Shown in pieces: positions 1-36,469 of a stretch of DNA of 36,469 bases. Location of the stretch: positions 1 to 36,469 of IMG/VR virus record IMGVR_UViG_3300031521_000199; one strand, 5' to 3'. A model generated the notes under the pieces. That model saw nothing but the letters and a program-made list of their open reading frames with translations, was not told the DNA's origin and made no database searches. Made by a program: the position numbers and the translations under genes. Source of the DNA: a virus. Numbering within the stretch: the first letter of the stretch is position 1; each line of letters begins with the position of its first letter.

Positions 1-3
1 AAA

Positions 4-29
4 AAAAAGGTTTCCGAAGAAACCTTTTT
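4..29 (-). terminator. Rho-independent terminator with UUCG loop
   Basis: An 11-bp inverted repeat closes on a CGAA loop, which reads TTCG on the minus strand with a C-G closing pair, the classic stable tetraloop. It is followed by a T run on the minus strand. It lies just after the capsid gene stop and would end the leftward head-gene transcript. Confidence 0.85.
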
Positions 30-46
30 AGAATAGATATTAACTA

Positions 47-1699
47 TTAGATTAATACACCGTTAGTATCAGTAACGTGGATTGCTAAGAATTGTTTTTC
101 TGGGAAGAAACCAATATCAGCAACTGCATATCTTGAACGAATCATCATTCTTGGTGCCCATGTTGCTTCTGAAATAAGACTGATTGATTGAGCCATTAAG
201 TAAGGTAAGAATAATAAACCTGGTTGGTCTACTGAATTCTTTCTTCCTAAGAATACTCTGTTATCATCCCATCTCATATAAGGGTCAACATAAAGTGTCA
301 TTGCACCAATTTTACCAACTGGATATAATTGACCGTTTGTGTTTAAGTTAGAACCACCAGGGATAGTAGAAAGAACGTAAGTTGCAGTGTCTTGAAGAAC
401 AGATGCGATATTACCGTTAGTTACTATGTATTGTGCTGGTCCAACACGACCTTCATTTGCGATATAGTTAGAACCATTATTTACTTTAGAAATAAGTTTT
501 CTTTGTAATGAGTGAGTTGTTTCACCACCTGGAACCCAAGCACTTGCTAAATAAGAATCAACGTTGAAGTCAAATTTAGAAATTGTACCAACTTTAGGAA
601 CTGTGTAAGATGCACGATTCTTTTCAGCTAATTCTTTTACTTTTTCTACGATTTCCTTAGAAATGTTTTGAGAAAGTTCGTTAATTAAAACTGATTCTAA
701 TTTTTGAACAATGTCCATACCTGTTGAAGCCTTGATATCTTCAATTTCAGTTCTTTTAAGAGCTGATGTGATTTCGATGTCACCGACTTGAATAGTTTTG
801 GTGAAAACGTTTGGTCCGATTTGACCTGGGTAAGTCATTTCGTCTTGTGCTCTGTTCATACCTGAATATAAATTCCAACCTGCTGAGAAACCAGGAATAT
901 GGTCTTCCATCAATGAAACTAATTCAATAGAAACACCTGTGATAGTTGTACCTGATAAAGCTGTGTGAATTGTTTGACCTTCTAACAATGTTACCATTGA
1001 ACCTGTTGGACCAAAAGTATTTTTAGCTGAATCATAATTTGAATAACGACCAACTTCTACTGCTTGTCTAAAAATTCTAAACATTGGAAGACCATCAATT
1101 CTTGAGAAACCTAAGAATTCCAAAACACCTGTTTTCAATGTTGGTGCATTCAAGAAATCTGTGATAGAACCAGTGAAATCAACGAAAGTTCTTTTGTCTA
1201 ACCCACCAACTCTTTCAGTGATGAACAAGTTAGCTAATTGTGCTTTAAGGGCTGTTTGTAATGCTACGTTATTAGAAGCACTAAGTTTAAATACCAATGG
1301 TCTATCTTCTGATTCATCATTGTTATCATCATAACGGAAATCAACGAACAATAAATCTACTTTTGGAGAAGCAGCAGGTTTAACAGCTACTAAGTCCAAA
1401 CCAATTGTTTGTGCGGCAATTTTCATTGATACTGGTAAAAGGTTTTGACCTATATCACCTGAACCTGGAGTTGCATCAGTTGCCCAAAGAGCACCAGGTG
1501 TTTGTGATGGTTGCGGTGAAAACACTGGTCCCATACCTTGAACGTTACCTAAAGTAGCGTAAGATACATTTTCATTCATTGCGTGTAATTCAGCATATTC
1601 TGCCATCCAACCTTTCTTTTCTTCATCTTGTACGTAAAGATGTTCAAGAATAGGATTCCATTTTTTTATCGCTTTCGCTTTGTCTACTTGAAAATTCAT
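47..1699 (-). CDS. gp23: Major capsid protein, T4 gp23-like
   Basis: Main shell protein that assembles as hexamers around the scaffold. The 550-residue length suits the gp23 family (T4 about 520). The N-terminus carries KKWNPILE (residues 12-19), matching the NKWKPLLE segment of T4 gp23. The C-terminal third has family-like runs such as VGKIGAMTLYVDPYMRWDDN, PGLLFLPYLMAQ and a final RMMIRSRYAVADIGFFPE. In T4 the protease removes about 65 N-terminal residues; here a comparable site could be MNE|N at residue 43, before NVSYATLGNVQG (inference). The start is an ATG preceded by an A-rich leader with no Shine-Dalgarno site, 45 bases from a TATATATA motif. It is the last gene of the leftward head cluster and is followed by a strong terminator. 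G+C is somewhat higher than in its neighbours, as expected of a highly expressed gene. Confidence 0.93.
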   Translation of the reverse strand: MNFQVDKAKAIKKWNPILEHLYVQDEEKKGWMAEYAELHAMNENVSYATLGNVQGMGPVFSPQPSQTPGALWATDATPGSGDIGQNLLPVSMKIAAQTIGLDLVAVKPAASPKVDLLFVDFRYDDNNDESEDRPLVFKLSASNNVALQTALKAQLANLFITERVGGLDKRTFVDFTGSITDFLNAPTLKTGVLEFLGFSRIDGLPMFRIFRQAVEVGRYSNYDSAKNTFGPTGSMVTLLEGQTIHTALSGTTITGVSIELVSLMEDHIPGFSAGWNLYSGMNRAQDEMTYPGQIGPNVFTKTIQVGDIEITSALKRTEIEDIKASTGMDIVQKLESVLINELSQNISKEIVEKVKELAEKNRASYTVPKVGTISKFDFNVDSYLASAWVPGGETTHSLQRKLISKVNNGSNYIANEGRVGPAQYIVTNGNIASVLQDTATYVLSTIPGGSNLNTNGQLYPVGKIGAMTLYVDPYMRWDDNRVFLGRKNSVDQPGLLFLPYLMAQSISLISEATWAPRMMIRSRYAVADIGFFPEKQFLAIHVTDTNGVLI

Positions 1700-1743
1700 A
1701 TTATTTATTTAATTTTTTAGACATTTAAGTCTTTTTAATAACT

Positions 1744-1751
1744 TATATATA
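1744..1751 (-). promoter_or_regulatory. Putative late promoter of the capsid gene
   Basis: TATATATA lies 45 bases upstream of the capsid ATG. The same core recurs upstream of the protease, peptidase, portal, receiver, fibre and resolvase genes. It resembles the T4 late element TATAAATA, and a gp55-like sigma is encoded in this window. The background is very AT-rich, so individual sites are uncertain. Confidence 0.4.
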
Positions 1752-1804
1752 TTTTTAAAAAATGTCACTTTTTGCCACTTTTAACAATATATTAAAAAGT
1801 TATT

Positions 1805-4306
1805 TTAGTTTAAGTTTTTAAATATATCTAAATATCTATCTACCTGATTTTCAGATAATTTGCTATCATTGATATAGTTAATGTTTTCTTTAATAAGGGT
1901 TCTTTTAGTATCTGAATACTTGTCTAAACCTCTACTATTCCAAAATGATTCCATCTTGGCACTTGAACCAATTAAATTAGGATAAAATTTAGCTGATGTT
2001 AAGATACTTTTCTTAACTGTGTCATTTAAACCATTCCATACTTCAACTAATTCGTCTGGTATTGCTTCAATTAATACATCTTCTGGTGATTTAGTCTTGT
2101 TTGCTGACAAAGATTCCCTTATAATATTAAGAACCTCTTTTTCTGATGTATAGTTACTTTCGTTTATTGTAACGTTTACTCTTTCTTTATCTTCTAAAGA
2201 TAAACTATTCCAAAGTGTTTTGTTATTTTCACTTAAAAATAATAAGAAATGTGGTGTGTTTTGTTCTGCTGCTTTACGTTTTTTAGCTTCTGATATAAGA
2301 TTTGTAATTGTATCTTTAATTTTTACTTCTTGTTCGTTTAATTTATCGCTAACCATAATTACACATGATTCATGTACTTGAATTTCGTGTCCTTGTGCTT
2401 GTGATTGACCTTGTGCTTGACCTTGTACTTGTCCTTGGATTTGTCCTTGGATTTGACCTTGTCCTTGTCCTTGTGCTTGACCTTGTGCTTGACCTTGGAT
2501 TTGACCTTGTGCTTGTCCTTGTGCTTGACCTTGTGCTTGACCTTGTGCTTGACTTGGTGTTAAATCTTCAACTTTTACGATAATAAAACCATCTTGTGTG
2601 TTATATGAAATAACTTCACCTGATTGTTCTTGACCATCAAGATTAAATGTGATTTCTTTACCTGGTAAAATATCTAAATTATCTTGTGAAGATGTCATTT
2701 GTGCTTCTGGTTGTATTTGTGAGATTGGTTCTAATTCATCTTGAATTTCACCTTGTCCTTGAATTTCATCTTGTCCTTGAATTGGTTCAGGATATACTTC
2801 TTCTTCTTCTTCTTCATCATCTTCGATGTCTTGAATTTCGTTTGGTAAATCTTGGTCATTCATTGGTGGGAATTCATCTTCGTCTTTATAGAAATCATCA
2901 ACGTTTGTAACTTTTAAGTCAGAAACTCTTTGGTCATCAAACATATCATTTTCATTTACTTTTCCTGTGTTAACAGCATCAATAGTTTTATCTAAACTTT
3001 CAGCAATATATTTAGAATATGCTTGGGTATCTGATAAGTTTTCAGCAATGTATTCTGAATATTGAATATTGTTATCCAAATGTTCAGCTAAGTATTCTGA
3101 ATATTGAATATTGTTATCCAAATGTTCAGCTAAGTATTCTGCATATTGTATATTATTATCAACGTTTTCAGCAACATATTCTGAATATTTAATTGAGTTG
3201 TCTACATATTCCGATAATGCTTCAACATTTGAAATATTAAATTCAGTATGTTCAGCAATGTATTCTGCGTAATCAATTGATTTATCAAGATTTTCAGCTA
3301 AGTATTCAGAAAATTTAATTGATTTATCAAGATTTTCAGCGATGTATTCAGCGAAGTTGATAGATTTATCTAAACTTTCAGCGATATATTCACTATAATT
3401 GATATTTTTTTCTAAATTTTCAGCTAAGTAATCATTATGTTCAATGATTTTATCAGTTTTTTCTTTCAATTCTTTATTTTCATTAACTACAATTTGAATT
3501 GTATCAGCTAAGTAATCTAAGTATTTAGACATTTTAGTGTAGTTTTCTTGCAATGATTCATAGTATTCAGATAGCTTTAAAAATCTTTCAGGGTCATTTC
3601 CTGTTTTAAGTGCATTACTTATTTCTTCTTTTACTTTAGTAATTTCACCTGTTAGATAATCTGAATATTCAACCAATTGACCATTTGTTACATGTTCATC
3701 ATTTTTATTCATTTCTAATAGTTCATTCATTTTTGACTCATCGGACATATCAAATATCCTAAAGTTAGCTGATTCATTAAATCCTAATGATTCATTTAAT
3801 ATTTTAACATTCATTCGTGTTGATGCGAAACCTGGATCGGCAACAGCATCATACGTAAATAATTTCTTAACTGTAACAGTTCCATTAGATTCAGTTACAC
3901 CAGCGGCACGTGAAGAGACAAAAATAGGACATCCATCAAGGATAAGTGCTTTCGCTTCTTTTCCATAATGTGTGTTTAATAAACGAATAGAACCATCTAC
4001 TCTGTTTGCTGATTCATTAAAGGTAAGGTTTTCCAAAATATGAGAAACTCTTCCTAATGCTGTATCAAAAACATCGGGGTGGTCAAATTCACCATAAACA
4101 CCTAATGTGCTCATTCTTTCTTGAAGGTCTTGTAAATGTGGTAAGAATTTATCTTTAGTATAAACTCTATCATTTCTATTTTTTACATCAAATTCGGTAA
4201 AAATTCCTTCAAGGATTATTTTATCACTTTTAATTGCTGATGCACTTTCATTGAGTTTTAATCCATTAAAACTGTGTTCAATTACAAGTACGGGTTTAAT
4301 TTCCAT
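1805..4306 (-). CDS. gp21: Prohead protease-scaffold fusion, gp21-like N-terminus
   Basis: Probably both the head maturation protease and the prohead core. Residues 1-165 are gp21/herpes-assemblin-like: GVYGEFDHPD gives the catalytic His76 and CPIFVSSRAAG gives the catalytic Ser131/132, followed by TYDAVADPGF. Residues 200-300 are helical. Residues 302-443 hold about nine 14-residue units of the form YxEYxAExLDxxI, probably a long coiled coil. Residues 475-540 are strongly acidic. Residues 545-582 look like half of an SH3-like barrel and are followed by a Gln-Gly repeat (585-639). Residues 640-833 are a helical C-terminal domain. T4 encodes protease (gp21) and scaffold (gp22) separately. Hydrophobic-Asn-Glu sites (LNE|S at 20, FNE|S at 98, LNE|S at 172, others later) fit the T4 (L/I)-x-E cleavage rule loosely, so the protein may cut itself apart. 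It lies directly upstream of the capsid gene, as gp21/gp22 do in T4. Confidence 0.85.
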   Translation of the reverse strand: MEIKPVLVIEHSFNGLKLNESASAIKSDKIILEGIFTEFDVKNRNDRVYTKDKFLPHLQDLQERMSTLGVYGEFDHPDVFDTALGRVSHILENLTFNESANRVDGSIRLLNTHYGKEAKALILDGCPIFVSSRAAGVTESNGTVTVKKLFTYDAVADPGFASTRMNVKILNESLGFNESANFRIFDMSDESKMNELLEMNKNDEHVTNGQLVEYSDYLTGEITKVKEEISNALKTGNDPERFLKLSEYYESLQENYTKMSKYLDYLADTIQIVVNENKELKEKTDKIIEHNDYLAENLEKNINYSEYIAESLDKSINFAEYIAENLDKSIKFSEYLAENLDKSIDYAEYIAEHTEFNISNVEALSEYVDNSIKYSEYVAENVDNNIQYAEYLAEHLDNNIQYSEYLAEHLDNNIQYSEYIAENLSDTQAYSKYIAESLDKTIDAVNTGKVNENDMFDDQRVSDLKVTNVDDFYKDEDEFPPMNDQDLPNEIQDIEDDEEEEEEVYPEPIQGQDEIQGQGEIQDELEPISQIQPEAQMTSSQDNLDILPGKEITFNLDGQEQSGEVISYNTQDGFIIVKVEDLTPSQAQGQAQGQAQGQAQGQIQGQAQGQAQGQGQGQIQGQIQGQVQGQAQGQSQAQGHEIQVHESCVIMVSDKLNEQEVKIKDTITNLISEAKKRKAAEQNTPHFLLFLSENNKTLWNSLSLEDKERVNVTINESNYTSEKEVLNIIRESLSANKTKSPEDVLIEAIPDELVEVWNGLNDTVKKSILTSAKFYPNLIGSSAKMESFWNSRGLDKYSDTKRTLIKENINYINDSKLSENQVDRYLDIFKNLN
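2390..2554 (-). repeat. Gln-Gly-coding minisatellite in the scaffold gene
   Basis: About 55 codons read (Q/A/I/V)QGQ over and over, giving near-perfect 6- and 12-base DNA repeats built on complements of TTGACC, TTGTCC and TTGTGC. Such a tract is prone to slippage and probably varies in length between relatives. It encodes a flexible linker that interrupts an otherwise SH3-like domain. Confidence 0.8.
2978..3403 (-). repeat. 14-residue coiled-coil repeats in the scaffold gene
   Basis: About nine 42-base units encode YxEYxAExLDxxI (for example SEYLAEHLDNNIQY twice in succession). A fourteen-residue period equals two heptads, so a long rod-like coiled coil is likely, fitting a prohead core protein. 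Two neighbouring units near 3060-3130 are almost identical in DNA, which suggests recent duplication. Confidence 0.75.
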
Positions 4307-4341
4307 TTTTATTGTGATTATATTTTTAAGTTATTTATTAA

Positions 4342-4348
4342 TATATAT
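4342..4348 (-). promoter_or_regulatory. Putative late promoter of the protease gene
   Basis: A TATATAT core in an AT-rich leader about 36 bases upstream of the protease-scaffold ATG. A second similar core lies near 4415-4425. It is supported only by recurrence of the motif before late genes. Confidence 0.3.
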
Positions 4349-4467
4349 TTAATAAAAATACCCTATTTTTTCCATTTTTAAAAAAAAGTGATTAATACAA
4401 CTTTTTTGTTATTTTATATATATTAAAACAATTAAGTTCAAAAATTAACTTTTAAATATTTCCACAA

Positions 4468-4499
4468 AAAAAAGGAAGAACGTTAATTCTTCCTTTTTT
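4468..4499 (-). terminator. Rho-independent terminator after the peptidase gene
   Basis: A 13-bp inverted repeat (GGAAGAA/TTCTTCC extended by A and T runs) encloses a 6-base loop. A and T tracts on both sides allow it to work in either direction, but only the leftward peptidase gene ends here. The rest of the 4307-4467 gap is AT-rich with TATATA motifs and no gene. Confidence 0.75.
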
Positions 4500-4516
4500 A
4501 TTATTTTAAAATGTTA

Positions 4517-6538
4517 TTATTCTTCTAATATAGATTTTATATCTTCACTGTTTTTTATTAACCAATTTAAAAAATTCATATAATTTATAACACTTGGTTT
4601 ATTTTTTCTTTTATCTTCATATCCACCACCATCAATCCAAGCTGTTATTGTAGCTTTATATTTTTCACCATCAGAAACTAATTTTATTATATCTTTATCT
4701 ATAACTTGTTCAATAAAATGAAAAACATTTTGGGGGAATTTATTTATAGCAATATCACTAAATATAGAATTTTGTTCTTTAGTAAATCCTACACCACCTA
4801 TACCATAAGAAAGTGTTTGTTTATTCTTTTGGTCTTTATCATATTCTCGTTTAATTTTTTCACATTTTGACCAATTAAAAAATATCCAATCAACTAATTC
4901 ATCGGGGTTAATACCACCTTTTTTAGCGTAGTCTACTTTTACACCTTCGTCATACATTCTTTTATCAACTTCCATCCATTCTGTGTTATTAATACCATCT
5001 TCTCTTTCTGATATAATAGTAAGTATTTTACTTAACACATCAGGGTTATTAGTTACAAATTCACTAAATGTTTTATCTTGATTTTTATCAAAATATATTT
5101 CAGTTTCATCATCTTCTTCTTTCCTAACAACTTTTTTATCATCAGCATTTAAAATAGCATCTAAATGTCTTGTGTCATCAGGTTCAGAATTAAAAGTAAT
5201 ATAACTTTCAAATGTATTAATATTACCAATAAAGTCGTAAGATCTTAACGTTTGGTCTTCTGACATATAAATATCATAATCTACTATTTTTATAGCAAAA
5301 AATTCTTGTGATGTATAATTTTGAAAATACATTTCATCACCTTCTGCAAAATCATCGGGGTTTAAACATTCATAACCAAGTTCATAAAGTAAAGAAGTTG
5401 CATAAACAAATACTTCGTTCATGGTTTTATATTTTTTCACAAATTTATCACCATAATCATCAAACTTTTTAGTTATCTCACGATTTCCACTATTATAATA
5501 ATCCCTATCATAATCCCTATCCCAAGAATTTTTGGTATCAAAATTATATCTTCCGATAGATTTAACTTCGGTTGGATCTCTTTTAACTGGTAATTTTTCC
5601 CAATTTATATTAAGACATGCTTGTACTAATTTTTCTAAGTGTGCTATATCCTGTTCTTCGTGAAAAGTATGTTCATCTTTATAACCTACTGATATATTTG
5701 TACATTCGGGTATCAAATCCATAAAAACACCAGAATCACACCACATACCCGTTGGGTCTTCGTCATAATTCAAACCATTCTTTTTAAATTCATCAACTAA
5801 TGTACCCGCAAATTCATCAGAACAACAAAACGAATACATTTGTTGGGTAATAACTGATGTCGTACCACGTCTATCAAATGCTACACATTTTTCATACGTC
5901 TTAAATATGTCTTCATATGTTTTTAATGCTTGTTTAGAACCCCATGTACCAGTTGGTGATGTAACACCTTCTTCACCTCTGAAAAAGTAATAAAGTCCAG
6001 GTATACCAGCATTTATCATATAAATCATTATTACAATACCTGCTTTATCATCACCACCTAAAGTTGTACTACCATCTGTTTTAATTATATCACCATCAAT
6101 AACATGAAAAACTTGTTTATATTCATAACAATATGTATCCATGTGTCCACAAAACATTGTTTTACTTTCACCAACTTTAATAAAATAATTACCGTGTACA
6201 TCTGTTTTCATACCTTTTGGAAAAAGATGAACTAATGTTTGTTCATAATCAAAAGGTATTTGCATTTTTGTTAAGTTAAGAAACAACTGTTTAACGCTTC
6301 CATCCAATGTATAATCAATGTCAGATTTAGATTGTTTTCTAACATTCCTATTTATAACAGTGGTAGCTTGTTTTTCTTTTATTTTATCTATCTTTGCGTT
6401 AGTCATCAGTTGTTTATTATTTTTATTTTGATTATTTTTATAATTATCTTCTTCCCAATATCTCACCTCATTTTTTTCTTTATTTCTTTGATTTATTTCA
6501 TAAATGCTGGGTGAACTCCAATTACCGTATTCGTTCAT
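4517..6538 (-). CDS. M20/M42-like zinc metallopeptidase with extra C-terminal region
   Basis: Probably a co-catalytic zinc amino- or carboxypeptidase-type hydrolase; the substrate is unknown. The peptidase core spans about residues 80-310 and shows every expected metal or catalytic motif in order: CGHMDT (His132, Asp134), TTLGGDDKAG (Asp163/164), RGEEGVTS (Glu189/190, general base plus ligand), AFDRRG (Asp222) and DEHTFHEE (His290 or His293). The TTLGGDDKAG and HMDT motifs are closest to peptidase T-like members. An Asn/Lys-rich, low-complexity N-terminus (1-75) precedes the core. About 360 further residues are not recognised. The M20 dimerisation lid seems to be absent. It sits between the protease-scaffold and portal genes, a place where T4 has small core genes. 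It has a host-type promoter and a TATATA motif upstream, so it could be made both early and late. A role in virion maturation or host peptide turnover is inference. Confidence 0.75.
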   Translation of the reverse strand: MNEYGNWSSPSIYEINQRNKEKNEVRYWEEDNYKNNQNKNNKQLMTNAKIDKIKEKQATTVINRNVRKQSKSDIDYTLDGSVKQLFLNLTKMQIPFDYEQTLVHLFPKGMKTDVHGNYFIKVGESKTMFCGHMDTYCYEYKQVFHVIDGDIIKTDGSTTLGGDDKAGIVIMIYMINAGIPGLYYFFRGEEGVTSPTGTWGSKQALKTYEDIFKTYEKCVAFDRRGTTSVITQQMYSFCCSDEFAGTLVDEFKKNGLNYDEDPTGMWCDSGVFMDLIPECTNISVGYKDEHTFHEEQDIAHLEKLVQACLNINWEKLPVKRDPTEVKSIGRYNFDTKNSWDRDYDRDYYNSGNREITKKFDDYGDKFVKKYKTMNEVFVYATSLLYELGYECLNPDDFAEGDEMYFQNYTSQEFFAIKIVDYDIYMSEDQTLRSYDFIGNINTFESYITFNSEPDDTRHLDAILNADDKKVVRKEEDDETEIYFDKNQDKTFSEFVTNNPDVLSKILTIISEREDGINNTEWMEVDKRMYDEGVKVDYAKKGGINPDELVDWIFFNWSKCEKIKREYDKDQKNKQTLSYGIGGVGFTKEQNSIFSDIAINKFPQNVFHFIEQVIDKDIIKLVSDGEKYKATITAWIDGGGYEDKRKNKPSVINYMNFLNWLIKNSEDIKSILEE

Positions 6539-6566
6539 ATTGTATTTTTATTTGAATATTTGTATT

Positions 6567-6573
6567 ATATATA
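6567..6573 (-). promoter_or_regulatory. Putative late promoter of the peptidase gene
   Basis: An ATATATA core in the minus-strand context TTTTTATATATAATACAA, about 30 bases before the peptidase ATG. It matches the form seen before the portal gene (TTTTTTATATATAATAAA). Confidence 0.4.
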
Positions 6574-6617
6574 AAAATTGTAATTAAAGTATTTAACTTT
6601 ATAGGTATATTTAAAGA

Positions 6618-6648
6618 CAAAGGTACGAAAAAATAATGAATAAACCAA
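6618..6648 (-). promoter_or_regulatory. Bacteroidetes-type promoter facing left
   Basis: The minus strand shows TTG (6648-6646), a 20-base spacer, then TACCTTTG (6625-6618), matching TTG-N19/20-TAnnTTTG recognised by the Bacteroidetes primary sigma factor. It lies 80 bases upstream of the metallopeptidase ATG and would allow host-driven early transcription of that gene. Confidence 0.55.
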
Positions 6649-6667
6649 ATGAATACTGACAAATATA

Positions 6668-6699
6668 ATATTTATTGTAAATATTTATTGTAAATATTT
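6668..6699. repeat. 13-bp tandem direct repeat in the divergent promoter region
   Basis: ATATTTATTGTAA occurs twice head to tail (6668-6680, 6681-6693) with a partial third copy running into the -33 TTG of the rightward promoter. Its position between two divergent host-type promoters suggests an operator, though chance in AT-rich DNA is possible. Confidence 0.4.
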
Positions 6700-6728
6700 T
6701 GATAATTCAATAAATTGTTGTATCTTTG
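6699..6728 (+). promoter_or_regulatory. Bacteroidetes-type promoter of the HAD gene
   Basis: TTG (6699-6701), exactly 19 bases, then TATCTTTG (6721-6728): a full match to the Bacteroidetes consensus TTG-N19-TAnnTTTG. The ATG of the HAD-like gene follows 25 bases downstream with an AT-rich leader and no Shine-Dalgarno site. This is the clearest host-type promoter in the window. Confidence 0.75.
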
Positions 6729-6752
6729 TACATTATAATATAATAAATAATT

Positions 6753-7604
6753 ATGAATATAAAAAATGATGGGAATAAATATTTAATATTTTATCTTTTC
6801 GATTGGGATGAAAATGTATTAAATATGTCAACTAATGTTAAATTAGACCACTTAGTTAATGGTGAATGGGTTATTGAAAGTATTAGTACAGAATTATTTA
6901 CAAAACTTAGACATAATGTTGTAGAATATTATGCTGGTAGATATTCTGAATGGAGATTTGCAAATAATAATTCAGAAATAACATATAGTGAATTTAGAGA
7001 TAGTGGTGTTAGGGGTGATAATGCATTTTTAGAAGATTCTATTTATGCAATAACAACAAAGAATTTTGGACCAGTATGGTATGATTTTATAGAATGTTTA
7101 ATTAAAGGTTCTTTATTTGGTATTATAACTGCAAGAGGACATGAACCATCATCAATTCGTAAAACAGTTAAATGGATAATATATAATCAATTATCAGCAG
7201 AACAGTTTTCGCTAATGGTTAATAATCTGAAAGGATTTAAGAAAATGTTTGGTGAAAATTATCAAGAATTAAGTGATGATGAAATTATTTATAATTATTT
7301 AGAATCATGCGAATTCGCTGGTATATCTTCATCATGGTTTGCTAATAAATATAATACGGAAGCAGCACGTGGAACACCATCACCTGAACAATTTAAAATC
7401 ATGGTAGTAAAAGATTTTATAATTAAAATAAATCGTTATGCTGAAAAATTAAATAAAAAAGTTAAAATTGGATTCTCTGATGATGATATTGCTAATATCA
7501 CAACTGTGCGTGATTATATTAAATATAAATTATCAGTAGATTTTCCTAATATAGAATTTCACATTTATCATACATTTAAAGATGGTAAATATAAATTAGA
7601 TTAA
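6753..7604 (+). CDS. HAD-superfamily phosphatase-like protein
   Basis: Probably a phosphatase using an aspartyl-phosphate intermediate. HAD motif I is FYLFDWDENVLNM (nucleophile Asp17, acid/base Asp19), motif II is FGIITARGHEP (Thr126), and a motif III/IV region is KKVKIGFSDDDIAN (Lys235/236, Asp243-245). A large helical cap is inserted between motif II and the C-terminal motifs (about 135-230). The substrate cannot be told; phage HAD proteins of this type act on nucleotides or polynucleotide 3' ends (family knowledge). It is one of few plus-strand genes, lying alone between minus-strand peptidase and portal genes. It has its own host-type promoter and a shared bidirectional terminator, so it is probably expressed early and separately from the head genes. 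Confidence 0.75.
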   Translation: MNIKNDGNKYLIFYLFDWDENVLNMSTNVKLDHLVNGEWVIESISTELFTKLRHNVVEYYAGRYSEWRFANNNSEITYSEFRDSGVRGDNAFLEDSIYAITTKNFGPVWYDFIECLIKGSLFGIITARGHEPSSIRKTVKWIIYNQLSAEQFSLMVNNLKGFKKMFGENYQELSDDEIIYNYLESCEFAGISSSWFANKYNTEAARGTPSPEQFKIMVVKDFIIKINRYAEKLNKKVKIGFSDDDIANITTVRDYIKYKLSVDFPNIEFHIYHTFKDGKYKLD

Positions 7605-7605
7605 A

Positions 7606-7642
7606 AAAAATCCCTTCTTAAAATTATTAAGAAGGGATTTTT
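7606..7642. terminator. Bidirectional terminator between HAD and portal genes
   Basis: A perfect 16-bp inverted repeat (AAAAATCCCTTCTTAA and its complement) with a 5-base loop is flanked by A on one side and T on the other. It serves the convergent ends of the rightward HAD gene and the leftward portal gene. Confidence 0.9.
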
Positions 7643-7644
7643 AA

Positions 7645-9411
7645 TTATGCAGTAGGTGTTTGAGCGGGTGGGGTTTGTGCTTGTCCACCACCTTGTGCGG
7701 GTGCTTGTGCTGCTGGTGGGGTTTGTGCTTGTCCACCTATTTGAGCACCTGCTTGTGCTTCTGTTCCCATTTCAGGTCCACCTGGTGCTTCTTCTTTACC
7801 GAAGTAATCTTCACCTGGTCCAGTAGCACCACCAAAGTCACTTTCACCACCTTCACCACCTTCAATTTCTTCAATAGACATAGAACCTTTTTCTTTAATC
7901 TTATACTTCATATTTTCTTGAATATCAGCATCGGTAAATCTCATAATTTTTCTGATTACCCATTCAGATGCTAAATATGGTTCACCTTCTGCGTTTTGTA
8001 TATTAGTTAACATAGAAGATGCAATACTTGAACGTTTTTCTAAGTTTTTAAGATAATTCCATTCTTCAAATAATTCATTAGCATTAAATTCTATACTTAA
8101 ATTTGCTATGAAATTATTATCTGAAATTAGTTCAGGAAAATCACGCATCATCTGAATCTTCAATGGTTTTACAATAATTTCTTGAAATACTGTTCTAATT
8201 CTTCTTATATAATTATGGAATTTTTGTTCATCTCTTGTTACTTCCGAAGAATCACCAAATAAAGTACCACCACCGCTATCTTGATCAAAACGTGAAAATG
8301 GAATTTTAGATTCTCTTTTTAAATTATTGTGAAACCATATTAACATTTGGTCTTCATTTAAATCATTTCCTTGTGGTGATTCAATCGTCATTTCGGGTGT
8401 ACCACCTTCACCTGATGACGGAAACCAAAAGTCTTTACTATGTGGTATATTAGAACTACCGTTAATTTTAACAGTACCTAATTGGTCTTCCCATTGCACA
8501 TCTTCATGATATTCAGACATTAATTGATTAATTTGTTGTTCTGCTTGTGTTCTTGATAATCCACCAATAGGAATAATAAACTTTTTATATATTGATGCTT
8601 GATTTATATTAAATAATATTTTTGTTTGTTCCAATAATTTTAATTGGTTATATGGTCTAATCAATGGTTCAACATAAGATGTTTCACTAAAGTCTTGATT
8701 ATTACCATATGAAATATAAATAATTTGTGCATCTAATAGAATCCTTCTAAGTTTTGGATCATCGGGATATTGCACCCATACTACTGTACCACTTTCGGGG
8801 TCAGATGCGGGTACTAATGTTAATGGATCTAACTTCATTAAGTCAACAACATTTTTTTGTTTCTTATCATAAATTATTTCAAATGCAATAAAACCATCAA
8901 TAATTAAATCCTTTAATAGTGTCCATGCTTTTATACCATCATTAAATCCAAATGAATTGTAAACTTTTTTGAAATTTTCATGTACTTTCTGTCTAATGAT
9001 TTCATCGAAATCAGTTGGTAAATCTAATACTTTACAGAAGAAATTATTTTCATCAAATATAATTGTTTCATCAGCAATATCTGTAAGATAACCTCTAATT
9101 TCATCTTTAATAGAATATTGTCTTAGTACTTTTCTTTTATCATAATAAGAACGGTCCAAATATGCAACTGATTTTTGGTCTAATATTTTTGAAATCATTC
9201 TTTTAGAAAATAAATCATACATCATAGGACCTGTTGTAACATTACCCATATTAGTACTGAATTCTGGATCTTCATTAACACCGATTGCGTATGATTGTGG
9301 AATACTATCTACATCATATGTTAATCCAAAGTTACTAATTTTTCTTAATTGCTTACTGAAAAACCCAACATTTAATCCATTTCTTTTACTATTATCTTTA
9401 TAACCAGCCAT
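7645..9411 (-). CDS. gp20: Portal vertex protein, T4 gp20-like
   Basis: Forms the dodecameric ring at the unique capsid vertex through which DNA is packaged and to which the neck binds. The 588-residue length is close to T4 gp20 (524). The most diagnostic stretch is SGGGTLFGDSSEVTRDEQKF followed by RRIRTVFQEIIVKPL, matching the gp20 segment with EITRDE..F..F.RR.R. Upstream are IIYISYGN and PLIRPYNQLKLLEQ, the portal stem/wing region. The C-terminus (about 555-588) is a Gln/Ala/Pro/Gly-rich low-complexity tail with repeated QAQTPPA. It starts with an ATG, an A-rich leader and a TATATA motif about 25-30 bases upstream. Its gene is separated from the protease-scaffold by the peptidase and HAD genes, unlike the compact T4 order. 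Confidence 0.92.
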   Translation of the reverse strand: MAGYKDNSKRNGLNVGFFSKQLRKISNFGLTYDVDSIPQSYAIGVNEDPEFSTNMGNVTTGPMMYDLFSKRMISKILDQKSVAYLDRSYYDKRKVLRQYSIKDEIRGYLTDIADETIIFDENNFFCKVLDLPTDFDEIIRQKVHENFKKVYNSFGFNDGIKAWTLLKDLIIDGFIAFEIIYDKKQKNVVDLMKLDPLTLVPASDPESGTVVWVQYPDDPKLRRILLDAQIIYISYGNNQDFSETSYVEPLIRPYNQLKLLEQTKILFNINQASIYKKFIIPIGGLSRTQAEQQINQLMSEYHEDVQWEDQLGTVKINGSSNIPHSKDFWFPSSGEGGTPEMTIESPQGNDLNEDQMLIWFHNNLKRESKIPFSRFDQDSGGGTLFGDSSEVTRDEQKFHNYIRRIRTVFQEIIVKPLKIQMMRDFPELISDNNFIANLSIEFNANELFEEWNYLKNLEKRSSIASSMLTNIQNAEGEPYLASEWVIRKIMRFTDADIQENMKYKIKEKGSMSIEEIEGGEGGESDFGGATGPGEDYFGKEEAPGGPEMGTEAQAGAQIGGQAQTPPAAQAPAQGGGQAQTPPAQTPTA

Positions 9412-9434
9412 TGTAATCTTTTATTTTTTTTATT

Positions 9435-9441
9435 ATATATA
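9435..9441 (-). promoter_or_regulatory. Putative late promoter of the portal gene
   Basis: An ATATATA core in the minus-strand context TTTTTTATATATAATAAAA, in the 39-base gap before the portal ATG. It is nearly the same as the site before the peptidase gene. Confidence 0.45.
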
Positions 9442-9450
9442 AAAAATGGG

Positions 9451-10185
9451 TCAATCGTTTTTAAATAATTTATAATTACTTTCTAATTGTTTCATTTTTT
9501 TATAGTATTCTTTTACATCTGTATCAAAAGATGATTCCATACCTTCCAATTCTTCAATTGTATATTTTAATTTACTTTGTATATAATCATCGGATTCATA
9601 TTTTTTCATATTTTCTTTCATAAGTGCAACATTTACCTTTCTCATATGAGCGTGAATCATTAAATACATTAAATTAGTTGATACTAATGAACATTCATTT
9701 ATTTTCAAAATATCAAATGCTGAAATAGCAAAATTATAATCACCATTACTTTTTAATGCGTTGTACATTCCTTCAAAATTAATCGGTAAAGAAGATTCTT
9801 CTAATACATCATTACTATCATCATTACCCGAAAAAATTTGTTCGAAATTAGTATACATTTTATTAAAAAATATTTTCTTATAATCAAATGGTAGATAATC
9901 TAAATTAACAGCATATAATATATGCTTATTATTTGAAACTCTATAATCAATAGATAAAATAGGACAAAATACTTTATTACCATTATATTCATAGTTAATT
10001 AAATAAAAACGTCCAATTTGTATTTTATTAAGATTTATTCTTTTAAAATATGGTGTTTCTTTATTTCTCAACATAAATAATTCTTTTGTTGATGCATCTA
10101 CTAATGATGTTAAATCACCGAACTGACCACGCAAAGCATCAACATAATAAGCAAAACTTTTACCTCTTTCTTCTGAAATTATCAT
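9451..10185 (-). CDS. Conserved-looking phage protein of unknown function
   Basis: Not recognised. It has 244 residues. The N-terminal half has a beta-rich region with RINLNKIQIGRFYLINYEY, KVFCPILSIDYR and HILYAVNLDYLPFDYKKIF, suggestive of a small barrel domain. The C-terminal half (about 150-244) is helical and ends in a Lys/Glu-rich probable coiled coil (YKKMKQLESNYKLFKND). It lies 9 bases downstream of the gp4-like gene and 39 bases upstream of the portal gene, so it is probably a head or neck structural or assembly protein. In T4 the gene after gp4 encodes the baseplate wedge protein gp53, but no sequence resemblance to gp53 is visible. Confidence 0.6.
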   Translation of the reverse strand: MIISEERGKSFAYYVDALRGQFGDLTSLVDASTKELFMLRNKETPYFKRINLNKIQIGRFYLINYEYNGNKVFCPILSIDYRVSNNKHILYAVNLDYLPFDYKKIFFNKMYTNFEQIFSGNDDSNDVLEESSLPINFEGMYNALKSNGDYNFAISAFDILKINECSLVSTNLMYLMIHAHMRKVNVALMKENMKKYESDDYIQSKLKYTIEELEGMESSFDTDVKEYYKKMKQLESNYKLFKND

Positions 10186-10194
10186 ATTGTTATT

Positions 10195-10692
10195 TTAAGA
10201 TTTTAGGAGTCCCCATTTTTGTAGGTGTTCTTCTGTTATGATAATAAATTCCATCCCTCGTTTCTTTGCATAATCAACTGATGCTGACCATTTAAGTTTG
10301 TTTTTTATATGGGTGCGAACAGCATATTCATAGCTTTCAAGTGCTTTTGCTGTTTCATTTTTAGGTTTATCGGGTGGATATAATTCTTTTTTAGGTTTAA
10401 TTTCAACTATAACCCTACTCATTAAATTTTCATCGTTTGTTTTTATTTCGTAAAAAAAATCGGGGTAATACCTATGTAACCCACCACGCAGGTCTGTATA
10501 TGATATAATTGGTTGTTCACATGCCCATCTCATAACTTTTTCATTATTGTCTAAATATTGACAAAATGCATATTCCCAACTTGAACGAAATACAATATTA
10601 TCTGGATCTCCTATATATTTTCCCTTATTTATTAAATTATATTTTCCTTGGCGGTATTTACCATTACCTATTGTTGATTTGTTACTGCTCAT
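10195..10692 (-). CDS. gp4: Head completion nuclease, T4 gp4-like
   Basis: Head completion protein with a PD-(D/E)xK nuclease fold, acting on packaged heads before tail joining. At 165 residues it aligns along its length with T4 gp4 (150): KYIGDPDNIVFRSSWEY, then Trp and Glu before IISY, RYYPDFF, VIVEIKPKKELYPP, KLKWSASVDYAKKRGMEF and IITEEHL. Likely catalytic residues are Glu40, Asp78, Glu97 and Lys99. The start overlaps the stop of the upstream receiver-domain gene by 4 bases (ATGA arrangement), so translation is probably coupled, and the unknown 244-residue gene follows after 9 bases. Confidence 0.92.
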   Translation of the reverse strand: MSSNKSTIGNGKYRQGKYNLINKGKYIGDPDNIVFRSSWEYAFCQYLDNNEKVMRWACEQPIISYTDLRGGLHRYYPDFFYEIKTNDENLMSRVIVEIKPKKELYPPDKPKNETAKALESYEYAVRTHIKNKLKWSASVDYAKKRGMEFIIITEEHLQKWGLLKS

Positions 10693-11219
10693 ATTTTATT
10701 GCTTAAATAAATTATAATACTTACACCTATTACCCAAACTAATATGTTTAGAATAAGATAAGAATATTTTTTATTTTTTGATTTTTTTTCTGAACCTCTA
10801 ATAATTTTTATTTTTTGTAAAGTGTCATTTAAATTAAAAATAGTCATTTTATTTTTAACTACATATTCGTATGCACCGTTTTTAATAATATTAGCTGCTA
10901 CATTTATATCTTCTTGTCCTGAAATAACTAAAATATATATATCGGGATTATTTTTATTAATTAGCTTCATAACTTCATCACCATTCAATCCATCTACCAT
11001 CAAATAATCTAAAATTACACAATCAGGTTTTTCATTTTCAATTTCTAATAAACATTCTTCACCAGATGTAAAAATCTTAATATCATTAAATCCATATTTA
11101 GAGATACTAATTTTTACCAAATTTAAATAATATTCTTCATCATCCATAATATAAATTTTTATATCATCTAATTCAGTTTTATTTTTTTTAAATTTTTTAA
11201 ATATATCAGTTATTAACAT
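10689..11219 (-). CDS. Response-regulator receiver (REC) protein with C-terminal membrane anchor
   Basis: A CheY-like receiver domain with no DNA-binding output. Residues 19-135 hold the full phosphorylation set: acidic pair Asp26/Asp27 in IYIMDDEEYY, phosphoacceptor Asp71 in CVILDYLMVDG, Ser100 in ILVISGQED, and Lys122 in EYVVKNK. The GLNGDEVMKLI and IKNGAYEYV stretches are typical REC sequence. A Lys/Ser-rich hinge (142-152) leads to one hydrophobic helix (about 153-172) ending in SNKI, so the protein would be tail-anchored with REC in the cytoplasm. It could accept phosphate from a host histidine kinase or sequester a host partner at the membrane (inference). It overlaps the gp4-like gene by 4 bases and follows the late sigma gene. 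T4 has no such gene. Confidence 0.85.
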   Translation of the reverse strand: MLITDIFKKFKKNKTELDDIKIYIMDDEEYYLNLVKISISKYGFNDIKIFTSGEECLLEIENEKPDCVILDYLMVDGLNGDEVMKLINKNNPDIYILVISGQEDINVAANIIKNGAYEYVVKNKMTIFNLNDTLQKIKIIRGSEKKSKNKKYSYLILNILVWVIGVSIIIYLSNKI

Positions 11220-11234
11220 ACATTCTTTTTCTTT

Positions 11235-11240
11235 TATATA
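11235..11240 (-). promoter_or_regulatory. Putative late promoter of the receiver-gp4 operon
   Basis: Minus strand CTTTTTAATATATAAAAG in the 65-base gap between the sigma gene and the receiver gene, about 16 bases before the receiver ATG. Motif recurrence is the only support. Confidence 0.35.
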
Positions 11241-11284
11241 TTAAAAAGTAAATGATTGAATTGTTATAATTCAATCAAATAATT

Positions 11285-11692
11285 TTAGATGTTGTGTAAT
11301 CCATTTCCATCATTAGCTCTATCTATACTAATCATAATAATTTTATCATCGTTGTAGTTTTTCTTGTTGTTGATAATATTTATACCATCTGCTAAACCAC
11401 GTTTAAATATTTCAGTGAAATATGGAAATGCTGTATCAAATTTTTTGGGATTAAAGTTTTTCCAATTTTGAAACATGTGTAACAATCCTTGTTGAATACA
11501 ATCATTTCTATCATCACTATTATTATAATTTCTTTCTTTCTTTCTAATTGTATTGTTTGCAATTAAAATTAGCATGTCTTGTGCTGGTCTTGTTAACTTT
11601 CCCATCCCCTTACTTAAAGTAAGCTGATAATATAATTCTCTATCTTCTAAATATTTTGCCATAATTTTATTTAATTTTTTTTGGTAATTCAA
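11285..11692 (-). CDS. gp55: Late-transcription sigma factor, T4 gp55-like
   Basis: A short sigma factor that would redirect host RNA polymerase to late promoters. The core reads DCIQQGLLHMFQNWKNFNPKKFDTAF then PYFTEIFKRGLADGI, the sigma region 2 pattern of gp55-type proteins (Asp-x-x-Gln-x-Gly, a helix ending in Asn-Phe-Asp/Asn, then Tyr-Phe/Ile-Thr and Lys-Arg). An Asn/Lys-rich tail follows. The 135 residues are somewhat shorter than T4 gp55 (185). The frame opens with TTG at 11692; an ATG at 11662 (MAKYLEDRE) gives 125 residues. The upstream YQKKLNKI looks like coding sequence and similar residues open other gp55 proteins, so the start is unsettled. The 168-base gap upstream contains a terminator and a rightward host-type promoter. 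Confidence 0.75.
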   Translation of the reverse strand: MNYQKKLNKIMAKYLEDRELYYQLTLSKGMGKLTRPAQDMLILIANNTIRKKERNYNNSDDRNDCIQQGLLHMFQNWKNFNPKKFDTAFPYFTEIFKRGLADGINIINNKKNYNDDKIIMISIDRANDGNGLHNI

Positions 11693-11711
11693 AAAATTTG
11701 TAGTACCTTTG
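11681..11711 (+). promoter_or_regulatory. Bacteroidetes-type promoter facing right, no gene downstream
   Basis: Plus strand TTG (11681-11683), a 20-base spacer, TACCTTTG (11704-11711). The -7 octamer is identical to that of the leftward promoter at 6618-6625. No ORF of useful length follows before the terminator at 11814-11846, so a short untranslated RNA of about 130 bases is the simplest product if the promoter is real. Confidence 0.4.
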
Positions 11712-11813
11712 TAACTTGGGATAATATACTCTATTTTTTATTTTTTAATAAGAATAATTTCCCAATATATATTGTATATCAAATTTTATTAAAAGTTTAT
11801 AATAAATACAAAT

Positions 11814-11846
11814 AAAAAAAGGGAACTATTAATAATTCCCTTTTTT
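11814..11846. terminator. Bidirectional terminator before the sigma gene
   Basis: AAAAAAAGGGAA and TTCCCTTTTTT pair around a 10-base loop, with A and T runs on each side. It ends the leftward coiled-coil gene transcript and could also end a rightward RNA from the promoter at 11681-11711. Confidence 0.75.
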
Positions 11847-11861
11847 ATAAATATATTTTAA

Positions 11862-13142
11862 TTATCCAATTCTTTTTCTTTCAGCAACTTTAGCATTTTG
11901 AATTCTTCTAAGGTTATTAATTAATTCTTCTTTATAAGATACTAAACCGTCAAATGCTTCTTTAAGTTCAGATGATTCATTTAATAATTCTTGTTCTGAA
12001 CTAAGTGCTTCCAATGATTCTTGAACTTCCTTAATTTTACCTTGAATTTCTTGTTCTTTATCTTCTAACTTTTTGTATTGTTTAATTTCTTTAGAAAGTT
12101 TATTAGATACAAAATTAGAAACATCATATCCCATTTCTCTTTGAACATCTTCAACCAATTGATTTACTGAATCATATTCATAGAAAGATGAACCTGTTCT
12201 TTTGTCAATGTTATACAAATAAATTTTTTCTTTGTAATTGAAAACATATAGTTCTGACAATGGTTTTGTTAAATTACTAATTCTTTGATTAACATCTAAT
12301 TCAACTATTTTGTCTAAATTTTCTAATGTTTCTTTAACGATTGAATAATAACTTTTTTTCATCATAGGAATTATTGGTGAATTAAATAAGTTTTCTAATG
12401 TAGTTTGTTTATCTACTTCTTCATCGTTAATAAATACTTTACCGTTTGTTCCTAAACTAATTGTAAGATTTTCATCAATATGGAAAACAAGTTTTTCGTT
12501 TTCAAATTCTGATACTTCCATAGCTTTTTGTAAACTATATAATTTTGATAAATCTTCACCTTTAAATGATTCAGTTAAATCAGCTTCTTTTACTTCTTTA
12601 TCAGTAAATTTAAACCATCTGTTACCTACAAATGCTACATAACCATTATCACATTGTTCAACGATTGTATAAACTTTTGATACTTTCGCACCATTAGAAG
12701 TCATACTTTTGATTTCGTTAGGATTAGCAGTTAATCCATTAACAAACATTTTAATTTCAGGTACCCAATCATACAATGCTAATTCATTAAGAATACAATT
12801 CATTCTTTCTTCATCTGTATCTTTGTTAATGCTTTCTAAAATCCTATTAAGTGGTTCTCTGTAAAGCATACCCATGTTTTTTCTTTCGACTTTTTTGTAA
12901 AGGTCTTTTAAGTCATAAACTAACGAATTGTTATTTATTTCGTCATCCATTCCTTCTACTAATTTCTTAACATCATTATCATATGAATATGCTTTCAATG
13001 TTTCTTTAATAGAATAAGTTAATTCTTTTTCTGACATTCTTTCAAATTGTTGTAAGTGTCTTTCAAGGATTGTACTGATTTCAAATTGTTCCAATGTTAA
13101 ACTTTGTTTAGCATTAAATAAATCAAATTTCCAATTTTTCAT
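11862..13142 (-). CDS. Large coiled-coil protein of unknown function
   Basis: Not recognised. It has 426 residues, is acidic and has no membrane segment. Residues 1-130 are helical. Residues about 135-240 look beta-rich, with KVYTIVEQCDNGYVAFVGNR, WFKFTDKEV and KLVFHIDENLTISLGTNG. Residues about 355-420 form a probable coiled coil (KQYKKLEDKEQEIQGKIKEV and onward). LTE|S and LNE|S sequences fit the loose prohead-protease cleavage pattern, so an internal core or scaffold-associated head protein is possible (inference). It is flanked by terminators on both sides, making it a single-gene unit; a TATATA motif lies about 90 bases upstream of its ATG. Confidence 0.65.
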   Translation of the reverse strand: MKNWKFDLFNAKQSLTLEQFEISTILERHLQQFERMSEKELTYSIKETLKAYSYDNDVKKLVEGMDDEINNNSLVYDLKDLYKKVERKNMGMLYREPLNRILESINKDTDEERMNCILNELALYDWVPEIKMFVNGLTANPNEIKSMTSNGAKVSKVYTIVEQCDNGYVAFVGNRWFKFTDKEVKEADLTESFKGEDLSKLYSLQKAMEVSEFENEKLVFHIDENLTISLGTNGKVFINDEEVDKQTTLENLFNSPIIPMMKKSYYSIVKETLENLDKIVELDVNQRISNLTKPLSELYVFNYKEKIYLYNIDKRTGSSFYEYDSVNQLVEDVQREMGYDVSNFVSNKLSKEIKQYKKLEDKEQEIQGKIKEVQESLEALSSEQELLNESSELKEAFDGLVSYKEELINNLRRIQNAKVAERKRIG

Positions 13143-13270
13143 TTCTTTTAATTGTTTATTTTTTAGATATTTAGTTCGTTCCTATATCTTGCATGAATTG
13201 CTTATGAATACATAATCAATTTCTATATTATATATTAAATATAATAGGTCTGTTTTTACCATTTTGATAA

Positions 13271-13304
13271 AAAAATAACCTATATCGAAATATAGGTTAT
13301 TTTT
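13271..13304 (-). terminator. Terminator at the end of the tailspike cassette operon
   Basis: A 15-bp inverted repeat (AATAACCTATAT core) with a CGAA loop lies immediately after the stop of the 73-residue gene. The loop reads TTCG on the minus strand, as in the terminator after the capsid gene. The rest of 13143-13270 shows only AT-rich leader sequence. Confidence 0.8.
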
Positions 13305-13305
13305 A

Positions 13306-13527
13306 TTAGGTAAATTGATACGTTATGACACTTGGTGGTGCTGGATCACAGCTTGGTCCAAATGTACTAAGTTCACAAATAATTGGTTTAACAACCCCTA
13401 TATTAAAAAATGATATTTCAGGTTTATGTATGGTGTCAGTTGATTGTCCAACAAAATATAGTTCAACAATATTTATAGTATTGGTTGTTTGTCCAAAGAA
13501 ATCTAATGACATATTATTACTCCGCAT
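13306..13527 (-). CDS. Small tail-associated protein, cassette copy 2
   Basis: A 73-residue protein of unknown function. It ends in PPSVITYQFT, shared with the end of the 68-residue protein at 15325-15531 (EPSVIEYQFN), and both are built from short internal repeats of about 16-23 residues (here SLDFFGQTTNTINI, then ELYFVGQSTDTIH). It overlaps the end of the preceding spike-like gene by 11 bases. A second Met at 13512 (MSLDFFG), just beyond the upstream stop, is an equally good start. It is the last gene of the tailspike operon, followed by a terminator. It is probably a small virion or spike-associated protein. Confidence 0.6.
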   Translation of the reverse strand: MRSNNMSLDFFGQTTNTINIVELYFVGQSTDTIHKPEISFFNIGVVKPIICELSTFGPSCDPAPPSVITYQFT

Positions 13528-15025
13528 AATTTAAGTTTAATTCTATTTTATTAAATAATATTATTTGTGGTCTTAAAGTCAACCCAATTATTGAATTTAA
13601 ATCAAAAGATTCATTATCAGCAGTAGTTACTGCCCAAGTACCATATTCAGTTAAATTAAGGTCAGTTGTTACACCTAAACTTGATAAATCATTAAATAGA
13701 ACTGGTGTATTTGTATCTATATGATACCAAATCTGACATATATCATTAAAAGGTGTTGAATATCTTGGAAAAGAACTAACTTGTGTCAAAGAATCATATG
13801 GTATTACTTCTACACTTTCGCATGGAACAGATGTTGATGTAAATGGTCTGTTTTTACCAAAATAAAATCTGTCAATTAATCCACTCTTTAATTGAGCTTG
13901 ACCACCACCTGGTTTCATTCCTCTTGCGTATGATAAAACATTACTTGTAGTTCTGTTTCTAAATTGAACAGAATCTTGAGATGCATAGAATCCACCTTTT
14001 CCATTGCTAATTAATAAATCGGGTGTTGTTACCAAATCGTCTGTACCATCTGAATTTACATTAGTTATATTATTATATACTAAATGGTTGCTGCTAAATT
14101 GTCCTGAAAGATTGGGTTTATAACATCCAACATATTGATGATCAAGGAATAATGGGTTCGACATATAAAGAGCTATATTATTTCCATTAACATTTAAAGT
14201 ATAATCTAAAACGGTACCATCTACATCATATCTATTAAATATTGGGTATACAGAATCGTCTATTATCTTATTAGTCTGTCCAAGTGTTATATCTGAATAA
14301 AATGAATTAGATATTAATGAAAGCATATAAGTTTGATAAGAATCAGTTAATACATTATTAGCATAATCAGTTAGTGCTAATAATAATTCTGATATAGAAT
14401 TTATATTATTAGTACCTGGTATTATTATACCATTCCATTTCCAAATAATAGCTTTTCTAAATATACAATATTTGAATATTGGAAAATAAACTATTGAAAT
14501 TCTTGGAAATAAATCAATCATTGATACATAAATATTAGAATCTTGTATCAGTGATCCATATGAATTAGTCCAATTATCAAAATTTAAAAATGTAGTGTTA
14601 GAATCACCATTCGGATAAGATGCAGCTTGTACCGATGATTCAACAAAATTAAACTTACTTTCTTGATACGAACCTAACCCCTTTCTCTTTATGTAACAAT
14701 TTTTTACTTCACCATAATTTCCATTTACTTCTAATGTTCTAAGATTATATAAGTTGGAATAATAAGCACCACTACATATACCATTAATAGCAGCAGATAC
14801 ATTATCACCTATTATATCTTTATACCCTGATATGTTTTCTGTTGTCGGACCACTTAACACAATGTAAGGATAATTATATGATGAAGCCTTAGTTATAGTT
14901 GCGTATGGTAACTCTCTTGTACCTGGGTTACTATCAAATCCCACTATCGTACTAACAAATTTAGTATTTATATTTGTAAGTACAATTTTACTTATCGGAT
15001 GTTCGTATATTCTAAATATTCCCAT
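13517..15025 (-). CDS. Beta-helix tailspike-like protein, cassette copy 2
   Basis: A 502-residue protein, probably a receptor-binding spike. The N-terminal VGFDSNPGTRELPYATITKA followed by YIVLSGP is the usual opening of pectate-lyase-like right-handed beta-helices (GxDxxxGTxxxPYxTIxxA). The middle repeats the pattern of its paralogue at 15553-17259: NRYDVDGTVLDYTLN, YVGCYKP, NVNSDGTDDLV, FYFGKNRP and ESVEVIPYDSL are shared almost motif by motif. No catalytic set can be pointed out, so enzymatic activity against polysaccharide is unproven. It overlaps the small genes on both sides (14 and 11 bases), implying coupled translation. Confidence 0.7.
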   Translation of the reverse strand: MGIFRIYEHPISKIVLTNINTKFVSTIVGFDSNPGTRELPYATITKASSYNYPYIVLSGPTTENISGYKDIIGDNVSAAINGICSGAYYSNLYNLRTLEVNGNYGEVKNCYIKRKGLGSYQESKFNFVESSVQAASYPNGDSNTTFLNFDNWTNSYGSLIQDSNIYVSMIDLFPRISIVYFPIFKYCIFRKAIIWKWNGIIIPGTNNINSISELLLALTDYANNVLTDSYQTYMLSLISNSFYSDITLGQTNKIIDDSVYPIFNRYDVDGTVLDYTLNVNGNNIALYMSNPLFLDHQYVGCYKPNLSGQFSSNHLVYNNITNVNSDGTDDLVTTPDLLISNGKGGFYASQDSVQFRNRTTSNVLSYARGMKPGGGQAQLKSGLIDRFYFGKNRPFTSTSVPCESVEVIPYDSLTQVSSFPRYSTPFNDICQIWYHIDTNTPVLFNDLSSLGVTTDLNLTEYGTWAVTTADNESFDLNSIIGLTLRPQIILFNKIELNLNYAE

Positions 15026-15281
15026 AACATATAAATTTATTTAAGTTATAATTTTCATTATTTGTATAATATACAGCTTTTACTGTTATTTTATCAAAGA
15101 CCCAAGTTGACGGTCTTCCAAATTCATCAAAAGTTGCACAAGTTTGTGGTATTCCATGTTTCCCATCACTAAACGTGATTTTTGGTGCAATTTCTTTATT
15201 GAACCAAGTTAGAAATTCAGGACTTTGTGATTCTAAATCTTTAGTTTCATCAAATTCTACTGTATCTGTTATTTGTATCAT
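15012..15281 (-). CDS. Small conserved cassette protein, copy 2
   Basis: An 89-residue protein paralogous to that at 17262-17528: both begin MIQITDT and continue FDETK, QS.EF..W.NK, then a beta-rich domain. It may be a chaperone, adaptor or small structural partner of the spike-like protein that always follows it. It overlaps that downstream gene by 14 bases. A TATATA motif lies about 17-22 bases upstream of the ATG, so this second cassette may have its own late promoter. Confidence 0.65.
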   Translation of the reverse strand: MIQITDTVEFDETKDLESQSPEFLTWFNKEIAPKITFSDGKHGIPQTCATFDEFGRPSTWVFDKITVKAVYYTNNENYNLNKFICYGNI

Positions 15282-15297
15282 TATTTGTATTTTATTT

Positions 15298-15303
15298 TAT
15301 ATA
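15298..15303 (-). promoter_or_regulatory. Putative late promoter of cassette copy 2
   Basis: Minus strand AAACTAATATATAAAATAAAA in the 43-base gap before the 89-residue gene. The other gaps inside the cassettes lack such a core. Confidence 0.4.
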
Positions 15304-15324
15304 TTAGTTTTATTTGGATTAAAA

Positions 15325-15531
15325 TTAATTAAACTGATATTCTATTACACTTGGTTCTGCATTAGTTAACCCAATTCCCAAAACATTTATTCTTCCTCTA
15401 AAAAAATTTTTAGGTGGTATAACACCATAATCTAACATAATACCCATTGTATGTAATTTACCTCTTAATTTGTTTAATGGTGGTATAGTTCCCATGTCTA
15501 AAGATATATTAAGATTGTTTATTTTAGTCAT
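15325..15531 (-). CDS. Small tail-associated protein, cassette copy 1
   Basis: A 68-residue protein of unknown function, made of two similar halves: ISLDMGTIPPLNKLRGKL and IMLDYGVIPPKNFFRGRI, each followed by a Met/Leu-Gly-Ile. It ends EPSVIEYQFN, like the 73-residue protein at 13306-13527. It follows the 568-residue spike-like gene after 21 bases of A-rich leader (minus strand). Same place and order in both cassettes argues that it works with the spike protein. Confidence 0.6.
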   Translation of the reverse strand: MTKINNLNISLDMGTIPPLNKLRGKLHTMGIMLDYGVIPPKNFFRGRINVLGIGLTNAEPSVIEYQFN

Positions 15532-15552
15532 TATTTTTATTTTTATTTTTTA

Positions 15553-17259
15553 TTATGCATAAGATATATCAAAATGTGCATTTAATTCAATTCTTAAATA
15601 TTTTATAACTGGTATTTTATAATAGTAATTAACCGTGTCAAATGATAAATTAAGAAATTCTTGGTCAGCATTAGTAACAGCATAATCACTATAATAAGAA
15701 ATTTTATCATTAGGTACTTCACTGAATAATACGGGTAAATCTATTCTATCACCTATTTTATGGTATAGCATATGTACATTTCCAAAGAAAGGACAACTAA
15801 ACTTCGGAAAGGTTGTAGATATAGTATTAACATCGTCATAAGGAATTATTTCTTCTGATTCAAACGGTATTGATAATACTTTATATAATACAGTTCCCGA
15901 ACCTTCATTTAATAGTGTAAAGTTCAATATTTCAGGTGATGTTTTGAAAAAATAATCAGGTAAATATTGAGTTCCATTATATAGAACTGCTGAAAACACA
16001 TCCTTATTAGTATTAGTAACCTTATATAATATATTTGGTTCTAATACATCACCAACATTTATAATAACATTAGAAATAAGGTCTTGTTTTTTCCCAAAAT
16101 AATACCCAAAAGCAGTACCATCATCTTCCATTGATTCACTTCCTCTAAATTTAACACCATTGGGTATTATTATAGTGGTATGACTTTTCATTCTATTCCA
16201 TATTTGAAGTGATGCTGTATTAAAATCAAATGTATTATCAACATTACCTCTAAGTAATGTAGCAGGGTTAACAACATCATCAGAACCATCAGAATTAACA
16301 TTACTTGGTATATCTAAATCAGTAGGTAATACTGCATTAGCAGGACCAAAACAACCCACGTACCCACCTAAGTCACTTGCATAAAGAGCTTCATTGTTAG
16401 ATTGTGGGTTTAATGAAAAATCTAATACACTCCCATCAGTATTATATCTATTAAAAACATTTCCAGATGTTCCACCATTTCTTTCTTCAAGAATTATTCT
16501 ACAAGTTTCATTATTAAATGAATCTTTTAAAAATAAAAAATCTACATTTTCTTGATTCATACCAGCGGATAAATAAGAATTACGCAACAGTTGGATATTT
16601 TCTTTGCTGTTGTTTGTCCAAATCGGTTGAATTATATCTATTGAATTATATTTAAATACACATGATGAAATAAAAACATAAAATTTATTATAGAACTTAG
16701 TATCAATCTGAATATCAAATTCATCACTAATTAATATATTTTGATGTTGTCTATATTCAAAAACATAAAATGCTGCTATATATTTTTTTATAGTAGAATG
16801 ATTCCAATCATTATATCCAATATTACCATTAGATGAAAAAATTTGATTGGTAAAAACGTAATCATATCCAATAGAAATTTGTTGAAGTTTAGTATTTTTT
16901 ATAATGCAATTTTGTGTTTTTCCGTAAGCATTATTAATATAATCACATGTAAACCGAATAACACTTCCCATACGAGGATTATAATCTGCTGAAATTATCA
17001 TTTGATTTATATCATCCCCTATAATAGTTTTATCGGTATTAACTGATTCATTAATGACACCTCTAAAAACTATATAATTCATACCACTTTTTTGAATAGC
17101 TTTAAATATAGATTTAAAAGGAAATTCCCTTGTACCATCACTTGAAAAATCATCACCAATATATGTGTGTACAAAAACTGTATTAGTATTATTTGTTGGT
17201 GTAGTTGAATCACTTCCATCAGAATTAGGAACGAAACGTGTTTTAAATAAATTTCCCAT
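15553..17259 (-). CDS. Beta-helix tailspike-like protein, cassette copy 1
   Basis: A 568-residue protein, probably receptor-binding. The N-terminus has a Ser/Thr/Asn-rich linker, then YIGDDFSSDGTREFPFKSI and NYIVFRGVINES, a pectate-lyase-like beta-helix opening. Shared blocks with the 502-residue paralogue include NRYNTDGSVLDFSLN, YVGCFGP, NVNSDGSDDVV, YYFGKKQ, EEIIPYDDV and the C-terminal IELN. Relative to that paralogue it carries extra sequence around residues 380-450. Only 2 bases separate it from the 88-residue gene upstream, so the pair is surely co-translated. Function as adhesin or depolymerase is inference. Confidence 0.7.
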   Translation of the reverse strand: MGNLFKTRFVPNSDGSDSTTPTNNTNTVFVHTYIGDDFSSDGTREFPFKSIFKAIQKSGMNYIVFRGVINESVNTDKTIIGDDINQMIISADYNPRMGSVIRFTCDYINNAYGKTQNCIIKNTKLQQISIGYDYVFTNQIFSSNGNIGYNDWNHSTIKKYIAAFYVFEYRQHQNILISDEFDIQIDTKFYNKFYVFISSCVFKYNSIDIIQPIWTNNSKENIQLLRNSYLSAGMNQENVDFLFLKDSFNNETCRIILEERNGGTSGNVFNRYNTDGSVLDFSLNPQSNNEALYASDLGGYVGCFGPANAVLPTDLDIPSNVNSDGSDDVVNPATLLRGNVDNTFDFNTASLQIWNRMKSHTTIIIPNGVKFRGSESMEDDGTAFGYYFGKKQDLISNVIINVGDVLEPNILYKVTNTNKDVFSAVLYNGTQYLPDYFFKTSPEILNFTLLNEGSGTVLYKVLSIPFESEEIIPYDDVNTISTTFPKFSCPFFGNVHMLYHKIGDRIDLPVLFSEVPNDKISYYSDYAVTNADQEFLNLSFDTVNYYYKIPVIKYLRIELNAHFDISYA

Positions 17260-17261
17260 GA

Positions 17262-17528
17262 TTAATTAATTATTATTTTTAGTTTAAAATCAGAACAAGA
17301 CCAATTATTTTGTTCATTGTAAATATATTGTGGATAAATTATAATATTAAATTTATCAATTGTAATAGTGTAAGATATTGGTCTTTTAAAAGTATCTAAC
17401 GAATCTGGTACAATTTTATCGTTAATCAAAATATTTACATTTTTATTATACCAATCTTTAAATTCTGAACTTTGTTCAGATAAAAATTTAGTTTCATCAA
17501 ACACGATTGTATCTGTTATTTGTATCAT
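17262..17528 (-). CDS. Small conserved cassette protein, copy 1
   Basis: An 88-residue protein beginning MIQITDTIVFDETK, paralogous to the 89-residue protein at 15012-15281. Both share a QSxEFxxWxNK helix and a C-terminal beta-rich part. No known family was recognised. It immediately precedes the 568-residue spike-like gene, and 17 bases separate it from the 585-residue fibre gene upstream. Confidence 0.65.
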   Translation of the reverse strand: MIQITDTIVFDETKFLSEQSSEFKDWYNKNVNILINDKIVPDSLDTFKRPISYTITIDKFNIIIYPQYIYNEQNNWSCSDFKLKIIIN

Positions 17529-17545
17529 TTTTTAATTTTTATTTT

Positions 17546-19303
17546 TTAGAAAATTATAATTGCATTTGCATTATCGTAACCAGTTTGTATTAAAACATCT
17601 AAAATAACTAAATCGGTTAAAGCAGGTAAAGTTATACCAACTAATGTTGTTTCATTATAAGTAATATCATTTATTGAAACTGAAATACCCGAACAGTTAA
17701 TTGTTAATAACACTCTTGATATTGTTTTAGTAGTAAACCATTGAAATCTTTGTGGATTAGGACTATTATTTGCACCTGATTTACTTAAAGATAAACTTTG
17801 TGGGTAAAATTCAGGTAATCCATCAATAGAATTTGCTTTTATTTTTTTATTTAATGTTGGTTTAATATGTGTTTCATCGGGTGCTGTTATATCATCAAAC
17901 ACATAAGATTCATCATTATTATAAGCTGTTACAGCACCAACTGTTCCACTAAAATCATTACCAATTAAATCATTATTTAAATAATGTGTTACTGCTAAAT
18001 TTTGTTTCATCCATATTTGAGTACCAATAGTAACCGTATCATATATATTACCATCAATATCAACTACATTTTGTACACCAATATTGTCATCTTTTATTAA
18101 ACGAATACTCAAACCATAATCTGCACCTAAACCAGCAAATTGAATAAATTCGCTATTATTATAAACATTTACTACATAATAATCAAGCCCACTATTAAAG
18201 GTTGGTGTTAAATATGATGCAAATGTATTAATACCATCAAAATTACCTGATGGATATTTTGTACCTGAAGCTAACATACTAAAGTTAAATTCATCCGTAG
18301 CACCTGTATTTGGTTCTAACCAATGTTTATAACCAAACTCTTTTAATTTACCACCTGATACACTTTCACCACCACAGAAATCAGATAATATTTGCCATTC
18401 TATTAAACTTGGTACATGCCATCCGATTGGTGCAATACCTCTTGGGTCAATTGCTGCATAATGATTATATAATCTACCATTTGAAAGTTCTTTACCTATA
18501 ACAGTAGTTGCTTCTTCCCATTCACTAATTGATAACCCATCAATAATATTTGCATTAATTCTTTTATTTAAACTTGGTTTAACGTAGGTTGGATCAGCAA
18601 TTTTTATAATATTATAAACATATGATTCATCATTATTATAAGCACATACTGCCCCAACAGTACCCGAAAAATCATTACCTATTAAATCACCATTTCTATA
18701 ATGTGTAACTGCTGCATTTTCTTGTGACCATATTTGTGTACCAATAGTTATTGCATGATATAAATTTCCATCAATATCAATTAAATCACCTTCATTTATA
18801 TCATTATCCTTAATAAATCTATAATTCCACCCTGACTGATTATCAGCAGCAGGGTTAATAGTGACTTTAGAAAAAGTATTATAAAGTCCATAAGCGTTAT
18901 TTGATGGATATGACACAAATGGTGCAAATACAAAATCTGTTGTATTATTAATAAGTACAAATTCTTGTAATTTACCTGGTACACCAGACCACGCAGCAGA
19001 ACCACCACCAACAGCTTTAAAATTATAATCATCAGTACCTGTATTTGGTGCTGTCCAATGTTCAGTACCAGTTTCTTTCAATTTAGCACCTGCTACATTC
19101 ATACCACCGCAGAATGCTATCAATACATCCCAATCATATTGAGTTGGTATATGCCACCCTAAAGGTGCCATGTTTCTTGGATCGGTTGCTGCATAATAAT
19201 TATACAATCTACCATATTTAATAGTTTTTGTATCGGATGTTATATTTTCCCAAATTGAATTATTTTTAACCCATTCTTCACTTGCTATCTGTATTGTTGA
19301 CAT
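17546..19303 (-). CDS. Tail fibre/adhesin with two FISUMP domains
   Basis: A 585-residue protein, probably receptor-binding. After a short N-terminal IQIASEEWVKNN, which resembles the start of the 486-residue fibre, it has two FISUMP-type domains (family TIGR02145). The first opens with GRLYNYYAATDPRNMAPLGW (about 30-230), the second with GRLYNHYAAIDPRGIAPIGW (about 277-470). Each ends with IGTQIW, then THY.N.DLIGNDFSGTVGAV, YNNDESYV and a connector of the form IKPxLNKxIxAxxIDGL. The last 95 residues form a separate beta-rich domain. FISUMP folds are thought to be related to C-type lectins. The usual host of the family is Bacteroidota or Fibrobacteres, supporting the inferred host. Confidence 0.8.
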   Translation of the reverse strand: MSTIQIASEEWVKNNSIWENITSDTKTIKYGRLYNYYAATDPRNMAPLGWHIPTQYDWDVLIAFCGGMNVAGAKLKETGTEHWTAPNTGTDDYNFKAVGGGSAAWSGVPGKLQEFVLINNTTDFVFAPFVSYPSNNAYGLYNTFSKVTINPAADNQSGWNYRFIKDNDINEGDLIDIDGNLYHAITIGTQIWSQENAAVTHYRNGDLIGNDFSGTVGAVCAYNNDESYVYNIIKIADPTYVKPSLNKRINANIIDGLSISEWEEATTVIGKELSNGRLYNHYAAIDPRGIAPIGWHVPSLIEWQILSDFCGGESVSGGKLKEFGYKHWLEPNTGATDEFNFSMLASGTKYPSGNFDGINTFASYLTPTFNSGLDYYVVNVYNNSEFIQFAGLGADYGLSIRLIKDDNIGVQNVVDIDGNIYDTVTIGTQIWMKQNLAVTHYLNNDLIGNDFSGTVGAVTAYNNDESYVFDDITAPDETHIKPTLNKKIKANSIDGLPEFYPQSLSLSKSGANNSPNPQRFQWFTTKTISRVLLTINCSGISVSINDITYNETTLVGITLPALTDLVILDVLIQTGYDNANAIIIF

Positions 19304-19324
19304 TATATTTTATTATTTTTTTTA

Positions 19325-20785
19325 TTATGCAATTGCATCTTCGATTGTCATTTTATTGTATATTAATTTCTTTTCGTTTAATGAATTTATAAATATTTCT
19401 TTTGTATAAGTGTTATAAACATACGTTGAATAAGTAAAATCAAATGAATTAAAATTTTCACAAACAGTATTCATTTGAAAAGAACTTCCAATACTAATAT
19501 ACATAAAATCATTTCCAATGTTATTATACATAAAATCATTTCCAACAGTATTATGCATAAACCCAGTTCCAATATTATTATTCATAAATCCAGTTCCAAT
19601 AGTATTATATTCAACAGTAGAACCAATATTATTTTTGGACATATTTTCACAGATGTTATTGTTAAAATCATTTCCAATAACATTATAAATGAAAGAACTT
19701 CCTAATATATTGTAATTACAATTATTTCCTAATATATTTTTAATAAAAGCATTTCCTATTGTATTAATTTGAAAACCTGTTCCAATAGTGTTATAACTAA
19801 AATCATTTCCTATTATATTAACAAAAAATTCACTTTCAATATTATTATAACTAAAACCACTTCCAACCACATTCTCATATGAATTAATACCAATAACATT
19901 ATTTTTAAACGAACTTTCTATTAAGTTATTATAAAATATACCTCTAATTGTGTTATTTTGAAAATTATCAGCTATCGTATTATGGTCAAAATAACTTCCT
20001 ATTTTATTATTATAAATATTACTTCCTAAAAATACAGAATTATTATTGTTTATAATATTGTTTGTTGTTTGTTCCAATGTATTATTAAATATTGATGACG
20101 AATAGTTAAACACATAATAATCCATAAATTCAGTTGAACATGGTATAATTAAATTTGAAATAATCCAATTATCTGATGTTGGACTTGCATAGCTTAAATT
20201 TTGAAATTCAAGTAATTTATATGTGTGTGTATAATCTGATGATGGATTAATACCAATTATATTATTTTTTAAACATATATAAATATTATAACCATCTAAC
20301 ATAACATCATTCTTGTTATATGTAATATCAGTATTCCAAACATTAGATACGTATAGTTGCCATCTTCTGAACTTAACATTTCTAAAATCGAATGGAATAT
20401 CGTTATTTTGTAAAGTGTCAATTCTTCTATAAATATAACCTTTAGTACTACCAAAAATCATATTAAAATCATTATTAAAATCATAATAAATTATATCTTT
20501 AGGGTATAAACTTGAATAAGCAAGCGGTGATAATGTATTAGTTCCACTTGCTGTTACTAATAATGGTTCAATATTCCCTGTATTAATATCACTATTAATA
20601 GTGCTTGGAATAATATGAACTGTTTGATAATCAGTTATAAGATACTTTTGACCAATAGTTAATACATTTGTATTAATTAAAATTGTTAAATCTTGATAAG
20701 TAACTTCATTGATGGTGGAACCTCCACCACCAAGACCTAAATTATTAACCCATTCTTGTGTTGCTAATTGTATATTTATTGCCAT
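19325..20785 (-). CDS. Tail fibre with 9-residue beta-solenoid repeats
   Basis: A 486-residue protein that seems to be the shortest form of the fibre C-terminal module shared with the 1760- and 1480-residue proteins. Residues about 30-240 contain YLITDYQTVHIIP, NIEPLLV, PKDIIYYD, GYIYRRIDTLQNNDIPFDFR and NVKFRRWQ, all nearly identical in the other two. Residues about 249-440 are some twenty nonapeptides of the form NxIGxxFxx, predicted to coil as a beta-solenoid. The C-terminus YVYNTYTKEIFIN then MTIEDAIA is shared too. The shared module is probably a fibre tip or attachment unit. An N-terminal QLATQEWV matches the start of the neighbouring FISUMP fibre. Confidence 0.75.
   Translation of the reverse strand: MAINIQLATQEWVNNLGLGGGGSTINEVTYQDLTILINTNVLTIGQKYLITDYQTVHIIPSTINSDINTGNIEPLLVTASGTNTLSPLAYSSLYPKDIIYYDFNNDFNMIFGSTKGYIYRRIDTLQNNDIPFDFRNVKFRRWQLYVSNVWNTDITYNKNDVMLDGYNIYICLKNNIIGINPSSDYTHTYKLLEFQNLSYASPTSDNWIISNLIIPCSTEFMDYYVFNYSSSIFNNTLEQTTNNIINNNNSVFLGSNIYNNKIGSYFDHNTIADNFQNNTIRGIFYNNLIESSFKNNVIGINSYENVVGSGFSYNNIESEFFVNIIGNDFSYNTIGTGFQINTIGNAFIKNILGNNCNYNILGSSFIYNVIGNDFNNNICENMSKNNIGSTVEYNTIGTGFMNNNIGTGFMHNTVGNDFMYNNIGNDFMYISIGSSFQMNTVCENFNSFDFTYSTYVYNTYTKEIFINSLNEKKLIYNKMTIEDAIA
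19470..20040 (-). repeat. 27-base repeats coding the nonapeptide solenoid (486-residue fibre)
   Basis: About twenty 27-base units encode NxIGxxFxx. On the plus strand the unit looks like CCAATAnTATTATnnATAAA and related forms. The open frames seen on the plus strand here are by-products of this repetition. Confidence 0.75.
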
Positions 20786-20790
20786 TATAT

Positions 20791-21120
20791 TTAGAAATTA
20801 ATTTTATTTATTACACCGTTTAGTGAATAATTTATAAACCCTGATACTACATCACCTTCTATTGAAAATGATGCTGCTATAAATTTATATACATCTTCTG
20901 GTTTTTCTAATACAGGTTTCTTTGAATTATATGTTTCAATTGCTTTATCAACATCAACTTTATTAGCAGTGTTCTCAGTTCTTATTAAATCTGAAATTAC
21001 TTTTTTCTGTGCTGTATCTTCTGATTTATTGCTATTTAAAATTGTTTTCTGTTCTTCTGTTGGATATATTCTATCTTTTTTCATCCATTTTCCTTCACTA
21101 AGTGATATTAAATTTTCCAT
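20791..21120 (-). CDS. Small protein of the fibre locus, unknown function
   Basis: A 109-residue protein, not recognised. The N-terminal 75 residues are charged and helical (DTAQKKVISDLIRTENTANK), and the last 30 are hydrophobic and beta-like (IEGDVVSGFINYSLNGVINK). It has no signal peptide or clear membrane helix. It lies 5 bases upstream of the 486-residue fibre gene and after the GT25-like gene, with AT-rich leader and a TATATA-type motif near 21141-21156. It could be a fibre chaperone or adaptor (inference). Confidence 0.55.
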   Translation of the reverse strand: MENLISLSEGKWMKKDRIYPTEEQKTILNSNKSEDTAQKKVISDLIRTENTANKVDVDKAIETYNSKKPVLEKPEDVYKFIAASFSIEGDVVSGFINYSLNGVINKINF

Positions 21121-21160
21121 TTTTTTTATATTTTTTTTTTATAATATATTATATATTAAT

Positions 21161-21799
21161 TTACCATTGGTGATCTGATGTATTATTTAACAACTGATCA
21201 AAAATACCATCTGAATACATATATTTTTTATCTGATTTTATTTTATATAAGCAATAATCATTTCTTAAACAATTATTTTTAGCTAACTTAACATAATCAG
21301 TAAACATTGATTTTGATAAAGCATAGCTATGTGCAAACATTTTACCTATTATTTTTTTAACCCCTTTTACTTTATCATCTCTATATAAATCTTTCATTTC
21401 ATTATTTTGTTTATTTGCACCAATTATATTATCAAAATAAAAAATATCCCATTTATTGTTTTTTAGAAAATCAAAGCATGTATTTAAATGATAATCTAAA
21501 TTATTTTCAATTTCAGTATTTTTTTGGTTGAAACAAATATCATCTTCAAATATACATATTTTATCATAATTATTTTTTATTGCATCTTCTATACAACTAA
21601 TATGAGCTGACTTACATGATTCACACGAAACAGGTAAATTATACTGCGAAAATTGATATATGATAGGTATGATTTGCTTATATTTAGTTATATTTAATAT
21701 ACTAAACATTTTCATTACATTATCATACCTATCAACTCTATTTGGTAAATTAATAAAATAAACCATATCAAAATAATCAAAATAATTACGCATTAGCAT
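21161..21799 (-). CDS. Glycosyltransferase, GT25-like
   Basis: A 212-residue protein resembling LPS-biosynthesis (GT25-type) glycosyltransferases. Visible motifs are VYFINLPNRVDRYDN at residues 13-27 (the GT25 hallmark IxLxxRxDR), CKSAHISCIEDAIKNN (61-76) and ICIFEDDICF with Glu85-Asp86-Asp87 as the acidic sugar-nucleotide motif. HSYALSKSMF follows near the C-terminal third. It overlaps the end of the 1760-residue fibre gene by 14 bases, so it is co-translated with it. Glycosylation of the fibre is the simplest reading; alteration of the host surface glycan is an alternative. Confidence 0.75.
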   Translation of the reverse strand: MLMRNYFDYFDMVYFINLPNRVDRYDNVMKMFSILNITKYKQIIPIIYQFSQYNLPVSCESCKSAHISCIEDAIKNNYDKICIFEDDICFNQKNTEIENNLDYHLNTCFDFLKNNKWDIFYFDNIIGANKQNNEMKDLYRDDKVKGVKKIIGKMFAHSYALSKSMFTDYVKLAKNNCLRNDYCLYKIKSDKKYMYSDGIFDQLLNNTSDHQW

Positions 21800-24700
21800 C
21801 TACAATTGTCATTTTATCATATATCAATCTTTGAGTATAATCAGAATTAACAAATAATTCTTTAGTATATTGATTATATACATGTGTTGCTGATGTAAAA
21901 TCAATACCAAGTGTCATAATATTAAAATTATCACAAACATTATTCATTGTAAAATGACTTCCAATAGTATTATAATAAAACTGACTTCCAATAGTATTAT
22001 AATTAAACTGACCTCCAATAGTATTATAATAAAACTGACTTCCAATAGTATTAGAATTAAAATCAATACCTATAATATTAGAATAAAAATCACTACCTAT
22101 AATATTAGAATGAGAATTACTACCTATAATATTAGAATGAAAACTACTTCTAATAATATTATCTTGAAAATCACCTTCTATAATATTAAGTCGAAAATAA
22201 TTTCCTATAATATTATAATAAGAATTACTACCTATACTATTAGAATTAGAATTACTACCTATAATATTTATACTAAAGTAACTTTCAATAGTGTTAGCCT
22301 GAAAATATGTTCCAATACTATTATTATTAAAATAATTACCTATTGAATTATCTTGAAAACATGTTCCAATACTATTATACTTAAAATTTCCCCCTATTAT
22401 ATTATCAGTAAAATAACTTCCTATTGTATTATCAAAAAAATTTCCTCCTATTATATTATTATAAATATTAGAACCGAATATTACAGAATTATTATTTTTT
22501 ATAATATCACCACTGATGTATAATGAATTTATTTTATTATTATATATTGAATTTTTATAACTTTCCAAATCACCCCATATATTATAATCAGTATAATTAG
22601 TAGAACAAGATATAATAGTATCATCATTAATTTTCCAATTTTCTGAATTTACACTTACATAGTTTAAATTAGACCATTCAAATAACTTCCAATTACTACC
22701 ATTATATATCCATGAATTGTTGTTATCTTCTGATGGATTTACTGATGTTATATTATCATTTATACATATATAAATATCATTTGTACCTGAATATAAAACT
22801 ACCTCATTTATATTATATTCGACTTCTGAATCCCATATATTGGTTACATCAATTTGCCATCTCCTAAATTTAACGTTTCTAAAATCAAAAGGTATATCAT
22901 TATTTTGAAATGTATCTATTCTTCTATAAATATATCCTTTGGTACAACCTGATACAACTTGTTGATTATTTTCTATATTATAATAAATTATGTCTTGTGG
23001 GTAAGTTAATGAATATGCAATTGGACTCAATAAGTTAATATCAATAGCTAATACTTCTAATGGTTCAATTATACCTATATTAGTATCATTAGTATTTGGT
23101 ATTTTATGTACTGTTTGATAATCACTTATTATATAGTTAACACCTGATAATAAATTAGAATTTAATTTTAAATTTAATAATTCTGAATATGTAGTAGTTA
23201 TTGAATTATTAACTTTTTGTACATTTTTAATGTATTTATAATCTAATAGTTCATTATCAATAGGTCTAATACCTGCATCAGTAACACCTAACACTCTTAC
23301 ATATGAATTATTATTATCATAAGCAGAATAATTATCATTATTAATAGTATAGATTCCTATTACACCTGCACCAACGCAAACTAAAGAATCATTATTAACA
23401 CATGTAGCATTATAATAGTGGTTAATATTTGATATAGGTATCCAAGTAATACCATCAGATGAAGAAAACATCATATTTCCTGGACCAGCGCCTGTTGTTG
23501 TTAATAAAAATTTACCGTTAAGATAATTAAGACCAGCCCAATTGTATCCAAGAATAGAATTATTTGGATAATATGTAAATGATTCACCACCGTTAATAGA
23601 TACATTCATACTTGGTCCACCGTTATTCATTATGATCACAATATTATTACCTTCTGCTATTAAATAACCACCAACTTGAATACTAATTACAGTATTCCAA
23701 TTAATACCGTCTGATGAATTCATATAGCAACCACCACCCGATGCATGAAATTTACCCTCATTATAAATTACTGATGACCATGAATTGTTATCACCTATAT
23801 TTACTAAATCCCAAATGAATCCATCAGTAGATTTCATAATTAAACCACCAGTAGGTCCACCCGAAGATACAGCTAAATATAAACCATTTCCATATGTTAC
23901 ACCGTTCCAAGAATATCCTGAATAATTATTTGAAATATTTAAAGCACCCAACCCAGATGTCCAAATCATACCACCATCAATAGATTGAATAACTAAACCA
24001 TTATTACCTACAAAAATCACTGTATTATTACCGTAGCACCCACTATAAATTGTTTCACTACCTAAAGAATTTCTTGTTTTTGTAAACGAAGAACCAAGAT
24101 TAATAGAAGTATATATATTTCCTGTACCATCACTGATTATAATTGTATTATCAAATGATACAATATCACTAATTGAACTTTGTTGTGTAAACGTAAATTC
24201 ATTTGGTTGTAGTTCTTTATCCGCACCAATTAAATCACCATTGTTATAATGTGATGTCGCTAAATTTTCAATTAACCATATCTGATTTCCTAATTTTATT
24301 TCGTGATACACATTACCATCATAATCTAATATTTCACTTGTTGCTAAATCATTATTATCTTTAATACATCTAACAGAAGCTAATAAATCTGTTAATTTTG
24401 TTTCGGTATCCATTTGTAGTGGATCAAAAATAGATATACTATTACTATTATCAGTAATTGAAAATGCACTATTTTGTGTTAATAAAACTGATAATGAATT
24501 AAGTCCAGTGAATGAATTAATTAATTTAATACCACCTGGTAATGCATTAAACCCTGATGGTGTAATATTTTCTAATTGAATATCCCAATGAGTAGTACCA
24601 CTTTCTTTTAATACACCACCTGCTATATCATTTCCACCCACATTCTGTATCAATATATTAAATTCATCTGTTGTTGGTATGTGATATCCAATAGGTGAAA

Positions 24701-27068
24701 TTAGTCTGATATCATTAATAGCTTTTTGATTATATAAATAACCATATTTTATTCCAGCTTCAACAGAATTATCATATTTTTCCCAAAGAGATTCACCATT
24801 CGTTAATCCATCAATAAAATCAGCGTGAATTCTTTTATCATTTTTAGGTTTAATATACACTCTTGGTATACTAAAATATCTACATGGTAAAACTTGACTT
24901 GATGGATTTTCAAATGTTATTGGCAACGGTGGTGTTTTCATTAAACCCGTCCAACCAAAATCACTTCCGGTCCAACTCACCCCAATTTGATAATCAGGAT
25001 CTGATTCAGATGAAGAATAAAAGTTTCCGTACACCTCTGAAATTTTCAACCCACTTTCCAAGTCTTGTAGTTCAGTTGCAGATGGGATAAACCAATCTGA
25101 ATATCCACCGTTTGTTAATGAAACTACATAATTTGCAGCAGTTGCATCACTACCTATTGCACTTATAACAGATAATGTATTACTATATCCATCACCAATA
25201 TTCATACTTGTTACACCATTAGTTATATTTGGTGAAAAATTCATTGGACTTGCAGATGGTGTTCCAATTATAATACCTTTCCAAAGATTTTTATCATAAC
25301 CTGGATCATGTGGTGAAAATACATAACCAACTTTTCCACCTTCTAATGTAGTACCAAGAACTGGTGGTACATCTACCCATTTACTTTGTTCAATTAAATC
25401 AACTATTCCTTGTACGTTAAGTCCACTATCTTTTAATAATTTACCTGAATCATCTGTAAATGTTGGAAAATTATTCATAACAGAACCAGTTGGTCCTTTA
25501 ACATTATCTTCCAAACCATCAATAATATTTGATGGTACCCTTTTTTCATTAGTTGGTATAATATGAATTTTATCTTCTATACTAACAATATTATAAACAT
25601 ATGATTCATCATTATTATAATTACCATATGCACCATCAGTTGTATTAAAAATTTGTAATATTGGATCACCATTATTATATTTTGTTGTAGCTAAATTTTC
25701 AACTAACCATGTTTGTGTGCCAATAGTTACAGATGTGTATTTATTTCCATCTATATCTGAAACAGTAGTTTCTGTATTACCATTATCTCTAATACAACGA
25801 ATAGAAGCACCCGTACTCTTTTGTGTTTGATATAAACTTATATATCCACTCCATGTACCAATATTAGCATAATAAGCATAATCATTATCAAATTGTATTG
25901 ATGTCCACAAAAATGTTGTAGAACCATATGATGAATAATTATCATAATATGTATCATGAATTCCACTTGGTAATAAATCAAACCCAAATTGATTTGTTGC
26001 AACATTATTAGGTGCTACCCAATGAGTAGTACCACTTTCTTTTAATGCACTACCTGCTACATTTACACCACCACAAAAATTAATTAATGTTGTAAATTCA
26101 TCCATTGTAGGTACATGCCATCCGATTGGTGCAATACCCCTTGTGTCAGATGCTGCATAAAAATTATATAATCTACCATTTGTTATATTTTTTGTATCCA
26201 TTGATGGTGAATTTTCCCATAATGTAGGTAAATCATCAATAATACTTGCATGAATTTTTTTATCATTTATAGGTTGAATATGTGTTAAATCTTCAACTAC
26301 TATAATATCATAAACATTTGATTCATCGTTATTATATGCAGTTACTGCACCAAGTGTTCCACTAAAATTAGAAAGAATAGGATCACCATTTTGATAATGT
26401 GTAACAGCAAGGTTTTGTTGTAACCAAACTTGATTTCCAATTGTTACTGAATGATAAGTATCACCATCAATTATTACATCACCTTCATTTATGGAATTGT
26501 CTTTTAGTAGACGAATACCTCTTCCACTTGCCATTGAGTAATTATTACTACTATTAATAGCTTGTCCAATATACATGTATATACCAAAAGCCCCACTGAC
26601 ACCGTTAGATTTATTTCCCCATATTTCTGCAAAAGTTCCCTTATAATTAAATCCACCATCATAATACCCATTTAATCTTGCATTAAACTGATAAATATCA
26701 AGTCCACCATCTATAATACTAATTAATTTAGCTGATTGGGTAGCATCATTTCCAATAAAAGTTAAAAGTATATTCCATTCTATATCAGTTGGTACATGCC
26801 ACCCAACAGGAGCTATCCCTCTCGTATCAGTTGCTGCATACCAATTATATAATCTACCGTATTTAATTTGTTTTTGTTGAATTGTTGAATTTTCCCACAT
26901 CCCATTAATTGCATTAACCCATACACCATCTGTTTTGTGTAAATATTCTTCACCTGTATCATTAAAATGTATTACTTGACCAATTGAATAACCATTATTT
27001 AGTGTATAATCACCACCATTTAATTCTGTTGTTATATCAATAAATATCTTTGGTTGAATTTTTTTCAT
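21786..27068 (-). CDS. Giant multidomain tail fibre (FISUMP, DUF1566, Asp-box, solenoid)
   Basis: A 1760-residue protein, probably a long receptor-binding fibre. Order: FISUMP 1 (about 67-250, GRLYNWYAATDTRGIAPVGW), FISUMP 2 (about 290-493), a phage linker GPTGSVMNNFPTF..DSGKLLKDSG, a DUF1566/Lcl-like domain (about 567-740, GGYSDWFIPSATELQDL), and FISUMP 3 (about 773-957, more divergent). An Asp-box-like region follows (about 973-1240, with SIDGGMIW, STDGFIWD, SSDGINWN, SINGGESF, SSDGITWI), suggesting a beta-propeller. Next come the shared fibre module with DYQTVHKIP and GYIYRRIDTFQNNDIPFDFR (about 1310-1520), about twenty nonapeptide solenoid units (about 1530-1710), and a shared end (KELFVN..MTIVDANA). 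It lies between two glycosyltransferase genes. Confidence 0.8.
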   Translation of the reverse strand: MKKIQPKIFIDITTELNGGDYTLNNGYSIGQVIHFNDTGEEYLHKTDGVWVNAINGMWENSTIQQKQIKYGRLYNWYAATDTRGIAPVGWHVPTDIEWNILLTFIGNDATQSAKLISIIDGGLDIYQFNARLNGYYDGGFNYKGTFAEIWGNKSNGVSGAFGIYMYIGQAINSSNNYSMASGRGIRLLKDNSINEGDVIIDGDTYHSVTIGNQVWLQQNLAVTHYQNGDPILSNFSGTLGAVTAYNNDESNVYDIIVVEDLTHIQPINDKKIHASIIDDLPTLWENSPSMDTKNITNGRLYNFYAASDTRGIAPIGWHVPTMDEFTTLINFCGGVNVAGSALKESGTTHWVAPNNVATNQFGFDLLPSGIHDTYYDNYSSYGSTTFLWTSIQFDNDYAYYANIGTWSGYISLYQTQKSTGASIRCIRDNGNTETTVSDIDGNKYTSVTIGTQTWLVENLATTKYNNGDPILQIFNTTDGAYGNYNNDESYVYNIVSIEDKIHIIPTNEKRVPSNIIDGLEDNVKGPTGSVMNNFPTFTDDSGKLLKDSGLNVQGIVDLIEQSKWVDVPPVLGTTLEGGKVGYVFSPHDPGYDKNLWKGIIIGTPSASPMNFSPNITNGVTSMNIGDGYSNTLSVISAIGSDATAANYVVSLTNGGYSDWFIPSATELQDLESGLKISEVYGNFYSSSESDPDYQIGVSWTGSDFGWTGLMKTPPLPITFENPSSQVLPCRYFSIPRVYIKPKNDKRIHADFIDGLTNGESLWEKYDNSVEAGIKYGYLYNQKAINDIRLISPIGYHIPTTDEFNILIQNVGGNDIAGGVLKESGTTHWDIQLENITPSGFNALPGGIKLINSFTGLNSLSVLLTQNSAFSITDNSNSISIFDPLQMDTETKLTDLLASVRCIKDNNDLATSEILDYDGNVYHEIKLGNQIWLIENLATSHYNNGDLIGADKELQPNEFTFTQQSSISDIVSFDNTIIISDGTGNIYTSINLGSSFTKTRNSLGSETIYSGCYGNNTVIFVGNNGLVIQSIDGGMIWTSGLGALNISNNYSGYSWNGVTYGNGLYLAVSSGGPTGGLIMKSTDGFIWDLVNIGDNNSWSSVIYNEGKFHASGGGCYMNSSDGINWNTVISIQVGGYLIAEGNNIVIIMNNGGPSMNVSINGGESFTYYPNNSILGYNWAGLNYLNGKFLLTTTGAGPGNMMFSSSDGITWIPISNINHYYNATCVNNDSLVCVGAGVIGIYTINNDNYSAYDNNNSYVRVLGVTDAGIRPIDNELLDYKYIKNVQKVNNSITTTYSELLNLKLNSNLLSGVNYIISDYQTVHKIPNTNDTNIGIIEPLEVLAIDINLLSPIAYSLTYPQDIIYYNIENNQQVVSGCTKGYIYRRIDTFQNNDIPFDFRNVKFRRWQIDVTNIWDSEVEYNINEVVLYSGTNDIYICINDNITSVNPSEDNNNSWIYNGSNWKLFEWSNLNYVSVNSENWKINDDTIISCSTNYTDYNIWGDLESYKNSIYNNKINSLYISGDIIKNNNSVIFGSNIYNNIIGGNFFDNTIGSYFTDNIIGGNFKYNSIGTCFQDNSIGNYFNNNSIGTYFQANTIESYFSINIIGSNSNSNSIGSNSYYNIIGNYFRLNIIEGDFQDNIIRSSFHSNIIGSNSHSNIIGSDFYSNIIGIDFNSNTIGSQFYYNTIGGQFNYNTIGSQFYYNTIGSHFTMNNVCDNFNIMTLGIDFTSATHVYNQYTKELFVNSDYTQRLIYDKMTIVDANA
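21940..22478 (-). repeat. 27-base repeats coding the nonapeptide solenoid (1760-residue fibre)
   Basis: About twenty 27-base units; those at 21955-22045 differ at only a few bases and encode NTIGSQFYY, NTIGGQFNY, NTIGSQFYY. The near-identity points to recent expansion or gene conversion. A 130-codon open frame on the opposite strand is an artefact of the periodicity. Confidence 0.8.
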
Positions 27069-27097
27069 ATTTTTCTTTTATTTTTATTTTTATTAAT

Positions 27098-27793
27098 TTA
27101 GTTTCTCCAATGTCCGAATCCAAGATGTGAAAAATATGTATCAGATTCTGTTTTAGTTAAGTATTGAATATTAGGTATTGAATTAAAATATGTACTAACT
27201 ACATCTGGTCCACTTGTATAAATAACATCATAATCATCTACTACTGTTAATCCACATCTTTCACCACATAAATTTATTATACCTTCCATGTTAACTGATT
27301 GTGGGGTTGACATAATAAAATAGTTACTAATTCTTAAAGCTGATTCAGGAACATTATTTCTTATTTTATAACTTTTAGTTTTTTCAATAAAATCTTCTGT
27401 AATAGTTTTTTCTTCAAAAAATAAATCATTATTAGCATTTTCATTATAAAAACTTATAAACGGTTTTATAACAAGAATATCATAATCAGAATAAATTCCA
27501 CCATAATATTTCAAAACAATATATCTTGCAAAATCAGATTTCTGAATATTTAATTTATATGTATTATATGTAATTAATTCTTTTTCATTCATTAATGCAA
27601 TAACTTCACTTTCAATCCACTGAACTTGTTTAAATTCTGGATTGAAAATATCAAACCTTTCAATATAACCGTTATACACATCAGGTGTAACTGCATCATA
27701 TAACAATAATCTATGAATTATTTTTGGTATTCTATTTTCTGTTTTTGAATTTTCTAATTCTAAAACAACTTCATTATCTGTTATTTTTAACAT
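27098..27793 (-). CDS. Glycosyltransferase, GT32-like (DXD sugar-binding)
   Basis: A 231-residue protein of the OCH1/capsular-type family. The opening RIPKIIHRLLLYD resembles the usual IPKIIHQ start, and the diagnostic block NIQKSDFARYIVLKYYGGIY then SDYDILVIKPF contains the DxD motif (Asp-Tyr-Asp). Late motifs NYFIMSTPQS and TSGPDVVSTYF also fit, and it ends in LGFGHWRN. No membrane helix is seen, so it is probably cytoplasmic. It is placed between the 1480- and 1760-residue fibre genes with 30-base A-rich gaps on each side. Fibre glycosylation is inferred from position. Confidence 0.82.
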   Translation of the reverse strand: MLKITDNEVVLELENSKTENRIPKIIHRLLLYDAVTPDVYNGYIERFDIFNPEFKQVQWIESEVIALMNEKELITYNTYKLNIQKSDFARYIVLKYYGGIYSDYDILVIKPFISFYNENANNDLFFEEKTITEDFIEKTKSYKIRNNVPESALRISNYFIMSTPQSVNMEGIINLCGERCGLTVVDDYDVIYTSGPDVVSTYFNSIPNIQYLTKTESDTYFSHLGFGHWRN

Positions 27794-27823
27794 ATTTTAT
27801 TATTTTTATTTTTATTTTAATAT

Positions 27824-30800
27824 TTATTGTATTGGTAAATCTATGAAAATAATGTCATCAAATTCATCAGTATATTTAAGTATTTGTTTTTGTGATGCAG
27901 TAATAAATAATTCTTTTGAATACTGATTATAAACGTAATCTGATGATGTAAAATCTAATCCACCATTACTATTAAAGTTATCAGATACATTATTCATTTG
28001 AAAACCGCTTCCAATAATATTATTATTAAAGTTATTTCTTATTGAATTATTTTGAAAATCATCACCCATATCATTTCTATCGAACATATATCCTATTGAA
28101 TTATAACCAAAGGAATTACCTGTTGAATTATTTTGAAAGTAACTATCTATTGTATTATAACTAAAATATTTTTTAATGGAATTATATTGAAAATCGCTTC
28201 CAATATTATTATCATAAAAATTACTTCCCAACGTATTAGCATCAAAATAACTTCCTATTGTATTATCAAAAAATGCAGAACCAACAGTATTAGAAGAAAA
28301 ATTACTTCCTATTGAATTATTATAAAAACCTCCTTCTATTAAATTTCCACTAAACCTATTTTTAATAGTGTTATTATAAAATTCCCTACCAATAATATTT
28401 CCACTAAACCCACCATAAATTATATTATTGTAACAAAACCCCGAAATAGTATTGTTCATAGATGATTGACCAGTAGATCCTTCATTATTTCCACCATATA
28501 TTGTATTATTATAAAAATTACCTTCAAGTATTACTGTATTAAATGAATACATATTTTCATAACTACCAACAGTATAAGAAAAAATTGTATTGTTAATAGA
28601 ATTATAATAATGATTCCAATTACCCCACATAGTATAATCTTGATAATTAGAAGTAATTGGAATTACTGCACCACCAATATTAAACGTACTATAATAATTA
28701 TAATAACTTGAATATGTTAAATTTTTAAATGGATATAATAACCAATTAGTAGAATTAGTAGGATTAGACCAATATATAGATGTAACATCATCACTATTAT
28801 TATCAGATAAACTAACATAAATATAATCATTATAAGTAACTACATCATTTATATCATAAGTTATCCCTGATTCCCAAACATTTGTTACATTTATTTCCCA
28901 TCTTCTAAATTTTGCTTGTCTAAAATCAAAACATATATCATTGTTTTGTGTTGTATCAATTCTTCTGTAAATATACCCCATTGTACAACCAGGTGCAATT
29001 GTTTGATCATTTATATGATTATAGTAAATAACGTCTTGTGGAAATAAACTTGAATATGCTTCTGGTTTTAACTTATTTCTACTAATTGAAGTTACTAATA
29101 AAGGTTCAATATCCCCTGTATTTATATCACTTGTATTTGGTATTCTATGTACTGTTTGATAATCTGTTATAAGATAATTTTGTAAAGGTTTTAACCCATT
29201 TGCAGAAATTAAATTTGTTAATTCACTATAAGTAACATTAATAACAGAAACTGTTCCACCCCCAGGATTTTCTGAAACGATTGGTAAATTTTTAATATAT
29301 TTTGCATCTACTAAATCATTATTTTTTGGTCTTAATTCATTAGTATTCGATGTTACTGATTCATTTTTAGAAGAATATACCCAATCAGAAATATTAGATT
29401 CCCAAGAATAATTGATTGATAGTATTTGTTCATTGTTAGAATCATATGTATATTCTTCTTTAGAACTATATATCCAATTAGAAGTAGTAGTATTCCAAGT
29501 ATAATAAGTGCTTAATAATTGATTATTATTAGAATCATATGTATATTCTTCTTTAGAACTATATATCCAATTAGAAGTAGTAGTATTCCATGTATAATAT
29601 GAATACAATAATTGATTGTTATTAGAATCAAAAGCAGATTCATATTTATAATACCCTATCCAATTAGATGTATTATAATTCCATGTATAATATGAATACA
29701 ATAATTGATTGTTATTAGAGTCATAAGTAGATATATATTTTTGATTACCTATCCAATTAGAAGTATTAGAATCCCAAGAATACCCAGCATCTAATATTTT
29801 ATTATTATTAGAATCATAAGCATATTCATATTTATAATATCCTATCCAATTAGAAGTAGTAGTATTCCAAGTATAATAAGTGTTTAATGTTTCATTATTG
29901 TTTGAATCATAAGCATATTCACGTTTTTGACTACCTATCCAATTAGATGTATTAGAATCCCAAAAATAACTAACATCTAATATTCTATTATTATTAGAAT
30001 CATAAGCAGATTCATATTTATTATTATAAATCCAAAGAGAATAATAATTATTCCAAGCAGAAATTATATTTAATATTTCATTGTTATTAGAATCATATTC
30101 ATATTCATATTTAATAGTATTTTCCCAATAAGTAATACCAGAAATATTAGTTCCCCAAGTATAATCTACTTCTAATATTAAATTATTATTAGTATATGTA
30201 TATTCATATTTATAATTAAATTCCCAAACAGAATTATTAGAATCCCAATAATAATCTATTTCTGATAATCTGTTATTATTAGTATCATAAGTATATTCAT
30301 ATTTACCAACAGTTATCCAATTAGATGTATCAGAATCCCAACTATATTGTACATTTAATATTTCATTATTATTAGAATCATAAGTATATTCCCTTTTACT
30401 ATCATAATTCCAATCAGATATATTAGAATCCCAATAATAATTTATTTGTAATATTATAGAATTATTAGAATCGTATTCATATTCAGTTTTTCCGTCACCG
30501 ACCCAATTAGAAGTATTATAATCCCAACTATATTCTGCTTCTAAAATTGAATTATTATTAGAATCATATATGTATTCATTTTTATAATCACCAATCCAAT
30601 CAGAAGTATTAGAATCCCAAGAATATTCTGCATATAATATTTCATTATTATTATAATCAAAAGCATATTCATTTTTTTGTTGACCTACCCAATCAGAAAT
30701 ATTAGAATCCCATGAATAACTTGCATCTAATATTTTATTATTATTAGAATCAAAAGCATATTCATATTTATTTTTACCAATCCAATCAGAAATATTAGAA

Positions 30801-32266
30801 TCCCATAAATAACTTGCAGATAATATTTTATTGTTATAAACATTTGTAGGTATACTTATATTAGATTTAAGTTTTGAATTTTCATTATTATCAGGGTTAT
30901 TATTATGGTCATAAGCATATACATATTTACGACTACCTACCCAAGATGATGTTTCAATATCCCATTCATAAGATTCATGTAATATTTCATTATTTCTATC
31001 GTCATAAGCATTTATAGATTTTTCGTAATTTATTAGCTTGTTTAGTTCATCATCCCAATTATATTTAATATCTAATATTTGATTATTATTAGAATCATAT
31101 GTGTATTCTCCCCTGTAAACTAAAGTCCATGATGAATCACCAACATTAAAATTATAATATTCTTCTAATATATCTTGGTCACTATTATTATAAGTAGTTT
31201 CTTGTTTACCATTAGGAATCCATTTTGATGAATTAGAATCCCAATCGTAATATGTGTCTGTATATTTTTTACCATTTATAACTTCTTCCCATAAAGAATC
31301 ACTATTTGTTAATCCGTCAATAATATTTGCATTTATTCTTTTATTATCTTTAGGTTGGATATGAATTGGGTCTGTTATTGTTACAATATTATAAACATTA
31401 GATTCATCATTATTATAAGCAGTTACAGCTCCAACTGTACCACTAAAATCTGAACCTATTAAATCACCGTTTTGGTAATGAGTTTCTGCTAAATTTTGTT
31501 GTAACCAAACCTGGTCACCAATTGTAACTGAATGATAAGTATCACCGTCAATTATTACGTCTCCTTCGTTTGTTGAATTATCTTTGATAAGTCGAATAGA
31601 AAATCCAAACATTTTATCATATCCATATACTAACTCTAATTTATTAGGGAATAGTCTAAATATCCCTGGATACCCATTCCCATCATTTGAAGCAGACCAT
31701 AAATAACACCCATCATTTAATTCCCCAAAAAGGTTATTGTAAAAATATCTTGCTCCACTTCCAACAGCCATAAAATTATAATCATTTGTTGGAAGTGGAT
31801 CTCCACTATAATGATTCCAATAATTTGAATCTGTTGATTTTAATTTATACTGTGCAGTATTTATACCACCACAGAAATTAATTAATGTCTGAAATTCAGT
31901 ATAACTTGGTACATGCCATCCAACAGGTGCAATACCTCTTACATCAGTTGCAGCATACCAGTTATATAATCTACCATATTTAATAGATTTTTGTTGCATT
32001 GTTGAATTTTCCCAAAAAGATTCACCACCCCCACCTGTTCCACCTTGTGAAATAGCAGTACTTAAACTGAGTTCGGTTGAAATACGTTGTGATACTTCGG
32101 TTGTTAATTTATTACTTATACTATTATCAGATGATATTCTTTGTGTTATTTCGGTTGATAATCCAGTATTTGCGGATGTTGATCTACTATCTAAATAAAT
32201 TAAATTACCATCCATTTCTTGAATAGTTAATTTACTACCTTTTTGACCTCTTGTTACTATTCCCAT
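27824..32266 (-). CDS. Giant repeat-rich tail fibre (FISUMP, 31-residue repeats, solenoid)
   Basis: A 1480-residue protein, probably a long fibre. The N-terminus MGIVTRGQKGSKLTIQEMDG then NLIYLD resembles openings of other phage fibre proteins. A helical segment of about 50 residues follows, then a glycine hinge. FISUMP (about 93-300) opens with GRLYNWYAATDVRGIAPVGW. About 340-970 is twenty repeats of a 31-residue unit (YDSNNNxIL...YSWDSNTSNWIG..KYEYA), reminiscent of YD/RHS-type surface repeats. The shared module with DYQTVHRIP and GYIYRRIDTTQNNDICFDFR (about 1035-1230), nonapeptide solenoid units (about 1236-1426) and a C-terminus YVYNQYSKELFIT complete it. It has a strong TATATA-type late promoter candidate 28 bases from the ATG. 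It is the first gene of the adhesin operon. Confidence 0.8.
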   Translation of the reverse strand: MGIVTRGQKGSKLTIQEMDGNLIYLDSRSTSANTGLSTEITQRISSDNSISNKLTTEVSQRISTELSLSTAISQGGTGGGGESFWENSTMQQKSIKYGRLYNWYAATDVRGIAPVGWHVPSYTEFQTLINFCGGINTAQYKLKSTDSNYWNHYSGDPLPTNDYNFMAVGSGARYFYNNLFGELNDGCYLWSASNDGNGYPGIFRLFPNKLELVYGYDKMFGFSIRLIKDNSTNEGDVIIDGDTYHSVTIGDQVWLQQNLAETHYQNGDLIGSDFSGTVGAVTAYNNDESNVYNIVTITDPIHIQPKDNKRINANIIDGLTNSDSLWEEVINGKKYTDTYYDWDSNSSKWIPNGKQETTYNNSDQDILEEYYNFNVGDSSWTLVYRGEYTYDSNNNQILDIKYNWDDELNKLINYEKSINAYDDRNNEILHESYEWDIETSSWVGSRKYVYAYDHNNNPDNNENSKLKSNISIPTNVYNNKILSASYLWDSNISDWIGKNKYEYAFDSNNNKILDASYSWDSNISDWVGQQKNEYAFDYNNNEILYAEYSWDSNTSDWIGDYKNEYIYDSNNNSILEAEYSWDYNTSNWVGDGKTEYEYDSNNSIILQINYYWDSNISDWNYDSKREYTYDSNNNEILNVQYSWDSDTSNWITVGKYEYTYDTNNNRLSEIDYYWDSNNSVWEFNYKYEYTYTNNNLILEVDYTWGTNISGITYWENTIKYEYEYDSNNNEILNIISAWNNYYSLWIYNNKYESAYDSNNNRILDVSYFWDSNTSNWIGSQKREYAYDSNNNETLNTYYTWNTTTSNWIGYYKYEYAYDSNNNKILDAGYSWDSNTSNWIGNQKYISTYDSNNNQLLYSYYTWNYNTSNWIGYYKYESAFDSNNNQLLYSYYTWNTTTSNWIYSSKEEYTYDSNNNQLLSTYYTWNTTTSNWIYSSKEEYTYDSNNEQILSINYSWESNISDWVYSSKNESVTSNTNELRPKNNDLVDAKYIKNLPIVSENPGGGTVSVINVTYSELTNLISANGLKPLQNYLITDYQTVHRIPNTSDINTGDIEPLLVTSISRNKLKPEAYSSLFPQDVIYYNHINDQTIAPGCTMGYIYRRIDTTQNNDICFDFRQAKFRRWEINVTNVWESGITYDINDVVTYNDYIYVSLSDNNSDDVTSIYWSNPTNSTNWLLYPFKNLTYSSYYNYYSTFNIGGAVIPITSNYQDYTMWGNWNHYYNSINNTIFSYTVGSYENMYSFNTVILEGNFYNNTIYGGNNEGSTGQSSMNNTISGFCYNNIIYGGFSGNIIGREFYNNTIKNRFSGNLIEGGFYNNSIGSNFSSNTVGSAFFDNTIGSYFDANTLGSNFYDNNIGSDFQYNSIKKYFSYNTIDSYFQNNSTGNSFGYNSIGYMFDRNDMGDDFQNNSIRNNFNNNIIGSGFQMNNVSDNFNSNGGLDFTSSDYVYNQYSKELFITASQKQILKYTDEFDDIIFIDLPIQ
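27985..28560 (-). repeat. 27-base repeats coding the nonapeptide solenoid (1480-residue fibre)
   Basis: About twenty degenerate 27-base units encode NxIGxxFxx-type nonapeptides, including NTVGSAFFD, NTIGSYFDA and NTLGSNFYD. They are more divergent than the copies in the 1760-residue gene. Confidence 0.75.
29356..31250 (-). repeat. Tandem 93-base repeats coding 31-residue YD-like units
   Basis: About twenty head-to-tail units of 93 bases. The best conserved neighbours, near 29440-29600, are nearly identical in DNA. One unit near 30840-30910 carries an insertion, and one near 30130-30200 is slightly longer. The invariant positions are Tyr-Asp-Ser-Asn-Asn-Asn, then Trp-Asp-Ser, then Trp, then a Lys/Tyr-Glu pair. 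Copy number is probably variable. Confidence 0.85.
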
Positions 32267-32293
32267 ATAATATTTTTTATTTTTATTGTTATT

Positions 32294-32305
32294 TTTATAT
32301 ATAAA
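32294..32305. promoter_or_regulatory. Palindromic late-type promoter motif between divergent genes
   Basis: TTTATATATAAA is a perfect 12-base palindrome, 28 bases before the leftward 1480-residue fibre gene and 48 bases before the rightward Cys-rich ORF. The same palindrome occurs between the divergent resolvase and 78-residue genes. Confidence 0.45.
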
Positions 32306-32352
32306 TAAAAAATAAGTATTTTTAGTAAACTTTTTAACAAAGTATGTGTATA

Positions 32353-32499
32353 ATGGTGATGATGACTATATTAGAAAAGATAAAAAAAATAAAATTTGTT
32401 AGATTAGATACAAGTGGGTTAGAACAAACAGAAAATCCTAAATCTGACTGTTATGATTGTGGTGCAGGTATGTGTTCAATATGTAAAGGTGAACAATGA
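32353..32499 (+). CDS. Small Cys-rich protein, possible zinc finger
   Basis: A 48-codon plus-strand ORF, MVMMTILEKIKKIKFVRL onward. A basic helical start leads to a cysteine cluster, DCYDCGAGMCSICKGEQ, which has two CxxC pairs and could bind one zinc. It lies in an otherwise gene-free 286-base gap between minus-strand genes, ends just before a terminator usable on this strand, and its stop overlaps the start of another Cys-containing ORF by 3 bases. No family was recognised. Confidence 0.5.
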   Translation: MVMMTILEKIKKIKFVRLDTSGLEQTENPKSDCYDCGAGMCSICKGEQ

Positions 32500-32549
32500 A
32501 TATGGGAAAGACATGTCCGATATGTATTTGTAAAAACAAAAACCACTAA
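32496..32549 (+). CDS. Very short Cys-rich ORF overlapping the previous one
   Basis: Seventeen residues, MNMGKTCPICICKNKNH, containing CPIC and a further Cys. The ATG overlaps the stop of the preceding Cys-rich ORF (ATGA), and the stop lies in the terminator stem. Together the two ORFs carry three CxxC pairs, so they may be two coupled peptides or halves of one protein split by a frameshift. Too short to call with assurance. Confidence 0.3.
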   Translation: MNMGKTCPICICKNKNH

Positions 32550-32570
32550 AATTTAGTGGTTTTTGTTTTC
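32532..32570. terminator. Bidirectional terminator overlapping gene ends
   Basis: CAAAAACCACTAAA and TTTAGTGGTTTTTG form an inverted repeat with flanking A and T runs. The stop codons of the leftward methyltransferase gene and of the rightward 17-residue ORF both fall inside it. Confidence 0.75.
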
Positions 32571-33386
32571 TATAATCATTTTTAGATGTGTTGGTTCGTT
32601 TAAATCAATATCAAAATCTTTTTTAACTGTTTGTTTTATGAATTCGTATGTATAATGTTTTTCATAAATTATATTCCAACTTGATGGTATCCATTTATTC
32701 TTTAAATGTTCTATTGTTATTGGTAAATAGTTTTCATATAATTCCCTACCCCAATTCACTAAGTATCTATATTTCAATAACCAATGTAATAATGTTCTAA
32801 AGTCTGTACCTATATTACCCCATTCTTCTTCAAATTCTGCTAATTGTTTTGGGTTTGATTTTTCCCTAATTTTCTTAATATCAATCAAATTCATTTTATT
32901 ATATGAACTTGATGGTATCATATCCCTTATTATTACATAATCTATATCAGGGTTGAAGACTTGTTCTTTCCAAAAATGACTAATAGTATTACTTTTAGAA
33001 TATGAATAAACTTCGTGAATAACCGAAGACAGTAAAATTCCAACTTTTAAATCTTTATTTGTAGTTAAAAAGTCTTGTACTTTATTCCAACTACTTTCAA
33101 ATTGTATTTGTTTGTATTTATTTCTTGAAATATTAATCATTTTTTCATCAATATCATAACCTATTAATTTCATTTCTGGTTTAACAGTTGATATATAATT
33201 TAATAGTGTACCGTCTGCTGAACCAAAATCAATTAATACATCTAAATCTACTTTATTTAAAAAGAATAATTTATCACCTAATCCTTTTGACATTCCATCA
33301 AGATATTCTTCCATATTTGATATTTCAACATTACCAACATGTAATTCTTCTAACAAAAAATTTTTATAATCTTTTAATAATTTCAT
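32553..33386 (-). CDS. SAM-dependent methyltransferase with T4-like capsid-targeting start
   Basis: A 277-residue class I methyltransferase. Motif I is VLIDFGSADGTLLNYI (residues 50-65), motif II is LIGYDIDEKMI with Asp78/Asp80 for the ribose, and VGILLSSVIHEVYSYSKS follows as the motif IV region. No base-specific motif (DPPY or PC) is visible, so the substrate is unknown. The N-terminus MKLLKDYKNFLLE|E aligns closely with the capsid-targeting start of T4 internal proteins (MKTYQEFIAE|A): Tyr at -6, Phe at -3, Leu at -2 and Glu at the cleavage point. It may therefore be packaged, cleaved after Glu13 and injected (inference). It lies 20 bases downstream of the gp15-like gene. Confidence 0.75.
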   Translation of the reverse strand: MKLLKDYKNFLLEELHVGNVEISNMEEYLDGMSKGLGDKLFFLNKVDLDVLIDFGSADGTLLNYISTVKPEMKLIGYDIDEKMINISRNKYKQIQFESSWNKVQDFLTTNKDLKVGILLSSVIHEVYSYSKSNTISHFWKEQVFNPDIDYVIIRDMIPSSSYNKMNLIDIKKIREKSNPKQLAEFEEEWGNIGTDFRTLLHWLLKYRYLVNWGRELYENYLPITIEHLKNKWIPSSWNIIYEKHYTYEFIKQTVKKDFDIDLNEPTHLKMIIENKNH

Positions 33387-33406
33387 TTTTATTTGTATAT
33401 TTTATA

Positions 33407-34285
33407 TTATCTAAAATAATTGTTTACATCACCATCTTCAACATAATCATTTTCACTTGTTGGGATTGGTGGTGGTATTACTACTGTGCTGCTTTCTTGC
33501 ATTTTATCATCCATTATATAATTTTTCCAATAAACTCTTTTAGCAGTTGAAATTTCTTCTTCACCTAATTCAGCAGGATTTTTCTTATACATTCTACTCC
33601 AATCAATATCTTTATCATTATCACAAATAATAAAATCATCCATATCTATAAACTTATTATTTTCTATTAAGAAAATAGGATAGTATGTATCTACTTTTAA
33701 TGAAAACTTAACATGTTTCTTTGTATCACTATCCATATTTAAATCTCTTTCAATAGTTATATCTTTGTCATCAGGAAGTGCAAAAACTGCATCTATTTTA
33801 ATTCCATAATAATCAAGATTAAAGAACATATAGTTAAATAAGGTATTTAATAGTTTTTCTGAAACTTTTAAAGTATCCATTTCAGTATTTAGAGTGATAT
33901 CAATATCATAATTAATTGTAACAGGAACTGCTTTAGTTTTTTGTATAAGGGTTTTTAATTTACCATTTATTTCTCTTTTATTTCTTAGATATTGATTTGG
34001 ATTAGCAAATTGTGATGTATCAGTACTAAAGGAATTAAATGTAATAATACCTCTTGGTATTTGGTCAGTGTTCAATTCAATTCTTGAAGATGGTATATCA
34101 TCAACAAAAGCATCTAATGCAAATTTATCATTACCAGCTAATGCTAAATAAAAAGGTACCACAACTCTAATTTTTTTATCACTGAAATAATTTATCCATG
34201 TAATAGTATTGGTTAAAGTCTTTATTAAAGAAACTGAAACCATTCTGAAAAAATTATCATCGTAATTATATTGTTCGTTTATCAT
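33407..34285 (-). CDS. gp15: Probable tail-sheath stabiliser, T4 gp15-like
   Basis: Likely the tail completion protein that caps the sheath and binds the neck. A 292-residue protein (T4 gp15 is 272). Family-like features in order are FFRMVSVSLIKTLTNTI, IRVVVPFYLALAGNDKF, SSRIELNTDQIPRGIITFNS, VTINYDIDITLNTEMD, a helical segment with LLNTLFNYMFF, DITIERDL, and FSLKVDTYYPIFL, matching the gp15 order (IRVPITY, LPRINL, YELSIFTRYEDD, RDIKIVL, WSLTFEVNGWMYP). I use the ATG at 34285: the frame extends to an ATG at 34330, but those 15 codons lie in a hairpin with a TATATATA core. A charged Asp/Glu-rich C-terminus ends in NNYFR. Confidence 0.6.
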   Translation of the reverse strand: MINEQYNYDDNFFRMVSVSLIKTLTNTITWINYFSDKKIRVVVPFYLALAGNDKFALDAFVDDIPSSRIELNTDQIPRGIITFNSFSTDTSQFANPNQYLRNKREINGKLKTLIQKTKAVPVTINYDIDITLNTEMDTLKVSEKLLNTLFNYMFFNLDYYGIKIDAVFALPDDKDITIERDLNMDSDTKKHVKFSLKVDTYYPIFLIENNKFIDMDDFIICDNDKDIDWSRMYKKNPAELGEEEISTAKRVYWKNYIMDDKMQESSTVVIPPPIPTSENDYVEDGDVNNYFR

Positions 34286-34290
34286 AACAA

Positions 34291-34324
34291 AAAAATCTTT
34301 TATATGTATATATAAAAGATTTTT
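34291..34324. terminator. Perfect hairpin, terminator that also holds a TATATATA core
   Basis: A 15-bp perfect inverted repeat with a 4-base loop, flanked by A and T runs, lies between the 127-residue gene and the gp15-like gene. It can end the upstream transcript. Its arm also contains the TATATA element typical of late promoters here, close to the gp15-like start. Confidence 0.65.
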
Positions 34325-34339
34325 AAACAAAAATGATAA

Positions 34340-34723
34340 TTAAAAATTATCTTGTATTTTTTTTAATTTGTCTGCTCTATCTAAATTTTTAATGAATTCT
34401 AATTTATTAATATTAGTACTAAATTTTATATAATTTTCACCTTGTGTTTCACAAAGATAATAATTTCCATTTCTCCGTATTACAAATATTGTTTCTATTA
34501 TATTATGTTCATCAGTTGGTATTTCAAACCCTTCTAAGTCTTCAATGTCATATATTTTAGCATCTATTAATAAATTATATAATTCATCATCTTCATCGAC
34601 AGCATCAAGTTCATCAATCTCAGGTATCTCTTCCCAAGAATCGGGATGTCTTAATGTATATATACCATCTATAATGTTATGATGTTTTTTATACATTGGA
34701 CAATCTGAATTACTTATTGTCAT
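34340..34723 (-). CDS. Acidic small protein of unknown function
   Basis: A 127-residue protein, not recognised. Residues about 30-65 are very acidic (EIPEIDELDAVDEDDELYNL). Residues about 75-110 are beta-like (IIETIFVIRRNGNYYLCETQ). No membrane segment. It lies upstream of the gp15-like gene and after the RuvC-like gene, with hairpin at its 3' end and a CATATATG motif about 20 bases before the ATG. A neck/tail accessory or DNA-mimic role cannot be told apart. Confidence 0.55.
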   Translation of the reverse strand: MTISNSDCPMYKKHHNIIDGIYTLRHPDSWEEIPEIDELDAVDEDDELYNLLIDAKIYDIEDLEGFEIPTDEHNIIETIFVIRRNGNYYLCETQGENYIKFSTNINKLEFIKNLDRADKLKKIQDNF

Positions 34724-34827
34724 GTTATTTAATTATTTTTTATCATATATGAATAAAACCTATTACTCACATACAATATGTATATACTAATTATTATTAA
34801 AAGTTTAATTTAAAAGTATAAAAAACA

Positions 34828-35499
34828 TTAAATTATAATATTATTTTGTTTAACACCGTAATACATTAATATTAAGCTGTCATTTATATCGGTAAATGGA
34901 CTGGGAATTGTCTTAGTTGAAAATAATATACTTTTGTTAATTTTAAGATAATCAATGTATTCAAACTTCAAATCTAACTTTAATAATGCTTCCATCATGT
35001 CTTTCTTATCAAAAGAACCTGCTGCTTTACCACTTTCGTTGCGATATACACCCTTTTTATCCTTATCATATACTTCCGAACCTATAAATGATTTTAAACT
35101 CGATGGTGGGATTATATTAAGTTCTGAATTAGGTACTTTTAATAATTTATATCTGATTAAAGTTGAAAATACAACTAAGTCAATTATATTACCTGTTGAA
35201 CTATAAGAAAATCCTTCAATGCAAACTTTTAATTCTTCACCTTCATCTAAGTATTTAACTATTGTATCAATAATTTTATCTGTAACTTCATCATAAATCT
35301 TTAACTTAGCAACTTCTGATTCTGAAAAGTCTTTTCCAAACACATAAGTATGATGCATATAGTTTACTATATTTGCAGTATTCTTAAACCATTTATAATT
35401 AGGTTTTTTATTATTATAATTAAATAATATTATTTTATCATCTTTCAATATAGATAATCCTGTACTCGAAAGAGAAGGGTCAATTCCAACTATTATCAT
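34828..35499 (-). CDS. RuvC-like Holliday junction resolvase
   Basis: Probably cuts branched DNA before packaging, the role endonuclease VII (gp49) plays in T4. A 223-residue protein with RNase H-fold acidic residues in the RuvC order: MIIVGIDPSLSSTGLSIL (Asp7), KVCIEGFSYSSTG (Glu95), NIIPPSSLKSFI, KKDMMEALL and TDINDSLILMYYG (Asp204/Asp207). It is longer than bacterial RuvC because of an insert at about 40-90. It starts 19 bases from a palindromic TATATA motif shared with the divergent 78-residue gene. Confidence 0.82.
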   Translation of the reverse strand: MIIVGIDPSLSSTGLSILKDDKIILFNYNNKKPNYKWFKNTANIVNYMHHTYVFGKDFSESEVAKLKIYDEVTDKIIDTIVKYLDEGEELKVCIEGFSYSSTGNIIDLVVFSTLIRYKLLKVPNSELNIIPPSSLKSFIGSEVYDKDKKGVYRNESGKAAGSFDKKDMMEALLKLDLKFEYIDYLKINKSILFSTKTIPSPFTDINDSLILMYYGVKQNNIII

Positions 35500-35516
35500 T
35501 TTTTATTTTATTTTAT

Positions 35517-35528
35517 TTTATATATAAA
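35517..35528. promoter_or_regulatory. Shared palindromic late promoter of divergent genes
   Basis: TTTATATATAAA lies in the 48-base gap between the resolvase gene (ATG ends at 35499) and the 78-residue gene (ATG at 35548), about 18-20 bases from each start. A symmetrical element that could fire both ways is the likely reading. Confidence 0.5.
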
Positions 35529-35547
35529 CGAAAACAAGTTTAAAGAA

Positions 35548-35784
35548 ATGGAAAATATTAAAAGATTTAATGAAATAATAGTTGAAGGTATTTTTGATAA
35601 AAAGCTAAAAGGTAAAAAAGTTGAATTGGTTATTGTTGAAATGAAAACAGAAGATATAGTTGCGACATTAATGGTAGATGAACAAACAGCATCCGATATA
35701 GCACAATCATTATATTTAGATCGTAAAAAAGGGGGAAAATATAGTTCTTATATAGATCCAAGATATGTTTCACCTAATGAATAA
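35548..35784 (+). CDS. Small protein with capsid-targeting-like N-terminus
   Basis: A 78-residue protein, not recognised. The start MENIKRFNEIIVE|G resembles T4 capsid-targeting sequences: Phe at -6, Ile at -3 and -2, Glu at the cleavage point (residue 13). The remainder is a small alpha/beta domain, KKVELVIVEMKTEDIVATLM followed by DEQTASDIAQSLYLDRKKGG. It may be an internal head protein. It shares a divergent promoter region with the resolvase gene and is followed after 22 bases by the 91-residue gene. Confidence 0.6.
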   Translation: MENIKRFNEIIVEGIFDKKLKGKKVELVIVEMKTEDIVATLMVDEQTASDIAQSLYLDRKKGGKYSSYIDPRYVSPNE

Positions 35785-35787
35785 TAA

Positions 35788-35797
35788 TATATAAAAA
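35788..35797 (+). promoter_or_regulatory. Putative late promoter of the 91-residue gene
   Basis: TATATAAAAA directly in the 22-base gap before the 91-residue gene, about 10 bases from the ATG. The short distance makes it doubtful; it may only be an A-rich leader. Confidence 0.25.
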
Positions 35798-35806
35798 CAA
35801 AAACGC

Positions 35807-36082
35807 ATGTTAAAAGAATGTTTATTAGAAATTATTAATTCTGATTTAGATATTGGTGATTTAAGAAAAAGTAGGATTAAACAATATGTTGCAGGATTTA
35901 ATGAAGACCAATTAGCACATCTATTATCAACAAGTAATGGATTGATTGCACATGATTTATTTATCTATTTCTATCCAGGTGTTGGGTTTAGATGTATGAA
36001 TGATGAAACAAGAACAGGAAAATTACCTATTTGTAATACAGTGCAGAAAATATTAAATAAAAAATACCAAGAACTTTCATAA
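35807..36082 (+). CDS. Small protein of unknown function
   Basis: A 91-residue protein, not recognised. Helical N-terminal half (MLKECLLEIINS, LRKSRIKQYVAGFNEDQLAH), then LIAHDLFIYFYPGVGFRCMN and a C-terminal helix. Two Cys near the C-terminus (Cys68, Cys76 approximately). It has an A-rich leader, and its stop codon lies in the loop of the terminator hairpin. It forms a two-gene rightward unit with the 78-residue gene. Confidence 0.55.
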   Translation: MLKECLLEIINSDLDIGDLRKSRIKQYVAGFNEDQLAHLLSTSNGLIAHDLFIYFYPGVGFRCMNDETRTGKLPICNTVQKILNKKYQELS

Positions 36083-36098
36083 TTCTTGGTATTTTTTG
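36061..36098 (+). terminator. Terminator of the rightward two-gene unit
   Basis: A perfect 13-bp inverted repeat (AAAATACCAAGAA and complement) with a 9-base loop containing the stop codon of the 91-residue gene, followed by a T run. Confidence 0.85.
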
Positions 36099-36147
36099 TT
36101 TAATATTTAGGTGAATAAAATTCTGTATTTGTGTCTTCATATTCATT

Positions 36148-36405
36148 TTAAAATTTTGTGTATATATCAATCTTACCATTTTTAACTGTTATTTCACAAA
36201 ACCCTGTGATCAATCTATCATTTCTGATATTTAATTTTATACCATTATCCATTATAGTTGCACCCATTATTTCACAATTTAATAATCCTAATTCAATAGC
36301 GTATTTTTCACCTTGTGATGCTTCTTCTACTTCCTCTTCTTCGTCCTCATCCCAATCATCTTCTTCATTTAATTTATTATTAAAATACTCATTCCATCCT
36401 TTCAT
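36148..36405 (-). CDS. Acidic small protein, possible internal head protein
   Basis: An 85-residue protein, not recognised. MKGWNEYFNNKLNE|E has the same spacing of an aromatic residue at -6, Leu at -2 and Glu at 0 as the T4 capsid-targeting start, with a weaker match at -3. An acidic stretch follows (DDWDEDEEEEVEEASQG), then a small beta domain (ATIMDNGIKLNIRNDR, GFCEITVKNGKIDIYT). It is preceded by an A-rich leader 20 bases downstream of what seems to be the end of another gene. Confidence 0.55.
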   Translation of the reverse strand: MKGWNEYFNNKLNEEDDWDEDEEEEVEEASQGEKYAIELGLLNCEIMGATIMDNGIKLNIRNDRLITGFCEITVKNGKIDIYTKF

Positions 36406-36423
36406 AATATTTATTATTTTTTT

Positions 36424-36469
36424 TTATTTTATACTTAATGCTAATTTTCTATCAAGAAAACGTTGTTTA
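36424..36469 (-). CDS. Possible C-terminal end of a gene cut by the window edge
   Basis: The minus strand is open from the window end to a TAA at 36424-36426, reading KQRFLDRKLALSIK. The codons are typical of the surroundings, and the stop lies close to the next gene's leader, as in other gene junctions here. Too short to identify. Confidence 0.35.
   Translation of the reverse strand, partial: KQRFLDRKLALSIK

Follow-up and report, generated by a model that had tools for sequence, protein, structure and literature searches.

A tail-anchored single-domain response regulator encoded between late sigma factor-like and gp4-like genes in a viral contig

The window, that is, the whole 36,469-nucleotide stretch analyzed here (IMG/VR virus record IMGVR_UViG_3300031521_000199), encodes a single-domain response regulator that is carried by a phage and anchored by its tail, hereafter REC-TM; it is conserved in related viruses, and its function is inferred. 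In the best reading, to which we give a probability of about 0.45, it would be a late-expressed, membrane-anchored interceptor of phosphorelays, acting as a sink or competitor on a host kinase/Hpt relay. The main rival is a phosphorylation-gated switch acting on a membrane partner.

Results

Layout, Fold, and Active Site of REC-TM

A single Pfam domain was recovered above its curated cut-off (30.2 bits) in the REC-TM protein, PF00072 (E=7.1e-18, 65.2 bits), which the homologues of the protein matched with 55-70 bits. No output domain was found in the window protein, as the initial annotation had claimed. The structure prediction proposed there as a check of the receiver fold gave a confident answer: the AlphaFold2 model, built from a 4-sequence alignment, was a (beta-alpha)5 receiver with block-mean pLDDT of ~84-94 across residues 20-140 (84.7 overall), whose closest solved folds in Foldseek were the receivers of NtrX, Spo0F, PhoP, and CheY. 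The PDB sequence matches were likewise single-domain response regulators. The phosphorylation site was complete; D26/D27, D71, S100, and K122 had been correctly identified from the start, and we add Y119 as the switch tyrosine. Phosphorylation of REC-TM by a kinase or an Hpt protein is predicted from these site residues.

The tail of the protein consisted of a basic linker, a predicted transmembrane (TM) helix, and three further residues. The helix, originally placed at about 153-172, coincided with the most hydrophobic 19-residue stretch (155-173, mean Kyte-Doolittle hydropathy 2.48), which ranked first among 30 window proteins and was equaled in the tail by 75 of 20,000 shuffled versions of REC-TM. 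In the model, the last helix ran unbroken from residue 130 to residue 175. Sequence comparison and modeling together thus showed a receiver with an intact catalytic site and a predicted C-terminal membrane anchor (Table 1).

Table 1. Features of the window around the REC-TM gene.
Feature	Position	Strand	Basis
gp4-like head closure/TnsA-like nuclease-fold gene, downstream neighbor, ATGA overlap	10195..10692	minus	phrog_218 E=1.4e-43; PF08722
REC-TM gene, 176 aa, ATG start	10689..11219	minus	ORF list, PF00072, AlphaFold2 model
C-terminal TM helix, residues ~153-173	10701..10763	minus	hydropathy, conservation, continuous model helix 130-175
Receiver domain, residues ~20-138	10806..11162	minus	PF00072 residues 22-123; AlphaFold2 fold
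Phospho-acceptor Asp71 codon	11007..11009	minus	REC family alignments; unchanged in all 4 phage and 5 bacterial REC-TM proteins compared
TTAATATATAAAA, candidate late promoter before REC-TM	11232..11244	minus	shared with L003 and L004; motif class enriched before genes
AT-rich inverted repeat GATTGAATT-GTTAT-AATTCAATC, sigma/REC-TM intergenic	11254..11276		sequence reading
Late sigma factor-like gene (gp55-like), upstream neighbor	11285..11662	minus	phrog_234 late sigma transcription factor, E=1.3e-6

Comparison With Known Receivers

REC-TM shares with single-domain response regulators of the CheY, Spo0F, and DivK type (PF00072) the single receiver, the full phosphorylation site, and the lack of an output domain, but differs from the CheY/Spo0F type by the TM helix fused to alpha5 and by the location of its gene beside late phage genes. 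Because of this fused helix, it is not a pure single-domain response regulator, made of a receiver and nothing else. Other phage-borne receivers, such as those of Alteromonas phage vB_AmeM_PT11-V22 and PHROG 731, also correspond to phage-encoded REC domains, the likeness being at the level of this domain. The cREC domain (PF20274) of jumbo phages has a receiver-like fold and was reported never to occur in histidine kinase systems (PMC7824862). We rejected membership of REC-TM in this family, as the window protein had no match at E<=0.01 and that of L004 scored 21.5 against a cut-off of 27.

Genomic Setting and Host

The window carries a T4-type portal, a major capsid protein, a prohead protease, and gp4, and the virus is T4-like. 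The announced location of REC-TM beside the late sigma and gp4 genes was recovered with phrog_234 and phrog_218 neighbors, and the absence of a T4 counterpart of REC-TM held. The sigma gene starts with an ATG near position 11662. The host is probably Bacteroidota-like, as suggested by the presence of FISUMP-domain fibers and by the search for Shine-Dalgarno-like 4-mers, none of which preceded any of 27 genes. The fiber-like proteins with FISUMP domains are multiple (positions 17546-32266), some of them with repeated IG-(S/N)-F-type motifs, and two glycosyltransferase genes (21161-21799 and 27098-27793) are interleaved with them.

No HATPase_c or Hpt match was obtained on the three REC-TM contigs searched, which are all fragments (36, 63, and 22 kb), so that the host presumably supplies the phosphoryl donor. 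Searches for defense-system membership gave weak matches only. One REC-TM phage record (G400) also encodes a protein with an adenylate/guanylate cyclase catalytic domain (L164:14712-15368; PF00211, E=1.7e-18) and an MGS-like domain protein (L164:18755-19201; PF02142, E=6.5e-13).

Candidate Late Promoters

The element TTAATATATAAAA was located 20-25 nt before the REC-TM start in the window, in L003, and in L004, and was slightly altered in L153. Within the 60 nt upstream of genes, the AATATATAA/TATATATAA class was present in 7 of 24 regions of the window (1.3 expected from dinucleotide shuffles) and in 22 of 63 regions of the relatives (3.6 expected), the copies lying mostly 22-38 nt ahead of the gene start. 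We propose the ATATATAA-type element, found ~20-50 nt before many genes, as a putative late promoter in this phage clade; its copies in the window are at 1750, 6572, 9440, 11241, 15304, 21156, 32302, and 35525 on the minus strand and at 35520 and 35787 on the plus strand. By analogy with the T4 late promoter, the upstream element suggests that REC-TM is probably expressed late. Bacteroidota-type promoters (TTTG-N-TAnnTTTG) were not in excess (3 seen vs. 2.3 expected). The non-coding region ahead of the sigma gene (11680-11850) contains a GGGAA...TTCCC-T6 hairpin at ~11817-11846 (fold z-score -1.5), and its TTTG-N20-TACCTTTG promoter-like match was no better than chance.

REC-TM in Related Viruses

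Searches of viral contigs with gp4, portal, and REC alignments as queries recovered three further REC-TM genes next to gp4, in L003, L004, and L153 (63-kb record G400), in line with the search suggested by the initial annotation. The order sigma, REC-TM, gp4 was the same in the window, L004, and L153; of the sigma gene, the L003 contig covers only the end, followed by REC-TM and gp4. REC-TM was thus retained in 4/4 contigs of the clade that cover this slot, with the gene order kept. The 4-base ATGA overlap with gp4, claimed as a coupling, was confirmed in the window but differed in the homologues, being reduced to 1 base in L003 and replaced by short gaps in L004 and L153; we thus rejected it as a conserved coupling device, since it varies among homologues.

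Identity to the window REC-TM was 52% for L003, 39% for L004, and 46% for L153, below the values of the relatives for gp4 (66-69%) and sigma (75-77%). Despite this divergence, D27, D71, S100, Y119, and K122 were invariant in the four phage proteins (p ~9e-4 for all five sites, by random draw of invariant columns among the four), in agreement with the expectation for Asp71 and Lys122 in true homologues; position 26 was a glutamate in L004. The C-terminal TM segment was present in 4/4 (hydropathy 2.48-3.14), all homologues having a hydrophobic C-terminus. The strongest conservation in the phage receivers corresponded to alpha1 (Y30, Y31, L34) and to the beta5-alpha5 loop (K122, N123, M125, F128, N129).

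In more remote relatives, which share this sigma and gp4, the junction of the two genes was either empty or occupied by unrelated inserts; since these relatives lack the gene or differ at this junction, we consider the slot as accessory. The region between sigma and gp4 was variable in L010, L008, L014, L026, L027, and L153, with endonuclease-like repeat proteins and other unrelated inserts. Among GenBank phages (50,697 records), no full-length relative covering 80% of the query was found, the matches being to the receiver domain only.

REC-TM Proteins in Bacteroidota

The top two matches among bacterial genomes were both from Bacteroidota. In a sample of 395 genomes of this phylum, we recovered five copies of a stand-alone receiver with a C-terminal TM segment, in four genomes. 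These proteins (L031, L058, L084, L150, L151) have the layout of the phage REC-TM, namely a REC domain, a short linker, a C-terminal TM segment, and a short tail, and they exhibit similar SGQ and GA-DY-(V/I)K motifs, but their beta3-alpha3 loop is longer. In the model of the G022 protein, alpha5 and the TM segment formed a continuous helix, as in the phage protein.

Kinase or Hpt genes were neighbors of the REC-TM gene at three of the five bacterial loci, in contrast to the three phage REC-TM contigs searched, all fragments, on which none was found. The gene adjoins an Hpt gene and a hybrid kinase at one G001 locus, is directly followed by a HisKA-HATPase-REC-Hpt kinase in G169, and lies upstream of two hybrid kinases, one with an Hpt domain, in G213; no kinase or Hpt was found near the second G001 copy or the G022 copy. 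Bacterial REC-TM regions were observed at L150:3367-6897, L151:660-6612, L114:4981-7800, L115:5143-5640, and L113:6075-6590, several of them with Hpt or TPR hybrid kinases.

In receiver trees (~118 columns), the phage and bacterial REC-TM formed two separate clades, a single clade having AU p-values of 0.34 and 0.21. A nesting of the phage proteins inside the bacterial ones was neither supported nor rejected, and an early tree joined long branches. From sequence comparison, we claim homology for the REC domain only; a common ancestry of the fused architecture is neither supported nor rejected. Literature searches found neither a name nor a description for the bacterial REC-TM family. They also found no paper on membrane-bound response regulators or phage-encoded two-component systems, which does not prove their absence.

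A Kinase, Receiver, and Coiled-Coil Arrangement in Large Viral Contigs

A weak match (L167) led to a second arrangement, in viral contigs of up to 322 kb whose phage status is that of the IMG/VR classification. It combines a receiver of 143-144 aa, whose active-site residues are conserved, with a coiled-coil protein of ~226 aa that is encoded after it and carries TM segments at its C-terminus. This coiled-coil protein is encoded in 257 candidate IMG/VR stretches. The receiver gene was upstream of the coiled-coil gene in 78/81 loci, with a -4 or -1 overlap in 75 of these 78, and a kinase-like gene directly preceded the receiver in 53 of the 62 loci with enough upstream sequence (PAS and HATPase domains in the examples scanned). 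An endolysin-like gene was present within ~5 kb in 41/81 coiled-coil loci. A gp4 relative was found in 1 of 11 contigs with this arrangement, and neither the L167 receiver nor the coiled-coil protein had a GenBank phage match (tblastn, E<=0.01). Examples of the operon are L167:2950-4956, L188:2972-5684, L193:2942-5675, L196:3441-6316, and L169-L248.

This operon of a PAS-HATPase kinase, a receiver, and a coiled-coil/TM protein resembles a two-component system that phages would encode themselves and that would end at the membrane. It suggests that a receiver-to-membrane wiring recurs in viruses, the likeness of the operon receivers to REC-TM being that of the receiver fold only. In a 344-kb relative with a T4-type portal (G003, L116:4074-6592), a HisKA-HATPase kinase, a CheY-like receiver, a TM protein (phrog_18926), and a second receiver are encoded consecutively. 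We find it rather unlikely that large phages of Bacteroidota-like hosts carry their own membrane-ending phosphorelay modules (REC-TM or the kinase, receiver, and coiled-coil/TM operon), reading a phosphorylation signal at the membrane to time a late event, e.g., lysis or the exclusion of other phages.

Discussion

Receivers dock on kinases and Hpt proteins via their alpha1 and beta5-alpha5 loop faces. The conserved segments of the phage REC-TM are these docking regions and the donor is presumably a host protein, which leads us to favor a membrane-tethered phospho-acceptor. The gene of such a protein would be transcribed late, from a promoter of its own and with the adjacent phage sigma factor. 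The protein would face the cytoplasm at the inner membrane, its basic linker being on the inner side and only 0-8 residues following the helix. It would dock on a hybrid kinase or an Hpt protein of the host, whose phosphoryl group it would accept at D71. Being tethered and having no output domain, it would most likely drain or occupy the host phosphorelay during the late phase, the direction of the effect being conjectural, and the phosphorylated form may also bind a membrane partner. The invariant active site, the same architecture beside kinases and Hpt genes in Bacteroidota, the conserved upstream element, and the precedents of PIT4 and of stand-alone receivers all support interception. PIT4 of Pseudomonas phage LSL4 is also a phage protein; it binds host histidine kinases and acts on host two-component systems (PMC10714779), but it is an early gene product, and the abstract of that paper does not present it as a receiver domain. 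Several observations count against interception. A phage-encoded kinase elsewhere in the genome is possible, because the REC-TM contigs are all fragments and other large viral contigs encode kinase-REC pairs; no kinase lies near the bacterial REC-TM of G022 or near one of the two G001 copies; the conserved S100 and Y119 would also be needed by a phospho-switch with a target; and homology of the phage and bacterial REC-TM is claimed for the REC domain only.

In the main rival, which we consider somewhat unlikely, phosphorylation would alter the alpha4-beta5-alpha5 face, continuous with the TM helix, and thereby open, close, or recruit a membrane partner, timing lysis or blocking superinfection. 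The invariance of S100 and Y119, the apparently late promoter, and the prediction of alpha5 and the TM segment as one helix in one phage and one bacterial REC-TM all fit such a switch, as does the pairing of REC with a coiled-coil/C-terminal-TM protein in other large viral contigs, often with an endolysin-like gene nearby. However, this gene is near the pair in only half of the loci, in the REC-TM phages we saw no lysis gene next to REC-TM and no conserved adjacent membrane partner, and their conserved segments fit kinase docking better than alpha4. The sink or competitor and the phospho-gated switch thus remain as candidate roles, whereas a pure decoy that is never phosphorylated fits poorly with an acid pair and a Lys that are both intact. 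For the same reason, we regard as quite improbable a non-phosphorylated inhibitor of a host kinase, bound to its transmitter domain. FixT and Osp, stand-alone receivers inhibiting kinases, offer a precedent (PMC9430884), and REC-TM resembles them as a stand-alone receiver without output domain; its predicted membrane location, near kinases, would also suit such a role. Yet neither FixT nor Osp is phosphorylated, and the acid pair is missing from both and the Lys from Osp (PMC9430884), whereas all these residues are intact in the four phages; we thus rejected membership of REC-TM in the FixT/Osp type. The variable slot, with no gene or other genes (endonuclease-like repeat proteins, other inserts) in distant relatives, and the faster divergence of REC-TM than of gp4 or sigma would also fit a captured host gene or passenger (moron) with no role in infection, but the gene has been kept in four contigs of the clade with its catalytic residues, TM segment, and upstream element despite large divergence, which makes this reading very improbable.

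Our analyses thus suggest that four related viruses tap or block a host signaling chain late in infection. It was already known that phages bind host kinases; a tail-anchored, catalytically intact late receiver would, if the proposal is true, give them a direct handle on host membrane phosphorelays, and D71 offers a single-residue test of the use of phosphorylation by the phage. The phage REC-TM also points to a bacterial REC-TM family still without a published description that we could find. If the link with the membrane and lysis control holds, infection timing would be coupled to two-component signaling.
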